DNA from: Bradyrhizobium japonicum USDA 6
GTDB taxonomy: Bacteria; Pseudomonadota; Alphaproteobacteria; Rhizobiales; Xanthobacteraceae
DNA length: 64,000 bases
Direction: 5' to 3'
Assembly: GCF_000284375.1 (NCBI RefSeq)
Contig: NC_017249.1
Location: forward strand, 7,867,001-7,931,000
Under the pieces are notes generated by a model. It made no database searches and was not told the origin of the DNA. It was given only the letters and a program-made list of their open reading frames with translations. Within the stretch, counting starts at the first letter, position 1, and each line of letters starts with the position of its first letter. Of this stretch, positions 1 to 64,000 are shown piece after piece. The position numbers were made by a program, and so were the translations under genes.

Positions 1-1031
1 CGCCCCGCCTGCGCTGCCGCGATACGGATGAACCTGTCGGTGACGAACTGGTTGATATCGAGATCGCTGTCCGCGCGCTTGAGCAGCTTCAGCGTCTTGA
101 TCGAGGTTGCGACCGCCTGGCGGTACTCCGGCTTCCAGGTCACATCGCGGGTCTGGAGACCGAGCGGCCCGTGAAAGAGGTAGTCGACCTCCGCCTCGAT
201 GCCGGTCACCTTCGCGATCAGCTCGCTGTACTTCTCCGGCTCTTCGGCGACCAGGCGATCCGCCTCCAGCGCCGCGCGCAGATAGGCGACGACGATCTCG
301 GGATATTTCTCGGCATAATCGGCATCGACCAGCCCGCCGTGGAACGTCGGGGCATTGGCCTGCGCGCCGTCAAACATCTTGCGCGCGAAGCCGCGCCACG
401 GGAACAGTTCGGCGAACGGAACGAAGTCGGCATGCGCCTCGATCTTGCCGGCCTGCAAGGCCGGCCCCGCAACCTCCGGCGCCTGCGTGATGATGTTGAC
501 GTCGGTCTCGGGATTCCAGCCCTTGGCCTCGATCGCGCGGAGCAGCATGCCGTGCGAGGTCGAGGCGAAGGGAACCGAGATGGTCTTGCCTTTGAGCTCA
601 TCGAGCGACTGCACCGGCGAGCTCGACGGCACCACGATGCCGTTGCCACTGCCTTTCGTGCTGCCGGACAGCACGCTGATGAAGAGGCTGCGGCGGCCAG
701 CCTTCTGGAACGCCACGCCGTTCAGCGAGCCCGGAAAGTCAGCCATCGCGCCGAAATCGAGCTTGCCCGCGACCATCTCGTTGGTGAGCGGCGCCCCGCT
801 CGTAAAATTCTTCCACTGGATGTCGTAGGTGACATCCTTGTACTTGCCGTCATGGGGCAAAAATTTCTCGAGCAGCTTGAGCTCGCGAATGAGCAGTCCG
901 CCGGTCGCGCAATTGATCGTCGTGTCCTGCGTCCCGACTGCCACACGGATCGTCTCCGCCTGGGCCGGCGCGAACATCGCAACGGTGATGGCCACGGCCA
1001 CACTGAGTCTCAAAGAGCTGAATTCGATCAT
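1..1031 (-). CDS. ABC transporter substrate-binding protein, sulfonate/nitrate/taurine (NMT1-like) type, C-terminus cut by window edge
   Basis: Reading leftward from an ATG at 1031, preceded by a GAGGA ribosome-binding site, gives about 343 residues with no stop before the window edge, so the protein is partial. Residues 1-25 form a Sec signal peptide ending in AQA. The mature part has the two-lobed periplasmic-binding layout of the taurine/sulfonate/nitrate family, including the characteristic 'NEMVAGKLDFGAMADFP' stretch. It should capture a small anionic or organosulfur ligand in the periplasm for an ABC importer whose other subunits would lie to the left. The ligand cannot be read from sequence. 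Confidence 0.8.
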   Translation of the reverse strand, partial: MIEFSSLRLSVAVAITVAMFAPAQAETIRVAVGTQDTTINCATGGLLIRELKLLEKFLPHDGKYKDVTYDIQWKNFTSGAPLTNEMVAGKLDFGAMADFPGSLNGVAFQKAGRRSLFISVLSGSTKGSGNGIVVPSSSPVQSLDELKGKTISVPFASTSHGMLLRAIEAKGWNPETDVNIITQAPEVAGPALQAGKIEAHADFVPFAELFPWRGFARKMFDGAQANAPTFHGGLVDADYAEKYPEIVVAYLRAALEADRLVAEEPEKYSELIAKVTGIEAEVDYLFHGPLGLQTRDVTWKPEYRQAVATSIKTLKLLKRADSDLDINQFVTDRFIRIAAAQAG

Positions 1032-1335
1032 CGAACTGTCCTCGGGAGGCCGGGCGCGCGCCGGCAACAACGCTGGCCGGCACTATCGAAGGCGCGGCGC
1101 AACGCTTGAAGCAATTACTTGCATCGCTGTCGCGGGACGTTCGCGTCATGATTCCGTCGCGCGACGACGCAAAGGATTTTCTCAAGCCGAAGCCATGGAG
1201 AGAGGAATCGTTTCGCAGCCGGTCGCCGCACACATCAAGCTTTGCTAAGTGATTTGGAACGATCGCAAAGAGATGGACATCGCACCACCGCCGCACTTAC
1301 CTATTCGCAAGCCCCTGGAGAGCTGACGGATTGCG
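1032..1335. other. Divergent intergenic region, no gene seen
   Basis: About 300 bases separate the leftward binding-protein gene from the rightward Crp/Fnr gene. The stretch must hold both promoters. I see no convincing RNA gene, repeat or small ORF, and no clear Fnr-type palindrome. Confidence 0.5.
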
Positions 1336-2175
1336 ATGACCATACTCAAGGAAGCTGCCGCGACCGAGCCTGCCGCTTTCGCCGACCGGCCTCATGCAGG
1401 CGTTCCGTTCGACTGGACCGACCACAAGAAGACGCGGCGGATCCGCAGCACACGTGCAAGGCCCGCAAGCTCGGCGCTGTTCATGAGCGAGACGATCGAC
1501 GGGCTGAATGCCGGCGCGCATTTCCTCGACCGCTTGTCCGCGTCGGAGCAGGCGCGCGTGCACGCGGCCGGCCGCATCATCACGGTGCCGCAGGGCGAAA
1601 TGGTGTTCAGCCAGGGCGATGGCCACGACGGCATCTTCATCATCCGCCGCGGGCAGGTGCGGGTCTATTACACGGCGCCGTCCGGGCGCGAAATCACGCT
1701 CGCCTATTGGACACCCGGACATTTCATCGGTGGTCCGGAGATTTCCGGCGGCGGCATTCACATGTGGTCGGGCATCGCCATCGAGGCCTGCGAGATCGCG
1801 GCGCTGTCCGGGCCGGCGCTCGAGAAGCTCTTGACTGGCATGCCGAGCTTCGCGCTTGCGCTGATCGACGGCCTCATCGCCAAGGGCAAATGCTACTCCT
1901 CGATGGCGCAGATCCTCGGCACGCGCTCGGTGATCGAGCGGCTGGCGCAGTTCCTGCTCACGCTGTCGGAGTTGCACGGCACGGCCGACGGCGACACCAT
2001 CGTCATCAACCGCAAGATCACCCATGACCAGATCGCCGCCATGGTCGGCTCGACCCGGCAATGGGTGACGATGATGCTGAAGCGTTTCCAGAACCGCCGC
2101 ATCATCGCCATCGACGGCAGCAGCATCCGGATCAGGCGGATCGATCTGCTGGAGCAGATTTTGTTCAGGGATTGA
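1336..2175 (+). CDS. Crp/Fnr family transcriptional regulator
   Basis: Up to 279 residues. A cyclic-nucleotide-binding-type beta-barrel covers roughly residues 55-170, with the typical 'QGDGHDGIFIIRRGQVRVY' core, and a C-terminal winged helix with the DNA-recognition segment 'ITHDQIAAMVGSTRQWVT' lies near residues 220-240. There is no N-terminal cysteine cluster, so it is not an oxygen-sensing FNR proper. The start at 1336 has GGAG 15 bases upstream. An in-frame ATG at 1483 would remove a poorly conserved 49-residue leader and may be the true start. It is divergent from the binding-protein gene, which it might regulate (inference). Confidence 0.85.
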   Translation: MTILKEAAATEPAAFADRPHAGVPFDWTDHKKTRRIRSTRARPASSALFMSETIDGLNAGAHFLDRLSASEQARVHAAGRIITVPQGEMVFSQGDGHDGIFIIRRGQVRVYYTAPSGREITLAYWTPGHFIGGPEISGGGIHMWSGIAIEACEIAALSGPALEKLLTGMPSFALALIDGLIAKGKCYSSMAQILGTRSVIERLAQFLLTLSELHGTADGDTIVINRKITHDQIAAMVGSTRQWVTMMLKRFQNRRIIAIDGSSIRIRRIDLLEQILFRD

Positions 2176-2246
2176 GGTTCGCCTCTGTCCGCAGGGAGGC
2201 GTTGTCGCTCATGGCTTTAGCACTATGGGCGTTGAAGCTTCCACGG

Positions 2247-2370
2247 CGTCATGGCCGGGCTTGTCCCGGCCATCCACGCCTTACCCCGCGCGCAAAGCTC
2301 GTGGATGCCCGGGCCCTCGCCTCGCCGAAGCGGCTTCGGCCGCGCAGGCGGGACAAGCCCGGGCATGACG
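2247..2370. repeat. Dispersed palindromic repeat (GTCATGGCCGGGC family)
   Basis: The left arm (2248-2279, beginning CGTCATGGCCGGGCTTGTCC) is mirrored by right-arm pieces at 2300-2315 and 2349-2370. A shorter copy of the same family lies at 29287-29338. This is a REP-like intergenic element between the Crp/Fnr gene and the convergent deacetylase gene, and may act as a transcript-end hairpin. Confidence 0.75.
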
Positions 2371-2393
2371 GCCTACGCGGGGAGAGGTGAAGA

Positions 2394-3419
2394 TCACCGC
2401 GCCTCTTCAAACCCGGCCAGCACCGAGGTCAGGTTGGCGCCCAGAATATCCGAGAGATAGCCGCCCTCCTGCACGAACACGGTCGGCAGGCCCAGCTTCG
2501 CGATCGCCTGGCCGATGCGGCGGAAGCCCGGCGTGGTGACGGCGAGACCCTTCAGTGGATCGTGCTCGGAGGCGTCGAGGCCGAGTGCGATGACGAGGGC
2601 GCCGGGGGCAAAGGATTCGATCGCCCTGCGCGCGACATCCATCGCCTGGATATAGCCGTCGTCGCCGGTGCCGATGGCCAGGGGGATGTTGAGATTGGCG
2701 CCGAGGCCGGGTCCTTCGCCGCGCTCATGCGCGTAGCCCCACACATAAGGATAGTACGCGATGGGGTCGGCGTGGATCGACACCGTGTAGACGTCAGGGC
2801 GCGCGTAGAAGATTCCTTGCGTGCCGTTGCCGTGATGGACGTCGACGTCCAGGATCACGACGCGCTCATGCTTCAATCGCAGATGCGCGGCTGCGATCGC
2901 GCTGTTGTTGAGGAAGCAGAAGCCACCGGCCATGTCGCGGTAGGCGTGATGACCGGGCGGACGGCAGAGCGCATAGGTCGCATCCTCGCCGTCCATCACC
3001 ATCTGCGCGGCCGTGACCGCAACGTCGGTGGCGGCGCAGGCCGCAGCCCAGGTGCCGGGACCAATCGGCGCCGCGGTATCGGCGGTGTGCCAGCCGAGGC
3101 GGCCTACGATGTGAGTGGGATAGGTCCCGGCATGACGCACGGGATGGATGTTGCCGATCATTTCCGGGCCGGAATCGCCGAGCGCGGTCCAGGCGTCCCA
3201 GGCTTCGCTGAGGAACGACAGATATTCCGGGCTGTGAATCCGCGCACGCGGCCCCTGCCCGAAGGTCGTCGGTTCGACCAGCTGATGCTTGCCGTCCTTC
3301 AACCCCTTGAGCAGGCGATCGGCGCGCTCGGGCTGCTCCGTGGTGCGCTTGACGACACCGCGAACCAGGAAGAATTGCGGATCGTGGCTGCGATGCAGCT
3401 CGGTATGGACGGCTTTCAC
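2394..3419 (-). CDS. Histone-deacetylase-superfamily amidohydrolase, acetylpolyamine amidohydrolase-like
   Basis: 341 residues, the usual length for bacterial class II HDAC-like enzymes. The active site is complete: His157-His158 in 'RPPGHH', zinc ligands Asp193 and His195 in 'DVDVHHGNG', and Asp282 in 'LGLDASEHDP'. The N-terminal part and the 'GTWAAACAATDVAVTAAQ' segment match acetylpolyamine amidohydrolases better than AcuC-type proteins. The expected reaction is zinc-dependent hydrolysis of N-acetyl groups from acetylpolyamines or acetyl-lysine in the cytoplasm. Polyamine-linked genes about 7 kb away (PuuB-like oxidase, transaminase) are consistent with this but do not prove it. Substrate choice is inferred from family resemblance. 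Confidence 0.85.
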   Translation of the reverse strand: MKAVHTELHRSHDPQFFLVRGVVKRTTEQPERADRLLKGLKDGKHQLVEPTTFGQGPRARIHSPEYLSFLSEAWDAWTALGDSGPEMIGNIHPVRHAGTYPTHIVGRLGWHTADTAAPIGPGTWAAACAATDVAVTAAQMVMDGEDATYALCRPPGHHAYRDMAGGFCFLNNSAIAAAHLRLKHERVVILDVDVHHGNGTQGIFYARPDVYTVSIHADPIAYYPYVWGYAHERGEGPGLGANLNIPLAIGTGDDGYIQAMDVARRAIESFAPGALVIALGLDASEHDPLKGLAVTTPGFRRIGQAIAKLGLPTVFVQEGGYLSDILGANLTSVLAGFEEAR

Positions 3420-3546
3420 TCAAACACTCCGTGGTCGCGTTGACGGTGCCCACAGATGTCTAAATGCCTGCGGCGGCCAGATGCAAGCAAGAAGAATGCC
3501 GCCGTTTCGGTGCTGCTCTGCGCCGGAGACAGACCGCCCGTGACGC

Positions 3547-4488
3547 TCAGCAGCGCCCGCGCTGGACGCAGTGCTCGCGGCCCTGCTGGTCGGTGCGGAA
3601 GGACTCGACGAAGCCGCCCTGACGCTGGGTGACGAACACGGTCTTGCCGTCGCTGCCGCCGAAGGCGAGATTGGTCGGCTCCTTGCCTTTCAGCGCGATC
3701 TCCCGTTCGACCGCGCCATTGGGCTTCATCAGCGCGATGGTGCCCTTGAGGATGCGCGCGACATACAGACGGCCGGCGACGTCGGTGCGCAGGCCGTCGA
3801 CGGTGTCGGGCTGAAAGGCTTTGACGAGTTTTGCACCGGTGAGTTCGTTGCCGCGGACGGTGTAGGACCAGATTTCGCCGCTGCTGGATTCCCCGACATA
3901 GAGCGTCTTGCCGTCAGGGCTGAGGTCGATGCCGTTGGTGGTGCCCATCGCGCGCGGCGCCGACATCACCTGCCCCTGCACCGTGCCGTCCGCAGATTTG
4001 GCGATGCGCCAGATGTGGCCTTCCCTGCCTTTCCAGTTCGGATCGCTCGCATAGATCGTGCCGTCGCGCGCGACCGTGATGTCGTTGGGCTGGTTCATCT
4101 CGTCGGAATGAAACCAGACGACGGGCTCGCTCGCGCCCTTCCGGATCGCGAAGATGTTGTGCTTCTTGTAGTCGGCGATGAACATCGTGCCGTCACGCGC
4201 GAAGCGGATGGCATTGCCGACGCTGCCCTGGGGCAGTGCCGTGAACTGCTCCGAAGCGGCGCCGCCCACCGGCAGCTTGCCGATGGTGCCGGGCTTGCCA
4301 AAGTTGACCACGAAGAGATTGCCGTCGAGATCGGCAGCGGGTCCTTCGATGCCGAAGGTGTATTCGCCTGGCGGCGTCACCTGCACGCTTTCGAACAGCT
4401 TTGTTTCCGCATGGGCCGGCGATGCCGCGATGACGAGAAGAACGCTACTGCACAGGCACCAGAAATTCCTGCCGGATGTAATAGCCAT
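3547..4488 (-). CDS. Exported SMP-30/gluconolactonase/LRE-like beta-propeller protein
   Basis: 313 residues from an ATG at 4488; an in-frame ATG at 4509 would add seven residues. The N-terminus is a signal peptide ending near 'SPAHA', so the protein is periplasmic. Repeated segments such as 'PNDITVARDGTIYASDPNW' and 'GIDLSPDGKTLYVGESSSGE' are six-bladed SMP-30/NHL propeller blades. The family includes lactone hydrolases needing a divalent metal, but I cannot confirm catalysis. The start lies inside the end of the upstream PQQ-dehydrogenase-like gene, so the two are translationally linked and probably act on the same sugar or lactone pathway. Confidence 0.8.
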   Translation of the reverse strand: MAITSGRNFWCLCSSVLLVIAASPAHAETKLFESVQVTPPGEYTFGIEGPAADLDGNLFVVNFGKPGTIGKLPVGGAASEQFTALPQGSVGNAIRFARDGTMFIADYKKHNIFAIRKGASEPVVWFHSDEMNQPNDITVARDGTIYASDPNWKGREGHIWRIAKSADGTVQGQVMSAPRAMGTTNGIDLSPDGKTLYVGESSSGEIWSYTVRGNELTGAKLVKAFQPDTVDGLRTDVAGRLYVARILKGTIALMKPNGAVEREIALKGKEPTNLAFGGSDGKTVFVTQRQGGFVESFRTDQQGREHCVQRGRC

Positions 4489-6514
4489 CGCCGTCGCTGC
4501 ACTCGCCATTCAGATAGGGGTCGGCAGGCCGGAAGAATCGGCTGAAGCCGGGTTTGTCTACAGCGCTCCTTTGTGTCACGACAACGACCTTGGCGGCCGG
4601 TATTTCGCCGCATTCCTTGTTGGTCTTGCCAAAGAACTTGCGCTGCGGCGGGCCGGACTTGATCTGCATCCGCGTGCCCGGAACCATTTTCGCAACCAGC
4701 AGGTCCGCGGTATCGAGCAGGCGCGTGTAGCCAGGTTCGGTCCTGGGCAGGCTTTCACCGCCCGGCGGCATCAGCTTCTCGGCGCCGATGCCGCGCAGCC
4801 GCGTGCGCAGCTTGCCGGAGCCTGGATCGCCCGGATAGATCCAGCCGTCCTGCGACAGCATGAAGCGTAGCACCGTCGCGTCCTTTTCCGCTTCCGATTG
4901 TCCTGCCTTCAGGCCGAAATCCGAATGGCAGCCGACGCAATGCTTCTCGACGAGGCCCTTGCGCAGCGTGGTGAGCCGGACACCGTTCTGCGCGTCCCTG
5001 GCGACGAAGGCCGCGAGCTGGTCGATCATCGCCTGGCTGCGCGCGTCGCAAGGCAGTGGCACCGGCGCGTCACCCCCGGCGCGATCGATGCGGATCACGG
5101 TCTTGTTCTTGTCCTCGACCAGCCAGATTGCGCCGTCCTCCGCGACCGTCAGGCCGACAGGCGCTCCTTGCGGCCGCGCGCCGTTGACGCGGTGCCAGCC
5201 TGCGATCAGCTCGTCGAATGGCGCGGCGGCGACGTTGCCGGCGTCGGTCTGAAAGCTGTGGGTCGGGTCGGCCGCGCAACTGACGTGGTAGCGCACCGGC
5301 GCCGGGGCAGGCTTCGGGAAGCCATGGTCGTCGACGTCATAGACGAGGACGCGGCTGCCGGTCGGACGATAGCCGTGCAGGCCGACCAGCAGCTTGCCTT
5401 CCAGCTCCGGGAATTTCGCGCCGTGATAATACAGCATCGCGAGCGGCGCACCGTGCGGCGGCATCAGCGAGAACGGTGCCTTGTAGAGCGCATTGGCCGT
5501 GCAGAGCGACTTGTAGACCCCGGATTGCAGCACGAGCTTGAATTCGGGGCTCGGCGTCGACAGGTCGTAGCAATAGGGCCAGCCATAATGCCTGCCCTGC
5601 TCGATCGCGTTGATCTCCTCGTTCGGCTCGAAGATGTCGAGCAGGTCGCGGCCGTTCTCGCCTTGCAGGAAGGCGTAGCCGGCATCGGGAAAATTCGGAT
5701 GCAGCGCCAGCGCCATCGAATTGCGCAGGCCGCGCGCATAGACGATATGCGGCGGGTCGGGATCGCCCGGCCTCAGCGCCGGGAAGACGCCGCCCGCGGG
5801 CGGTGTGAACAGCCAGATCGAGGCCATCGCGGACGCGCCCTCGGCCGCCGCGCATGGTTTTGCGATCGGCGCCGACGTGATGCAGTCGTCGCTGTGCGAG
5901 CCGACATTGACGAACAGCCGCCCGGTCCTGTCAAAGACGAATTGCTTGAGCGGATGCGCACTCTCGTCAAGCCTGGTGCCGTCAGGCAATGTGATCCGGC
6001 GGCCGGGCATGTGCCGGATGATGGTCTCGACCGTGCTACGGGGATTGTCGGCGAGCGGGTCGAACCGGAAGATCGTCTCCGCGGTCGAGGCGTACAACTT
6101 CTTGTCCGGGCCAATCACGAGGCCGAACGGATATTCGACGGCGGTCAGCAGCTCCTTGAACCGCTGCCCCTGCGGCGCATGCGGATCGAGCAGCAGCAGC
6201 CGTCCATCGGTGTGGCCCCAGCCCCCCATGTCGGCGATCACGAACAGGTCACGGCCCGGCACCTGGATGATCGCGCGCGGAAATTTCAGGCGATCCTCTT
6301 CGGAGGCGACGAGACCGGCGCAGAATCCCGCCTTCATGTCGATCTGGATTCTGGGAAAGGCGAGATCGCCGCTGCCGCAGGTTTCCGCGCCGATCGCGTA
6401 GCCGCTCTTCCTCACCGGCTCGGAGGAGGCTCCCGGGGCAAGACCGAACAGCACTCCGGCGACGATCGCCGCAAACAGGCTTCGGCGTTCATGCCAGAAT
6501 GTGAGCTGGTTCAC
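4445..6514 (-). CDS. Periplasmic PQQ-dependent sugar/sorbosone dehydrogenase-like protein with C-terminal haem c domain
   Basis: About 689 residues from a GTG at 6514 that follows a GGGGGA Shine-Dalgarno; an ATG at 6556 is possible. A signal peptide is followed by a soluble glucose-dehydrogenase-like propeller, with segments such as 'ARGLRNSMALALHPNF' and 'INAIEQGRHYGWPYCYDL'. Near residue 550 a single haem-binding site 'CVGCH' begins a cytochrome c-like module, followed by a conserved tail containing 'KECGEIPAAKVVVV'. The expected role is oxidation of a sugar or alcohol in the periplasm with electrons passed to haem. The following SMP-30-like gene overlaps its end by 44 bases. Substrate is unknown. 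Confidence 0.8.
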   Translation of the reverse strand: MNQLTFWHERRSLFAAIVAGVLFGLAPGASSEPVRKSGYAIGAETCGSGDLAFPRIQIDMKAGFCAGLVASEEDRLKFPRAIIQVPGRDLFVIADMGGWGHTDGRLLLLDPHAPQGQRFKELLTAVEYPFGLVIGPDKKLYASTAETIFRFDPLADNPRSTVETIIRHMPGRRITLPDGTRLDESAHPLKQFVFDRTGRLFVNVGSHSDDCITSAPIAKPCAAAEGASAMASIWLFTPPAGGVFPALRPGDPDPPHIVYARGLRNSMALALHPNFPDAGYAFLQGENGRDLLDIFEPNEEINAIEQGRHYGWPYCYDLSTPSPEFKLVLQSGVYKSLCTANALYKAPFSLMPPHGAPLAMLYYHGAKFPELEGKLLVGLHGYRPTGSRVLVYDVDDHGFPKPAPAPVRYHVSCAADPTHSFQTDAGNVAAAPFDELIAGWHRVNGARPQGAPVGLTVAEDGAIWLVEDKNKTVIRIDRAGGDAPVPLPCDARSQAMIDQLAAFVARDAQNGVRLTTLRKGLVEKHCVGCHSDFGLKAGQSEAEKDATVLRFMLSQDGWIYPGDPGSGKLRTRLRGIGAEKLMPPGGESLPRTEPGYTRLLDTADLLVAKMVPGTRMQIKSGPPQRKFFGKTNKECGEIPAAKVVVVTQRSAVDKPGFSRFFRPADPYLNGECSDGDGYYIRQEFLVPVQ

Positions 6515-6721
6515 GGCGGTCCCCCGGACTTTCGGTCCAAAGTTGTTCCATGCCATGGGAACGCCGTCCAGTTGATCATCACCCCCCTGTGATCAAACCC
6601 GCTCGGGCCTTCGGAGCGACCAATCTCCGTAAATTCCCTTACCGGGCTCGCCCCGAATGTTTCGCGAAGGCCTCGGGTGGTATCGGTTTGCCATCCCAAT
6701 CGCTCCCGACAGGAGATGCAT

Positions 6722-6955
6722 ATGGTCCAGGTCTATTTTCACTGCTCCAACACCGAAGGCACGCTGATCGATCGCAGCGGCACCGCGGTGGCCAGCCTGA
6801 CCGAGGCGCGTGACCGTGCGGCCCAGATCATGCACTCGATGATCTACACCCCGGGTGCCGAAGACTGGCGCGACTGGGTGATTCATGTCAGCGGCTCCGA
6901 CGGCGAGGAGATCTTCGACCTTCCCTTCACTGCCATGCTCGGCAAGCCGCATTGA
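6722..6955 (+). CDS. DUF6894 family small protein
   Basis: 77 residues starting at the second of two close ATGs; AGGAG at 6711-6715 gives correct spacing to 6722. The 'VQVYFHC' start and the downstream 'TEARDRAAQIM' helix match the DUF6894 family, small soluble proteins abundant in Bradyrhizobium and relatives with no established function. No signal peptide or membrane segment. A 58-codon ORF follows nine bases later and could be co-transcribed. Confidence 0.75.
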   Translation: MVQVYFHCSNTEGTLIDRSGTAVASLTEARDRAAQIMHSMIYTPGAEDWRDWVIHVSGSDGEEIFDLPFTAMLGKPH

Positions 6956-6964
6956 GGTGATGCC

Positions 6965-7141
6965 GTGCTGTTCGCTTCATTAACCCTGCTCTGCCAGCCC
7001 CTCAACTTCGTCGCCACCAAGTGGCAGAAGCTGGTGCGGATCGCAGGCAACCCCTACCGCCCCGAGCTTCACTACATGCGCGGGCCTGGCCCGAAATGGC
7101 ACGCCAAATATCAGGCCAGCCGACTGGATCGCAGGCTCTGA
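6965..7141 (+). CDS. Possible 58-residue small protein
   Basis: A GTG at 6965 opens 58 codons ending at TGA 7139-7141. GAGGTGA overlapping the stop of the DUF6894 gene provides a ribosome-binding site. The predicted peptide begins with a hydrophobic stretch (VLFASLTLLCQPLNFVATKW) and ends in a basic tail rich in Arg, Lys, Trp and His. I do not recognise it. The good SD and coupling to the upstream stop support a real gene; the lack of a known family is against it. Confidence 0.45.
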   Translation: MLFASLTLLCQPLNFVATKWQKLVRIAGNPYRPELHYMRGPGPKWHAKYQASRLDRRL

Positions 7142-7162
7142 GCGCAGTCCGCGGCTGCTCCC

Positions 7163-7936
7163 CTACTTCCCCGTAAACTTCGCCTTGCGCTTCTCGACGA
7201 AAGCGGCGCGGCCCTCGATGGCGTCGGCGCTCTTGCGGATCGTGGCCTGAACCTCGATCTCGCGGCGGAACTGTGCCTCGTAATCCGCATGCTCGCTCTC
7301 CTCGACAAGCGCGCGCGTTGCGACCAAAGCCCGCGTCGGTCCGTCCGCCAGACGGCGCGCCAGGGCCAGCGCCTCGTCCATCAGCTTCGCATCGTCGACG
7401 ACCTGACGCACCAGGCCGATCTCCTGGGCGCGTTCGGCCGTCAGGGGCTCGTTCAGCAACATCAGCTCGAGCGCGCGCTGCCGGCCGACCAGCCGCGGCA
7501 GCAGCCAAGTCGAACCGAGATCGGGCACCAGGGCGATGCGGCTGAACACCTGGATGAAGCTCGCCGACCGCGCCGCAACAATCATGTCGCCGGCCATCGC
7601 AAGGCTGAAGCCGCCGCCGGCCGCGACGCCGTTGACGGCGACCACGACAGGCACGCGGCATTCGCGCAACGCCTTGAACGCCGGCCAGTAGAAGCGCATC
7701 ACGCCGGCGGCGATGTCCTCGCCCAGCGCTTCGGACGCCTTCAAATTCTGTCCTGAGCAAAATCCGCGCCCCGCGCCGGTGAGGACCAGCGCGCGGACGT
7801 CCGCATCCCCGGTCATCTCGGCGACGGCGGCGGCGAGCGCGCCAAGCAGGTCCGGCGTCATCGCGTTCAGGCTTGCCGGCTCGTCGAGCGTCAAGATCCC
7901 AACCGCGCCATCCCGCGCCTGTTTCACACCTGCCAT
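7163..7936 (-). CDS. Enoyl-CoA hydratase/isomerase family protein, PaaG-like
   Basis: 257 residues from an ATG at 7936 preceded by GGGAGA; an upstream in-frame ATG at 8038 lacks conservation. It has the crotonase fold signatures: oxyanion-hole segments 'GAGRGFCSGQNL' and 'AVNGVAAGGGFSLAMAGD', and 'ALVPDLGSTWLLPR', which is typical of PaaG-like 2-(1,2-epoxy-1,2-dihydrophenyl)acetyl-CoA isomerases. The likely chemistry is hydration or isomerisation of an acyl-CoA double bond in the cytoplasm. No other phenylacetate genes are in view, so the pathway is open. It is divergent from the gamma-glutamyltransferase gene. Confidence 0.88.
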   Translation of the reverse strand: MAGVKQARDGAVGILTLDEPASLNAMTPDLLGALAAAVAEMTGDADVRALVLTGAGRGFCSGQNLKASEALGEDIAAGVMRFYWPAFKALRECRVPVVVAVNGVAAGGGFSLAMAGDMIVAARSASFIQVFSRIALVPDLGSTWLLPRLVGRQRALELMLLNEPLTAERAQEIGLVRQVVDDAKLMDEALALARRLADGPTRALVATRALVEESEHADYEAQFRREIEVQATIRKSADAIEGRAAFVEKRKAKFTGK

Positions 7937-8064
7937 GTCGCGTCTCCCTTTGGATTTTCTCGTTGGCGGCAATGTGCCATCCTTCGCGCTCCCCGCCGAT
8001 GCTGCTGCTTCCGCGTCAGCGCAACGAAGCCAGAACAACCGAATCCAGAGATCAAGACGACATC

Positions 8065-9654
8065 ATGCCTCATCAGTTCAGCCTCGCCCAAGCCGTCCGC
8101 AAACCCGCCGTCACATCCAAGGGCGGCATCGTTGCCTCGCAATCGCGGCGCGCGGCCGAAGTGGGCGCGCAAGTGCTGGCTGCAGGGGGCGACTGCGTGG
8201 ATGCGATCGTCGCGACCACCTTCGCGCTGAACGTGCTGGAGCCCTGGAACAGCGGCATCGGCGGCGGCGGCGCCATGGTGCTCTACCGCGCCAAGGAAAA
8301 TCGCACCGAGGTGATCGACTACGGCATGTGCGCGCCACAGAGCCTGCGCACCACCGACTATCCGCTCAGCGGCGAAGGGGCAGCCTCCGATCTGTTTCCG
8401 TGGCCGCGGGTAAAGGATGATCGCAACATCCACGGCCCCGGCTCGGTCGCCGTGCCCGGCGTCGTCGCCGGCATGGAGGAGGCACATCGCCGCTACGCCA
8501 AGATGCCGTGGAAGGATCTGGTCGCGCCGGCCGCCGCGCTCGCCGGAGAAGGCCTGCTGGTCGATTGGTGGACGACGCTGACGATCGCGGCGTCGGCAGC
8601 CGATCTCAGGCGCTATCCCGCGAGCGCGGCCACCTTCCTGAAGGATGGCCTGCCGCCGAGCGCGCCATGGGGCATCAAGTCCGAGACGCGGCTGCCGCTG
8701 GCCACGTTGAAGGCAACGTTGTCGCACCTCGCCGCCGCCGGTCCGCGCGATTTCTACCAGGGCGACCTCGCCAAAAGCATCGCATCCGATATCAAGGCCG
8801 ACGGCGGCTCGCTGTCGGTGGAGGATCTCGCCGCGTTTCGCGCCCATCTGCGCGAGCCGCTGGCGATCCCCTATCGCGACGGCAAGGTGTATGCGACGCC
8901 GGAGCTCACGGCCGGACCGACAATGGCGCATGCGCTGCGCCTGTTGCAGCAGAGTCTGAAGCCGGGAAGCGCACCCGACGCGACCACCTACAGCGAATAT
9001 GCGCTCGCCTTGCAAGCGGCCTTCCGCGAGCGGCTCAAGGACATGGGCGATGCCGACGGCAAGCGCTCGCTCGGCGCCGAATATCTGGCGCCCGCCTGCA
9101 CCACGCATTTCTCCGTGGTCGACCGCCACGGCAATATCGCGGCGGTTACGCAGACGCTGCTCTCGTCCTTCGGCTCGAAATACGTGACGCCGCACACCGG
9201 CATCGCCATGAACAACGGCATCATGTGGTTCGACCCAACGCCGGGCACCACCAACTCGCTCGCTCCCGGGAAGCGCTGCCTCTGCAACTACACACCCGTC
9301 ATCGCTGAAACGAAGGACGGCAAGCGTCTCGCGGTCGGCGCCTCCGGCGGCCGCCGCATCCTGCCGTCGGTGATGCAGCTCGTGTCCTTCGCGATGGATT
9401 TCGGCATGGACCTCGATGCCGCCATCCACCAGCCGCGCATCGACGCCAGCGAAGGCGCGGTCGTGATCGGCGATATCAGATTGCCGGCGGACGCGCGCAA
9501 GACACTTGCCGCACGCTTCGATTATGAAGAGACGCAGGTGCAGGCCGTGCCGCAGAAGTTCGCCTGCCCGAGCGTTGTGATGCGCGAGGGCGATACGAAT
9601 TCCGGCGCGGTCGAGATCTTCCAGCCCTGGGCCGACGCTGTCGCCGAATCCTGA
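8065..9654 (+). CDS. Gamma-glutamyltransferase family protein
   Basis: 529 residues from the ATG at 8065. Family hallmarks are the N-terminal 'GIVASQSRRAAEVGAQVLAA', the 'GIGGGGAMVLY' loop, and the autoprocessing site in 'ACTTHFSVVD', where Thr346 would become the N-terminal nucleophile of the small subunit. 'GASGGRRILPSVMQ' is the conserved small-subunit glycine loop. No signal peptide is apparent at this start, so it may be cytoplasmic, as in glutathione-hydrolase-like or cephalosporin-acylase-like members. The expected reaction is cleavage or transfer of gamma-glutamyl groups. The nearby PuuB-like oxidase gene hints at gamma-glutamylated amines (inference). Confidence 0.88.
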   Translation: MPHQFSLAQAVRKPAVTSKGGIVASQSRRAAEVGAQVLAAGGDCVDAIVATTFALNVLEPWNSGIGGGGAMVLYRAKENRTEVIDYGMCAPQSLRTTDYPLSGEGAASDLFPWPRVKDDRNIHGPGSVAVPGVVAGMEEAHRRYAKMPWKDLVAPAAALAGEGLLVDWWTTLTIAASAADLRRYPASAATFLKDGLPPSAPWGIKSETRLPLATLKATLSHLAAAGPRDFYQGDLAKSIASDIKADGGSLSVEDLAAFRAHLREPLAIPYRDGKVYATPELTAGPTMAHALRLLQQSLKPGSAPDATTYSEYALALQAAFRERLKDMGDADGKRSLGAEYLAPACTTHFSVVDRHGNIAAVTQTLLSSFGSKYVTPHTGIAMNNGIMWFDPTPGTTNSLAPGKRCLCNYTPVIAETKDGKRLAVGASGGRRILPSVMQLVSFAMDFGMDLDAAIHQPRIDASEGAVVIGDIRLPADARKTLAARFDYEETQVQAVPQKFACPSVVMREGDTNSGAVEIFQPWADAVAES

Positions 9655-9745
9655 GCGTCACGACTCCTCCGCATTTGCGCGCGACACCGCGATCGATGTT
9701 CGTTCGTCGAACGGACAGATGCGTGCCTAACAGGAGAGATTTCGG

Positions 9746-9967
9746 ATGAAGAAACTTGCGCTCGCCGCAACACTGATCATCGCGGCCGGCTTCACCATGC
9801 CAAACGCCGCATTCGCCAAGGGCGGCCACGGACATGGTCATGGCCATGGTCACGGGCATCATGGCGGATACCATGGACATCGCCATGCCACTCCTCCCGG
9901 ATGGCACCACGGGCGCAAGGTCGGCTGGGGCTGCCCGCCCGGCCTGTGGAAACAGGGCCGCTGCTGA
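9746..9967 (+). CDS. Small exported His/Gly-rich protein
   Basis: 73 residues with GGAGAG just upstream. Residues 1-24 are a signal peptide ending 'NAAFA'. The mature protein starts with alternating Gly-His (GHGHGHGHGHHGG) and ends with 'VGWGCPPGLWKQGRC', holding two cysteines. The composition suggests periplasmic metal binding, but no family function is known to me. A strong terminator follows 22 bases after the stop. Confidence 0.7.
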   Translation: MKKLALAATLIIAAGFTMPNAAFAKGGHGHGHGHGHGHHGGYHGHRHATPPGWHHGRKVGWGCPPGLWKQGRC

Positions 9968-9988
9968 CGCCCTATCCGCAAGTCATGC

Positions 9989-10019
9989 AAGGCGCCGCTC
10001 CTGACGGGGCGGCGCCTTC
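9989..10019. terminator. Rho-independent terminator between convergent genes
   Basis: Stem AAGGCGCCGC / GCGGCGCCTT with a ten-base loop, followed by TCTTCTTC on the plus strand. It lies between the His-rich protein gene and the convergent oxidase gene and may serve both. Confidence 0.75.
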
Positions 10020-10023
10020 TTCT

Positions 10024-11310
10024 TCAAACGCCCAGCCGGTCCCGCACCCGGCCCGCGATCACAGCAGTCGTAACCCCCAAGGGCCAGAACGCGTGCATCG
10101 GGATCGGCTTGATGCCCGTGACGGGCATGTCGATCTCGGCCCTGGCACCGCCGATCAGCCGGCGCGCGAGCTGCGCGCCCATCGCGGTCGAGAGCGCGAC
10201 GCCGCGGCCGTTGCAGCCGAGCGAGATCAGGATGTTTTCCGCCGGCTCGTGCACATGCGGATAATGATCCTTGGTGATGGCGAGCCGGCTGTTCCAGCCA
10301 TGCGTCCAGGCGGCACCTTTGAGCTGCGGCCATAGCCGCTCGGCATAACGCATGAGATAGGCGACGTCGTTGGGCGACTTGATCCAGCGCATCGGGCCGC
10401 GGCCGCCCATCAGCAGGCGATTGTGCTGATCGATGCGATAATAGACCGTGATGTGGCCGCTCTCGTAGAGCACCGGCCGAGTCGGCATGATCGAGCGGGC
10501 GACCGCGTCGGAGAGCGGCGCCGTGGCGGCAATCGAGGAGAATACCGGCACGATGGTGCGGCGGAGCGCCGGCCAGAGATCGTCGGTGAAGCCGTTGGTC
10601 GCGAGCAGGACCTTGTCGGCATGCACCACCGCGCGCGGCGTTTCGATGCGCCAGCGCGCGCCGTCGCGACGGAGCGACAGTGCCGGCGTTTCGCCATGGA
10701 CCTTCGCGCCCGCGGAGATCGCGGCGCGCGCGAGGCCGCGGGCGTAGCTGAGCGGGTGCAGATCGCCGCCGCGCGTGTCCAGCATCGCGCCGATGTAGCG
10801 CTCCGTGCCGGTCATCTCGCGCAACTGCTCGCGATTTAGATATTGCACCGGCATGCCGCGGCGGATGCATTGCTGCGCCGTCTTCTCGATCGCGGCGGCG
10901 CTGGCCTCGTTGTAGGCCGCGCGCAGCGTGCCATTCTGCCGCGCTTCGCAGGGGATCTGGTAGCGGCGGATCAGGTCGTGCGTGAAATTGGTCGTGCCGT
11001 AGGAGAAGTCGATCATGCGGCGGCCGAGCTCTGCGCCGAAATCGGCCTCGATCTGATCGGGGTCATGCTTCAGGCCGGGATTGGTGTGGCCGCCATTGTT
11101 ACCGGAGGCGCCCCAGCCGGGTTCCTGCGCCTCGAGCACCAGCGCCTCGACACCTTGCTCGGCCAGATGCAAAGCCGTGGACAGGCCGGTGTAGCCGCCA
11201 CCGACGATCGCAACGGAGACGGTCTTGTCGACATCGAGCGGCGGCGTGGCAACCGGCGCGACGGCGGTGTCGGCATAGAGCGAGGGCGGCAGAGGCAGGC
11301 GCGTAGTCAT
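10024..11310 (-). CDS. FAD-dependent amine oxidoreductase, PuuB-like (gamma-glutamylputrescine oxidase family)
   Basis: 428 residues with a DAO fold. The dinucleotide motif 'VAIVGGGYTGLSTALHLAE' lies near residues 33-51, and a glycine-rich 'GWGASGNNGGHTNPG' segment typical of PuuB/OrdL-type oxidases follows. The C-terminal 'GCNGRGVALSTAMGAQLA' is the second FAD-contact region. The expected reaction is oxidative deamination of an amine or amino-acid derivative with FAD. It lies downstream of, and in the same direction as, a polar amino-acid ABC transporter (12-base gap to the ATPase gene), so import and oxidation of the same compound are likely coupled. Confidence 0.85.
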   Translation of the reverse strand: MTTRLPLPPSLYADTAVAPVATPPLDVDKTVSVAIVGGGYTGLSTALHLAEQGVEALVLEAQEPGWGASGNNGGHTNPGLKHDPDQIEADFGAELGRRMIDFSYGTTNFTHDLIRRYQIPCEARQNGTLRAAYNEASAAAIEKTAQQCIRRGMPVQYLNREQLREMTGTERYIGAMLDTRGGDLHPLSYARGLARAAISAGAKVHGETPALSLRRDGARWRIETPRAVVHADKVLLATNGFTDDLWPALRRTIVPVFSSIAATAPLSDAVARSIMPTRPVLYESGHITVYYRIDQHNRLLMGGRGPMRWIKSPNDVAYLMRYAERLWPQLKGAAWTHGWNSRLAITKDHYPHVHEPAENILISLGCNGRGVALSTAMGAQLARRLIGGARAEIDMPVTGIKPIPMHAFWPLGVTTAVIAGRVRDRLGV

Positions 11311-11322
11311 GACGAGGACCGA

Positions 11323-12054
11323 TCAGAGCGGATGCAGCACGCGGCGCAAAAAAGTCCTGCGTGCGCGGGTGCTGAGGTTGATTGAGGACGGCCTTCGCCG
11401 CCCCTGCTCGACGATGACGCCGCCGTCGATGAACAGCACGCGGTCGGCGACGTCGCGGGCAAAGCCCATCTCGTGGGTGACGACGACCATGGTCATGCCG
11501 TCATCGGCGAGCTTGCGCATCACGCCGAGCACGTCACCGACCAGCTCGGGATCGAGCGCCGAGGTCGGCTCGTCGAACAGGATCGCCTTTGGCTGCATCG
11601 CGAGTGCGCGCGCGATGGCGACGCGCTGCTGCTGGCCGCCGGAGAGCTGCGGCGGATGCGCATCGGCCTTTTCGGCGAGGCCCACCTGACCGAGCAGCGC
11701 ACGGCCGCGCTCCAGCACTTGCGCACGCGGCTCCTTCTTTACGAACAGCGGGCCTTCGACGACGTTTTCCAGCACGGTGCGATGCGGGAACAGGTTGAAG
11801 CGCTGGAACACCATCGAGACCTGGGTACGGACCTTCACGATGGAGGGCGCATCGCGGTCGACCTTCAGTCCCTCGACGTTGATCTCGCCGCGGTCGTAGC
11901 TTTCCAGCCCGTTGATGCAGCGTAGGATCGTCGACTTGCCAGAGCCCGAGGGGCCAATGATGCAGACCACCTCGCCCTTCTGGACGGAGGCGGTGATGCC
12001 CTTGAGCACCTCGTTCTGGCCAAAGCTCTTGTGGACGTCGGTGAGCTCGATCAT
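11323..12054 (-). CDS. Polar amino-acid ABC transporter, ATP-binding protein
   Basis: 243 residues from an ATG at 12054 that overlaps the permease stop by four bases. Walker A 'GPSGSGKS' at residues 34-41, signature 'LSGGQQQR', and Walker B followed by 'DEPTSALD' are all intact, so ATP hydrolysis should be normal. It energises import with the adjacent permease and binding protein. Oddity: about 18 residues near the C-terminus (after 'VIVEQG') do not match the family, but the alternate frame over 11348-11402 encodes the expected '[15 protein letters not shown]'. A one-base loss near 11400 and an extra A in the A6 run at 11348-11353 cancel out, restoring 'LRRVLHPL'. Confidence 0.9.
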
Positions 12055-12704
12055 TTCTTGCCCGCCCGCTTCTCGAAGTGACGGACCAGCAGGATCAGCG
12101 GGATGCTCATGGTGAGGTACATCAGCGCAACAAGCGTGAACACGTTGGTGTTCTTGAAGGTCGAGGACGCGATCAGCTTGCCCTGAAGGGCAAGCTCGGC
12201 GACCGTGATGGTGGAGGCTTGCGACGAATCCTTCAGCATCATGATCATGACGTTGCCGTAGGGCGGCAGCACGATGCGCACCGCCTGCGGCAACACCACG
12301 CGGCGCATGGTGAGCCACCAGCCCATGCCGATCGACTGCGCCGCCTCGATCTGGCCCTTGTCGATCGCCTCGATGCCCGCGCGGAAATTCTCGGCCTGGT
12401 AGGCCGAATAGGCGATGCCAAGCCCGAGGATCGCGGCCTGCAAGGCCGACAGCGTGACGCCGAGATCGGGCATCACGAAATAGAGATAGAACAACAGCAC
12501 GATGATCGGGATGCCGCGGATCACGTTGATCAGGCTGGCGCTGAGCATCGAAAGCACCTTGATGCCGGAGACCCGCATCATCGCCCAGATCAGACCCAGC
12601 ACCGTCGAGAGCAGCAGCGAGCCGATGGTGACGACGATCGTCAGCGCGACGCCGCTCATCAGGATCGGGAAGAATTCGACGGCGTCGTGCCAGAAGCCTT
12701 TCAT
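12051..12704 (-). CDS. Polar amino-acid ABC transporter permease (HisM/GlnP family)
   Basis: 217 residues with about five membrane segments and the cytoplasmic coupling region '[21 protein letters not shown]', the EAA-loop signature of HisM/GlnP-type permeases. It forms the inner-membrane channel for the neighbouring binding protein and ATPase. Its stop overlaps the ATPase start (ATGA). Only one permease gene is present, implying a homodimer. Confidence 0.92.
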
Positions 12705-12730
12705 CGGTCAGCCTTACCAGCCCCTGTCGA

Positions 12731-13489
12731 TCAACCCTGCGCCTTCTGACCCCACTTCTCGAGGATCTTGTCGATGGTGCCGTTGGCTTTCAGCTTCGCC
12801 AGCGAAGCGTTGATCTTGCCGAGCAGCGCGGCCTCGCCCTTGCGGACGCCGATGCCGACCGAGCCGACGGTAACGGGCTTGTAGCCGTCGACCAGACGCA
12901 CCTCGGGAAAACCGCCCTGCTTCAGATTGTAGGCGAGGATCGGATAGTCGGCGTAGCCGGCCTTGAGGCGACCGGTGTTCACGTCGCGCAGGATGTCCGG
13001 GATGGTGTCGTAGGCCTTGACGTCGGCGAACAGGCCGGACTTCTTCAGCGCATCGACGAAGGCGGTGCCGACCTGGGCGCCGACCGTCTCGCCCTTCAGA
13101 TCATCCTGCGTTGTATAGGCCTTGGTGTCGCTCTTCGGGACCACCAGGCCTTCGCCGTAGGTGTAGATCGGATCGGAGAAGTCGACGACCTCCTTGCGCG
13201 GCGCCGTGATGAACATCGCAGCCGCAATGATGTCGATCTTGCCCGATGTCAGCGACGGGATCAGCGCGGAGAATGACATCGGCTCGATCTGCACGCTGAG
13301 GCCGGCGTCCTTGCCGACTTCGGTGACGATGTCGACCATGATGCCCTGGATGGTGTTGGTCTTGGTGTCGAGGAAGGTGAAGGGAATGCCTGTCGGCGTC
13401 GAGCCGACCTTCAGCACCTGTTGCGCCGAAGCCGGCATCACCGCTGCAATCGCGAGCGCCGCGACCGCGGCCAGACCAAAACGCTTCAT
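12731..13489 (-). CDS. Polar amino-acid ABC transporter substrate-binding protein
   Basis: 252 residues from an ATG at 13489 with GGGGGA upstream. A signal peptide ends around 'PASAQQ'. The mature chain has the SBP_bac_3 layout, including '[20 protein letters not shown]', '[20 protein letters not shown]' and a C-terminal '[12 protein letters not shown]'. It is the first gene of a leftward operon: binding protein, permease, ATPase and probably the FAD oxidase. The upstream region carries two matching palindromes likely used by the divergent XRE-cupin regulator. Confidence 0.92.
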
Positions 13490-13570
13490 CGCATCCCCCT
13501 TTGGGCTTGGCCGATGTCGGCGCTCGCGCATGTCGTGATCAGACGTTGCGGGCCAAGCCGTTTCGGCCTA

Positions 13571-13638
13571 TTTTCACCAATATGAAAATTTGGTCACACT
13601 TTCGCGGGCGATGCAAGCGGTTTTCATGCACATGAAGG
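13571..13638. promoter_or_regulatory. Two operator-like palindromes 50 bp apart
   Basis: Site 1 at 13571-13588 reads TTTTCACCAATATGAAAA and site 2 at 13621-13638 reads TTTTCATGCACATGAAGG. They share TTTTCA, a six-base spacer and TGAA, and start exactly 50 bases apart, close to five helical turns. They sit between the divergent transporter operon and the XRE-cupin gene, with site 2 ending 12 bases before that gene. Cooperative binding by the XRE protein is the obvious reading, but this is inference. Confidence 0.6.
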
Positions 13639-13650
13639 AAGCGGTTTGAC

Positions 13651-14451
13651 GTGAGCGGTGGCAAAAGAATGCGCAAACCGGCCGCCGCAAAGCCGGCAAG
13701 GACGGTGAAGGCCAGGAAGGTGCCGGTCAAGGCCAAGCCGGCCGAGCCGGCGATGGATGTCGCGGTCGGCCGCCGCATCCGCGATCTCCGGCGCGTCAGG
13801 CAATTCTCGCTGGAGACGGTGGCTGCGCGCACAGACCTGTCGATCGGCTTTCTGAGCCAGATCGAGCGCGGCCTGTCGTCGCCGTCGCTGCGCGTGCTGG
13901 CTACACTCGCAGACGTGCTCGGTGTCGGCATCGCCGCGCTGTTCGGCGCAAGCCCAAGCGCCGACGGCGCCTCCGATCAGGTGGTGACGCGCGGGCTCCA
14001 GCGGCCCGAACTGAAACTCTGGCGCTCCGGGGTGTCGAAGCAGTTGCTGAGTCCGGCGAGCAGCGACAACCGGCTCAATCTGTTCCTGGTGCATCTTGAG
14101 CCCGGCGGCTCCACCGGCGACGAGCTTTACACCCACGACGGCGAAGAGGCTGGTCTGGTGCTCGAAGGCGAGATGATGCTGACGGTGGACAGCGAGACGT
14201 GGTCGCTGAAGACCGGCGACAGCTTTCGGTTCGCGAGCCGAAGGCCGCACCGGTTTTCCAATCCGGCCAATGATGCGAAGGCCGTCGTGCTGTGGGTGAA
14301 TTGCGTGACGGGGCGGGGTAGCTTCTTTTCGCGCGGCGAGCGCAATTCCAGTCCCGTCATCCTTGCAGTGAGCCTCGAAGGATGCACCGCCCCGATAGAG
14401 CCGGGCCGTCGCCCTTCGAGGGCCGCTGAAGAAGCGGCCACCTCAGGGTGA
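13651..14451 (+). CDS. XRE-family regulator with cupin effector domain
   Basis: 266 residues from a GTG at 13651. A Lys/Pro/Ala-rich leader (1-34) precedes an XRE helix-turn-helix (about 38-95, with 'ETVAARTDLSIGFLSQIERG'), then a cupin domain (about 125-210, including 'THDGEEAGLVLEGEMMLTVD' and 'SRRPHRF'). This is the PuuR/SutR-like one-component design in which the cupin senses a small molecule. After 'VVLWVNCVTGR' the final 40 or so residues are encoded within a dispersed repeat, suggesting the original stop was lost or replaced. It probably controls the divergent amino-acid transporter/oxidase operon. Confidence 0.85.
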   Translation: MSGGKRMRKPAAAKPARTVKARKVPVKAKPAEPAMDVAVGRRIRDLRRVRQFSLETVAARTDLSIGFLSQIERGLSSPSLRVLATLADVLGVGIAALFGASPSADGASDQVVTRGLQRPELKLWRSGVSKQLLSPASSDNRLNLFLVHLEPGGSTGDELYTHDGEEAGLVLEGEMMLTVDSETWSLKTGDSFRFASRRPHRFSNPANDAKAVVLWVNCVTGRGSFFSRGERNSSPVILAVSLEGCTAPIEPGRRPSRAAEEAATSG

Positions 14452-14454
14452 CGG
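14356..14454. repeat. Dispersed repeat overlapping a gene's 3' end
   Basis: CATCCTT at 14358-14364 is mirrored by AAGGATG at 14378-14384, and the sequence continues to CACCTCAGGGTGACGG. This composition resembles Bradyrhizobium intergenic repeats, yet it is translated as the tail of the XRE-cupin protein. Confidence 0.45.
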
Positions 14455-14485
14455 AGATGGAGTGAGTGCGCGATGCCTCTCCACC

Positions 14486-14565
14486 GTCATTGCGAGCGCA
14501 GCGAAGCAATCCAGACTGCCACCGCGGAAAGATTCTGGATTGCTTCGCTGCGCTCGCAAGGACGA
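14486..14565. repeat. Palindromic repeat (GTCATTGCGAGCGCAGCGAA family)
   Basis: The left arm 14487-14514 and right arm 14534-14562 are near-perfect inverted copies (TTGCGAGCGCAGCGAAGCAA and its complement) around a spacer of about 20 bases. It is a REP-like element between the convergent XRE and dadA genes and forms a strong hairpin on either strand. Confidence 0.8.
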
Positions 14566-14577
14566 GCAGATAGAGCC

Positions 14578-15843
14578 TTAGCCGAACCGATACTTGTACC
14601 GGTCCACCGTCAACGCGCTCACATCGACCTCCGGCTTCTTGCCCGACAGCATGTCCGCGAGCACGCGGCCGGAGCCGCAGGACATGGTCCAGCCGAGCGT
14701 GCCATGGCCGGTGTTGAGGTGGAGGTTGCCGTACTGCGTCGGGCCGATCACCGGCGGGCCGTCCGGCGTCATCGGACGCAGGCCGCTCCAGAACGTCGCC
14801 TTGGAGAGATCGCCGCCGCGCGGGAACAGATCGGTCAGCGAATGATCGAGCGTGGCACGGCGGGCGTCGTAGAGCTGGCTCGAATAGCCGGAGATCTCGG
14901 CGGTGCCGCCGACGCGGATGCGATTGCCGAGGCGGGTGATCGCGACCTTGTAGCTCTCGTCCATCACGGTCGATTCCGGCGCGCCGGAGGCGTCCTTGAT
15001 CGGCACCGTGATCGAATAGCCCTTCACCGGATAGACCGGCAATGAGATGCCGAGCGGTGCAACGAGCCGCGACGACCAGCTTCCGAGGGCGAGAACGTAG
15101 GCGTCGGCCTGCAACGTGCCCGCACTGGTCACGACACCACTGACGCGCGCGCCGTCCGCGACGATGCGAGCGATGTCGGTGTTGAACATGAAGCGTACAC
15201 CGAGCGCTTCGGCATGCTTGGCCAGCGCCTGCGTGAACATGTGGCAGTCGCCGGTCTCGTCCTGCGGCAAGCGAAGCCCGCCGGCGAACTTCTCCTTCAC
15301 GGCGGCAAGCGCCGGCTCGACCCCGATGCAGCCCTCCCGGCTCAACACCTCGAAAGGAACGCCATACTGCTTGAGCACGGCGATGTCCTCACCGGTGCCA
15401 TCGAGCTGCGCCTGGTGGCGGAACAGCTGCAAAGTGCCCTGCGAACGCTCGTCATATTGAATGCCGATGTCGCGGCGCAGGTCGCGCAGGCAATCGCGGC
15501 TGTATTCCGCGATCGGGATCATCCGGCTCTTGTTGACCGCGTAACGCGCGCTGGTGCAGTTGCGCAGCATCTTGGAGAGCCAGACCCACATGACAGGATC
15601 GAGCTTCGGCCGGATCACCAGCGGGCCGTGCTTCATCAGCAGCCATTTGATCGCCTTCACCGGCACACCGGGGCCGGCCCAGGGCGAGGAATAGCCGGGC
15701 GACACCTCGCCCGCGTTGGCGAAAGAGGTCTCCAGCGCCGGTTCGGGCTGACGGTCGACGACCGTCACCTCATGACCGGCACGCGCAAGGTAGTAGGCAG
15801 AGGTGACACCGATGACACCGCTGCCGAGGATCAGAACTTTCAC
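14578..15843 (-). CDS. dadA: D-amino acid dehydrogenase
   Basis: 421 residues, the standard DadA length. The N-terminal FAD motif '[20 protein letters not shown]' covers residues 3-22, followed by '[20 protein letters not shown]', a DadA signature. The C-terminal '[19 protein letters not shown]' and '[17 protein letters not shown]' complete the DAO fold. It oxidises D-amino acids (classically D-alanine) to 2-oxoacids, releasing ammonia and passing electrons to the respiratory chain at the inner membrane. No alanine racemase gene is adjacent. The transaminase gene upstream (70-base gap) runs in the same direction and is probably in the same operon. Confidence 0.92.
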
Positions 15844-15913
15844 GCTTCGTCAAACTCCCGCGGCATCACGCTCGCCGCTGCAAGAACAAACTCCGCAACG
15901 GCGAGAGCAATTA

Positions 15914-17242
15914 TCAGGCCACCCGCTTGATGGCGTCGCCCAGGATCGAGACCATATCGTCGATATGGCTCTTCTCGACGATGAGCGGGGGCGACAGCGC
16001 AAAGGAGTCGCCGCTCATGCGGAAGTACAGACCGCGATTGAAGCAATCGACCATGACGTCGTAACCACGCGCGCCGACCGCACCGTCACGCGGCGACAGC
16101 TCGACAGCGCCCATCAGGCCGCAATTGCGGATGTCGACGACGTTCGGCAGGCCCTTCAGCGAATGCAGCGCATCGCGCCAGTATTCGGCGATCGACGCAC
16201 CGCGCGTCAGCAGGCCCTCGTCCTTGTAGATGTCGAGCGTCGCGATGCCGGCGGCACAGGCCGTCGGATGCGCCGAATAGGTGTAGCCGTGGAACAGCTC
16301 CATCTGGTTCTCCGGGCCGACCATCAGGCCGTCGTGAACCTTGCGGCTCGCGAACACCGCGCCGCAGGGAATGGTACCGTTGGTGATGCCCTTGGCCGTC
16401 GTCATCAGGTCCGGCGTGACGCCGAAGAAGTCGGCGGCGAACGGCGTGCCGAGGCGGCCGAAGCCGGTGATGACCTCGTCGAAGATCAGGAGAATGCCGT
16501 GCTTGTCGCAGATCTCGCGCAGGCGCTTCAGATAGCCCTTCGGCGGCGGCAGCACGGCGGTCGAGCCCGGCACCGGCTCGACGATGACGGCGGCGATCGT
16601 CTCGGCGCCATGGAGGCCGACCAGACGCTCGAGATCGTCGGCGAGTTCGGCGCCATGCTCAGGCTGATCCTTGGCGAAGGCGTTGCGGGTGAGATCGTGG
16701 GTGTGGCGGATGTGGTCGACACCCGGCAGGTGGGTGGCGAAGGCGCGGCGATTGGCGACCATGCCGCCAACCGACATGCCGCCGAAGCCGACGCCGTGAT
16801 AGCCGCGCTCGCGGCCGATCAGGCGGGTGCGGCTCGCCTGGCCGTTGGCGCGGTGATAGGCGAGCGCGATCTTCAGCGCGGTGTCGACCGACTCGGAGCC
16901 GGAGTTGGTGAAGAAGACGCGGTCGAGGCCCTTCGGCGCGATCTCGGCGAGACGCTCGGCGAAGTCGAATGCCAGCGGATGGCCCATCTGGAACGACGGC
17001 GCGAAGTCCAGCGTCATCAGCTGGCGCTCGACCGCGGCGGCGATCTGCTTGCGGCCGTGGCCGGCATTGACGCACCAGAGGCCGGCGGAGCCGTCGATCA
17101 CCTTGCGACCGTCGACGGTGGTGTAGTGCATGCCCTCGGCCGAGGAGAACAGGCGCGGCGCCTTCTTGAACTGACGATTGGCCGTGAACGGCATCCAGAA
17201 CGAGTCGGTCTTGATAGTGTTCGGAATCTGATGAAGGGTCAC
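15914..17242 (-). CDS. Omega-amino acid (beta-alanine-type):pyruvate aminotransferase, class III PLP enzyme
   Basis: 442 residues from a GTG at 17242 preceded by GAGGAG at 8-base spacing; a longer frame to 17377 is not conserved. It aligns well with beta-alanine:pyruvate transaminases from memory: 'WMPFTANRQFKKAPRLF', 'FTNSGSESVDTALKIA', 'RERGYHGVGFGGMSVGG', Asp255 in 'IFDEVITGFGRLG' and the PLP lysine Lys284 in 'TTAKGITNG'. It moves an amino group from an omega-amine (beta-alanine, GABA or a diamine) to pyruvate. The divergent XRE-cupin gene is the likely regulator. A perfect inverted repeat overlaps its Shine-Dalgarno. Confidence 0.88.
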   Translation of the reverse strand: MTLHQIPNTIKTDSFWMPFTANRQFKKAPRLFSSAEGMHYTTVDGRKVIDGSAGLWCVNAGHGRKQIAAAVERQLMTLDFAPSFQMGHPLAFDFAERLAEIAPKGLDRVFFTNSGSESVDTALKIALAYHRANGQASRTRLIGRERGYHGVGFGGMSVGGMVANRRAFATHLPGVDHIRHTHDLTRNAFAKDQPEHGAELADDLERLVGLHGAETIAAVIVEPVPGSTAVLPPPKGYLKRLREICDKHGILLIFDEVITGFGRLGTPFAADFFGVTPDLMTTAKGITNGTIPCGAVFASRKVHDGLMVGPENQMELFHGYTYSAHPTACAAGIATLDIYKDEGLLTRGASIAEYWRDALHSLKGLPNVVDIRNCGLMGAVELSPRDGAVGARGYDVMVDCFNRGLYFRMSGDSFALSPPLIVEKSHIDDMVSILGDAIKRVA

Positions 17243-17252
17243 GGGCCACGCT

Positions 17253-17276
17253 CCTCTGCTGACCGGGTAGCAGAGG
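17253..17276. promoter_or_regulatory. Perfect inverted repeat covering the transaminase Shine-Dalgarno
   Basis: CCTCTGCT and AGCAGAGG flank an eight-base loop. On the minus strand the second arm merges with the GAGGAG that serves the transaminase start at 17242, so an RNA hairpin would hide the ribosome-binding site. The same repeat could instead be a protein operator. Confidence 0.5.
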
Positions 17277-17353
17277 CACGGCTTCGGAAGCGCAACAAGT
17301 CCTTTTCTGGTCACCTGCAAGCCATTGATTTCACTGGGGCTGCCGGTCCATAT

Positions 17354-17368
17354 TTGCGCGATCCGCAA
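17354..17368. promoter_or_regulatory. Short inverted repeat upstream of XRE-cupin gene
   Basis: TTGCG-CGATC-CGCAA ends 23 bases before the XRE-cupin start. It is a possible autoregulatory operator; only one copy is seen, so support is weak. Confidence 0.35.
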
Positions 17369-17391
17369 CACCTGCAACAGGGACCAGGGGC

Positions 17392-17940
17392 ATGAGCGTC
17401 GACATCGGTGGACGGCTGCGATTCATCCGGGCGCACCACAAGCTGTCGCAGCGCGAGCTCGCCAAGCGCGCCGGGGTCACCAATTCGACGATCTCGCTGA
17501 TCGAATCCAACCAGATGAACCCGTCGGTCGGCGCGCTCAAGCGCATCCTCGACGGCATCCCGATGGGGCTCGCCGAGTTCTTCGCGCTGGAGCCGGAGTC
17601 ACGGCGCAAGATCTTCTATCGCGCCGAGGAGCTGACCGAGGTCGGCAAGAAGCCGATCTCGTATCGCCAGATCGGCGACAATCTGTTCGGCCGCAGCCTG
17701 CAGATTCTGAAGGAACGCTACGAGCCCGGCAGTGACACCGGACGCGTTCACCTCGTCCATGACGGCGAGGAAGGCGGCATCGTGATCTCGGGCAAGCTCG
17801 AAGTCACCGTCGAGGACGAGCGTCGCATCCTCAATCCCGGCGATGCCTACTATTTCGAGAGCCGCAGACCGCATCGCTTCCGCTGTGTCGGCGGCAAGCC
17901 GTGCGAAGTGATCTCGGCCTGCACGCCGCCGACGTTTTGA
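17392..17940 (+). CDS. XRE-family regulator with cupin domain, PuuR-like
   Basis: 182 residues, the usual PuuR-family length. A helix-turn-helix occupies residues 5-65 ('LSQRELAKRAGVTNSTISLI'), followed by a cupin with 'LVHDGEEGGIVISGKLEVTV' and 'YYFESRRPHRFRC'. One-component regulators of this type usually repress polyamine or amino-acid catabolism genes and release DNA on binding the inducer. It is divergent from the transaminase-dadA operon, its probable target. Confidence 0.88.
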   Translation: MSVDIGGRLRFIRAHHKLSQRELAKRAGVTNSTISLIESNQMNPSVGALKRILDGIPMGLAEFFALEPESRRKIFYRAEELTEVGKKPISYRQIGDNLFGRSLQILKERYEPGSDTGRVHLVHDGEEGGIVISGKLEVTVEDERRILNPGDAYYFESRRPHRFRCVGGKPCEVISACTPPTF

Positions 17941-18086
17941 AGCGCATCGGCCTTATCCGGGATCCTACGGAGTGCCCCGGTGTCTTACGGAGCTTGAGCC
18001 ATCTCAATTTCTGCGCGCCAAACCTCTATATGTTGCGAAACGTAGCCGAGAGACATTCCGGCACCGCTCCACAACCGGGCTCGCAG

Positions 18087-18239
18087 ATGAAGATCACGCT
18101 CGCCAATGCAGAGGCTGCGCTCGATGAAGTGCAGCGCGACACCGACAAGCTCCATTCGCAGGAGCTGCGCAAGGCTATTGCAGACTACATCGAGACACAG
18201 CGAGAAGCGCTGAAGGCGCTCCGGAAGAAACTGCACTAG
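18087..18239 (+). CDS. Small charged helical protein, 50 residues
   Basis: ATG 18087 to TAG 18237-18239. The peptide is rich in Glu, Lys, Ala and Leu ('LDEVQRDTDKLHSQELRKAI') and would form one amphipathic helix. No signal peptide or membrane segment. A strong terminator follows directly, supporting a real transcription unit. Family not recognised; an upstream in-frame ATG at 18030 could lengthen it. Confidence 0.55.
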   Translation: MKITLANAEAALDEVQRDTDKLHSQELRKAIADYIETQREALKALRKKLH

Positions 18240-18246
18240 CAGGAGG

Positions 18247-18279
18247 CGGCGGAACGAGAAGATCTCGTCCCGCCTTTTT
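18247..18279. terminator. Rho-independent terminator
   Basis: Stem GGCGGAACGAG / CTCGTCCCGCC with a short AAGAT loop, followed by TTTTT. It ends the small-protein unit and lies four bases before the convergent PaoC-like gene's stop. Confidence 0.85.
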
Positions 18280-18282
18280 GCC

Positions 18283-20544
18283 TCAACGCTGCGTCAACAA
18301 CTCCTCGATCCTGATCGGAAAGCGGCGGACGCGCACGCCGGTCGCATGCCACACCGCGTTGGCGACCGCGCCGGCGCTGCCGGTGATGCCGATCTCTCCG
18401 ACGCCCTTGATGCCGAGCGCATTCACATGCGGATCGTGCTCCTCGACCGTGATCACGTCGAGCGGCGGCACGTCGGCATTCACGGGGATGTGGTACTCGC
18501 CGAGATTGGCATTCATGATCCTGCCGCTGCGGCGATCGATGATGGCCTCCTCGTGCAGCGCAAACGACATGCCCCAGATCATGCCGCCGAACAGCTGGCT
18601 CTTCACCAGATGCGGATTGACGATGCGTCCCGCGGCGAAGGCGCCGACCATGCGGGTGACGCGGACCTGGCCGAGTTCGGGATCGACCTTCACCTCCGCG
18701 AACACCGCGCCATGCGCATGCATCGCATATTCCTCCATCGCCGCAGGGTTCGGCGCGCCGATTCCGCGCGCCTCGATCTCGACGATGCGTGCGCGCGCGA
18801 GGATCTCGACGTAGCTCTCGCCGCGGCTCTCGTCATCACGCCGAATCAGTCGGCCGTTGCGCGCAATCACGCCGGCATTGCCGGCGCCGAACAGCGGCGA
18901 GCGCTCGTCGTTGGTGGCGAGATCTGCAAGCTTGGCTATCACGGCCGCGCCCGCGCTGTGGATCGCAGCACCCGCGGTTGCCGTATGCGCGGAGCCGCCG
19001 GCAATGCCCGCGTCGGGCAAGTCGGAGGAACCGGCCTTGAACTCGACGCGATCGATATCGAGCCCGAGCTCGTCGGCCGCGATCTGGGCCAACGCCGTCC
19101 AGGCGCCCTGCCCCATGTCGTGCGCGCCGATCTCCATCGCGCCGGAGCCGTCGAGGCGGATAACGGCGCGCGCCTCAGCCTGAAACATCAGCGCGGGGAA
19201 CGTCGCGGTGCCCATCCCCCAGCCGACCAGAAGTCCGGCGTCATCGCGCATCTGCCTAGGCGGGAGCGAGCGCTTCGCCCAGCCAAAACGCGCTGCGCCC
19301 TGATCGTAGCAGGCACGCAGCGCTTTCGAGGAAAACGGCTTTCCCGTGATCGGCTCGACCTCGGCGTAGTTCTTCAGGCGGAAAGCCAGCGGATCGATGC
19401 CGCAGGCCCAGGCCATCTCGTCGATCGCGCTTTCGAGTGCGATCGATCCCGTCGCCTCGCCGGGCGCGCGCATGAACAGCGGCGTGCCGGTGTTGACGCG
19501 CACGGCGTCATGCGAGGTGCGGATCGCCGGGCTGGCATAGAGTGTATGCGAGGCATCCGCGGCGGGCTCGTAAAAATCGTCAAACGTGCTCGACACGGTT
19601 CTCGCGTGATGATCGAGCGCAGTCAGGCGCCCCTCACCATCGGTGCCAATGCGCAGCCGCTGGCGCGTCGGCGCGCGATGGCCGACCGGGCCATACATCT
19701 GCTCACGGCGCAGTACCAGCTTGACCGGCTTGCCGACCAGCTTTGCGGCCATGATGCCGAGGACCGGCGGACCAGCCATCAGCCCTTTCGAGCCAAAGCC
19801 GCCGCCGAGGAACGGGCTGCGGATGTGGATCTTGTCATGCGCGATGCCGAACAATTCGGCAACGCGCGCAAGCGACAGCATGAGCCCCTGGGTCGGCATG
19901 TCGATCTGCAGACTGTCGCCATTCCATGCGGCCACGATCGCATGCGGCTCCATCGCGTTGTGATATTGCGGCGGCGTTTCGTAAATCGCGTCGATCTGCT
20001 TCTCGGCCGCGGCAAGACCCGCCTCGATATCGCCGAGGTGATTTTCGGTGGGATTGCCGACGCCGACCACCGGCGGCACGTAACTCTCTCCGGCATCGAG
20101 ACCGACCAGCGCAGGTAGCGTCTCGTAGCGCGGCGCCAGTAGCACCGCACCTTCGGTCGCGGCCTCCAGCGTCTCGGCGATCACGACGGCGATGGGCTGG
20201 TTGGCGTAGCGGACCTCGTCGCTTTGCAGGACTTCCATCCGGAACACGAACGGATTGGTCTTGATCTCCGGATCGATTGCGAGCTGCGGCCTGTGCTCAG
20301 ATGTCATGACGTCGACGACGCCGGGATGACGCTTTGCGGCAGCGACATCGAGCGAGGTGACGCGGCCACGCGCGATGCTGGCGACGGCCATCACGGCAAA
20401 CAGCATGCCGGGCGGATGATTATCGGCGGCGTAGGTCGCCTGCCCCTTGACCTTGAGGACGCCGTCGCGGCGGGTCAGCGGCTGACCGATGTTCGAGCCG
20501 TGGCGCAGATGGGCGGGCGCGCTGGATAGATTGAGCTCAGGCAT
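18283..20544 (-). CDS. paoC: Molybdenum-cofactor-binding subunit of aldehyde oxidoreductase (PaoC/YagR-like)
   Basis: 753 residues from an ATG at 20544, which overlaps the FAD-subunit stop by eight bases. Xanthine-oxidase-family features are 'LRHGSNIGQPLTRRDGVLKV' near the N-terminus, 'SPFLGGGFGSKG' contacting molybdopterin, 'DMGQGAWTALAQIAADELG', and near the C-terminus 'KGVGEIGITGSAGAVANAV', whose Glu is the catalytic base. Length and the three-gene order match PaoABC periplasmic aldehyde oxidoreductases rather than XdhAB. The cofactor is expected to be a molybdopterin cytosine dinucleotide (established for PaoC). Substrates are probably aromatic or aliphatic aldehydes. No dedicated chaperone gene (PaoD/XdhC) is visible nearby. 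Confidence 0.85.
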   Translation of the reverse strand: MPELNLSSAPAHLRHGSNIGQPLTRRDGVLKVKGQATYAADNHPPGMLFAVMAVASIARGRVTSLDVAAAKRHPGVVDVMTSEHRPQLAIDPEIKTNPFVFRMEVLQSDEVRYANQPIAVVIAETLEAATEGAVLLAPRYETLPALVGLDAGESYVPPVVGVGNPTENHLGDIEAGLAAAEKQIDAIYETPPQYHNAMEPHAIVAAWNGDSLQIDMPTQGLMLSLARVAELFGIAHDKIHIRSPFLGGGFGSKGLMAGPPVLGIMAAKLVGKPVKLVLRREQMYGPVGHRAPTRQRLRIGTDGEGRLTALDHHARTVSSTFDDFYEPAADASHTLYASPAIRTSHDAVRVNTGTPLFMRAPGEATGSIALESAIDEMAWACGIDPLAFRLKNYAEVEPITGKPFSSKALRACYDQGAARFGWAKRSLPPRQMRDDAGLLVGWGMGTATFPALMFQAEARAVIRLDGSGAMEIGAHDMGQGAWTALAQIAADELGLDIDRVEFKAGSSDLPDAGIAGGSAHTATAGAAIHSAGAAVIAKLADLATNDERSPLFGAGNAGVIARNGRLIRRDDESRGESYVEILARARIVEIEARGIGAPNPAAMEEYAMHAHGAVFAEVKVDPELGQVRVTRMVGAFAAGRIVNPHLVKSQLFGGMIWGMSFALHEEAIIDRRSGRIMNANLGEYHIPVNADVPPLDVITVEEHDPHVNALGIKGVGEIGITGSAGAVANAVWHATGVRVRRFPIRIEELLTQR

Positions 20545-21592
20545 GGATGGCTCCGGACGTCGAGGCAAAGGGAGAGGCCGGCAGCGCGGGAATGCGCGCA
20601 GGCGTACCGGCGGCGGCAAGGGTCAGAGCGCGCACGACGATGCGGCGTGCGAGCTCGATCTTGAAGGCGTTGTCGCCGGACGGTTTTGCGTCGGTGAGCG
20701 CGCGCCAGGCCGCTTCCTGGAAGGCATCTGCCGTGGGCGTAACGTCCTTGAGCACGTCTTCCGCGGCACGAGCGCGCCAGGGCTTTGCGGCGACGCCGCC
20801 GAGCGCCAGCCGCGCCTCCGCGACCTTGCCGTTCTCGATCCGCAACGCAGCCGCGGCCGAGACCACGGCGAACGCGTAAGACGTTCGCTCACGAACCTTG
20901 AGGTAGCGCGCATGCGTGGCAAAGCCGCGCGCCGCGGGCGGCAGCCGCACCGCGACGATGAGGTCGCCGGGTTCGAGCGCCGATTCACGCTCGGGCGTAT
21001 GGCCCGGCAGGCGATGCAGCGCGTCGAGCGCGATCTCGCGGCGGCCGTTCCTGCCCTCGATCTCGACGACGGCGTCAAGCGCAACCAGAGGCACGCAGAA
21101 GTCCGACGGATGCGTGGCGATGCAGCCCTCGCTCCAGCCGAGCACGGCATGGGTGCGGTTCTCGCCCTCACGGGCGTCGCAGCCAGAGCCGGCCTCGCGC
21201 TTGTTGCAGCGGCTGGCGGTGTCGTAGAAATACGCGCAGCGCGTCCGTTGCAGCAAATTGCCGCCGACGGTCGCGGCATTGCGCAGTTGCGCGGACGCAC
21301 CGGACAGCAGCGCCTCGGCGACGGCCGGATAGGATCTTGCGAAGTCTGCATCATGCGCGAGATCGGCGTTGCTCACCAGCGCGCCGATGCGCAACGATCC
21401 GTCAGCGAGAGTCTCGATCTGATCGAGTCCGTCGAGATGCGTGACATCGACCAGACGGTCCGGCCGGCTGATGCCGCCCTTCATCAGATCGAGCAGATTG
21501 GTGCCGGCGGCGAGATAAACAGCGCCCGGCTGAGCCGCCGCCGCAACGGCCTCGGCCACTGTGGCCGGCCTGATATAATCGAACGGTTTCAT
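20537..21592 (-). CDS. paoB: FAD-binding subunit of aldehyde oxidoreductase (PaoB/YagS-like)
   Basis: 351 residues from an ATG at 21592 overlapping the iron-sulfur-subunit stop (ATGA). 'AAGTNLLDLMKGGISRPDRL' is the FAD-binding loop of this family. Cysteines in 'GGNLLQRTRCAYFYDTASRC' and the following 'GSGCDAREG' match the extra [4Fe-4S] site that marks PaoB and separates it from XdhB-type subunits. It relays electrons between the molybdenum and iron-sulfur centres and an acceptor. Confidence 0.85.
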   Translation of the reverse strand: MKPFDYIRPATVAEAVAAAAQPGAVYLAAGTNLLDLMKGGISRPDRLVDVTHLDGLDQIETLADGSLRIGALVSNADLAHDADFARSYPAVAEALLSGASAQLRNAATVGGNLLQRTRCAYFYDTASRCNKREAGSGCDAREGENRTHAVLGWSEGCIATHPSDFCVPLVALDAVVEIEGRNGRREIALDALHRLPGHTPERESALEPGDLIVAVRLPPAARGFATHARYLKVRERTSYAFAVVSAAAALRIENGKVAEARLALGGVAAKPWRARAAEDVLKDVTPTADAFQEAAWRALTDAKPSGDNAFKIELARRIVVRALTLAAAGTPARIPALPASPFASTSGAIHA

Positions 21593-22086
21593 GCGGAGCG
21601 CCTCTGATTGGATTCGTCCATGCCGGCCTGGGCTTCCAGCACGGCATCGACGATGCCGGCATAGGCGCCGCAGCGGCAGAGATTGCCGCTCATGCATTCG
21701 CGGATGCGCTCCGGATCCTTGCCGGCCTGCGCCTCTTGCATCATGCCGATCGCGCTCATGATCTGGCCGGGCGTGCAGAAGCCGCACTGGAATCCGTCAT
21801 GGGCGATGAAGGCCGCCTGCACGGGATGAAGCTGGTCGCCGCGCGCCACGCCTTCGATGGTGAGGATGTCGGCGCCGTCATGGCTGATGGCGAGAGCAAG
21901 GCAGGAGTTGATGCGTTTGCCGTCGACGAGAATGGTGCAGGCGCCGCACTGGCCGCGATCGCATCCCTTCTTGGTTCCGGTCAGATGGAGGCGCTCACGC
22001 AGGAGATCGAGCAGCGTGACGCGCGGGTCGTCGAGGACGAAGTCGCGCCGCGCACCGTTCACGGTGAGGCTGATGGAGTGGTTCAT
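21589..22086 (-). CDS. paoA: [2Fe-2S] subunit of aldehyde oxidoreductase (PaoA/YagT-like)
   Basis: 165 residues. The plant-ferredoxin-type cluster 'GCDRGQCGACTILVDG' with a distal Cys ('INSCLALA') and the second cluster 'CGFCTPGQ' plus 'CRCGAY' are complete, giving the usual two [2Fe-2S] centres. E. coli PaoA has a Tat leader; here only about ten residues precede the fold, so this complex may stay in the cytoplasm. First gene of paoA-paoB-paoC. Confidence 0.88.
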   Translation of the reverse strand: MNHSISLTVNGARRDFVLDDPRVTLLDLLRERLHLTGTKKGCDRGQCGACTILVDGKRINSCLALAISHDGADILTIEGVARGDQLHPVQAAFIAHDGFQCGFCTPGQIMSAIGMMQEAQAGKDPERIRECMSGNLCRCGAYAGIVDAVLEAQAGMDESNQRRSA

Positions 22087-22325
22087 ACAAGGCTCCGATC
22101 AGATATGGACATGAGTCATCGGCCAGCGCGCCACCTCCGTGGCCGCCGTCGATATACGTTGGCCGGGCGGAACCCCGCCAACATGTCAAGGAAGATACGG
22201 AGGCACCCTCCGCTTAACAAGGGCCGCCGAAAAATATTTGGAATTCGTCAAAAGCCCATGCGCAGACAACGCGATGCAGGCCTGGGAGGGTTCAATCTAA
22301 CCAATTCGTGATCTACATTACCGCC

Positions 22326-22964
22326 ATGGACGACCAGACCGACCAGATTCGGAAGCCCCGCGCCGACGCCGTGCGCAATCGCGAGCGCGTGCTCGAGGCG
22401 GCGAAGGTCGTCTTCAATGCAGGCGGTCCTGAGGCAAGCCTGGACGCCGTCGCCAAACGCGCCGGCGTCGGCATCGGCACGCTTTATCGGCATTTTCCGA
22501 CTCGCGAGGATTTGTTCGAGGCGGTGTACCGGCGCGAGGTCGAGCAGCTCAGCGAGCTTGCCGAGCAATTGAAGAATGCCAAGGATCCGGTCGATGCGCT
22601 GCGCCGCTGGCTGCGCTCCAACGTCGAATTCGTTGCCACAAAAAAGGGCATGTCGGCCGCGCTGGCGCTGACGTTCCAGAGCTCATCGGAACTCGCGGCG
22701 TTCTCGATGGACCGGCTCACCAGGGCGATCGGCTCGCTGCTCGACCGCGCCGTCGCGGCCGGCCAGATGCGCGGCGATGTCAGCCCGGAGGATCTGCTCA
22801 GGGCACTCGTCGGCATGTGCTACATGCACGACCAGCCCGGCTGGCAATCCTCGGTGCTTCGGATGCTCGACGTGTTTGTCGACGGGCTGCGGGTGCAGCC
22901 GGCCGGCAAGGCCAAGGCGCGTGCCGCCAAGCCTACGAAGCCGGCGGTGAAACGGAAGCGATAG
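22326..22964 (+). CDS. TetR family transcriptional regulator
   Basis: 212 residues from ATG 22326; a GTG at 22308 could add six. The N-terminal helix-turn-helix (about 20-65) has the family motif 'AKRAGVGIGTLYRHFPTRED'. The C-terminal domain has a SBP-like TetR_C layout with 'KGMSAALALTFQSSSELAAF', and the tail is Lys/Ala/Pro-rich. It is divergent from paoABC and is the likely repressor of that operon, released by an aldehyde or related compound (inference from position). Confidence 0.85.
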   Translation: MDDQTDQIRKPRADAVRNRERVLEAAKVVFNAGGPEASLDAVAKRAGVGIGTLYRHFPTREDLFEAVYRREVEQLSELAEQLKNAKDPVDALRRWLRSNVEFVATKKGMSAALALTFQSSSELAAFSMDRLTRAIGSLLDRAVAAGQMRGDVSPEDLLRALVGMCYMHDQPGWQSSVLRMLDVFVDGLRVQPAGKAKARAAKPTKPAVKRKR

Positions 22965-23029
22965 CACGCCGTATTTCCCATGGGGCGTGCTAGGGTTGGC
23001 ATCGCCGGGATTTCAACGCGGAGCCTGTC

Positions 23030-23437
23030 ATGCGCATCGCCGCCTTGCTCGTCGCTATCTGCGTTATCTTCAGCTCCGTCTCAGCACGTGCCGACGACGT
23101 CGCGGCGGCGCAAGGCGTCATCCGCGCCCAGGAACAGGCTTTCGCGCGCGACGATGCGGCGGCGGCCTATTCCTACGCCGCGCCGGCGATCAGGGAGATT
23201 TTCCCCGCGCCTGACATCTTCATGTCCATGGTGCAAAACGGCTACGCGCCGGTCTACCGGCACAGGAGCTTTGAGTTTGGCGAGAGCAGGAGCGACGGCA
23301 ACTGGATCTCCCAACACGTCCACATCATCGATGCCAATGGCGAAGCCTGGGAGGCACTGTACACGCTCGAGCAGCAGAGCGACGGCAGCTACAAGATCAC
23401 CGGTTGCTCGCTGCTCAAGCCGGGACGAGAAGTCTAG
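23030..23437 (+). CDS. DUF4864 family exported protein
   Basis: 135 residues. Residues 1-22 are a signal peptide ending 'SARADD'. The remainder, with 'VIRAQEQAFARDDAAAAYSY', 'IFMSMVQNGYAPVYR' and a closing 'YKITGCSLL', fits DUF4864, an NTF2-like domain of unknown function. Its stop overlaps by four bases the stop of the convergent MFS gene. Confidence 0.75.
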   Translation: MRIAALLVAICVIFSSVSARADDVAAAQGVIRAQEQAFARDDAAAAYSYAAPAIREIFPAPDIFMSMVQNGYAPVYRHRSFEFGESRSDGNWISQHVHIIDANGEAWEALYTLEQQSDGSYKITGCSLLKPGREV

Positions 23438-24699
23438 GTCGCAAAACCCGGTCCCGTCTTGACCGCATTCATTCGCGACCGGATCAGCAGCGTCAACACG
23501 ATGCCGACATTGAGGGCATTCCACGCCACCCCGTTCGCGAACGCCGCGGCGTAGGAGCCCGTCGCGTCGAAGATGACGCCCGACACCCAGCCGCCGAAGG
23601 ACATGCCGAACACCGAGGCAAAGATCACGATGCCGACCCGGGTTGCGGCCTCGCTCGCCGGCATCGCCTCGCGCACGATGATGGCGTAGCTCGGCACGAT
23701 GCCGCCCTGGAACAGGCCGAACATCGCGGAGATGAGGTAGAGCGAAGTCAGGCTGTCGAAGAACAGATAGAACACCAGCGCAAAGCCCTGCGCCAGCGAT
23801 CCGACCAGCAGGGTACGGATGCCGCCGATCTTGTCGGCTAGGTAGCCCGAGCCGATCCGGCTGACGATGCCGCAGGCCATCATCAACGACAGCATCTCGG
23901 CGCCGCGCGCGACGCCGTAACCGAGATCGCCGCAATAGGCGACGATGTGCACCTGCGGCATCGCCATGGCGACGCAGCAGGAGATGCTGGCGATCGAGAG
24001 CAGCACGGTCAGCGTATTGGTCGAAAGCTTGAGATCGACCCGCGGCGGCCGCGCATTGGCGTGATTGCGGACCTTGTCGTCACCCATCTGCGCGCGCAGG
24101 ATCAGCACCAGGATCGTCATAAAGACCACGCAAACGAGGGCGATGCCGATATGCGTATGGCGCCAGCCGATCGTCTGCATGCCCGAGCTGATGAGCGGCG
24201 GCCACATCGTGCCCGCGACGTAATTGCCGCTCGCGACGATGGTCACGGCAAGTCCGCGATAGCGTTCGAACCAGTGCGAGGCCTCCGCCATCAGCGGCGC
24301 GAAGGTCGCCGAGGTGCCTAGCCCCACTAGGAAATAGGCCGCGACGAACTGCCAGAGCTGGGTCGAGAGCCCCGCCAGCACATTGGCAACGCCGATGAAA
24401 GCGATGCTGATCGCCATCGCCGGCACGATGCCGAACTTGTCGGTGATCTTGCCGGCGATCACGCCGCCGAGGCCGAAGCCGAACATCATCAGTGTGAAGG
24501 CCAGCGAGACCGCTGCGCGCGTGGCGGCGAACTCGGTCTGCACGACGGGAATCACCACCACGACGGCCCACATGCCGACGCCACCGATCGAGCCGATCAG
24601 CAGCGCAAGCAACAGCCGCACCCAAGCCTGACGCGAATCAGGGGTGAATGAGGCCGGTTTCTGTCCTGGAAGATTCGGCGCGTGCACAGGCCGGACCAT
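23434..24699 (-). CDS. MFS transporter, oxalate/formate antiporter-like
   Basis: 421 residues from an ATG at 24699; the open frame continues upstream but without conservation. Twelve hydrophobic segments are predicted. The MFS loop 'GGVIAGKITDKFGIVPAMAI' between helices 2 and 3 and the matching 'GSGYLADKIGGIRTLLVGS' in the second half support an OFA/monocarboxylate-type carrier in the inner membrane. Substrate unknown. Confidence 0.85.
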   Translation of the reverse strand: MVRPVHAPNLPGQKPASFTPDSRQAWVRLLLALLIGSIGGVGMWAVVVVIPVVQTEFAATRAAVSLAFTLMMFGFGLGGVIAGKITDKFGIVPAMAISIAFIGVANVLAGLSTQLWQFVAAYFLVGLGTSATFAPLMAEASHWFERYRGLAVTIVASGNYVAGTMWPPLISSGMQTIGWRHTHIGIALVCVVFMTILVLILRAQMGDDKVRNHANARPPRVDLKLSTNTLTVLLSIASISCCVAMAMPQVHIVAYCGDLGYGVARGAEMLSLMMACGIVSRIGSGYLADKIGGIRTLLVGSLAQGFALVFYLFFDSLTSLYLISAMFGLFQGGIVPSYAIIVREAMPASEAATRVGIVIFASVFGMSFGGWVSGVIFDATGSYAAAFANGVAWNALNVGIVLTLLIRSRMNAVKTGPGFAT

Positions 24700-24849
24700 G
24701 TTCGCTGACCGCCTTGCGGTCAAGCATCGTGCCGCGATATTGGGCATGCGCGGTGCACTGCGGTAAGAAGATGCTTGGCGAAGCCGCGCTTTGCCATTAG
24801 TTTGCAATCTGCGTGTGCAACATTGCCGCGCGAGGAGCCTGTCGGCGGA

Positions 24850-25290
24850 ATGCTGTTGCGATTGACGCGATCGATGCGGATCAGGGTGGGGCGGATCATC
24901 GCCCTCGCCTATCTGTTCTGCGTGCTCGCGCCGGCGGCGGCGCTTGCCTGGGGTAGCGGTCCAGCACCGTGCCTCGACGACGCGCTGCTCGCCGATCTCG
25001 CGCCGGCGCATCACCAGATGCAGGCCAGCCACATGCATGGCGACGTGCCGCATGACCACGCCGGCACGCACGCGCATCACCAGGCCGCCGCACAGGACGC
25101 GCCCGCTCAACAACATCACCATGACGGCAAGGCTGGCCCGTGCTGCGCGATGATGTGCGTGAGCGCCCTGCCGGCCGACTTGCCCAGCGTCGCCAAGCCG
25201 CTTCAGCCGATCTCCGCCTGCGCGCCCGAGATCGTGGCCAGCCTGCACAGCGCGGCGCCGCCTCGGCACTACCGTCCTCCCATCGCCTGA
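24850..25290 (+). CDS. Exported His-rich protein of the copper cluster
   Basis: 146 residues from ATG 24850 with GAGGAG upstream. A signal-anchor or signal peptide covers residues 10-35 ('IIALAYLFCVLAPAAALAWG'). The middle is rich in His and Met (HHQMQASHMHGDVPHDHAG), and a 'GPCCAMMCVSALP' segment provides Cys and Met. This fits a periplasmic metal-binding protein. I do not recognise a named family. It opens a rightward set of six genes whose other members are typical copper-handling proteins. Confidence 0.7.
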   Translation: MLLRLTRSMRIRVGRIIALAYLFCVLAPAAALAWGSGPAPCLDDALLADLAPAHHQMQASHMHGDVPHDHAGTHAHHQAAAQDAPAQQHHHDGKAGPCCAMMCVSALPADLPSVAKPLQPISACAPEIVASLHSAAPPRHYRPPIA

Positions 25291-25369
25291 TCTGACGCGA
25301 CGACGTCAGGGCCGCACGCGCATCCGCGTGCGCGAACCTGTGGTCTCTACGACAGATCAGGGATGACTC

Positions 25370-25654
25370 ATGCTTACCCTTTCCGGGGCGAAGTTCGCCG
25401 CCGCATCCGCGGCGCGTGGACGACACTTTCGATTCAATTGGCCGCTGCTGGCCGGAACCGCATTGATATTGTCCGGCTGCATGCCGGCAACTGTGCCCGT
25501 GGCCGGCGCCGATCCTGCCGATCCGGCGGCGAAGGTCGCGCGCGTCGGCTATCGCTCGACGATTGCGCCCTACACCAGCCTGCGGCCTGCAGCGCCGGCA
25601 CCGTGGCGAGAGCGCAACGACAGCGTCGCGCCGCAGCCGAAGCAAGACCGGTAG
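25370..25654 (+). CDS. Small lipoprotein of the copper cluster
   Basis: 94 residues. A hydrophobic stretch ends in the lipobox 'LSGC', so the protein should be lipidated at that Cys. The mature part is short, Pro/Ala-rich and without recognisable domains. It ends nine bases before the TolC-like gene and is probably co-transcribed. Function unknown; an envelope accessory to copper export is a guess from context. Confidence 0.65.
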   Translation: MLTLSGAKFAAASAARGRHFRFNWPLLAGTALILSGCMPATVPVAGADPADPAAKVARVGYRSTIAPYTSLRPAAPAPWRERNDSVAPQPKQDR

Positions 25655-25663
25655 GAGCGCGGG

Positions 25664-27088
25664 ATGGCACATCATTTCGCGCGGGGCCTGCTCGTGCTCA
25701 CTGCGCTGGGACTATCCGGCTGCATGGCATTCTCGCCGGACGGAGGCATGGCGACGGTCTCGGACCTCACCAGCCAGACCATCAACAAGGACGTCGCCTT
25801 CGTGCGAACGGCCGAAGGTGCGGAGGCCGTCAACGCGACTGTCCGCCGCTTGCTGGCACGCACGCTGACCACCGAGACAGCCGTGCAGATCGCGCTGCTC
25901 AACAACAAGGGACTGCAAGCGACCTATAACGAGCTGGCGCTGGCCGAGACCGAGCTCGTCGAGCAGAGCCTGCCGCCCAATCCCGTGTTCTCGATCTCGC
26001 GCATCGCAGGGAATGGCGCGAGCGAGATAGAGCGTCAGGTGGTCGGCGACATCCTCGCGCTGGCCACGCTGCCGTTCCGCTCCGAGATCGCCCGCGACCG
26101 TTTCCGTCAGGCGCAATTGCGCGCGGCGTTGGCGACGCTGCGGCTGGCCGCCGATGTCCGGCGCGTCTATGTCCGTGCGGTCGCCGGAAACGACATGGTG
26201 GCGCTGCTCACCGATGCGAAGGCGACGGCGGAATCGACGGCGCAGCTTGCGGTCAAACTCGGCGAGACCGGCTCGATCAACAAGCTCGATCAGGCCCGCG
26301 AGCAGGTGTTTTACGCCGAGACCACCGCCGACCTCGCCACCGCGCGGCAGGCCGCAACGAGCGCCCGCGAAAGGCTCGCGCGCCTGATGGGGCTGTGGGA
26401 CGGCGGCCTCGACTTCCGTCTGCCCGATCAACTGCCGCCGCTGCCACGCCGGCCGCAGGCACTGCCCTCGATCGAAGCCGATGCGGTGGCCCATCGCATC
26501 GATCTTCGGATCGCGCGGCTGGAGCTGACGGCGCTGGCAAAGTCGCTCAATCTCACCGAGGCGACGCGCTTCGTCACGCTGCTCGACCTCGCCGGCATCT
26601 CCCGCCGCACCCAGGATCCCGAGGGCCCACCGTTCCGCGAACGCGGCTTTGACGTGCAGTTCCAGATCCCGATCTTCGACGGCGGCGAGGTGCGGGTGCG
26701 GCAGGCGGCGGAGACCTACAATCTCGCCTTCAACCGCCTGACCGAGCGCGCCGTCAACGTCCGCTCCGAGGCGCGCGATGCTTATCGCGTCTATCGCTCC
26801 AGCTACGACATCGCCAGCCACTATCAGCGCGAAATCCTCCCCTTGCGAAAAATCATCACGGAGGAGATGCAGCTGCGCTTCTCCAGCATGCAGGTCGATA
26901 TCTTCGCGCTGCTCACCGAAGCGCGGCAGCGCCTCGCATCGCTGCGCGGCGCAATCGATGCCAAGCAAAAATTCTTCCTCGCCCAGTCCGACCTCCAGAC
27001 CGCCGTCAACGGCGGCGGCACACCTGGGTCGGGCGGCGACACTTCAAGCACCGTCGCTGCGGCAGCGCCTGCCGATGGCGGTCACTGA
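25664..27088 (+). CDS. TolC-family outer-membrane lipoprotein
   Basis: 474 residues. The N-terminus has a signal with lipobox 'LSGC', as in CusC/OprM-type outer-membrane factors. Two repeats of the outer-membrane efflux domain follow: long helices such as 'AVQIALLNNKGLQATYNELA' and 'EYNLAF'-type segments near residue 350. The C-terminal 50 residues are Gly/Ser-rich. No inner-membrane RND pump or periplasmic adaptor gene is present, so it may work with distant partners or as an oligomeric envelope protein in copper tolerance. The next gene's Shine-Dalgarno begins just after its stop. Confidence 0.85.
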   Translation: MAHHFARGLLVLTALGLSGCMAFSPDGGMATVSDLTSQTINKDVAFVRTAEGAEAVNATVRRLLARTLTTETAVQIALLNNKGLQATYNELALAETELVEQSLPPNPVFSISRIAGNGASEIERQVVGDILALATLPFRSEIARDRFRQAQLRAALATLRLAADVRRVYVRAVAGNDMVALLTDAKATAESTAQLAVKLGETGSINKLDQAREQVFYAETTADLATARQAATSARERLARLMGLWDGGLDFRLPDQLPPLPRRPQALPSIEADAVAHRIDLRIARLELTALAKSLNLTEATRFVTLLDLAGISRRTQDPEGPPFRERGFDVQFQIPIFDGGEVRVRQAAETYNLAFNRLTERAVNVRSEARDAYRVYRSSYDIASHYQREILPLRKIITEEMQLRFSSMQVDIFALLTEARQRLASLRGAIDAKQKFFLAQSDLQTAVNGGGTPGSGGDTSSTVAAAAPADGGH

Positions 27089-27101
27089 CATGGAGGCCAA
27101 C

Positions 27102-28433
27102 ATGTTTTCCCGTCGAGGATTTTTAGGCACCGCCGCGCTCGCCAGCGCGTCGGCCATCAGCGGCCGTGTGCAGGCTGCGTCCATTCCGGAAGCGCCTCAC
27201 ATGGACAAGGTGGTGATGCAGCCGCCGCTGCATCCGATCAGCGGCCCCGACTATCGCCCCGTGGTCACGCTGAACGGCTGGTCGCTGCCGTTCCGCATGA
27301 ACGGCGACTGGAAGGAATTCCACCTCGTCGCCGAACCCGTGGTGCGGGAATTCGCCGAGGGCATGAAAGTGAATCTATGGGGCTATAACGGCCAGTCGCC
27401 GGGTCCGACCATCGAGGCGGTCGAGGGCGACAAGGTCCGCATCTTCGTCACCAACAGACTGCCCGAATACACCACCGTGCACTGGCACGGCATGATCATT
27501 CCCAGCGGCATGGACGGTGTCGGCGGACTGACGCAGCCGCACATCCAGCCGGGAAAAACCTTCGTCTACGAATTCGAGATGAAGAAGAGCGGGACCTTCA
27601 TGTACCACCCGCATTCCGACGAGATGGTGCAGATGGCGATGGGCATGATGGGCATGGTCGTCGTGCATCCGCGCGATCAAAGTTTCCGGCCCGTCGACCG
27701 CGACTTCGTCTTCGTGATGAGCACCTATCGCGTCGATCCCGGCACCTACCTGCCGCAGGTCAACGAGATGACCGACTTCAACATGTGGACCTGGAATTCG
27801 CGGGTGTTTCCCGGCATCGATCCCTTGCCGGTGCGACTCGGCGACAAGGTGCGCGTGCGCATCGGCAATCTCAGCATGACAAACCATCCGATTCATCTGC
27901 ACGGCCACAGCTTTGCGGTGACCTGCACCGATGGCGGCTGGATTCCGGAGAGCGCGCAATATCCGGAGACGACCACCGACGTGCCGGTCGGCGCGGTGCG
28001 CGTGTTCGACGTTCTCGCCGACAATCCCGGTGACTGGGCGTTCCACTGCCACAAGTCGCACCACACCATGAACGCGATGGGGCACGAGGTGCGCAATCTG
28101 ATCGGCGTGTCGCGCAAGGACCTCGCCAGGGCCGTCGGCAAGCTCGCACCTGACAGCATGGCGATGGGCTCGACCGGCATGGCCATGGGTAACATGGAGA
28201 TGCCCGCGCCCGACAACACGCTGCCGATGATGACCGGCACCGGTCAGTTCGGGCCGATCGAGATGGGCGGCATGTTCACGGTGATGAAGATCCGCGAGGA
28301 CCTCGCGCGCGACGATTATCGCGATCCCGGCCCCTACCAATTCCCGCAAGGCACCGTCGCCTACGAGGTCACGCCGCCGTCCGCAGAGCCGGCGCGGCAG
28401 CAAGGCGCGCCGATGAAGAACATGAAGATGTGA
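27102..28433 (+). CDS. Multicopper oxidase, Tat-exported
   Basis: 443 residues from ATG 27102, chosen because GGAGG lies five bases upstream; ATGs at 27090 and 27075 are in frame. The leader 'SRRGFLGTAALASAS' is a Tat signal. Copper ligands are in 'VHWHG', 'MYHPHSDE', 'HPIHLHGHSF' and 'FHCHKSHHTMNAM', covering type 1, 2 and 3 sites. A Met-rich segment after residue 350 ('DSMAMGSTGMAMGNMEMPAP') resembles the methionine-rich loops of CueO/CopA oxidases. The probable role is periplasmic oxidation of Cu(I) to the less toxic Cu(II). Confidence 0.88.
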   Translation: MFSRRGFLGTAALASASAISGRVQAASIPEAPHMDKVVMQPPLHPISGPDYRPVVTLNGWSLPFRMNGDWKEFHLVAEPVVREFAEGMKVNLWGYNGQSPGPTIEAVEGDKVRIFVTNRLPEYTTVHWHGMIIPSGMDGVGGLTQPHIQPGKTFVYEFEMKKSGTFMYHPHSDEMVQMAMGMMGMVVVHPRDQSFRPVDRDFVFVMSTYRVDPGTYLPQVNEMTDFNMWTWNSRVFPGIDPLPVRLGDKVRVRIGNLSMTNHPIHLHGHSFAVTCTDGGWIPESAQYPETTTDVPVGAVRVFDVLADNPGDWAFHCHKSHHTMNAMGHEVRNLIGVSRKDLARAVGKLAPDSMAMGSTGMAMGNMEMPAPDNTLPMMTGTGQFGPIEMGGMFTVMKIREDLARDDYRDPGPYQFPQGTVAYEVTPPSAEPARQQGAPMKNMKM

Positions 28434-28468
28434 GCGTTTCGATGAACCACCACCAACTGGAGAACAAG

Positions 28469-28924
28469 ATGAAGAAGACGATCAAACTCGGACTTGCGCT
28501 GGCTGCACTTTCGATCGCACCGGCGTTTGCCCACGACCAGCACGGGCACGGGACCTTTTCGGCCGGCGAGCCCGGCGATCCCAGGAAGCCCGCGCGCACG
28601 ATCGAGGTCCTGCTGAACGAGATGGACTACGCGCCGGCCAGGATCGAGGTCAAACGCGGCGAGCAGATTCGTTTCGTGCTGCGCAATATCGGCAAGGAGG
28701 ACCATGAATTCCTGCTCGCCACGACGAAGGAGAATCTCGCGCATGCCGTGGAGATGAAGAAGCATCCGCATATGGAGCACGACGATCCCAACGGCGTCAG
28801 GCTCGCGCCGAACAAGACGGCCGAGATCCTCTGGAAGTTCAGCAAGGCTGGCACGTTCGAATTCTCCTGCCTGATTCCCGACCACCGCGACTACGGCATG
28901 GTCGGCCACGTCACCGTGAAGTAA
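28469..28924 (+). CDS. Periplasmic cupredoxin-like copper protein
   Basis: 151 residues from ATG 28469 with GGAGA upstream. Signal peptide ends 'APAFAHD'. The cupredoxin fold carries candidate ligands His in 'GKEDHEFLL', Cys in 'FEFSCLIPDH', the following His and the Met in 'YGMVGH', a complete type 1 set. An extra Met/His segment 'AVEMKKHPHMEHDD' may bind further copper. It sits 35 bases after the multicopper oxidase gene and may exchange electrons or copper with it. Confidence 0.85.
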   Translation: MKKTIKLGLALAALSIAPAFAHDQHGHGTFSAGEPGDPRKPARTIEVLLNEMDYAPARIEVKRGEQIRFVLRNIGKEDHEFLLATTKENLAHAVEMKKHPHMEHDDPNGVRLAPNKTAEILWKFSKAGTFEFSCLIPDHRDYGMVGHVTVK

Positions 28925-28938
28925 CAAGGGAGACTCCC

Positions 28939-29241
28939 ATGAAGCGCACCATCCGTATCGCCGCAGCGCTGGCGCTGACCGTCAGTTTTGTTGCCGAAGC
29001 CTTCGCGGCCCAGGGCGCCGCGATCAGCGGCGAGGTCAAGAAGATCGACGAAGGCGCCGGCAAGATCACGCTCAAGCACGGACCGGCGAAAAGCCTCGGC
29101 ATGGATGAGCCCATGACCATGGTCTATCGGGTCAAGGACCCCGCTTTGCTCAAGCAGGTGAAGGTCGGCGACAAGGTGACCTTCGAGGCCGAGGAGGCGG
29201 CTTCGGGGTATACGGTGACGACGATGCAGAAGGCGAAGTAG
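28939..29241 (+). CDS. CusF-like periplasmic copper-binding protein
   Basis: 100 residues. Signal peptide ends 'VAEAFA'. The small OB-like fold matches CusF/YdeI, with His in 'ITLKHGPAKSLG' and Met residues in 'MDEPMTMVYRV' as probable Cu(I) ligands. CusF normally also uses a Trp, which here appears replaced by aromatic Tyr nearby. Last gene of the copper cluster. Confidence 0.85.
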   Translation: MKRTIRIAAALALTVSFVAEAFAAQGAAISGEVKKIDEGAGKITLKHGPAKSLGMDEPMTMVYRVKDPALLKQVKVGDKVTFEAEEAASGYTVTTMQKAK

Positions 29242-29286
29242 GGCTACGTCGTCCGCAGCTGATTTCGGCGCCAAACGCTTCCACAA

Positions 29287-29338
29287 CGTCATGGCCGGGC
29301 TCGTCCCGGCCCTCCACGCCTTCGGCGCGGCATGACGA
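29287..29338. repeat. Palindromic repeat, second copy of the 2247 family
   Basis: CGTCATGGCCGGGCTCGTCC begins the left arm and CGCGGCATGACGA closes the right. Same family as the element at 2247-2370, but shorter. It lies between the copper cluster and flhA. Confidence 0.7.
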
Positions 29339-29395
29339 CTTCGTCCCCGCCAGAAGCCTGAAACACCCCGGTCTGACCTCCCGCCGCACCCTCCG

Positions 29396-29411
29396 TTAAC
29401 CCTTTGCTAAC
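29396..29411 (+). promoter_or_regulatory. Candidate CtrA-binding site upstream of flhA
   Basis: TTAA-CCCTTTG-CTAAC matches the CtrA consensus TTAA-N7-TTAA with one mismatch. It lies about 185 bases before the preferred flhA start. ctrA itself is in this window, and flagellar genes are known CtrA targets in alphaproteobacteria. Confidence 0.5.
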
Positions 29412-29580
29412 CATACACCCGGCAAGAATTGCCGAGTGAAGTCGAGTGTCGTCAGCCGCGTAGAACGGGAGGTCCCCCGTGGACGCCAGTGCGGTGCCTC
29501 ACTTTCGAAACGGCGGCCCTTCGGCCGCCGCGCAGACGTTTGGGGCGCGCGGGCGGCAGTCGCGCGGGGGAGCAGCTACC

Positions 29581-31722
29581 ATGGTCGACGTCACCGCGGG
29601 ACAGGGCGTAGGCGCCACGAACGCCGGCTTCCCCACCCTCACTGAGATCGGCAACATCCTCAAGCGCGGCGATATCGCGCTGGCGCTCGGCGTCCTCACC
29701 ATCCTGGTGGTGCTGATCCTGCCGCTGCCCGCGATCGTGCTGGACCTGTTCCTGGCGATCTCGATCACGCTCTCGATCCTGATCCTGATGACGTCGCTGT
29801 TCATCCAGGCGCCGCTGGAATTCTCCGCCTTCCCGACCGTCCTCCTGATCTCGACCATGCTGCGGCTGTCGCTGAACATGGCCTCGACCCGCCTGATCCT
29901 GTCGCACGGGCACGAGGGCACGGATGCCGCCGGTCACGTCATCGAAGCCTTCGGCAGCTTCGTGATGGGCGGCAATTTCGTCATCGGCATCATCGTCTTC
30001 GCCATCCTGATCATCGTCAACTTCGTCGTCATCACCAAGGGTTCGGGCCGTATCGCCGAAGTCGCCGCACGCTTCCACCTCGACGCCATGCCCGGCAAGC
30101 AGATGGCGATCGACGCCGATCTCTCCGCCGGCCTGATCGACGAGAAGGTCGCCAAGCAGCGGCGCAAGGATCTCGAGGATGAGAGCGGCTTCTTCGGCGC
30201 CATGGACGGTGCCTCCAAATTCGTTCGCGGCGACGCCATCGCGGGCCTTTTGATCGTCTTCATCAATATCGTCGGCGGCATGATCATCGGCGTCGCGCAG
30301 CAGGGGCTCTCCTTCGCCGACGCCGGGCGCAGCTACACGCTGCTGACCGTCGGCGACGGTCTCGTCACCCAGGTGCCGGCGCTGATCGTCTCGACCGCGG
30401 CCGGCCTGCTCGTCTCCAAGGCCGGCGTGTCCGGCGCCGCCGACAAGGCGCTGATGAAGCAGTTCTCCGGCTATCCGCAGGCGCTCGCGATGTCCGCGGC
30501 GGTCATGCTGGTGCTGGCGGCCCTGCCGGGCATTCCGACCATTCCCTTCCTGGCGCTCGGCGCCGGCGCCGGCGCGCTCGCCTGGCACGCCCGCAACCGC
30601 AACCGGGTGACGGCCAGGGCCGAGGAAGCCGCCAGGACCGCACCTGCTCCGGGAACGCCAGGTGCGCCGGGCGCCGCTGCGGCCGAAGAGCCGATCTCGG
30701 CCGCGCTCAAGATCGACGACCTCAAGATCGAGCTCGGTTACGCGCTGCTGCCGCTCGTCAACGGCCCTGATGGCACCGACCGCCTCACCGAGCAGATCAA
30801 GGCGCTGCGTCGTTCGCTCGCCATCGAGATGGGCTTCGTGATGCCCGCCGTGCGTATCCTCGACAACGTCCAGCTCGAAGCCAACACCTACATCATCAAG
30901 ATCAAGGAGGTCGACGCCGGCACCGGCAAGATCTGGCCGAACCAGTTCATGGTCATGGACCCCGGCGGCAGCCAGGTGCAGGTGCCCGGCATCCACACCA
31001 CCGAGCCGACCTTCGGCCTGCCCGCAACCTGGGTCGATGCCAGCCTCAAGGAAGAAGCCTCGCTCAAGGGCTACACCGTCGTCGACGCCGCGACCGTGCT
31101 CTCGACCCACCTCACCGAGCTGCTCAAGGCCAACATGTCGGACTTGCTCTCCTATGGCGAGGTGCAGAAGCTGCTGAAGGAGCTGCCGAAGGAGCAGAGC
31201 GAGCTGGTCAAGGACATCGTGCCGGGCCAGGTCACGGTCTCCGGCATCCAGCGCGTGCTGCAGCTGCTGCTCGCCGAGCGCATCTCGATCCGCGATCTCT
31301 CGACCATCCTGGAAGGCATCGCCGACTCGCTCGCCTTCTCGCGCAATCCCGCGACCATGGTCGAGCATGTCCGCGCCCGCCTCGCGCGGCAGATCTGCGC
31401 GCAAAACACCTCCTACAGCGGTTATCTGCCGCTGATCGCGCTGTCGGCGCGGTGGGAACAGGCCTTCGCCGAATCCATCATCGGGCAAGGCGAGGAACGC
31501 AGCCTCGCGATGCAGCCCTCGAAGCTGTCGGAATTCATGACCGGCGTGCGCGAGGCCTTCGAGCGCGCCGCGCGCGAAGGCGAGGCGCCGGTGCTGGTCA
31601 CGTCTGCGGCAATTCGTCCCTTCGTACGCTCTCTCGTCGAGCGGTTCCGGGCCCAGACGACGGTGCTGTCGCAGGCTGAAATCCACCCCAGGGCGAGGTT
31701 GAAAACGGTCGGAAGCATCTGA
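29581..31722 (+). CDS. flhA: Flagellar type III export apparatus protein FlhA
   Basis: 713 residues from ATG 29581, which has GGGGGAG eight bases upstream; an in-frame GTG at 29479 would add 34 poorly conserved residues. The N-terminal half has about eight membrane helices and the signature 'STMLRLSLNMASTRLILSHG'. The FHIPEP region 'GSGRIAEVAARFHLDAMPGK' follows. The C-terminal cytoplasmic domain includes 'PTFGLPATWVDA' and 'HLTELLKANMSDLLSYGEVQ'. It forms the export gate that selects and passes flagellar substrates using proton motive force. fliI and fliJ are about 6 kb downstream. Confidence 0.96.
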   Translation: MVDVTAGQGVGATNAGFPTLTEIGNILKRGDIALALGVLTILVVLILPLPAIVLDLFLAISITLSILILMTSLFIQAPLEFSAFPTVLLISTMLRLSLNMASTRLILSHGHEGTDAAGHVIEAFGSFVMGGNFVIGIIVFAILIIVNFVVITKGSGRIAEVAARFHLDAMPGKQMAIDADLSAGLIDEKVAKQRRKDLEDESGFFGAMDGASKFVRGDAIAGLLIVFINIVGGMIIGVAQQGLSFADAGRSYTLLTVGDGLVTQVPALIVSTAAGLLVSKAGVSGAADKALMKQFSGYPQALAMSAAVMLVLAALPGIPTIPFLALGAGAGALAWHARNRNRVTARAEEAARTAPAPGTPGAPGAAAAEEPISAALKIDDLKIELGYALLPLVNGPDGTDRLTEQIKALRRSLAIEMGFVMPAVRILDNVQLEANTYIIKIKEVDAGTGKIWPNQFMVMDPGGSQVQVPGIHTTEPTFGLPATWVDASLKEEASLKGYTVVDAATVLSTHLTELLKANMSDLLSYGEVQKLLKELPKEQSELVKDIVPGQVTVSGIQRVLQLLLAERISIRDLSTILEGIADSLAFSRNPATMVEHVRARLARQICAQNTSYSGYLPLIALSARWEQAFAESIIGQGEERSLAMQPSKLSEFMTGVREAFERAAREGEAPVLVTSAAIRPFVRSLVERFRAQTTVLSQAEIHPRARLKTVGSI

Positions 31723-31778
31723 TTTGCCTTAAGAAGCCGTATGTTTTTCGGCCACAGGCAAATGGTTTTTGAGTTCCT

Positions 31779-31811
31779 GGCGCCTTGTCGACCAAATGCA
31801 AACAAGGCGCC
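31779..31811. terminator. Hairpin downstream of flhA, possible terminator
   Basis: GGCGCCTTGT and ACAAGGCGCC form a perfect ten-base stem with a 13-base loop, 57 bases after the flhA stop. It lacks a U-tract, so termination is uncertain. Confidence 0.5.
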
Positions 31812-31917
31812 TCGCAAGCACATTACACCTTTGAAATAATTATATAATCGCACGATTGAGAGGTCGCTTTTGATCGCGACCTTTCACGTCCTGTCACGCT
31901 CTTGTGATGGCCCCTTG

Positions 31918-31943
31918 GGAACGAATCCCCCCAATACTAGGTT
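31918..31943 (+). promoter_or_regulatory. Candidate general-stress (EcfG-type) promoter
   Basis: GGAAC, then 17 bases, then GGTT resembles the alphaproteobacterial EcfG promoter (GGAAC-N16/17-CGTT) with one mismatch in the -10 element. It lies 75 bases upstream of the small membrane-protein gene at 32018. Confidence 0.35.
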
Positions 31944-32017
31944 GTTGGGGACCGGAAGCATGAACCTCCCCCAACAGGGTAGCGACTACTTCGGGTAGAT
32001 GGCGGCAGGAGCCTTCC

Positions 32018-32221
32018 ATGAACCACTCGATTTACAGCGCTGATCGCTCGACCCACTTGAAAATCGTGGTCGTAGCCCTCGTCGCCGGGATCGCGGTGGC
32101 AGGCTTCGGCATCACGGCGGCACGCACGGGTTCGGACGAAGGCCTGACCCAGACCGCCCGCGTCATCAAGGCCGGCAAGCCGGTTGTTATCACCAGCTCG
32201 AACGCATCCCTCGTTCGATAA
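32018..32221 (+). CDS. Small single-pass membrane protein of unknown function
   Basis: 67 residues with AGGAG upstream. One transmembrane or signal-anchor segment, 'IVVVALVAGIAVAGFGITAA' (residues 16-35), is followed by a short periplasmic tail with 'ARVIKAGKPVVITSS'. Closely similar short proteins are common in Bradyrhizobium (from memory). Function unknown. A strong terminator follows at 32321. Confidence 0.75.
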   Translation: MNHSIYSADRSTHLKIVVVALVAGIAVAGFGITAARTGSDEGLTQTARVIKAGKPVVITSSNASLVR

Positions 32222-32320
32222 GGAGATTTGACGAGTTTTATGAATTCACGCGGCTCTTTACCAGCCCCCCAAAGTCGCCACGTGGATATGTAGACGACCC
32301 CAACCCCAAGTCGACTACGG

Positions 32321-32346
32321 AAAGCGCCCGCCCCCACGGGCGCTTT
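32321..32346. terminator. Rho-independent terminator
   Basis: AAAGCGCCCG and CGGGCGCTTT make a perfect ten-base stem with a six-base loop, followed by CTCATTTCT. It ends the small membrane-protein transcript. Confidence 0.8.
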
Positions 32347-32403
32347 CTCATTTCTGGGGTATGATTTCGCTATGGACGCAGTGTAGGGAGCCCCCAAACA
32401 CCG

Positions 32404-32493
32404 CTGTCATTCCCCGCGAAGGCGGGGAATCCAGTACGCCGCGCCCCCTCCGTATCCCACTGCCGTCTCTGGAATACTGGATCGCCCGCCCCA
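32404..32493. repeat. Palindromic repeat (GTCATTCCCCGCGAAGGCGG family)
   Basis: ATTCCCCGCGAAGGCGGGGA is itself a hairpin and is followed by AATCCAGTA, mirrored by TACTGGATCGCCCGCC about 35 bases on. It occupies most of the gap between the small membrane-protein gene and the convergent NDH-2-like gene; nothing else is seen there. Confidence 0.7.
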
Positions 32494-32539
32494 GGGCGCA
32501 ATTGCGCACAAGGCGGACGATGATACCGAGTGTTTGGCG

Positions 32540-33760
32540 CTACCGCGCCCCATAAGTCGGCGGCGGCGCCTGCACCGTCGGCGCTGCGGCAGCGAAGAGC
32601 TCGTCCTTGCGGCCGGTGAGCGGCGGGTAGATGCGCTTGCAGTTGATGGTCTGCTTGGTCGCTTTTGCGGCCGCGCCAGTGGTGCGAACCTCGCGATCCC
32701 ACCCTTCCGTATAGAGCGCGCCCCAGCCGCCGAGGTCGAGCACGGTCACGTACCAGTCGATGCGCAGCGGCAGCATCGGCAGGCCGGCGAGATCGGCCAC
32801 GACGTTGTGACCGGCGAAGCGGCCCATGGGACGGGCGAACTGGCAGGACATCACGGTCGGGTGCAGTCCATCGACCACGCTCGAGGCGACATCGCCGGCG
32901 GCGAACACGCCCGGCACATCGGCAACCCGCATGAAAGGATCGACCAGCAGGCGGCCGAGGCGATCGCGTGCGCCCGCGAAGCTCTCGGCCAGCCGGCTCG
33001 CGCGCATCCCGGCGCACCAGATCACCGTCTGCGCCGGGATGAACTCGCCCGAGCTCAGGTGTATCCCGGCGGCCTCGACGGAAACGACGCGCACGCCAAG
33101 CCGCGTCTCGACGTCGAGCGAGGCCAAAGCCGTTTCGATGACGGGACGCGCATGCGCGCCGATGGTAGCGCCGACCGCAGGATTGGGATCGACCAGGACG
33201 ATGCGGCGGCTGCCGGTGATGCCGGCGCGCGCCAGCCTGTCGGGCATCTCGGCCGCGACCTCGATACCGGTGAATCCGGCGCCGACCACCACGACCGTCG
33301 AGCGCCCCGGCGATGCCGCGCTGTGTCCGAGCGAGACGAGATGATTTTCGAGGATGAGCGCGGCGGCATAGGTATCGACGTCGAAAGCATGCTCGGCAAG
33401 GCCGGGGATGGCGGGACGCATCACTTCGCTGCCGAGCGCCAGCACCAGGCGGTCGTAGCTCAGCGTCTCCTCGCCGCCGCTCGTGACGAGAGAAATCTCG
33501 CGCCGTGCCGGGTCGATGGCTTCGACCTCGCCAATGCCATGGGTGACGCCGATCGGATCGAGCAGTTGCGGCAACGGCAGCGCGACCTCGCTGAGGTCGG
33601 CCTCGTAATTGCGCACCCGGATGTTGTGATAGGGATTGCGATCGACGACACGGATCTCGACGTCACGGCCGGCCGCGCCGATCTCGTCGCGCTTGCGCGC
33701 GGCGCCGATGGCCGCCCACAGACCCGCAAACCCGGCGCCGAGCACGACGATACGCGCCAT
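32540..33760 (-). CDS. FAD-dependent pyridine-nucleotide oxidoreductase, NDH-2-like
   Basis: 406 residues. It has two dinucleotide folds: 'VVLGAGFAGLWAAIGAAR' at the N-terminus for FAD and 'VVVVGAGFTGIEVAAEM' near residue 160 for NAD(P)H. 'VPGVFAAGDVASS' is the conserved FAD-ribitol motif of the disulfide-reductase superfamily. There is no redox Cys pair. The layout fits type II NADH dehydrogenases, which oxidise NADH to quinone without proton pumping, though the C-terminal membrane-anchoring part is weak. It lies downstream of the AraC-type gene in the same direction, which may control it. Confidence 0.82.
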   Translation of the reverse strand: MARIVVLGAGFAGLWAAIGAARKRDEIGAAGRDVEIRVVDRNPYHNIRVRNYEADLSEVALPLPQLLDPIGVTHGIGEVEAIDPARREISLVTSGGEETLSYDRLVLALGSEVMRPAIPGLAEHAFDVDTYAAALILENHLVSLGHSAASPGRSTVVVVGAGFTGIEVAAEMPDRLARAGITGSRRIVLVDPNPAVGATIGAHARPVIETALASLDVETRLGVRVVSVEAAGIHLSSGEFIPAQTVIWCAGMRASRLAESFAGARDRLGRLLVDPFMRVADVPGVFAAGDVASSVVDGLHPTVMSCQFARPMGRFAGHNVVADLAGLPMLPLRIDWYVTVLDLGGWGALYTEGWDREVRTTGAAAKATKQTINCKRIYPPLTGRKDELFAAAAPTVQAPPPTYGAR

Positions 33761-33875
33761 GTCCGTTTACTGCCTTGTCCAAGAATTCCGGCGGCCTGCC
33801 CGCGCAGGCAGATATAGCTCATTCGACCGGATCGACCAACTGCGGCGGCGCCGCTCCGCTGCATAAAACCGCGGC

Positions 33876-34835
33876 TCAGGCCTCGCGCAATTCCGATGGC
33901 GTCGCGCCAAAACGCTTGCGGAAGGCGCGGTTGAAATAGGACAGGTCGGAGAAGCCCGAGGAATGCGCGATGTCGCTGATCTTGCGCGCCCTCGCGCGGG
34001 GATCGCCGAGCAGCTTGCGCGCCAGCACCAGGCGCTGCTCCAGCACGAATTCGGTGAAGGTCGTGCCGGCCTGCTCGAACAAGCGTTGCGCCTGGCGCGG
34101 ACTGAGCCCTGAGCGCGTCGCGATCTCGGACAGACAGAGATCGTTGCGGCCGAGCGCGGCCATCACGTCGGCGCGCATGAGATCGAGACGGGCCGCCGCA
34201 TGCCCGCGACCGCGCGCAAGGCTTGCGTGCTCCGCATCGGCGCCGAGCAGCAGGCCGACGAGATCGATCACGTGCTGCGCGGTCAGGCGTTGGCCGACGG
34301 CGTCGAGATGCGGCGCGTGATTGGCGGCGAGTGCGTGGTAGCGGAAGATCGTCTCGGCCACCGCGCCATCGGAGAGCACTTGCGACAGCTTGTCCTCGGC
34401 ACGCGGATTGATGTCGAGCAGCGCGCGGCGCGGCATGCGGATGCTGGTGAAGCGATCTTCCTGGGTGTGGCCGACGCTGCCGGTGACGCCCATGTCGACC
34501 AGCACCATCTGCGCCGGCGCAAGCTCGACGGTGTGGCCGTTCTGCCCGACGCGGACGAGACCCGCATGCGCAGCGATCAGGACGAGATCGTCGCTGCCGT
34601 CGGCAAGATGGCTTTGCGTGCGCGAATATTGCGCGGAGGCACCTTCGGGAATGGCCAACGCGATATTGTCGACCACGCTGACCTGGAGCCGGCAATCGAT
34701 GCTGTCGCCGTGGCTCGGCCCGACATCGAGGCCGCAGGGACCGAAGGCCCGCTCGCGCCAATGTTCGAAGGCCGGACCATGCGGAAGACCCGCATATTGG
34801 TGGACGAAGATGCCCGGCGTCTTAGCTGCATCCAT
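33876..34835 (-). CDS. AraC family transcriptional regulator
   Basis: 319 residues from ATG 34835. An AraC-binding-like N-terminal domain (about 1-190) is followed by a double helix-turn-helix (about 215-315). Family motifs are 'LCLSEIATRSGLSPRQAQRL' and the closing 'IAHSSGFSDLSYFNRAFRKR'. The last positions 'FGATPSELRE' are typical. Likely an activator; the same-strand oxidoreductase gene 115 bases downstream is a candidate target. Inducer unknown. Confidence 0.88.
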   Translation of the reverse strand: MDAAKTPGIFVHQYAGLPHGPAFEHWRERAFGPCGLDVGPSHGDSIDCRLQVSVVDNIALAIPEGASAQYSRTQSHLADGSDDLVLIAAHAGLVRVGQNGHTVELAPAQMVLVDMGVTGSVGHTQEDRFTSIRMPRRALLDINPRAEDKLSQVLSDGAVAETIFRYHALAANHAPHLDAVGQRLTAQHVIDLVGLLLGADAEHASLARGRGHAAARLDLMRADVMAALGRNDLCLSEIATRSGLSPRQAQRLFEQAGTTFTEFVLEQRLVLARKLLGDPRARARKISDIAHSSGFSDLSYFNRAFRKRFGATPSELREA

Positions 34836-34996
34836 CTGACTTCTAGCCCCTTCTCCGGCGCCATGATGTGCGGCGCCGACTGCAAATTCCGGGCATTTGA
34901 CGCCGCGGATTGCGGGGAGGTTCAACGCGGGGGTGGATTCGGCGGGACTTGTCGGGTTGCGACGGCTGGACGGACCTTGGCGACGGTCGAGCGCCG

Positions 34997-35032
34997 TGTA
35001 GCCCGGATTGCGCTGCGCTCCATCCGGGCTAC
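34997..35032. repeat. Short palindromic repeat (GTAGCCCGGAT family)
   Basis: GTAGCCCGGAT and ATCCGGGCTAC flank a 14-base loop. This is a dispersed Bradyrhizobium-type element between the anti-sigma and AraC genes. Confidence 0.7.
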
Positions 35033-35045
35033 GGCGCCACGACAG

Positions 35046-36104
35046 CTACTTCTTCGCGGGCGCCTGCGGTTGAGACGGCGGCACGGTCTCGATCAGCTTG
35101 CCGGAAAACACCGGGGCCGAGGTCGGCTGGCCGTTGGGCGAGCCGCCGGCCTGCTCGACGGTAACGGCGAAGGTCGCACCGTTGACGACCTCGGGATCGA
35201 AGGAGCCGAGCACCGGGCGCGCGGTGAAATCGCCCGCGCCGATCACGCCGAGCGAGCGCGGACGCGGCAGCTTGTCGGAGATCAGCCAGAGCTCGAAGCT
35301 CTTGCCGGCCTCCGGCGTCGCGCCGACCTTGCGCACGGTGAAATTCCGCGTCGCGCCGTCGACCGTGAGGATGAAGGCGGGACCGCCGCCCTGGCCCTGC
35401 AACAGCGCGACATATTGCGCAGCAGCCGCGAGCGGCGCCGGCGTCTTCACTTCCACAATCTGGATGCGCGGCGCGGGACGCAAGCCGCCCGGCAGCGCAT
35501 CGGGCCGGAAGATCTGAAGCGACAGCGTCACCAGCAGCGTGGCCGCAATCGCTCCCACGGCGGAGGCGATCGTGCGCCAACGCTTCACGCGGCTCTCGAG
35601 CCGGATGACGTTGCTGTTGTCGGCGACCGGCGCCGGCGGCGCGCGCACGACGTCAGGATCGGGCGCATGCACCTGCGGCATGAATATCGGCGCGATGTCG
35701 GGAAGCGCATCGGGTGCCGGCCGCGCCGTCCCGGGCTGCTCTGTTTCGGAAGGCTGCGGCTCCGATTGCGGCGCGACGTCCGGTGCCAGCTCGGGCGGTG
35801 CCGCTTCGATCGAGGAGGACTCCGGCACAGGTGGCGGCGGCGACGAAGCTTCCGGTGCAGGCGTCTCCTGCGCAAAGTCCGTCCGCGCAAGCTCGGACCG
35901 GATGTTCTCCCACACGATCGGACGCGGCTCGACCGAACCGACCATCTGGTTGAGGACGCCGAGCCGGTAAGCCCAGGCCTGCACGACATCGGCGAACGCC
36001 TTGTCCACGGCCATCATGGTCTCGACCTGCGCGCGCTCGTCGGCGTCGAGCGTGCCGAGCGCATATTCCGCGGCGAGCGCGATATGGTCCTCCGTGTAGG
36101 CCAT
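35046..36104 (-). CDS. Membrane-anchored anti-sigma factor, RskA-like
   Basis: 352 residues from ATG 36104. The N-terminal zinc-less anti-sigma domain (about 1-80) has 'IALAAEYALGTLDADERAQV'. A long Pro/Glu-rich linker (about 85-165) leads to one transmembrane helix ('TIASAVGAIAATLLVTLSLQ'). The C-terminal periplasmic RskA domain follows, with 'YVALLQGQGGGPAFILTVDG'. It is predicted to hold the adjacent ECF sigma factor at the membrane until proteolysis releases it. The two genes are 37 bases apart in one operon. Confidence 0.88.
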   Translation of the reverse strand: MAYTEDHIALAAEYALGTLDADERAQVETMMAVDKAFADVVQAWAYRLGVLNQMVGSVEPRPIVWENIRSELARTDFAQETPAPEASSPPPPVPESSSIEAAPPELAPDVAPQSEPQPSETEQPGTARPAPDALPDIAPIFMPQVHAPDPDVVRAPPAPVADNSNVIRLESRVKRWRTIASAVGAIAATLLVTLSLQIFRPDALPGGLRPAPRIQIVEVKTPAPLAAAAQYVALLQGQGGGPAFILTVDGATRNFTVRKVGATPEAGKSFELWLISDKLPRPRSLGVIGAGDFTARPVLGSFDPEVVNGATFAVTVEQAGGSPNGQPTSAPVFSGKLIETVPPSQPQAPAKK

Positions 36105-36141
36105 CACTTGCAGTCCAGAACCACCCTCACAATGCAAGCCC

Positions 36142-36687
36142 TCACAATCCGAGGCACTCGCGGATATCCAACATGCTGCGCCGGAGCCACGTCTTCACCG
36201 TGTTGACGGGCGCGGCGAATTTTTCGGCCAATTGCTCGCGGCTCCAGCCGTTGTAATAGGCGAGAAGCACGAGCCTCTGACGATCCGGCTCGAGCCGGCC
36301 GATGCATTCCAGGAGCCGCTTCAACTCCTCGGTCATTTCCCTCCGCGCCAGCGGATCGGGGCTCTCGGCAGCGACTTCCATCGCCTGCGGCTCTTCCTCG
36401 ATGGAGACTTCCGTCTTCTTGCGCACGATGTCGATGGCGCGGTTGCGCGCGATCGATGCCATCCATGTGATCGGCGACGACAAGGCCGGATTGAACTGGC
36501 CCGCGCCGTTCCAGATCTTGACGTAGGTCTCCTGAATGACCTCCTCTGCGAGATCCTGTCGACGCAAGATACGGAACACGACGCCATAGAGTTTCGCGCG
36601 CGTGGCGACGTAGAGGCGCTCGAACGCGGCCTGATCGCCCCTTGCGACCTCCCCAATCAGCCCGACCAGCTCTGCTGGCGTCAGCAT
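36142..36687 (-). CDS. ECF-family RNA polymerase sigma factor
   Basis: 181 residues, the normal ECF size. Region 2 carries 'ILRRQDLAEEVIQETYVKIW' and 'ITWMASIARNRAIDIVRKK', and region 4 carries 'LAYYNGWSREQLAEKFAAPV'. Pairing with an RskA-type anti-sigma places it near the SigK-like ECF group, often linked to envelope or oxidative stress (family knowledge; the signal here is unknown). It probably activates its own operon. Confidence 0.9.
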   Translation of the reverse strand: MLTPAELVGLIGEVARGDQAAFERLYVATRAKLYGVVFRILRRQDLAEEVIQETYVKIWNGAGQFNPALSSPITWMASIARNRAIDIVRKKTEVSIEEEPQAMEVAAESPDPLARREMTEELKRLLECIGRLEPDRQRLVLLAYYNGWSREQLAEKFAAPVNTVKTWLRRSMLDIRECLGL

Positions 36688-36805
36688 TCAGCCCCCCACA
36701 CACGGCCCGTCGCGTTCCGCGCGGGCCCTGGCACTCCGCTACCATAGCGCGCGGCAAAGCCCATCACCAAGGGGCGGCGCGCCACACTGTGGATAGCAAA
36801 CGCAA

Positions 36806-36830
36806 AACCCGGACCTTGCGGGCCCGGGTT
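36806..36830 (-). terminator. Terminator for the leftward fliI-fliJ transcript
   Basis: On the minus strand AACCCGG and CCGGGTT form a stem around an 11-base loop, followed by TTGCG. It lies 38 bases after the fliJ stop and before the sigma-factor operon. Confidence 0.6.
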
Positions 36831-36867
36831 CGACGAATTCTCGGCTGTTGGACCCCTGGCTGCGCCG

Positions 36868-37287
36868 TCAGGCGACGGCGCCGATGCGGGCGCGCATCAG
36901 GCCGATGCTGTCGAGGTCGGCCTGCTCGCGGGCGTTTTCTTCGGCGCGCTCGCGGGCCTGGTCACGCTCGTCGAGGAGCTCGACCTTCTTCAGTTCCTCG
37001 AAGGCTTCGGCCAGCGCGGCCTTGGCTTCGTCGAGCTGGCCCTTCAATTCGTCGGCCGAGCGGGTCAGGTTCTCGCGGCGCTGAATCGCGGCCTTGGCAT
37101 AGGTCGGATAAGCGAAGTGCGAGGGATCGTTGATCCCGGCACGCTCCTGCTCGGTCGTGATCTCGCGTTCAAGATCGGTCGACATCCGCTGGAAGTCGGC
37201 GATCATGGTCTCGATCTGGGTGACCCGGCGGCGCTTCTCGTCGACCTGAAATTTCTTCAGGCGGATGAGGGTATCACGTGACTTCAT
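36868..37287 (-). CDS. fliJ: Flagellar export chaperone FliJ
   Basis: 139 residues, almost entirely heptad-rich coiled coil ('QVDEKRRRVTQIETMIADFQ', 'ELKKVELLDERDQARERAEE'), as expected for FliJ. It follows fliI by 121 bases on the same strand. FliJ connects the FliI ATPase ring with FlhA and stimulates export. Identity rests on size, coiled-coil nature and position, since FliJ sequences diverge quickly. Confidence 0.85.
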   Translation of the reverse strand: MKSRDTLIRLKKFQVDEKRRRVTQIETMIADFQRMSTDLEREITTEQERAGINDPSHFAYPTYAKAAIQRRENLTRSADELKGQLDEAKAALAEAFEELKKVELLDERDQARERAEENAREQADLDSIGLMRARIGAVA

Positions 37288-37408
37288 CGACTCATACTCC
37301 CCAGAAGTCCCCTGGCTGCACGTGGGACGTCACCGGTCTCCCCACAGGCCCGATTGGGGCCAAGACCGGCTCTGCTACTCTGTGAGAGCGGATGATGACC
37401 TGACAAAG

Positions 37409-38734
37409 TTAGCGTTCCGTTTCCAAATCACCGAGGATTTGCGCCAACTGGCGGTAGCCGTCCGCCAGTGATGCATTTTCGTCCTTGCGCTGGCGCAGGA
37501 ACGCCTCCAGCGGCTCGTGCAGCCGGATCGCCTCGTCGACCTCGGGGCTGGAGCCGGCCCGGTAGGCCCCGAGCCGGATCAATTCCTCCATGTCGGCATA
37601 GGTCGCCATCACCTGGCGGGCCCGCTGGATGGTCGGCCAGAACTGCGGGTCGGCCGATTTCGGCATGGTGCGGGAGACGGATTTGAGGATGTTGATGGCG
37701 GGGTAACGGCCGCGCTCGGCGATCGAGCGCTGCATCACGATATGGCCGTCGAGGATGCCGCGGACGGCATCCGCGATCGGCTCGTTATGGTCGTCGCCGT
37801 CGACCAGCACCGTGAAGATCGCGGTGATCGCGCCCTCGCCCAGGCCCGGCCCCGCGCGCTCCAGAAGCTTCGGCAGCTCGGTGAACACGGTCGGCGTATA
37901 GCCCTTGGCGGTCGGCGGCTCGCCGGCGGACAGGCCGATCTCGCGCTGGGCCATGGCAAAGCGCGTCACCGAGTCCATCAGGCAGAGCACGTCCTTGTCC
38001 TCGTCGCGGAAATATTCGGCCACCGCGAGCGTCAGATAGGCGGCCTGGCGCCGCATCAGCGCCGGCTCGTCCGAGGTTGCGACCACCACGACCGAGCGCG
38101 CCAGGCCCTCCTCGCCGAGGTCGTCCTGCAAGAATTCCTGGACCTCGCGGCCGCGTTCGCCGATCAGCCCGATGACGCTGACCGCGGCATCGACGTTGCG
38201 CGCGAGCATCGACAGCAGCACCGATTTGCCGACGCCGGATCCTGCGAAAATGCCCATGCGCTGGCCGCGGCAGCAGGTGAGGAACGTGTTCATCGCGCGC
38301 ACGCCGAGATCGAGCGGGGCGCCGACGCGCTTGCGCGAATGCGCCGGCGGCGGCGAATTGCGGTATGGCATCGGCGCAGGGCCCTGCGGCAACGGCCCCT
38401 TGCCGTCGATCGGTTCGCCCAGCGCGTTGACGACGCGGCCGAGCCAGGCCGATGACGGACGCACTTGATTGGCGGCATTGGCGATGACGGCCTTGCAGCC
38501 GCGGCGCACCCCGTCCAGGCCGGCGAACGGCATCACGACAGCGTTGTTGTCGGAAAAGCCGATCACCTCGCAGGGAATGGAACGGTTCGCGCCGGTCTCG
38601 ATCACGAGCCGCGCACCGACCGACATCGCGTGAATGGGTCCGGCCACCTCGACCATCAGGCCGCGAACGCCGACCACGCGGCCATAGATGTTGACGCCGT
38701 CGATGTCGCCGATCTGTTCGGCAAGGGCCTTCAT
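37409..38734 (-). CDS. fliI: Flagellum-specific ATPase FliI
   Basis: 441 residues with a complete F1-beta-like ATPase core: Walker A '[13 protein letters not shown]', Walker B region '[20 protein letters not shown]' and '[10 protein letters not shown]'. The C-terminal substrate-binding part ends '[15 protein letters not shown]'. It powers delivery of flagellar proteins into the export gate in the cytoplasm. It is divergent from ctrA, sharing a 430-base regulatory region. Confidence 0.95.
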
Positions 38735-38835
38735 CAGCGGCGCGCCTTCAACAAGAGGACCTTCATGAGGTGATCGCCTTCGATCCCGGGCATCATGGCG
38801 AAAGACTTAAGTTTCGCCATATTTCTGAACGGCGC

Positions 38836-39086
38836 TTAACTTCGTGTTTACCCGCATCGTTAATCATTGCGTCACTGTCTTTGTGACTGAGCGTGGCTCC
38901 CCTTCAGAAGAAGGCTGAGTCGCGGGAGTCGGTTAGGCCCGTCTCTTAAAGTGGAACTTGAACGGTACGGGGTGACGAAAGCTGCTTCGCGCGCAAGACC
39001 TTAGGGCGATTCGACAAAAATTGCACCGGGGGGACTTGCGCTCCAGAATCAGAGTTTGTTAACCATCTGTTGTCAGGATCCGAATC
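38836..39086. promoter_or_regulatory. ctrA/fliI intergenic control region with CtrA boxes and clustered GANTC sites
   Basis: Five GANTC (CcrM methylation) sites lie at 38917-38921, 38926-38930, 39008-39012, 39046-39050 and 39082-39086. Near-consensus CtrA sites are TTAA-CTTCGTG-TTTA at 38836-38850 and TTAA-CCATCTG-TTGT at 39059-39073. No ORF of note lies in this gap. The arrangement suggests methylation-sensitive, autoregulated ctrA transcription as described in Caulobacter. Confidence 0.6.
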
Positions 39087-39165
39087 AGTTGTTCAAAGGC
39101 GTTTTGTTGAGTGCCGCGAATGCGGCCGACCTGACGCCCGGGAGCGGCGACTATGGGGAACTGGC

Positions 39166-39867
<702 letters not shown>

Positions 39868-39916
39868 TCCTGGGCTTTACGTCGCGAGCCCCCGGGGCTC
39901 GCTCCTCCCAGCCTGG

Positions 39917-39945
39917 ACCCCGCCGCAAATGGCGGGGTTTTGTTT
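39917..39945 (+). terminator. Rho-independent terminator of ctrA
   Basis: ACCCCGCC and GGCGGGGT with a six-base loop, followed by TTTGTTTTTGG. Confidence 0.85.
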
Positions 39946-40035
39946 TTGGGGACGCCAACGCGGCCTCATCGTCCTTGCGCCATTGAACCGCTATCCTCCC
40001 CCGCCGACGAATGGTCGCTGCACGATGGGGGAACG

Positions 40036-40440
40036 ATGATCCTGCAATCACTCGCCGGCCTGCCCGCCTTCCTGGTTTATTTCTGCACCGGCCTGATCGC
40101 GATCGTGGCGTATCTGTTCGTCTACACCCGCATCACCCCGCACAATGAATTCCAGCTCATCCGCGACAACGAGCCGGCCGCCGCGATCGCGCTCGGTCTC
40201 AGCCTGCTCGGCTTCGTGGCACCTCTGGTCAGCGCGATCGCGCATTCGGCAAATGTGCTGGACTGCCTGATCTGGGCGGTCATCGCGCTGATCGTGCAGA
40301 TCATCGTGCTCTTCCTGGTGAAGGTCCCGGTGCCGAACCTGTCGGCGCGGATTGCCGCGGGCGAGCTTGCGCCGGCGATCTGGCTCGGGCTGTCCTCGCT
40401 CGCGGCGGGCCTGTTGAACGCCGCCTGCATGATCTACTGA
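40036..40440 (+). CDS. DUF350 family membrane protein (YjfL-like)
   Basis: 134 residues from ATG 40036 with GGGGGA upstream. Four membrane helices are visible, with the DUF350 signature 'NEPAAAIALGLSLLGFVAPL' in the second helix. It is the first of a three-gene operon with a YgiB-like protein and a glutathionylspermidine-synthase-like protein, the same grouping as E. coli yjfL-yjfM-yjfC. The gene is separated by one base from the next. Molecular function unknown. Confidence 0.85.
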   Translation: MILQSLAGLPAFLVYFCTGLIAIVAYLFVYTRITPHNEFQLIRDNEPAAAIALGLSLLGFVAPLVSAIAHSANVLDCLIWAVIALIVQIIVLFLVKVPVPNLSARIAAGELAPAIWLGLSSLAAGLLNAACMIY

Positions 40441-40441
40441 C

Positions 40442-40837
40442 ATGGCCGACAAACCCTCCAAAAAGGAGTTCGGCAAGCGCCGGCCGGCGCCCGTGGCGCC
40501 GCCATCGGGGCCGCCGGTGAAGCGCTCCGGCCATGTCGCGCTGCTGGTGATGGGCACGATTGCGGTCGGCACCACCGCCTACACGCTGATGCCGCGGCAG
40601 CACTGCGAGCCCACGCCCGGAGCCGTGCCGGGCCAGACGACCACGACCTGCAGCAGTAGCAGCAGTTCATCGGGCGGCAGCGGCGGCAGCAGCTCGCGCT
40701 GGTCGTCGCGATCGAGTTTCTTCAGCAGCGATTCCTCGAGCCATTCCTCATCGGGAACCTCTTCGGACTCAGGCTCCAGCAGCGTGAGCCGTGGCGGTTT
40801 CGGCTCGTTCGGCCATGGCTTCTCGGGGGGTGGTTGA
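40442..40837 (+). CDS. YgiB/YjfM (DUF1190)-like Ser-rich protein
   Basis: 131 residues. A Lys/Pro-rich cytoplasmic head, one membrane helix ('GHVALLVMGTIAVGTTAYTL') and a long Ser/Gly-rich tail with runs of Ser and a 'GGFGSFGHGFSGGG' end fit the DUF1190 YgiB/YjfM group. Position between DUF350 and the ATP-grasp gene supports this. Low-complexity sequence limits certainty on homology. Confidence 0.75.
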   Translation: MADKPSKKEFGKRRPAPVAPPSGPPVKRSGHVALLVMGTIAVGTTAYTLMPRQHCEPTPGAVPGQTTTTCSSSSSSSGGSGGSSSRWSSRSSFFSSDSSSHSSSGTSSDSGSSSVSRGGFGSFGHGFSGGG

Positions 40838-40840
40838 TCC

Positions 40841-42001
40841 ATGCGACGCATCGTCTGCCCCGAGCGCGACGACTGGCGGCAGACCGCCGAACAATGCGGC
40901 TTCGCCTTCCACACCATCGATGGCGAACGCTATTGGGACGAGAGCGCCTATTACGCCTTCACGCTCGACGAGATCGAGCGCGGCATCGAAACGCCGACAG
41001 CCGAGATCGACGCGATGTGCCTGGAGCTTGCCGGCCGCGTGATCGGTGACGAGCGCCATCTGCGACGCCTGAAGATTCCGGAGGCATTCTGGGGCTTGAT
41101 CGCCGAGAGCTGGGAGCGCGATGACCGCAGCCTCTACGGCCGGCTCGACCTGAAATTCGACGGACAGTCGCCTGCAAAGCTGCTCGAATACAACGCGGAC
41201 ACGCCGACCTCGATCTTCGAGGCCGCGGTGTTTCAATGGACCTGGCTCGAACAGGCGATCGAACGCCGCATCATTCCGGCGCGCGCCGACCAGTTCAACT
41301 CCATCCACGAGCGGCTGATCGCGGCGTGGAAGGGGATCGCCGCAGGCCGCCATGTCCATCTCACCGGCACCACCGGCAACGAGGAAGACGCCGGCACGCT
41401 CGCTTATCTCGAGGACACCGCGCGCCAGGCGGGGCTCTCGACCAGGCTGCTCGACATCGAGCAGATCGGCTGGCGCGACGCGCCTGGCGGCTTCGTCGAT
41501 CTCGACGACGGCGACATCGCGCTCGCCTTCAAGCTCTATCCCTGGGAATGGATGTTCCACGACGCCTTCGGCGCCAAGCTGACGAGCGCGCCGACACGCT
41601 GGATCGAGCCGCCGTGGAAGGCGGTGCTCTCCAACAAGGGCATTCTGCCGCTGCTCTGGGAGATGTTTCCGAACCATCCCAATCTGCTGCCGGCCTTCTT
41701 CGAGGACGACGCGCGGGCAGCCGAGCTCGGCAGCTCCTACGTCCGCAAGCCGCTGCTGTCGCGCGAAGGCGCCAATGTCACGCTGGTGTCCGGAGGCACG
41801 CCGCTCGACGAGCAGGCAGGCCCCTACGGCGCAGAAGGTTTCGTGCGGCAGGCGCTGTCGCCGCTGCCGAATTTCTCGGGCTTCTATGTGGTGGTCGGAA
41901 GCTGGCTGGTGAACCACGAGCCGTGCGGCCTGTCGATCCGCGAGGACGAGAGCCCGATCACCGGCAACCGCTCGCGGTTTCTGCCGCATGCGATTTTGTG
42001 A
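40841..42001 (+). CDS. Glutathionylspermidine synthase family ATP-grasp protein (YjfC/YgiC-like)
   Basis: 386 residues, the usual size of YgiC/YjfC, which lack the amidase half of GspSA. Conserved regions include 'GRLDLKFDGQSPAKLLEYNA', 'DTPTSIFEAAVFQWTW', 'YPWEWMFHDAFG' and 'SSYVRKPLLSREGANV'. E. coli YgiC and YjfC do not make glutathionylspermidine in vitro (established), so the real product is open; ligation of a peptide-like or amine substrate with ATP is expected. Start chosen at 40841, three bases after the upstream stop. Confidence 0.88.
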   Translation: MRRIVCPERDDWRQTAEQCGFAFHTIDGERYWDESAYYAFTLDEIERGIETPTAEIDAMCLELAGRVIGDERHLRRLKIPEAFWGLIAESWERDDRSLYGRLDLKFDGQSPAKLLEYNADTPTSIFEAAVFQWTWLEQAIERRIIPARADQFNSIHERLIAAWKGIAAGRHVHLTGTTGNEEDAGTLAYLEDTARQAGLSTRLLDIEQIGWRDAPGGFVDLDDGDIALAFKLYPWEWMFHDAFGAKLTSAPTRWIEPPWKAVLSNKGILPLLWEMFPNHPNLLPAFFEDDARAAELGSSYVRKPLLSREGANVTLVSGGTPLDEQAGPYGAEGFVRQALSPLPNFSGFYVVVGSWLVNHEPCGLSIREDESPITGNRSRFLPHAIL

Positions 42002-42011
42002 GGGGCTTCTT

Positions 42012-42168
42012 TTCCCTCTCCCCTTGCGGGAGAGGGTGGCTCGCCGCGCAGCGGCGAGACGGGTGAGGGGTATCTATCCCCGAGGGACGCTCGCAGGATT
42101 TGAATTCGCGGAAACAACCCCTCATCCGGCGCTTCGCGCCACCTTCTCCCACAACAAGGGGAGAAGGA
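42012..42168. repeat. Dispersed repeat (CCCTCTCCCC...GGGGAGAAGG family)
   Basis: CCCTCTCCCCTTGCGGGAGAGGG forms a first hairpin at about 42014-42036, CTCGCCGCGCAGCGGCGAG a second, and CACCTTCTCCCACAACAAGG near 42150 closes the unit by pairing with the first arm. It is a common Bradyrhizobium intergenic composite between the convergent ATP-grasp and cheR genes. Confidence 0.7.
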
Positions 42169-42175
42169 AGAAAGA

Positions 42176-43048
42176 TCACCTCGCCGCAGCGACCTTCAGC
42201 GGCTGCGGCATCAATCCGCCCAGCGGACGGCCGGAGCGCGCGGGATTGAGCTGATAGAGACCGCGGCGCTCGGTGATCGGGCGGAACGCGTCGGTGATGC
42301 CGACGACGGATTCGGCCGCGCCAAGCAGCAGCGTGCCGTCGGCTTCCAGTCCCTTCGCCATGCGCTCGAAAATCACGGCCTTGGTGTCCTGGTCAAAATA
42401 GATCAGGACGTTGCGGCAGAAGATCACGTCGAACGTGCCGAGATGGGAGAAGTCCTGCAACAGATTGAGCTGACGGAACTGCACCATCGCGCGAATGTCG
42501 GCATTGAGCTGCCAGAGCTCGCCGGCCTGCGTGAAGTACTTCATCAGGTGCTGGATCGGCAGGCCGCGCTGCACCTCGAACTGGCTGTAGATGCCGGCCC
42601 TGGATTTCTCCAGCACCTCCTGCGACAGATCGGTGGCGACGATCTCGATGCGCCAGCCGGCGAGGGCCGCGCCCATCTCCTTCACGCACATCGCGATCGA
42701 ATAGGGCTCCTGCCCGGTCGACGAGGCCGCCGACCAGATGCGGAGCGACCTGCGCGCCGCGCGTGCCTGGAGCAGGCCCGGCAGGATGGTTTCGCGCAGA
42801 TGATCGAACGGGATCTTGTCGCGGTAGAAGAAGGTCTCGTTGGTGGTCATCGCCTCGACCACGTCGGTCGCAAGCCGGCCGTCGCCGTTCCTGATCTTCA
42901 GCACGAGATCGGGAATGCCGGGCAAGCTCGCCTTGCGGGCAAGCGGCAGCAGCCGGCTCTCGACGAGATACTGCTTGTCGGCGGAGAGATCGAGGCCGGA
43001 ACGCTCTTTCAGGAACTTGCGCAGATACTCGTAGTCGACCGGCGTCAC
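42176..43048 (-). CDS. cheR: Chemotaxis protein methyltransferase CheR
   Basis: 290 residues. The N-terminal CheR helical domain contains '[20 protein letters not shown]', and the SAM-binding domain has '[19 protein letters not shown]' and '[20 protein letters not shown]'. It methylates glutamates of chemoreceptors using S-adenosylmethionine. Start overlaps the cheB stop by four bases. Last gene of the leftward chemotaxis operon. Confidence 0.94.
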
Positions 43049-44238
43049 GAGCGGTCTCCCGCGAACAGGCGGTTGACCTTGGCGCCGATCTGATTGAGCG
43101 GCAGGATCGCCGCGCAGATGCCGGCATTGGCCGCCGCGCCCGGCATGCCCCAGACCACGCTGGAGGCTTCGTCCTGCGCGATCACGTTGCCGCCGGCGGC
43201 GACGATGTCCTTGCCGCCGCGCATGCCATCCGAGCCCATGCCCGTCAGGATCACAGAGAGGATGTTCCCATGCCAGATGTCGATGGCGGAGGTGAACAGC
43301 GGATCGACCGCGGGCTTGCAGAAATTGACGGCGGGACCGTCGTCGAGCGCGATCGCCGCGTCAGCGCCGCTGCGCACGACACGCATGTGCTTGCCGCCGG
43401 GCGCGAGGTAAATCCGCCCCGGCTTCACCGGCTCGCCGTCGACCGCCTCGGCCGCCGGCTTGCGGCTCGCGCGCGCCAGGTGCTCGGCGAGAATGGTGGT
43501 GAAGGTCGGCGGCATGTGCTGGGTGATCAGCACCGGGAAGCGGTCGATCACCGGGCCGAGCTCGGTGACGAGCGCCATCAGTGCCTGCGGACCGCCGGTC
43601 GAGGAGCCGATCAGCAGCACCTTCGGTGCGTGGGCCGAGAACGGGCGCGTGGACAGCGCACCCGACGACGGCGCATGCAGGGCCGGTGCGGGCGCGGCGG
43701 GCCGCACGACGGCCGGTGCGCGTGCAACCGGCGCCGGGGTCGCGGGCGCCAGCGGCGGGCTCGCGACTGCGGGCCTGCGGCGCAGCCGCGCGCCGAGGTG
43801 ACGGATCTTCTGGATCAGGTCGTGATGAAAGATGTCCGCGGCCGACGCTTCGCGCGTCGACTCCGGCTTCGGAATGTAGTCGGCCGCGCCGAGCGACAGC
43901 GCCTTGAAGCTGATCTCCGCGTTACGGCGGGTCAGCGTCGAGGCCATGATGATGACGAGATCGCGCTTCTTCGCCAGCAGTTGCGGCAGCGCCGAGATGC
44001 CGTCGAGCTCGGGCATCTCGATGTCGAGCACGGCAACGTCGGGGTTGATACGTTCGAGCTGGTTGACCGCCTCGAGCCCGGTGCGCAGCGAGGCCGCGAC
44101 CTCCATATCATGCTCGGCACCGATCCAGCGCGAGATCAGACCGCGTATGACGACGGAGTCGTCGACGACCATCACCCGCAGCGGCCCGGCGTCGCGCGAC
44201 GGACCCGTGGTCGAATTACCTGCGAACGCAACACTCAT
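43045..44238 (-). CDS. cheB: Chemotaxis response regulator protein-glutamate methylesterase CheB
   Basis: 397 residues. The receiver has '[13 protein letters not shown]' and phospho-Asp in '[14 protein letters not shown]'. An Ala/Pro-rich linker (about 165-205) joins it to the methylesterase domain with catalytic Ser in '[14 protein letters not shown]', His in '[11 protein letters not shown]' and Asp in '[12 protein letters not shown]'. It removes receptor methyl groups after phosphorylation by CheA, giving adaptation. It overlaps cheR by four bases. Confidence 0.94.
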
Positions 44239-44312
44239 TACTCACCAACTCAGACTGAAACGGTTCAGTTAAAACAATCGCCGAAGGATCCGTTCAGCCT
44301 CCGGATGTTCGC

Positions 44313-44678
44313 TCAGATAAGCCCGACTTCCTGGAATTTCGCCGTCACGATGTCCTTGTCGAAGGGCTTCATGATGTATTCGTTGGCGCCAGCGTGCAGC
44401 GCACGGGCGATGTGCGCGACGTCGTTCTCGGTGGTGCAGAACACCACCTTGGGCTGGTCGCCGCCGGGCATCCGCCGGAGATGGCCAAGGAATTCGTAGC
44501 CGTCCATGACCGGCATATTCCAGTCGAGCAGCACGGCATCGGGCAAGCCGCGCTTGCAGGCCTCCAGTGCCTTCTCACCGTCCTCGGCTTCGAGAATCTG
44601 GAAGTCGAGGCCCTCCAGGATCCGGCGCGCAACCTTGCGGATGACGCTGGAATCATCAACGACGAGACAAGTGCGCAT
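44313..44678 (-). CDS. cheY: Chemotaxis response regulator CheY
   Basis: 121 residues, a stand-alone receiver. 'CLVVDDSSVIRKVARRIL' gives the acidic pocket, Asp52 in 'AVLLDWNMPVMDGYEFL' is the phospho-acceptor, and 'YIMKPFDKDIV' has the conserved Lys. It would carry the CheA signal to the flagellar motor. It lies between cheW and cheB. Confidence 0.92.
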   Translation of the reverse strand: MRTCLVVDDSSVIRKVARRILEGLDFQILEAEDGEKALEACKRGLPDAVLLDWNMPVMDGYEFLGHLRRMPGGDQPKVVFCTTENDVAHIARALHAGANEYIMKPFDKDIVTAKFQEVGLI

Positions 44679-44750
44679 GTGAACCTCTGCTTCCTACCCC
44701 CTTGTGGGGGTACTTCCAATTGCGAGTCCGGCAGCGGCGATGCCGCCGTA

Positions 44751-45221
44751 TCAGGCCGCCATCATCTCGGGCGCGAGTTCGAGGACGCGATCGACGTCGA
44801 GGACGACCATGAGCTGGCCGTCGAGGCGGTGGACGCCGCCGGCGAGCTTGGCCATGCGGGGATCGAGGTTGACGGGGTTCTCTTCCTTGCCGTCCTCGGC
44901 AAGCCGCAGCACCTCGCCGATCTGGTCGATCAGGAGGCCATAGGATTCACCGCGCAGGTCGACACCGACCGCCATCGCCGTCTTGCCGTCCTCGGGCTTG
45001 GGCAGGCCGAGCCGGGCGCGCATGTCGACCACGGTGACGATGCGGCCGCGCAGGTTCAGCACGCCCGCGATCTCGCGCGAGGACAAGGGAACGCGGGTGA
45101 CGCGCTCGGGCATGAACACGTCCTGGACCCGGGAGATCGGCAGCCCGAACAGCTGGCCGCCGATCATCGCGGTGACGTATTCGACCATGGCGCCTTCGCT
45201 GGTCTGCATCTTGTTGCTCAT
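44751..45221 (-). CDS. cheW: Chemotaxis coupling protein CheW
   Basis: 156 residues, one CheW domain: 'EYVTAMIGGQLFGLPISRVQ', 'VLNLRGRIVTVVDMRARLGL' and 'LLIDQIGEVLRL'. It links chemoreceptors to CheA. It follows cheA, separated by a palindromic repeat that overlaps the cheA stop. Confidence 0.94.
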   Translation of the reverse strand: MSNKMQTSEGAMVEYVTAMIGGQLFGLPISRVQDVFMPERVTRVPLSSREIAGVLNLRGRIVTVVDMRARLGLPKPEDGKTAMAVGVDLRGESYGLLIDQIGEVLRLAEDGKEENPVNLDPRMAKLAGGVHRLDGQLMVVLDVDRVLELAPEMMAA

Positions 45222-45256
45222 CTGCGTATCTCCTGATCCCGAAGGCTCTTTTGATT

Positions 45257-45306
45257 GAGCATGATCTCGTCGGAAAACCGCTTCACACTTTTCCGGATCA
45301 TGCTCT
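45257..45306. repeat. Palindromic repeat (GAGCATGATC...GATCATGCTC family)
   Basis: GAGCATGATCT and its mirror GATCATGCTC are separated by about 28 bases holding the semi-palindrome CGGAAAACCG. This element is widespread in Rhizobiales. It abuts the cheA stop codon, between cheA and cheW, and could modulate relative expression in the operon. Confidence 0.75.
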
Positions 45307-48101
45307 TAGGCCGCTGCCCGGCTCAGCTCGGAGGCGCCGGCGGCACCCGCAGTCTGTTCCTTCAGCGCCGCGATCAGACCGGGACGGTCGAACTTGGCGA
45401 CATAGTCGTGGAAGCCGGCCTGCCGGCCGCGCTCGATCGCCGCCGGCGACACCAGCGCGGACAGGCCGATGATCGGCATCGCGCCCAGATTGGTGTCGGA
45501 GCGGATCACTTCGGCGAACTCGAACCCGTTCATGTCGGGCATCTCGATGTCGGTCAGGACCACGTCGAAGCTCTGCGCACGCAGCGCAGCCAGGCCCTCC
45601 TGCGCGGTCGGCGCGGTGCGGACGCGGTAGCCGGCCGCCTTCAGCACCGGGGCCAGCATGTTGCGGAAGAACGCCGAGTCGTCGACCAGGAGCACCGACT
45701 GCGAATGCATCGACGGCTTCATCTCCTTGCGGGTGAACCAGTCGGCGAACGCCATCGGCAGGAAGTGGCCGACGTCGATCACTTCGGTGGCCTGGCCCTT
45801 GATCACGGCCGAGCCGAGGATGCCGGAGGCGGAGCCGCCGACCTCGATGTTGAGCCGTTCCTCGACGATGTCGATGATCTCGTCGACGACGAGGCCCATG
45901 GAGCGGCCGTCATCGGCGAACACCAGGATCGGCTGGGCGCCCTGGCTCGCGATGGTGACGCTCTCCATGGCGACCAGCGGCATCAGCTGCTCGCGGTACT
46001 GCACCATGTAGCGGCCGTTGGAGAACTCGATCTTGTCGGCCGGAAGCTCTTCCAGGCGGGTGACGAGCCCGAGCGGGACCGCCTTGGGCTGGCTGGAGCC
46101 GGCGCGGAACACGAGCAGCGAGGTGGTCTGCTCGCCACTTCCGATGTGATGCGCGCCGTTCTCGTCGCCCATGTCATGGGCCGAGGAGCCGGCGGCGCCG
46201 AGCGCTTTCGCAATGCCGTTGGGATCGATGATCATGATGACCGCGCCATCGCCCAGAATGGTGTTGCCGGAGAACATGTCGATGTGACGCAGCTTCGTCG
46301 ACATCGGCTTGACCACGATCTCTTCGGTGTGGAACACGCCGTCGACCACGATGCCGAAGGTCTGGCTGCCGACTTGCGTGACCACGATAAAGCCGTTCTC
46401 GGGATCGCTGGCGGCGCCGTCGTCGATCTTCAAGAGCTTCTTGAGGTGGATCAGCGGCAAGAGCTTGTTGCGCAGCCTGAGCACCGCGGTGTCCTTGATA
46501 CGCTCGATGCGGTGCTCGCTGTTGGCGCGGGCACGGACGAGCTCGACCACCGAGAGCTGCGGGATCGCGAAGCGGTCGCCGGCGGCCTCGACGATCAGCG
46601 CCGAGACGATCGCCAAGGTCAGCGGGATCTTGATGGTGACGGAGGAGCCCTCGCCGGCCACCGACTTGATGTCGATGGTGCCGCCGATCTGGTCGATATT
46701 GGTGCGCACCACGTCCATGCCGACGCCGCGGCCGGAGACCGAGGTGATGGCGGCCGCGGTCGAGAAGCCGGGCGCGAAGATGAACTTGTGGATCTGGGCT
46801 TCGCTCATCTTCTCGAGCTCGGCCTCGGTGACGAGACCTGAGGAGATCGCCTTGGCCTTGATCCTCTCGGTGTTGAGGCCTCTTCCGTTGTCGGCGATGC
46901 AGATGATGATATGGCCGCCCTCGTGATAGGCGGACAGGCGGATGGTGCCCTGCTCGCCCTTGCCGGACGCGAGACGCTCCGCGGGGGTCTCCAGGCCGTG
47001 GTCGGCGGAGTTGCGCACCATATGGGTGAGCGGGTCCTTGATCAGGTCGAGCACCTGGCGGTCGAGCTCGGTGTCGGCGCCGTGCATCTCCAGCTCGATC
47101 TGCTTGCCGAGTTCGCTCGACAGGTCGCGGACGATGCGGGGCAGCTTCTGCCAGGCATTGCCGATCGGCTGCATGCGCGTCTTCATGACGCCTTCCTGCA
47201 GCTCGGCGGTGACGTTGGACAGGCGCTGCAACGGCACCTTGAACTCGGTGTCCTCGTTGCGGCGGGAGATCTCCAGCAGCTGGTTGCGGGTCAGGACCAG
47301 CTCGGAGACCATGGTCATCAGATGCTCCAGCGTATCCACGTTGACGCGGATCGACTGGTTAGCGATGCGGTCGCCCTCGGCGGCGCCCTCGTCGGCCATC
47401 GACTTCTTCGGCGCGGCCTTCTCCTTGGCGGGCTTCGCAGCTTCCTTCGCAGCTTCCTTGGCGGCGGGCGCCGGAGCTTCAGCGGCCGGCGCGGGCTCGG
47501 CCTTGACGACGGGGGCCGGCGCTTCGATCGCGGTCTCGCGGAAGGCGCGCTCGAGCTCGTCGAGCGAGACTTCGCCCGGACGTAAGGGCCGCTCCAGGGT
47601 CTGGTCGATCAGCGAGCCTGTGGTCATCTCCTTTGCGGGTGCAGGTGCAGCAGCAACAGGGGCTTCCGGCACCAGCGGCGGCGCTTCAGCCACGGGAGCG
47701 GCGCTGCCAGCGGCCATCGCCGCCATGCCCTGCTCGACCATCGCTTCCAGCTTGTCGATGAGATCGCGGTCGGTGCCCTCGGGCTCGGCTTCGGTCGCCT
47801 CGAGGCCTGCGAGGATCTCCTTGATGCGGTCGATCGAGGACAGGATCACCGTCACGGCCTGCCCCGTCACCGGCATGCCGTCGCGGAATTTGCCCATCAG
47901 CGTCTCGCCGGCATGCGCCAGCGCTTCAAGCCGCGGCAGGCCGAGGAAGCCGCACGTGCCCTTGATGGTGTGGACCAGGCGGAAGATGTTATCCAGGATC
48001 TTGGCGTTGTTCGGCTCCTGCTCGAACTTCACCAACTGATTGTCGACGGTGTCCAGGCTCTCGCTGGTCTCCGTCAAAAACTCCCGCAACAGATCATCCA
48101 T
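45306..48101 (-). CDS. cheA: Hybrid chemotaxis histidine kinase CheA with C-terminal receiver
   Basis: 931 residues, longer than the usual 650-750. Domains in order: Hpt with phospho-His44 ('FRLVHTIKGTCGFLG'); an Ala/Pro/Glu-rich linker; the dimerisation domain; the HATPase with 'MVRNSADHGLE' and 'SGRGVGMDVVRTNI'; a CheW-like domain; a second CheW-like stretch ending near 'VIDVGHFLPMAF'; and a full receiver from about residue 805 with 'SVLLVDDSAFFRNML' and 'DVVLTDIEMPDMNG'. It autophosphorylates on receptor signals and passes phosphate to CheY and CheB; the fused receiver may act as a phosphate sink. First gene of cheAWYBR. Confidence 0.95.
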   Translation of the reverse strand: MDDLLREFLTETSESLDTVDNQLVKFEQEPNNAKILDNIFRLVHTIKGTCGFLGLPRLEALAHAGETLMGKFRDGMPVTGQAVTVILSSIDRIKEILAGLEATEAEPEGTDRDLIDKLEAMVEQGMAAMAAGSAAPVAEAPPLVPEAPVAAAPAPAKEMTTGSLIDQTLERPLRPGEVSLDELERAFRETAIEAPAPVVKAEPAPAAEAPAPAAKEAAKEAAKPAKEKAAPKKSMADEGAAEGDRIANQSIRVNVDTLEHLMTMVSELVLTRNQLLEISRRNEDTEFKVPLQRLSNVTAELQEGVMKTRMQPIGNAWQKLPRIVRDLSSELGKQIELEMHGADTELDRQVLDLIKDPLTHMVRNSADHGLETPAERLASGKGEQGTIRLSAYHEGGHIIICIADNGRGLNTERIKAKAISSGLVTEAELEKMSEAQIHKFIFAPGFSTAAAITSVSGRGVGMDVVRTNIDQIGGTIDIKSVAGEGSSVTIKIPLTLAIVSALIVEAAGDRFAIPQLSVVELVRARANSEHRIERIKDTAVLRLRNKLLPLIHLKKLLKIDDGAASDPENGFIVVTQVGSQTFGIVVDGVFHTEEIVVKPMSTKLRHIDMFSGNTILGDGAVIMIIDPNGIAKALGAAGSSAHDMGDENGAHHIGSGEQTTSLLVFRAGSSQPKAVPLGLVTRLEELPADKIEFSNGRYMVQYREQLMPLVAMESVTIASQGAQPILVFADDGRSMGLVVDEIIDIVEERLNIEVGGSASGILGSAVIKGQATEVIDVGHFLPMAFADWFTRKEMKPSMHSQSVLLVDDSAFFRNMLAPVLKAAGYRVRTAPTAQEGLAALRAQSFDVVLTDIEMPDMNGFEFAEVIRSDTNLGAMPIIGLSALVSPAAIERGRQAGFHDYVAKFDRPGLIAALKEQTAGAAGASELSRAAA

Positions 48102-48296
48102 GAAAACAGGCCTTCATACAGGGAGGGCGCGCACGACTTGTGATGCGCCATTTCGGAATGGGGCCAGCTTCACCGCAAAGCGTTTAATAATGGTTGAGTA
48201 TGTGCAAAAGAACGGAACCAACAAAGAGATAAGGCGCTCCGGACAAGCCGAAGCGCCTCGTAAAGGATAGATTAACGTTTGAGGGCGGGGACGCGC

Positions 48297-48950
48297 CTAC
48301 GACGCGGTAACGGTGATGGCTTCGCCCTCGTGCGCGAGCCTCACGGTGAGCCCGCAAGCCTCTGCCAACAGCCGCGTATAATAAGGCTGGATCGCGTGCG
48401 CATCCGCGGCCGGCCCGCGCTCCCCGCTCAGGAGCTCGGAGATGTTCTGCGGCAGGCGCGCATTATGACCGGTTGCAGTGACGCGAAAGCTCATGCTCTC
48501 GCCCTCGCCGATCGGGTCGATCGTCAGCATGCCGCCGCGCGGGATCGTGTGCTGGGAAACAACCAGCATATTGAGCAGCAGCTTGACGCGATTCTTAGGC
48601 AGCAGGAGCCGCGGCAGATTCCACGTGATCGAGCACTTGCCGTCCTCGATATGGCCGCGCGCCATGGTCTGGGCGTCGCCGAGGTCGATCTGCGCGCCGG
48701 ACGAGCCGGCCGCGCCGAAGGCCAGGCGACAGAACTGGAGGCGGGCGGAGGCGGTTTTCGCGCTCTTGCGGATCAAATCAAGCGCGAACTCGCGATCCTC
48801 CGGCTTGGGATCGTCGTCGAGCACTTCGAGCCCATTGACGATGGCGCCGACAGGGCTGATGAGATCGTGGCAGACCCGCGAGCACAGCAGCGCGGCGAGT
48901 TCGAGCGCATCTGGAGCAGTAGCGGTACCGGGTGACGAAGCGTCAGACAT
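48297..48950 (-). CDS. chpT: Histidine phosphotransferase ChpT
   Basis: 217 residues from ATG 48950; the open frame extends far upstream but only this part is conserved. The dimerisation helix carries the phospho-His28 in 'SRVCHDLISPVGAIVNGLEV'. The C-terminal degenerate HATPase-like domain lacks ATP-binding boxes, as in ChpT. It passes phosphate from CckA to CtrA and CpdR. ctrA is 8 kb away. It lies upstream of, and in the same direction as, the chemotaxis operon with a 195-base gap. Confidence 0.88.
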   Translation of the reverse strand: MSDASSPGTATAPDALELAALLCSRVCHDLISPVGAIVNGLEVLDDDPKPEDREFALDLIRKSAKTASARLQFCRLAFGAAGSSGAQIDLGDAQTMARGHIEDGKCSITWNLPRLLLPKNRVKLLLNMLVVSQHTIPRGGMLTIDPIGEGESMSFRVTATGHNARLPQNISELLSGERGPAADAHAIQPYYTRLLAEACGLTVRLAHEGEAITVTAS

Positions 48951-49121
48951 ATAGGGTTCCTGGAATTGCACGGCGCGGACGCGGCGAATCACGCATGCTT
49001 GACGAATGCCGCAGGTTCTAACATTCGCAAGCCCGTGGCAGCTAGCTTGCGATCGGTTCGAAGCGGCCATAAAGCCACGGCGAATCAGTCGAGTAGGGAT
49101 GGAATTGCCGATGAATGAGGC

Positions 49122-49952
49122 ATGCAGGTGAAGCGAATCATCGACGGCCCGGCCGCCTCCCACTTGATGGAGCCGCTCACCGCGCTGGTGGTGAGGGCGG
49201 GCGAAGCGATCCTCGCGGTCAACCGGGCAGCGATGCGGGTCGACGGCAAGCAGGACGGCTCGCCGGTCACCGAGGCCGATCTCGCCGCCGACCGCGTCAT
49301 CGCTGACGGCCTGGCGCGGCTTGCGGCCGACGTGCCGACGCTGTCGGAAGAGCGGACCCAGCTCGCCTCGCCGCCATTCCGCGACAGCTTCTTCCTGATC
49401 GACCCGCTCGACGGCACCAAGGAGTTCGTCGCCGGCCGCGACGAGTTCACCGTCAACCTCGCCCTCGTGACCAAAGGCGTGCCGTTGCTGGGCATCGTAG
49501 CCGCGCCCGCGCTCGGCCTGCTCTGGCGCGGCATCGTCGGCCGCGGCGCCGAGCGCGTCAGGTTCGACGGCACGAGCATCGGTGCTGCCGAACCGGTCCG
49601 CACCCGCACGCTGCCGACGCAGGGCGAGCCCTGGATCGCGGCGGTGAGCCGATCCCATGGCGACCTCAGGAGCGAAGCGTTCATCGACGGCCGGCCCAAT
49701 GCGGTCAGGAAGACGGTCGGCTCGGCGGTGAAATTCGGCCGGATCGCGGAGGGCAGCGCCGACATCTATCCCCGCTTCGGACCCACTTGCGAATGGGATG
49801 TCGGGGCGGGCTGCGCGGTCGTGACGGCGGCCGGCGGCAAGGTCACCGACGGCAAGGGTGGCGAGCTCCGATTCGGCCAGCGCGGCGACACCGGCTTCAT
49901 CATCCCGGAGTTCATCGCCTGGGGCGATCCGCGGGCGGCAGGCTGCTACTGA
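49122..49952 (+). CDS. cysQ: 3'(2'),5'-bisphosphate nucleotidase CysQ
   Basis: 276 residues of the inositol-monophosphatase superfamily. Metal-binding motifs are 'LSEERTQ', 'FFLIDPLDGTKEFVAGRDEF' and 'CEWDVGAGCAVVTAAGG'. The DPLDGTKEF form is the CysQ hallmark. It hydrolyses 3'-phosphoadenosine 5'-phosphate produced in sulfate assimilation. It is divergent from chpT and convergent with the YHS gene. Confidence 0.9.
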   Translation: MQVKRIIDGPAASHLMEPLTALVVRAGEAILAVNRAAMRVDGKQDGSPVTEADLAADRVIADGLARLAADVPTLSEERTQLASPPFRDSFFLIDPLDGTKEFVAGRDEFTVNLALVTKGVPLLGIVAAPALGLLWRGIVGRGAERVRFDGTSIGAAEPVRTRTLPTQGEPWIAAVSRSHGDLRSEAFIDGRPNAVRKTVGSAVKFGRIAEGSADIYPRFGPTCEWDVGAGCAVVTAAGGKVTDGKGGELRFGQRGDTGFIIPEFIAWGDPRAAGCY

Positions 49953-49960
49953 CTGAGCTG

Positions 49961-50476
49961 TTATTGACTAAGCTGATCCTGGAGCGTCGGCCATCGCTTG
50001 CGCACCTCATAGAGGAAGCGCTCCGGGTCGGCGGCGAAGGCATCGCGGTTGGCCTCCCGGCTGAACAGATAGAGCCGCTGCGCCGAAATCACGTAGAAGC
50101 GGGGATTGGCGGCGACGGCCACGCCGCGGGCGATGTCGGCCGGATCGTAGCCGCCGAACTGCGGTCCATAGATATCGGGATGGGCCAGGAACGACGCCCG
50201 GTTGCCCTCGTTGCGGAAACGCCAGACCGCGCCCCAGAGGTTCGCCTCGAACTCGGCCGTCCCCTGCACGGCCGCGCCATCGACGAAATAGGCGACGGGG
50301 TCGAAACCCTCGATCGCGACGCCGCTGAAGCGGTTGACGACGATCCGCTCGGTGGTGGCAGCCTCGGCCGGCAAACCTGCGCCGGCGATCCAAATGCCCG
50401 CCAGCAGGCAGGCCAGAAAGCGGATCAAGGCGATTCCGGGGCGCAAAGGGCTATCTTCCTGCCGTTGTGCCGTCAT
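49961..50476 (-). CDS. Exported YHS-domain protein
   Basis: 171 residues from ATG 50476; an ATG at 50494 would add six. A signal peptide covers roughly residues 15-40 ('LIRFLACLLAGIWIAGAGLP'). The YHS core includes 'AIEGFDPVAYFVDGAAVQG', 'WRFRNEGNRASFLAHPDIYG' and 'YGPQFGGYDPADIARG'. Similar proteins are common in alphaproteobacteria. YHS domains often bind metals, but no clear metal site is complete here. Function unknown. Confidence 0.8.
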   Translation of the reverse strand: MTAQRQEDSPLRPGIALIRFLACLLAGIWIAGAGLPAEAATTERIVVNRFSGVAIEGFDPVAYFVDGAAVQGTAEFEANLWGAVWRFRNEGNRASFLAHPDIYGPQFGGYDPADIARGVAVAANPRFYVISAQRLYLFSREANRDAFAADPERFLYEVRKRWPTLQDQLSQ

Positions 50477-50585
50477 AGTTGCTGCGGATAACATCCGAGT
50501 CGAGGGGACATCCGGCGCAACCTAGAGCCGTGCCTGTTGGCGTCAGGTTAAGGAAGCGGCGGGATTCGATACCAGGGGTTCTTTT

Positions 50586-51191
50586 ATGACTTTCGCATCA
50601 CGCCTTGCTGCGGTCGCGCTTGCCGCGCTGGTCGGCTGGATCGTCCCGGCCTCCGCCCAGCAGGCGCCGCCGCCCAATTTGCCGCCGCCGCAGCGGACCC
50701 CGTCGCCCTCCACCTATGGGCCGGACGAACTCGTGACCGCCGGCCACCGCTTCTTCGGTAACGTCTCGCGCGGGCTCGCCTCGATCATCGAGAAGGCCGT
50801 CAGCCAGTGGGGCCTGCCCAACGGCTATATCCTGGGTGAGGAAGGGTCCGGCGCCTTCGTTGCCGGCCTGCGCTACGGCGAGGGCACGCTCTACACCAAG
50901 AACGCCGGCGACCTGCGCGTCTATTGGCAGGGCCCCTCGCTCGGCTTCGACTGGGGCGGCGACGGCGCGCGCACCATGACGCTGGTCTATAACCTGCCCG
51001 CCACCAACGCGATCTACCAGCGCTTCGCCGGCATCGACGGCTCGGCCTACATCATCGGTGGCTTCGGCATGACGGCGCTCACCGCCAACAACATCGTGCT
51101 GGTGCCGATCCGCTCGGGCCTCGGCCTGCGGCTGGGAGCCAATATCGGCTACCTCAAGTTCACGCCGCGCGCGACCTGGAACCCATTCTAG
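50586..51191 (+). CDS. DUF1134 family exported protein
   Basis: 201 residues. Residues 1-25 are a signal peptide ending 'ASAQQ'. A Pro-rich stretch is followed by the DUF1134 domain with 'HRFFGNVSRGLASIIEKAVS', 'GLRYGEGTLYTKNAGDLRVY' and 'GGFGMTALTANNIVLVPIRS'. This is a conserved alphaproteobacterial envelope protein of unknown role. A small hairpin follows. Confidence 0.88.
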   Translation: MTFASRLAAVALAALVGWIVPASAQQAPPPNLPPPQRTPSPSTYGPDELVTAGHRFFGNVSRGLASIIEKAVSQWGLPNGYILGEEGSGAFVAGLRYGEGTLYTKNAGDLRVYWQGPSLGFDWGGDGARTMTLVYNLPATNAIYQRFAGIDGSAYIIGGFGMTALTANNIVLVPIRSGLGLRLGANIGYLKFTPRATWNPF

Positions 51192-51234
51192 GGCTCCCTC
51201 CTCCGGTCCAGTTCCGGATTCACGTTAACAACAG

Positions 51235-51262
51235 GGCGGGGCTGGCTTTTTGCCGGCCCGCC
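51235..51262. terminator. GC-rich hairpin between two rightward genes
   Basis: GGCGGGGCTGGC pairs almost fully with GCCGGCCCGCC around a TTTTT loop. It lacks a following U-tract, so it may attenuate rather than end transcription between the DUF1134 gene and the coiled-coil gene. Confidence 0.45.
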
Positions 51263-51310
51263 ATGCATTGTCTTTGGTAAATTTTTCCTTGCTTTCGGAG
51301 TTCTGGCCCC

Positions 51311-52609
51311 ATGGTCGAACCGATCATGTACCTGGCGATCGGCTTCCTGCTCTCGATGCTGTGCGGGCTTGCCATCGTGCCGCTGGTGCATAACCGCGCG
51401 GTCCGCCTGACCACGCGCCGGCTCGAGGCCGCCACGCCCCTCTCGATGGCCGAGATCCAGGCCGACAAGGACCAGCTCCGCGCCGAATTCGCCATGTCGG
51501 CGCGGCGGCTCGAGATGAGCGTCGACCAGCTCAAGAACAAGACCACGAGCCAGCTCGCCGAGCTCGGCAAGAAGAGCGACGCCATCAACCGCATGAAGAT
51601 CGAGCTCGGCGAGAAGAACGCCACGATCTTCGCGCTGGAGGCGCGCGAGAAGGCGGTGAAGGAGCAGCTCCGCGCCACCGAAGAGGAATTCAACGCCAAG
51701 ACCGAGGCCCTGCGCACCGCCGAGCATGCGCTGACCGACAAGCAGGGCGAGCTCGCAAAAATCAATTCCGAGCTCTCCGACCGCTCGATGATGGCGGAGA
51801 GCCGTCAGGTCGAACTGGTCGTGGTGCGCGCGCAGATCGAGGAACTGAAGAATCGCGTCGGCGACGCCGAGAAGGAATTTGCCGCCACGCAGGCGCGGCT
51901 GACGCAGGAACGGACCGAATCCGAGACCGCCTCCCGCGAGCTCGGCGATGCGCGCGGCCGTGTCGAGAATCTGAGCCAGCGCGTCACCGAGCTCGATCGC
52001 CAGCTGATCGTGCAGGTCAAGGAGGCCGAGATGCTGTCGGGCCGTGTCGCCGATCTCGAAGGCCGCCTCGCCACGCAGGGCAAGCTGCTCGCCGAGCGCG
52101 ACTACGAGAACAACCAGCTCCGCCAGGCCAATGACGGCAATGATCGCATCATCAAGGAGCTGCGCGTCGAGATCGCGGGCTTAAGCGGCGGCAAGTCGTC
52201 GGCGGCGTTCGAATCGCTCCGCGCTGAAAAGACCGCGCTGGAGGAGCAGCTGCGCACCGCGCGCGACGAGCGCGCCAAGCTCCAGCGCGACATCAACGCG
52301 ATCCAGCAGCAGGCGGAGAGTTCCTGGGCGACCGAGCGCATGGAGAATGCGCTGCTGCGCGAACGCATCAACGACATCGCCGCCGAGGTCGCGAAGCTCG
52401 CGATGCAGCTCGAAGGCCCGAACTCGCCGATCGAGGCGCTGCTGGCGGCCGAGGCCGGCCAGCCGCCGAAACCGGCGCCGCGCCCGGCCAATGACGCCGC
52501 CGGCAATGGCGCGGCCGCAATCACCCTGCCCGAGGGCGGCGGAACGCTCGCCGAGCGCATCCGCGCGCTCCAGGCCCACGCCTCCCGCGCCCGCCAGCAG
52601 GGCGCATAA
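51311..52609 (+). CDS. Membrane-anchored coiled-coil protein of unknown function
   Basis: 432 residues. One N-terminal membrane helix ('MYLAIGFLLSMLCGLAIVPL') is followed by about 350 residues of near-continuous coiled coil rich in Glu, Ala, Arg and Leu, and an Ala/Pro-rich C-terminus. The layout recalls RmuC-like or filament-type proteins, but no nuclease domain is visible. Conserved analogues exist in Bradyrhizobiaceae from memory. A structural or envelope-linked role is possible. Start at 51311 fits the membrane helix, but no strong Shine-Dalgarno is evident. Confidence 0.75.
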   Translation: MVEPIMYLAIGFLLSMLCGLAIVPLVHNRAVRLTTRRLEAATPLSMAEIQADKDQLRAEFAMSARRLEMSVDQLKNKTTSQLAELGKKSDAINRMKIELGEKNATIFALEAREKAVKEQLRATEEEFNAKTEALRTAEHALTDKQGELAKINSELSDRSMMAESRQVELVVVRAQIEELKNRVGDAEKEFAATQARLTQERTESETASRELGDARGRVENLSQRVTELDRQLIVQVKEAEMLSGRVADLEGRLATQGKLLAERDYENNQLRQANDGNDRIIKELRVEIAGLSGGKSSAAFESLRAEKTALEEQLRTARDERAKLQRDINAIQQQAESSWATERMENALLRERINDIAAEVAKLAMQLEGPNSPIEALLAAEAGQPPKPAPRPANDAAGNGAAAITLPEGGGTLAERIRALQAHASRARQQGA

Positions 52610-52683
52610 GCGGCCCAAACCACGGTTTCGCCTGCGATTGCGTGATTGACGGAAGGTTTTCCGGCCTCGAGGCGCCTGGAAAC

Positions 52684-52712
52684 TTGACACCTTTGGCCCG
52701 CACTTCTAAATC
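52684..52712 (+). promoter_or_regulatory. Sigma-70-type promoter for tRNA-Val
   Basis: TTGACA at 52684-52689, a 17-base spacer, then TAAATC at 52707-52712. The tRNA begins 54 bases further on. Confidence 0.6.
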
Positions 52713-52766
52713 GCGGGCTCCGATGTGCCGGCCGGCCGAAAGTCCGGCCGTCGGCATGATGGTCCC

Positions 52767-52841
52767 GGGCGCATAGCTCAGCGGGAGAGCGTTCCCTTCA
52801 CACGGGAGAGGTCCAAGGTTCGATCCCTTGTGCGCCCACCA
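52767..52841 (+). tRNA. tRNA-Val (anticodon CAC)
   Basis: The cloverleaf folds fully. Acceptor GGGCGCA pairs with TGCGCCC, the D arm is GCTC-AGCGGGA-GAGC, the anticodon stem TTCCC/GGGAG has loop TTCACAC, and the T arm is CAAGG-TTCGATC-CCTTG, followed by ACCA with CCA encoded. It reads GTG codons. It borders lower-GC accessory DNA on its 3' side and is a plausible integration site. Confidence 0.96.
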
Positions 52842-53138
52842 TTTCAAACCTGAATTCAATGATTTAGTCGCTGGCTTCCCCTGTAATGTGCCCCAAAAAA
52901 GCGGGGGCACAATAGGGGCACATCGGCTCCTACCTTGGTCAGTCGTTTCCGAGAAGCCAACCATCCAAGAGCAGACGGCAGGCGCGTTATTGCCGAGCAT
53001 GTTTTCGTAAAGAGCATGCGATGCTGCTCTAGACTTGCGAGCAACAGCGACGACGCGCGTGAAGGCTTTGGTCTAGTCCGCAGCGCATGAAAGCGCCGCT
53101 CGCGATCATCGCGGATTCGATGGCAATTCCCGCCGAAC

Positions 53139-54173
53139 ATGGACTGCGGAGGTCTAGGTGGTTACAATTATGGGTTGACTCGTCTGGGGGCAGACGGGCG
53201 TACGAACAAGGGGGTAGGCCGTCTGTCGACCATCACCGCGACTGATCTCACGTCCGCGCTGACAGGGAATCCGGAAGCACTCGACGTTCACCTCATGTTG
53301 GTGGAGCGCGACGTCCTCATCGAGGGTCATTCGGTCAAGATCCACTGTCATTGCCTCACAGTGGATGGAAACGGCCGCGTCCAGCCGCACCGGCTGGCGG
53401 AGTTCATGCGGAACGCCGTAGTCGACTATGCGATACCGCGCTCGAAGCTCGCTGCAGCGAAAGCGCGCGACGCCAAGTACAATAGCACCGAGGCGGTCGC
53501 CGAACTCGTCGAGCGCGCCAAGCGGTCGTTCACCGATTTGGCGAAGACCGGAGAGGGCGGCGAGATGCTGCTGTTCTTATTGGCCGAGCGCTTCCTCAAG
53601 CTGCCTCAGATTCTGTGCAAGATGGATCTCAAGACAGACACGCGCCTACACTACCATGGAGCCGATGGGGTGTACGCTGGCGTGATGCCGGAAGGCATCC
53701 CGAAGCTCTACTGGGGTGAATCCAAAATCTACAAGGACGCGGGAGCCGCGATCCGCGACTGCCTCGCCTCACTCGCTCCCTTCCTCATTGAACCAGAACA
53801 CGAGGAAACCGACAGGGAACGCGATCTGGTGCTCCTGAGCGACAAGGCCGACCTCAGTGATGCGACGCTCACCGACGCGCTGAAGAAGTATTTTGACAAG
53901 TCGTCGGTGATGTCCAAGCGGGTCCAATACTGCGGCGTGGCCCTGGTGGGCTTCGACGCGCCGTTCTATCCGAAAGATGACGTAAAGGCGATCGCGGAGG
54001 AGATCGTTGAGGCCTCACGCGCGGAACTGGCCGTTTGGAGCAAAAGGATCGGCGAGCGGCTCAAGTCGGAGAAGCTCGACCAGATGGAAATCGAGCTGTT
54101 TTGCATCCCGCTGCCGTCGGCCGACGGCTTCCGCGCCGCATTTCTCAGAGCGATGGGGATTAAGACGGAATGA
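53139..54173 (+). CDS. hamA: Hachiman antiphage protein HamA (DUF1837 nuclease)
   Basis: 344 residues if the ATG at 53139 is used; the first 25-30 look unconserved and a start nearer 53175 is possible. The DUF1837 core is clear: 'TGEGGEMLLFLLAERFLKLP', 'KMDLKTDTRLHYHGADGVYA' and 'KLYWGESKIYKDAG'. Glu142, Asp176, Glu194 and Lys196 form a PD-(D/E)xK-like nuclease site. HamA with the HamB helicase makes the two-gene Hachiman system, in which HamA degrades DNA when HamB senses damage or phage (established). The reading frame is intact, and its stop overlaps the hamB start (ATGA). The partner gene is broken. Confidence 0.85.
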   Translation: MDCGGLGGYNYGLTRLGADGRTNKGVGRLSTITATDLTSALTGNPEALDVHLMLVERDVLIEGHSVKIHCHCLTVDGNGRVQPHRLAEFMRNAVVDYAIPRSKLAAAKARDAKYNSTEAVAELVERAKRSFTDLAKTGEGGEMLLFLLAERFLKLPQILCKMDLKTDTRLHYHGADGVYAGVMPEGIPKLYWGESKIYKDAGAAIRDCLASLAPFLIEPEHEETDRERDLVLLSDKADLSDATLTDALKKYFDKSSVMSKRVQYCGVALVGFDAPFYPKDDVKAIAEEIVEASRAELAVWSKRIGERLKSEKLDQMEIELFCIPLPSADGFRAAFLRAMGIKTE

Positions 54174-56088
54174 GCCTAGTCGGTCTCCAGTCGTGGCTTC
54201 TTCAGGAAGGAATTCGCGACGATCTCGATGCGATCATTCGACTCACCGTGCGCACCGAACTTGACAACCTAGTGCCCGAACCCGCCGCCCCCTCTGCCGT
54301 GGCGATCGATTGGCCAAGGCTGCTGCTCGCCGGCAGCATATTGGCGCGGTCCGATCAACGGATCGACCAGGAGGCCGCGCTCCGGATCGCAACTGCGGCG
54401 ATCTCTCTGACGGACGATCAAGCACTCAAGGACGCGGGCGCTGTCCTGTTGGGCAAGCTCTCCAATTACCGGGCCATCACGCTAGCCAACGATCGCCACC
54501 TACTGACGGCCGGTCTCGACCGGACGGCTAGGTGTGGCGCTGCGCCTTGAATCCCAGCGGCGCGAGATGGACCGTTCCATCCTGGTGGAATCGAGCGGCG
54601 CTTGGCTGCAGGTGAACGATTTTCAGCAACGCTTCTGGCCAATGCGGGCGGAGGAAGTTGGCTCTCGGCGTCCGCCCCCACTGCCTCCGGGAAGACGTTT
54701 CTCGTCCTTCAGTGGTTGATCGACCAACTAAGCGCGGGTGACACCCGGGTCGCAGTCTACCTCGCCCCTACCCGCGTGTTAGTTTCGGAGATCGAGACCA
54801 CTCTCCAAGGTCTTCTCGGCAAGACCAAGCGCATCGAGGTGTCGTCCCTTCCCCTCCGTGACAAGTACGAAGCGGCGCGCGCTGGAGGCGCGCAAGTAAT
54901 TCTAGTCTCCACGCAGGAGCGGCTGCACCTTCTCGCCAACGTGCTCGGCGACGCGTTCTCAATTGACCTGCTTATCGTGGACGAGGCGCACAAAATCGAG
55001 GACAGCCAACGCGGCGTGATCTTGCAGGACGCCGTAGAGCGGGCTAGCCGTGCGAACTCGAAGCTGAAGGTCGTATTCATCAGCCCCGCGACACAGAACC
55101 CGGAGGCATTGCTAACGGACGCGCCCGACGGTGTGCAGACTGTCGCCGTCGACAGCGACGCTCCCACCGTTCTCCAGAACCTGATCGTCGCGAACCAAAC
55201 CCCACGCAAGCCGAAGCTCTGGAACCTGACCGTCCGACAGCAGGGTTCGACACTTCCAGTCGGAACGCTCCAGCTCGCAAGCACGCCAGCGGGACTTAGG
55301 AAGCGCCTCGCCTTCATCGCCGCAGCGGCGGGCCAGAGAGGCGGAACGCTCGTCTACACGAACGGCGCCGGAGAGTCGGAGGATGTCGCCGATCTGGTTA
55401 GCCAGCTCCTGCCTCAGCCTGGCTCAATCGATCCGGAGCTTGCACAGCTCGCCGACCTCGCCCGGAAGGGCGTACGCCCCAACTTCCGCCTTGCACCGCT
55501 CGTTGAACGCGGGGTCGCGTTCCACTTCGGCAATATGCCATCGACGCGGCATCGTGGCGCTTCGAGAGACTGGCCGCCGAAATGGACCCGAGCCGCGTGA
55601 ATGTGGTGAGCAGATAGGCGCCCGAGTCCTTGAGGTTGGCCGAGATGATCCGCGGGAACATCGAGTGGCACCGTACCACCGGTAGGACCTACAGCCTTCC
55701 GGTGCAGATCCGCAACACGATGGAGCTGGTCGAGCAAGTCGCGCGATTCAAGGCGCCGAAGTATCTGTCCGCCTACATGGATGTCCTGCACATGCATCTC
55801 CGCCAGATCAACCGTGAGGACCTGATTGATCACGGCTTGGACATCGGCACACAACTTGAGTTTGGTACTTCGTCGAGGACCCTCCTCTCACTCATGGAAC
55901 TCGGTCTCTCCCGCATGAGCGCGGTTGCCTTGTACGAGAAGACCGATCTCAGTAAGGAGGAATGCGTGGCGTGGGTCACCGAACGCGAAGGTCAGCTCGA
56001 AGCCATGGATTTCCCGGTCATCATCGTCCGCGAGCTACGCGAGCGGCTTCTGCCGCTCGACGACGTGGACAGCAATTCTACCGCTTGA
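54170..56088 (+). pseudogene. hamB: Hachiman helicase HamB, disrupted by frameshifts, deletion and internal inversion
   Basis: The N-terminal part reads in frame from 54170 to about 54525. A one-base gain there and a one-base loss near 54637 put the intervening conserved 'LRLESQRREMDRSILVESSG' and 'WLQVNDFQQRFW' in another frame and create a TGA at 54548. The helicase core resumes with Walker A 'SAPTASGKTFLVLQ', 'LLIVDEAHKIED' and 'VVFISPATQNPE', up to 'AFHFGNMPS' near 55545. The second RecA-like domain with motifs V and VI is missing. About 75 bases (55548-55625) are inverted: the minus strand reads 'GAYLLTTFTRLGSISAASLS', a HamB segment. The C-terminal part follows at 55630-56088 ('DTM/NTMELVEQVARF'-type region). 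It cannot make a working helicase. Confidence 0.82.
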
Positions 56089-56106
56089 TTGGAATGGAGG
56101 TTTCAC

Positions 56107-56403
56107 ATGCCCGCGAAGCCGATCGACCTCGGCCCACTGCACTTCGCCAAAAGAGGTGACGCCGTTGCTTATTTGAATGACATGCTTCACCGGTACGACG
56201 TGGGCGATCGGGTTGGCGCCAATGACACAGTGATTCTACGAGCGGCACTGGAGCACCATCCCGATGCCGAGGCCAAGAAGGGATGCGGAATTACCCACTT
56301 TAACGTCCGAACTGCTGACTTCGGTACGAAATGCTTCTGGTTGAACCGTACTGACGGAACGACCGAAAAGTTTTCTCATAGGGCCTGTATCTACGGTACC
56401 TAG
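56107..56403 (+). CDS. DUF3223 domain protein next to the Hachiman locus
   Basis: 98 residues from ATG 56107, with GGAGG six bases upstream. 'HFAKRGDAVAYLNDMLHRYD', 'ALEHHPDAEAKKGCGITHF' and 'CFWLNRTDGTTEKFSHRACI' fit DUF3223, related to the plant DCL family, of unknown function in bacteria. It begins 18 bases after the hamB stop and could be co-transcribed. The frame is intact while its neighbour is decayed. It ends abruptly after the domain. Confidence 0.7.
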   Translation: MPAKPIDLGPLHFAKRGDAVAYLNDMLHRYDVGDRVGANDTVILRAALEHHPDAEAKKGCGITHFNVRTADFGTKCFWLNRTDGTTEKFSHRACIYGT

Positions 56404-56799
56404 CTAAGCAATTCGCCGAGCTCGGTTGCATAGCGGTGCGCAGTTCTCGGCCTGGTCGGGCAAGATTTTCGCAGGTTCAAATTGCGGAGGCGCAACCACC
56501 GATACCGACATTCGGTTCAAGTTGCGATCTGATGGCTTAAGACCACGGCGTCCCGAACGCAGTGAGCATCTTCTAAGTTATTGATCTTTCTTGGTGTGGT
56601 GATCGTCCTCGTCCCGTTTTGTTCACGGTCGTTTCACCCAATTCGTTGCGATTTCATTGCTGCCTTTCGCAACGAGAACGGCGCTCGCTGAAACATCGAG
56701 CGTGCGTGTGGCAACGCAACGAGTAGGTTGCCGGCCGCTATTTCGCAGAGGGTCGACTTCCCGCGAGATCTCCAGGAGCGCCAGCAAGTACACTGATAG
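56404..56799. other. Non-coding or degraded stretch in the island
   Basis: About 400 bases with AT-richer sequence and no supported gene. Short frames on both strands lack conserved features. Confidence 0.5.
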
Positions 56800-57110
56800 G
56801 GCGTTGCCGCTGCTCGACGGCATGAAGGCGCCCGAGAAAATTGTCGAAACGCGCCGCGGGAGATACTCAAGCCAATTTCGCCTAAACCGGAGACACCGGC
56901 GCCAGATCCAGACGAAGACGATATTGAGGATGATCTCGACGAAATCGATGAGGCGTCGCGGCAGGATCCGAAGTTGCCGCACTTTATTCACAATTCACAC
57001 GGGGATGCAGATCCGCGGCCGCTCAAGGCATGGCTAATCAAACGGCTGATGCCAGCGGTGGGGCATGGCTTGCTGTCGGGTCAGTGGGGCGCCGGCAAAA
57101 CATGGTGCAC
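56800..57110 (+). pseudogene. Fragment of a phage/plasmid-type AAA (RepA-like) ATPase
   Basis: An open frame without a start codon encodes an acidic linker ('PDPDEDDIEDDLDEIDEASR') and then 'PLKAWLIKRLMPAVGHGLLS' followed by a Walker A 'GQWGAGKT', where homology stops. This resembles the beginning of AAA_25-type ATPases on mobile elements. The rest is missing, replaced by an inverted IS5-type transposase remnant. Confidence 0.5.
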
Positions 57111-57111
57111 C

Positions 57112-57345
57112 ATCTTGGTGCACGGTGAGCGAAGCAGATCGGGTTGGCGGGACGTTGGCCCATGCGCCGTTCTTCGTGGCGAGCTCCTTAATCCAGTCGG
57201 CGTCGTAGCCACGTCAGAAAGCTGCATCGATCCGCGCTTCAGACAAGATAGTCGCTTTCTGGCAAGCCGATTCTCGTGAGCCTCGTCGGGCGTCAGCGCC
57301 AGCCGGACCGGCAGGCCGTTGGCATCCACGAGTGCATGAATCTCA
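57112..57345 (-). pseudogene. IS5-family transposase fragment
   Basis: On the minus strand 'SEIHALVDANGLPVRLALTP' and 'EAHENRLARKRLSCLK' match IS5/IS1031-group DDE transposases. A frameshift follows: the expected 'GYDADWIKELATKNGAWANV' is in the next frame. Neither the N-terminal DDE part nor the C-terminus is present. Confidence 0.7.
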
Positions 57346-57352
57346 CTGCGAG

Positions 57353-57493
57353 GAGGTGGAGGCGGCCGGCTTCGTACTGGACGCGGAAAGCACAATGCTC
57401 GCGAACAAGGACGATCCGCACTCGATGAAGGTGTTCGATCCCTCGATCAAGGGCGAGACCGATCGCTTCGCCTATCAGTTCGTGAAGCCATGA
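57353..57493 (+). pseudogene. C-terminal fragment of a predicted SAM-dependent methyltransferase (COG4798-like)
   Basis: A 46-codon frame with no start ends 'KVFDPSIKGETDRFAYQFVK' after 'EVEAAGFVLDAESTMLANKD'. This is the typical C-terminus of exported predicted methyltransferases of COG4798. The body of the gene has been lost at the IS5 junction. It marks the right edge of the island scar. Confidence 0.55.
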
Positions 57494-57526
57494 CAGGTCC
57501 GGGATGTAGGATGGACGGAACTTCCT

Positions 57527-58723
57527 CTAATCGAGCGGCACATCAAGTTGGATTGTTGTGCCCTTTGGCTCGTTTGATGAGACCGCGATGCGTCCATTGA
57601 GTTGGGCAAGCAGGCTCTTGATCACCTTGAAGCCCAGGCTCGCTCGCGGCTGGTCCATATCGAAATCCGCCGGCAGTCCCACGCCCTGATCCGCTACCAC
57701 GACATGCAAATCGGCTCCGCGCCCCGCGCCCGCCACCTGGATTTCGCCGGACTTGTCGGAGTAGGCGTGCTTCGCCGCGTTCGTGACAAGCTCATTGATC
57801 AGGAGGCCAAGCGGAATTGCCTTGTCCGCCGGAATCATCAGGTGGTCGAACTTACAGTCAATCTTGTAGGCGAGCGTTTCTTGCAGCTTCCTGCAAAGCT
57901 CGCCCGCGAAGTCCGCAATATCGACAAACCCGATCCTGGTGCTGCGCCACAGGTGGTCGTGAACCTGGGCGATCGTCGTGATGCGGGAAGCGGCGTCCTT
58001 GAGCGCGTTTTGAACTTCCTCGGACTGTGCGCTGCGGGACTGGACGCGGAGCAGGCCTACCACCGACGCCAGGCTGTTCTTGACACGGTGGCTCATCTCT
58101 CGAGTCAACATGGCTTGGTGCTCGAGGGCTTTTTGGAGCTCGGCGTCGGCATGCTGCCGCTCAATGGCGATGCCGAGCAGGCCCGCAAAGCCGGCAAGGA
58201 AATCAGCATCCGCGAGATCGAACTGACCCGAGTCAGCGCTGTCGACTTCCAGAACACCAAACGGTAGATGACCTTCGCCGCCCCGCGCGATGAGAACGTT
58301 GATGGCGCGCTTGATGCCGTGCTCCGACAGTAGTTTCGGCGTTCGAAAGCGGGTTTCTTCCTGCAGGTGGTTGGAAATGACGATTTGGCCGGTATGGAAC
58401 GCGTAGCCGGCGGGAGACTCCAGATCGACGCCCAGGGATATCTGGCCGATCGTCTCCGGCGCCCATCCGACGCCTGCGCTCACCAGCAACCGTTTTTCCT
58501 CCGGCATGTACTCCAGGACCTTGGCAAAAGGTGTTTCGAGACCCTGGGCACAGAGCTGCGTCGCTCGTTGGAGTATCTGGCCGATGTCGCGGGTCTGCAG
58601 CGCGGTTCGGCCGAACTCGCCCAGCAAGGACTGTTGCCTCAACCGGTACGGAAGTTCCTGTCTGGTTGCCCCGGTCGATGCGACGGGAGACGTCACGGAT
58701 TCTGTCCCCGTGAGGGTTGGCAT
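57527..58723 (-). CDS. GAF-domain sensor histidine kinase, HWE/HisKA_2 type
   Basis: 398 residues from ATG 58723 (AAGGGACGAG upstream); an ATG at 58771 would add 16. A GAF domain spans about residues 30-190. The dimerisation box 'TREMSHRVKNSLASVVGLLR' has the phospho-His at about residue 212. The HATPase has 'PLGLLINELVTNAAKHAY' and 'VVVADQGVGLPADFD', typical of HisKA_2/HWE kinases that often signal to single-domain receivers. No membrane segments, so it is cytosolic. It is divergent from a receiver gene that is its likely partner. Confidence 0.88.
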   Translation of the reverse strand: MPTLTGTESVTSPVASTGATRQELPYRLRQQSLLGEFGRTALQTRDIGQILQRATQLCAQGLETPFAKVLEYMPEEKRLLVSAGVGWAPETIGQISLGVDLESPAGYAFHTGQIVISNHLQEETRFRTPKLLSEHGIKRAINVLIARGGEGHLPFGVLEVDSADSGQFDLADADFLAGFAGLLGIAIERQHADAELQKALEHQAMLTREMSHRVKNSLASVVGLLRVQSRSAQSEEVQNALKDAASRITTIAQVHDHLWRSTRIGFVDIADFAGELCRKLQETLAYKIDCKFDHLMIPADKAIPLGLLINELVTNAAKHAYSDKSGEIQVAGAGRGADLHVVVADQGVGLPADFDMDQPRASLGFKVIKSLLAQLNGRIAVSSNEPKGTTIQLDVPLD

Positions 58724-58926
58724 GAACTCGTCCCTTCGAACCCTGGCTGGCCCGCCTTCGGCTTGTAGCATGATAAGTTACGCGCCTAACCTCTTTCCTA
58801 GCGTCTAGTGCTTGGCGCGGCCTTGCTGGAAAATACCCTAGTAGGATCTCAATTATGGAACTTACTGTTCCACCACGTCTTACCGTGCCGCGCGACTGCG
58901 ACGAGGCAGCCAGGGGGAGATTGGCT

Positions 58927-59326
58927 TTGACCGATGCGGTTAAGATTCTGGTCGTCGAGGACGACCAGCTTATTCGGGCTATGGTCGAAGAAGCTCTTTC
59001 AGACGGCGGCTTTGCGTCCACCCTGACGGCGTCTGGCGAGGAAGCCATTACTCTTTTGCAGGCAGGACGACGAATCCAAATTCCGGGCGGTCGTGACCGA
59101 CATCAACCTGCTGGGAAAGCTCGATGGATGGAAGGTCGGTCGCTCTGCCCGGGAGATCGATCCGACGATGCCCATCATCTACATGACCGGCACTCACGGG
59201 GAGGAATGGGCGTCCGAGGGCGTCCCAAACAGCCTACTGCTTGCAAAGCCCTTTGCCCCTGCTCAGATCGTAACCGCGATATCGCAGCTTCTTAACGCGG
59301 CCCCGCCGATCCCACCCGCAGACTAG
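58927..59326 (+). pseudogene. Single-domain response regulator, frameshifted
   Basis: A TTG at 58927 behind GGGGGAGA starts 'KILVVEDDQLIRAMVEEALS'. After 'EEAITLLQAG' (about 59065) the frame shifts by one base and the remainder reads from the next frame: 'VVTDINLLGKLDGW', with the phospho-Asp, then 'IIYMTGTHGEEWASEGVPNS' and 'LLLAKPFAPAQIV'. Together they make one complete receiver of about 132 residues. Either a recent mutation or a sequencing error. Its divergent neighbour is an HWE-type kinase. Confidence 0.72.
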
Positions 59327-59764
59327 CGAGCCGGTCTCATGGGCGAGAAAGCTGAAGAACCAATCAAGCCTCGCTGGGCTAGTTCGACTAGGCTATCGAG
59401 GCCGAGCGGGCCGCATTGGAGGGCGCTCGTAAGCAACGCCCGTTGGGAGAAGCAGAAGCACAAGCTGAACTTCGCCGCGCGCCGGGCCCCAAAAAACATA
59501 GTTCACGCCGCCGCCGTTGCGCATCGCCATCAATGGCGCGGCGCAGGCCAACGTGCACCAGATCGAGTCCAAGGCGGCCTGAGCGAACGCGTATAACGGC
59601 CCGGCGTTTCAGGCACTACCCCCACTCGTCATCGAATGGGGGAAACGATGAACCCGCCCGGCGGAAGGCCGCAGCGCCGCTTTTCTACGGCGCGCGCACA
59701 AACCACCTGAAGGGACGGCTCGAAATCCGTCTACCCGGCAGGTGCACGCTGCCGCTGAGCGGCA
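59327..59764. other. Intergenic region without a supported gene
   Basis: About 440 bases between the response-regulator remnant and the hybrid kinase stop. Open frames here have no conserved features. A short stem (CCCCCACTCGTCATCGAATGGGGG, 59621-59644) is the only visible structure. Confidence 0.45.
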
Positions 59765-61447
59765 TTAGAAGCCATCCCTTCCATTCGGCAGGAGGTGCGC
59801 GATCTCCGTCGCAAGTTGAGCTTGCGTGTAAGGTTTCGCGAGACGTGCGACGTCTACCACTTCGCTTCCTTCCAGTTCAGCGAACCCCGTCGCAAGCAAG
59901 ATCGGAAGTCGAGGATATTGGCGGCGCACTTCTCGGGCCAATTCGATTCCTGTCATTCCTGGCATCGCGTGGTCGGTTATTAAAAGATCAGCAGCTAAGC
60001 CACTTTCAAGAAGCCGCAACGCCTCAATGGCGGAATGCGCTTCAATCACCTGATGTCCCAGGTCTTCCAGCAGATCGACAGTACTGCCGGCGATCAGAAG
60101 ATCGTCGTCTACAAAAAGAATCTTCGCTGGCGCCGAGGCTTGGGTAACGATGTTCGGCGCGCGTCCGGAAGGCGGCGACGTTTCACTGGCAACGGGAAGC
60201 CAAAGTCTGGCGGTTGTCCCGCTTGAGGGGGTGCTTTCGAGCCGCAGGGCACCTCCGGATTGTTGCGCCAGGCCGAACACCATGGACAAACCCAAACCCG
60301 TGCCCTTGCCGACTCCCTTCGTTGAGAAGAAAGGTTCTACGGCCCGGGCCAGCGTTTGTGCGTCCATTCCTTCTCCAGTATCTCGCACCGAGAGCACCAC
60401 GTATCGGCCTGGTTGGACACCAAGCTGATCGTCGATGTCGACAATTTGCTCGGACAGCCCGATCGTGAGGACGCCGCCAGTAATCATAGCGTCCCGGGCA
60501 TTCACGGCGAGATTGAGCAGAGCCATTTCGAGCTGGTTCGGGTCGACGTCGACGACCGGCATATTGTCTTCGGCGTGAAGCTCGATCCGAACCATCGGAC
60601 CCACCGAACGATCTATGAGGCCTATCATGTCTTCCACAAGACTTCGGACGTCTGTAGCTTGCGCCTTCAGTTCCTGCTTGCGCGCAAAAGCGAGTAGCCT
60701 TTGTGTTAGAGTGGCGCCACGGCGGGCGCCCTCCATGGCGCCATCCAGGAGCCTGTGAAGTCGAGCATCTTCACCTAGTTTTTTCGAAAGCAGGTCGAGG
60801 TTGCCGATGACAGCCATAAGCAGGTTATTGAAATCGTGCGCGACCCCGCCGACAAGTTGGCCCAACGCCTCGATTTTCTGTGCCTGCAGCAACGCTGCCT
60901 GGGCCCGCTCGCGACCCGCAATTTCTTCCCGGAGTTGACTGTTCGCCCGCTCAAGGTCAGCCGTTCTCTCCGCAACCAAACGCTCCAGTTCGGCAGAGGC
61001 GCCGCGCTGCGCCTCAAGGTACGCACGAGTTTGATACTGTCGTCTTCGAGCGCGCTCTGCGGAAAGTACCGTGGCCTGAAGCGTGATGGCCTGCAAGGGG
61101 CGCTCGAGAAAGCCCACGTTACGCAGGCGAATGACCAACTCCCGCCTGAACGCGGCAAACTTGCCACCTTCATTGCGGTTGGTCAGTACGACAAAGGGTT
61201 GATCGGACCACGGTGGCTGACGGCCCACCCAGTCCTCCAGAACGCGGGCATTATTGCCGTAGAGCGCCTCCTCCGCCACAACCACGACTTCGATGACCCA
61301 CTCGAGATTCTCTATCACTTCCTGAAGCGTGTTGCAGACCACGGGACGTAAGCCTGCCCTTTCGATCAACTTGGCAACAGTTGCCGCGTCCCGTCCAATG
61401 GGCATCAGGACCAAAACCACGCCTTTTGGCGTTTCAGGCCGGACCAT
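59765..61447 (-). CDS. Hybrid sensor histidine kinase with C-terminal receiver
   Basis: 560 residues. An N-terminal receiver-like domain (1-120) seems to lack a phospho-Asp and may be a pseudo-receiver. A coiled coil (130-190) leads to HisKA with His204 in 'LVGGVAHDFNNLLMAV', a HATPase with 'NLAVNARDAM' and 'GKGTGLGLSMVFGLAQQSGG', then a full receiver (about 435-555) with 'LFVDDDLLIAG' and 'DLLITDHAMPGMTG'. There are no membrane helices. Its start overlaps the end of the KaiC-like gene by 14 bases, so translation is probably coupled. Confidence 0.9.
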   Translation of the reverse strand: MVRPETPKGVVLVLMPIGRDAATVAKLIERAGLRPVVCNTLQEVIENLEWVIEVVVVAEEALYGNNARVLEDWVGRQPPWSDQPFVVLTNRNEGGKFAAFRRELVIRLRNVGFLERPLQAITLQATVLSAERARRRQYQTRAYLEAQRGASAELERLVAERTADLERANSQLREEIAGRERAQAALLQAQKIEALGQLVGGVAHDFNNLLMAVIGNLDLLSKKLGEDARLHRLLDGAMEGARRGATLTQRLLAFARKQELKAQATDVRSLVEDMIGLIDRSVGPMVRIELHAEDNMPVVDVDPNQLEMALLNLAVNARDAMITGGVLTIGLSEQIVDIDDQLGVQPGRYVVLSVRDTGEGMDAQTLARAVEPFFSTKGVGKGTGLGLSMVFGLAQQSGGALRLESTPSSGTTARLWLPVASETSPPSGRAPNIVTQASAPAKILFVDDDLLIAGSTVDLLEDLGHQVIEAHSAIEALRLLESGLAADLLITDHAMPGMTGIELAREVRRQYPRLPILLATGFAELEGSEVVDVARLAKPYTQAQLATEIAHLLPNGRDGF

Positions 61448-62954
61448 CGGTGTCCCGAGGCATCAAAGGTGCCTCCTCCCCCTTGTACACCGGCGTACCG
61501 CCGAAAATGCCACTGAAACCCTTTAGCGGGGGTCCGACGGTGATGCCTTGGTGGCTCAGTTTGAATTCTCGGATCGTATGTTCGTGATTGCCGCTTCGCT
61601 TTTTCACGACGGACAGTGCGCGCCGCACGCTGCCATCAAACTCGAAATAACGCAGCATCAGCACGCCATCGGCGAGATAACTAATGTCCAGCGGCGTATC
61701 CATCGGTCCGACGAGGCCATGCTGAGCCAGCACGAGGATGGTCAGGGCGCCGCGATGACTGAGATAGCTCAGCAGCTCGTGCATCTGAAGAATCAAAAAG
61801 CGCTCATCCGGCATCGCATTGAGATAGCCATTGAGGCTGTCGATTATCACTACCCGCGCGTCAGCACGTTCTACGCTGCTCCGCACCGCGTCGGCAAACT
61901 CGCCTGGCGCCATTTCAGCAGGGTCGATTTGCTGAAAATCGATCAAGCCTTTATCGAGCCCGTCTTGAAGTGGAAGTCCCAACGTCTTCGCTCGCGCACT
62001 CACAGTGCCGCGTCCTTCGTCGAAGGCAAAAATCACGGAGCGTTCGTTTCGGGCTGCGGCTGCGATCGCATAGGTAAGCGCCAGCGATGATTTTCCAACG
62101 CCCGCTGCACCGATGAGGAGCACATTCGTTCCGCGCTCAAGGCCACCGCCCAGAAGAGTGTCCAGTTCCGGATTGCCGCTCAAGACGACGTCGCTGTCGA
62201 ATTCCTTATGATGTTCTGCTGCGACAAGTCGGGGGGTAAACCATGAGACCACCATGCCGGATGGTGAAGTCGTGAAATCCCCCTTGAATTCGATACCACG
62301 CATCTTCACGACACGAAGGCGTCGCCGCTGCGCGCCGTAATCGATTGCCAACTGTTCAAGAAGCACAACGCCATGGGCGATCGAATGCAATTGCAGATCG
62401 TTCTGCTGTGATGAAAGGTCATCAAGCAAAACCACAGTGGACTTGCGACCTGAAAAGAAGTGTTTCAACGCGAGGATCTGACGGCGGTATCTAAGGGGGC
62501 TTTGTGCCAGCAGGCGAAGCTCCGACAGGCTATCGAGTACAATTCGCGCCGGCGCCAGTGCCTCGACCCGGTCAAAGATCATCTGCGTGGTTTCGCTAAG
62601 CTCCATCTCGGCCGGATGCAGCACCGTGAGTTCCTGGCTCGGATCCAGCGTGGTCTCAGGCGGGATCAATTCAAAGATTGTAATGCCGTTGAGCGACCAC
62701 CCATGACGCTTTGCGACCAGACGCAATTCTTGCTCAGTCTCCGATAGCGTGATGTAGAGGGTCGGTTCGCCGACGCGAACTCCTTCCAGCAAAAATTCCA
62801 GAGCGAGGGTTGTCTTGCCTGAACCGGGTTGGCCTTCAAACAGATACATTCTCTCGGGATCAAAGCCGCCTCCGAGAATGTCATCTAGACCAAAATTTCC
62901 GGTGGAAATCCTCGGGAGCTCACAGCCGTCGAGCAACCGCTTTTCCTCATCCAT
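61434..62954 (-). CDS. KaiC-like two-domain RecA/AAA ATPase
   Basis: 506 residues, close to KaiC length. Two RecA-type domains carry Walker A 'GQPGSGKTT' (41-49) and 'GAAGVGKSS' (near 280). Walker B-like positions are in 'ARIVLDSLSELRLL' and 'ARVVIIDSLNGYLN', and the C-terminal 'KKRSGNHEHTIREFKL' is the KaiC CII signature. At the place of KaiC Ser431/Thr432 the sequence reads 'PLDISYLADG', so a Ser is kept but the Thr is Tyr. No kaiA or kaiB gene is adjacent, so this is a KaiC-family signalling ATPase, not a proven clock component. It shares a transcript with the hybrid kinase. Confidence 0.88.
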   Translation of the reverse strand: MDEEKRLLDGCELPRISTGNFGLDDILGGGFDPERMYLFEGQPGSGKTTLALEFLLEGVRVGEPTLYITLSETEQELRLVAKRHGWSLNGITIFELIPPETTLDPSQELTVLHPAEMELSETTQMIFDRVEALAPARIVLDSLSELRLLAQSPLRYRRQILALKHFFSGRKSTVVLLDDLSSQQNDLQLHSIAHGVVLLEQLAIDYGAQRRRLRVVKMRGIEFKGDFTTSPSGMVVSWFTPRLVAAEHHKEFDSDVVLSGNPELDTLLGGGLERGTNVLLIGAAGVGKSSLALTYAIAAAARNERSVIFAFDEGRGTVSARAKTLGLPLQDGLDKGLIDFQQIDPAEMAPGEFADAVRSSVERADARVVIIDSLNGYLNAMPDERFLILQMHELLSYLSHRGALTILVLAQHGLVGPMDTPLDISYLADGVLMLRYFEFDGSVRRALSVVKKRSGNHEHTIREFKLSHQGITVGPPLKGFSGIFGGTPVYKGEEAPLMPRDTDGPA

Positions 62955-63182
62955 ATCAACCCCCGTTTCGCCGCAGGCGGAGCCGCCTTTGATTTATGGA
63001 AACTTCTGCTCCCGGGCAGGGTTCCCCGGCCAAGCCGGAGCCTCGACGGCGATACTCACCACTTGCGATCCTGTGGTCTTAAGCATTGCTCGGCCGGCCA
63101 CGGCGACAGGGGCACAATGCCACGGTGTACGGAACAATCCCGCATCCAAATACGTTGAACCTGTTTGGGAGCGCTCCACCCG

Positions 63183-64000
63183 TTGAAAACACTGCAAACA
63201 AAGCTCGACGGGGTCGCCGACGCGCGGCCGCTTCAACTGCTCATCGACTCCATCGTGGACTACGCCATCTACATGATCGATGTAGATGGCACCGTGCGCA
63301 GTTGGAACTCCGGTGCCGAGCGATTGAAGGGCTACTCAGCGGACGAGATCATCGGCAAGTCCTTCTCATTGTTTTATCCGCCCGAGGATCGCGCGAAAGA
63401 GCTTCCCCAAACAGCGTTGAAAATTGCGGCAGAGACCGGCCGGTTCAGTTCCGAAGGGTGGCGCGTCCGCAAAGACGGGACCCGCTTTTGGGCGTTAGTC
63501 GTCGTGGATGCGATCCGCGACGAGCAAGGTCAGGTGATCGGCTTTGCAAAGGTCACGCGCGACATCACAGAACGTCAGCAGGCCCACAACGATCTGCTGG
63601 AGAGCGAGCGACGATACCGTCGATTGATCGAGGCTGTTGTCGATTATGCGATTTTTCAGCTGGATCCTGCCGGCAATATAACCACCTGGAATCCGGGTGC
63701 ACAGCGCATCAAAGGCTACGATCCGGATGAAATTATCGGTCAGCACTTCAGTCGCTTCTACACGCCTGAAGATATTCAAACTGGCGTACCGAAACGGGCG
63801 CTCGCCGAAGCGGCCAAATTGGGACGCTTCGAGGCTGAAGGTTGGCGAGTGCGAAAGGACAGCAGTCGCTTTTGGGCGTCAGTTGTCATCGATCGCATCA
63901 CCGACGAGGCCGGCGAATTGGTTGGGTTTGCAAAAGTAACGCGTGACGTAACCGAGCGAAAGCAGGCCCAGGACGAACTCCAGCGCACTCAGCAGCAGTT
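63183..64000 (+). CDS. Tandem-PAS sensor protein, probably a histidine kinase, cut by window edge
   Basis: A TTG at 63183 with GGGAG 11 bases upstream opens 272 codons to the edge without a stop; TTG 63165 is an alternative start. Two PAS domains of about 110 residues each are close copies: each has 'VDYAI', 'W(N)SGA/PGA..R.KGY..DEIIG', 'GRF..EGWRVRKD' and 'GFAKVTRD(I/V)TER'. The sequence then enters 'QAQDELQRTQQQ', a coiled coil that usually leads into a HisKA domain. No membrane segments. It is divergent from the kaiC-like gene. Confidence 0.85.
   Translation, partial: MKTLQTKLDGVADARPLQLLIDSIVDYAIYMIDVDGTVRSWNSGAERLKGYSADEIIGKSFSLFYPPEDRAKELPQTALKIAAETGRFSSEGWRVRKDGTRFWALVVVDAIRDEQGQVIGFAKVTRDITERQQAHNDLLESERRYRRLIEAVVDYAIFQLDPAGNITTWNPGAQRIKGYDPDEIIGQHFSRFYTPEDIQTGVPKRALAEAAKLGRFEAEGWRVRKDSSRFWASVVIDRITDEAGELVGFAKVTRDVTERKQAQDELQRTQQQ

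Follow-up and report, generated by a model that had tools for sequence, protein, structure and literature searches.

An open hamA beside a wrecked hamB: a decayed type II Hachiman operon at the tRNA-Val end of a Bradyrhizobium symbiosis island

What becomes of a defence nuclease when its helicase partner has been destroyed? The question is raised by a locus of Bradyrhizobium japonicum USDA6 lying in a stretch of 64,000 nucleotides (contig NC_017249.1, positions 7,867,001 to 7,931,000 of the forward strand; hereafter the window, in whose numbering features are given unless genome positions are stated). Locus handles (L) and genome handles (G) are used where sequences have to be told apart. The ham locus forms an operon of type II Hachiman (HamA2-HamB2-HamC2) and is situated directly downstream of a tRNA-Val gene, at the end of symbiosis island A. 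The original prediction, a Hachiman locus in which hamA is open and hamB wrecked, is borne out by HamA and HamB2 profile matches and by the lesions in hamB. The same three families stand in the same order as in type II Hachiman [PADLOC; PMC8565338]; in contrast to that system, hamB is a pseudogene here and the system is hence incomplete, with HamA (DUF1837) present, HamC (DUF3223) adjacent, and full-length HamB absent. The locus is a decayed relative of type II Hachiman, known from its sequence, and ordinary in kind. What it adds is not a new kind of system but an unusually clear history and an unexpected feature of hamA across the family.

The first gene was assigned with profiles and a structural model. 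The open reading frame 53139-54173 (+ strand) matches PF08878 (E 8.2e-64) and PADLOC HamA2 (504 bits), so that the DUF1837/HamA assignment stands. By sequence, no PDB entry matched at E 0.01. The three best PDB matches of an AlphaFold model (built from 48 sequences; mean pLDDT 74.8, residues 135-147 below 50) were all Escherichia coli Hachiman HamA chains (Foldseek; 8zue_A, E 2.5e-6; 8vxy_A, E 2.8e-3; 8vx9_A, E 5.0e-3; rmsd 7-9 Å). The fold and the D...GExK residues (motif wording from PMC12799240) are held in common with E. coli HamAB (8vx9, 8vxy, 8zue), from which the locus differs in sequence (11-13% identity in structural alignments), in that the E. coli helicase is intact, and in that no HamC term occurs in the available text of PMC12278908. 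The active-site residues D148, E166, and K168 are present, and the expectation that every acidic and Lys residue had been kept was confirmed: of 86 columns invariant in 53 relatives, none is violated. The start first assumed, at 53139, had to be given up, being 28 codons too far upstream, because residue 30 is the first in the family match, the CTG at 53223 is homologous to the start codon of relatives, and the relative G112 has an in-frame stop 17 codons upstream of that CTG. The gene is thus placed at 53223..54173 (+ strand; residues numbered from the CTG), with a purine-rich, Shine-Dalgarno-like stretch read from the sequence at 53208..53214 (+), 8 nt 5' of the CTG.

The hamB pseudogene occupies 54170..56088 (+ strand), and its open pieces match the PADLOC profile HamB2 PDLC00200 (865 positions) at 1-118, 149-458, and 716-860. 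The 5' piece (54170..54550, +) is a 126-aa reading frame that matches positions 1-118, precedes the helicase core, and terminates after the first frameshift; the middle piece (54602..55600, +) covers 149-458, the first helicase domain, with homology in that frame running out near 55543; the 3' piece (55637..56088, +) covers 716-860 and carries a 9-bp in-frame deletion. Between the last two lies an inverted 86-bp scrap of the deleted part (55537..55622, - strand). Bases at about 55550-55613 had been considered as still coding for HamB, wrongly; they are inverted scrap. Most of the second helicase domain is thus absent, as had been proposed. Next to the pseudogene, hamC (DUF3223) is open at 56107..56403 (+; PF11523, E 6.4e-25; PADLOC HamC2, E 5.2e-45). 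A further fragment at 56974-57279 has a weak AAA_25 match (E 6.3e-5, 23.1 bits; family cut-off 27) and probably derives from a decayed mobile-element gene.

At this tRNA-Val site, B. manausense SZCCT0344 (L047) and G112 (L036) have alleles in which hamB is unbroken. Compared with L047, the window carries two single-base frameshifts, opposite in sign and about 118 bp from each other, between which the first frame meets a stop; about 0.78 kb replaced by 93 bp, 86 bp of which are the inverted scrap of the lost part; and additionally the 9-bp in-frame deletion. That hamB is in truth intact and its breaks are errors of sequencing or assembly could be argued from the two single-base frameshifts, which cancel out. 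A deletion containing an inverted scrap is, however, no base-calling error, and the explanation is untenable because five further genomes carry the same broken layout; we regard it as barely conceivable. A hamB deletion around position 3985 of L103, a distant relative with an open hamA, has its left end at residue 459 (window: 458); the near-identical edge may reflect chance or a weak spot.

The history of the wreck can be followed across genomes. The tRNA-Val gene (CAC; 52767..52841, + strand; ARAGORN) is the integration site of the island, and its last 45 bp (52797-52841, +) are the copy occurring at island boundaries, with pattern copies in 6/6 genomes. It corresponds to trnV-CAC at 7,919,767-7,919,841, and symbiosis island A of USDA6 is given as 7,920-8,614 kb [PMC3927601]. 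Set against symbiosis island A as described there for B. japonicum USDA6 and B. diazoefficiens USDA110, the ham locus is its tRNA-Val end, and going from the tRNA into the island, hamA is the first gene seen. The words 'Hachiman' and 'helicase' are absent from the available text of that paper, where the operon is not discussed under those names. HamA was matched in 24 of 265 Bradyrhizobium genomes, with full identity along the 344 residues of the long reading frame in 6, the window's own included; an intact HamB query found 20 of the 265 at E 1e-20. In those same six genomes hamB survives as the same two blocks, 715-858 and, interrupted by one stop, 1-459. For the five carriers besides the window (L031-L035), DNA from the tRNA onward is about 99.9% identical to the window and carries the same hamB lesions; hamA differs by 0, 1, 0, 0, and 0 bases, respectively, L035 has 9 differences over the whole 7.2 kb compared, L032 and L033 have in addition an 11-bp gap near 59 kb, and the sequence of L031 stops within the hamB remnant, so that hamC lies outside its comparison.

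Core DNA 5' of the tRNA (51311-52609) is only 90.9-93.4% identical in L031-L034, that is, 7-9% different; L035 (genome G052) shares just the 45-bp tRNA end on that side and is not comparable there. Membership of the island is indicated by the jump in identity that four carriers show at the tRNA, together with the coordinates of PMC3927601. The distance from hamA to nodA is 163-176 kb in the four one-contig carriers, and nodA scores are alike in all six. The lesions are shared and identity steps up at the tRNA; therefore the operon was already dead when the island spread. By genome comparison, the island with its dead operon is now present in at least six species-level genomes. In B. huanghuaihaiense (L035/L046), the island is preceded by no more of tRNA-Val than its 45-bp 3' end, as if another element may separate the tRNA gene from this island end.

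The state of the operon was tallied in 70 related loci, in which hamC was sought by tblastn. Open hamA, full-length hamB, and a hamC match were found together in 49 (matches partial in L083 and L086), and the first two only in 4, so that hamC accompanies 49 of 53; L096 is counted as full length though an insertion splits its hamB match. Open hamA with broken hamB occurs in 5 (L046, with the same wreck; L050; L057; L090; L103). Another 4 are cut by a contig end after an open hamA (L045, with the same wreck; L053; L092; L101), 1 is cut within hamA, and in 7 hamA is broken, partial, or distant. L109 and L110 are distant, at 35-37% identity. In Aurantiacibacter zhengii (L090:10944-12326), hamB lacks internal parts and is still one frame of 460 aa between open hamA and hamC; judged from that frame, its product is possibly a helicase-dead HamB. 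HamA matched no phage record at E 1e-5, and 32 plasmid records, 22 of these over at least 80% of the query.

Whether selection still holds hamA was assessed from substitutions. The six carriers are too alike to reveal constraint on the gene, and branches were counted with L047 as sister and G112 as outgroup. The window lineage has 2 synonymous, 3 nonsynonymous, and 1 unresolved change in hamA (3 and 1 on the L047 side). Two of the three nonsynonymous changes fall at conserved sites: residue 160 is Pro in island HamA (51 Leu and 2 Ile in 53 distinct relatives; L160P) and residue 196 is Thr (42 Ala and 11 Ser; A196T), with P160 as the first residue of the strand predicted by the AlphaFold model to bear E166 and K168. 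The ratio of 2:3 is indistinguishable from the 35:14 of intact relatives (synonymous:nonsynonymous; Fisher p 0.31). Surviving hamB codons have 5 synonymous and 8 nonsynonymous changes on the window side versus 6 and 3 on the L047 side (p 0.39), and hamA and the hamB pieces combined give p 0.15 against the intact sister branch. The counts suggest relaxed constraint on hamA and the hamB pieces, changes being few and no contrast significant.

What the lone nuclease could do has to be argued from E. coli, where DNA ends are sensed by HamB, which activates HamA and uses an N-terminal helical bundle for part of its contact with it; where only HamB is soluble alone and solubilises HamA; and where deletion of either protein abolishes defence [PMC12278908]. 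On the reading preferred here, a once-working type II Hachiman operon was cargo at the tRNA-Val end of the island, and in one island lineage several lesions destroyed its hamB. By the E. coli analogy, loss of the helicase would remove both the sensing of damaged DNA and the switching-on of HamA, and with them Hachiman defence. HamA remains readable but is probably made at a low level from its CTG start; it would be expected to be insoluble without HamB, although the E. coli protein is a distant relative whose insolubility may not carry over. It also carries a proline at a conserved position next to the active site, and HamC is taken to be a leftover of the same operon. HamA is held to be inert because, on the E. 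coli analogy, no activation is possible without the second helicase domain. We infer, with a probability of roughly 0.78, that the decayed operon travelled with the island and that HamA is most likely inert, having had too little time to decay. The proposal that the nuclease is now inactive or expendable thus appears the likelier branch of the original prediction. Against inertness it can be said that hamA and hamC are both open despite several hamB lesions, which could mean that they were retained; by a hand estimate with lesions falling evenly, both would be open by chance roughly one time in sixteen.

The other branch, a second life of HamA with the DUF3223 protein, did not survive: DUF3223 is HamC, the ordinary third gene of type II and the one that defines it [PMC8565338], and it was rejected as a novel partner. 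L078 of the loci examined is the S. witflariensis DSM 14551 operon (NZ_NISJ01000011.1), a type II system that gave defence against phage [PMC8565338]. There might be a new role of a different sort, with HamA held by the 126-aa N-terminal HamB piece or by HamC, for example as a regulated nuclease that needs no helicase. The contribution of the E. coli N-terminal bundle to HamA binding [PMC12278908] would fit this, as would the nature of the 126-aa frame, the part of HamB ahead of the helicase core, and the fact that the first part of hamB is still matched in all 5 loci where hamA is open but hamB broken. By a hand estimate, however, chance would retain that part in 5/5 in about half of cases, HamC is ordinary for type II, and L160P and A196T look like loosened constraint; such a role is accordingly considered very improbable.

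A better candidate partner for HamA than the DUF3223 protein is a near-complete HamB elsewhere in USDA6. A second type II locus lies at 1.473-1.476 Mb (L040:5007-8174), about 2.8 Mb from the first along the shorter arc and on the margin of a candidate island of 1,473-1,503 kb with trnL-CAA [PMC3927601]; no tRNA was found in the 12 kb of this locus, and no hamC. Its hamA lacks roughly residues 55-150, with a changed frame, and its hamB (1.4737-1.4761 Mb) is open and shares 71% identity with intact HamB (858 residues) across residues 1-815, the last ~43 residues being gone. The two crippled loci might together make one system split in trans, island HamA (with HamC) working with the second HamB, which is open, near-complete, shows its helicase motifs by eye, and stands beside an internally deleted hamA of its own. 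The missing ~43 residues speak against this, as does the branch of the second hamB, on which 8 synonymous and 9 nonsynonymous changes versus 7:4 on the sister branch hint at relaxed constraint; cross-pairing would, moreover, have to work at 70% identity. A second HamB was matched in 0/5 other carriers at E 1e-20, so pairing in trans cannot explain the island hamA generally and is possible in USDA6 only, where we think it unlikely.

The unexpected feature of hamA is its start. At the codon homologous to 53223, 64 de-duplicated loci (L036, L047-L108) have CTG in 38, TTG in 12, ATG in 7, GTG in 2, and another codon in 5, so that 50/64 distinct loci use CTG or TTG. For 20 of the 38, the frame from the last in-frame stop up to the CTG contains no ATG, GTG, or TTG; this stop and the CTG are just one codon apart in L095 and L096, and in L067, L074, and L041 none of the three codons follows in the next 24 codons either. 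Leu is encoded there in 47 of 59 distinct loci (window lineage included), always by CTG (35) or TTG (12), where 17.7 would be expected from the leucine usage of each gene; a probability drawn from these counts overstates independence because the loci are related, 48 HamA proteins forming 20 clusters at 80% identity (15 of the 20 contain a CTG member, by reading). Seven other Leu columns in the first 60 have five or six of the six codons in use. Shine-Dalgarno matches of at least 4 bases within 16 nt upstream were found in 39/59, versus 45/295 control places inside genes. The synonymous share among changed codons (472 overlapping pairs of 48 loci) is 0.07 in the ten upstream codons, 0.43 in codons 2-10, and 0.66-0.68 in codons 11-100. 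The CTG is not universal: ATG takes its place in L097-L101, L103, and L108, and in several loci that do have the CTG an ATG, GTG, or TTG is also available upstream of it, as with the ATG at 53139 of the window.

The other genes of the operon start conventionally: among the 46 hamB genes alignable at the start, 43 begin with ATG and 3 with GTG (51 operons examined; a 4-base overlap with hamA in 30), and among the 36 alignable hamC genes, 35 begin with ATG and 1 with GTG. Among five plasmid records, RefSeq places the HamA start at the CTG in L145 and L146, and at the homologous TTG in L143, whereas for L144 and L147 it comes 8 and 30 codons later than the CTG, respectively. E. coli ribosomes initiate poorly at CUG [PMC11497404]. 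No description of a CTG start of hamA was found in the titles or abstract openings of the papers listed by full-text searches, and 'start codon' is absent from the available text of PMC12278908; a paper on CUG starts in which restriction enzymes are mentioned too [PMC12366791] is, from its available text, about something else. A tentative proposal, to which we give somewhat less than even odds, is that type II Hachiman leashes its nuclease at translation: only hamA would have a conserved weak start (CTG, else TTG), the overlapping hamB starting at ATG, so that HamA would not outrun the helicase that restrains it. The weak start would then protect the cell from excess nuclease, loss of hamB would be survivable, and a lone hamA could ride the island through six species.

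For Bradyrhizobium, the locus is a case of an abortive-infection system that, although dead, has been carried between species by a symbiosis island, and it can be compared with intact alleles from the same site. For the family, it exposes a conserved CTG start on a defence nuclease, truncated by annotation in some records, as a testable point, and the two complementary broken Hachiman loci of one type strain offer a further one.
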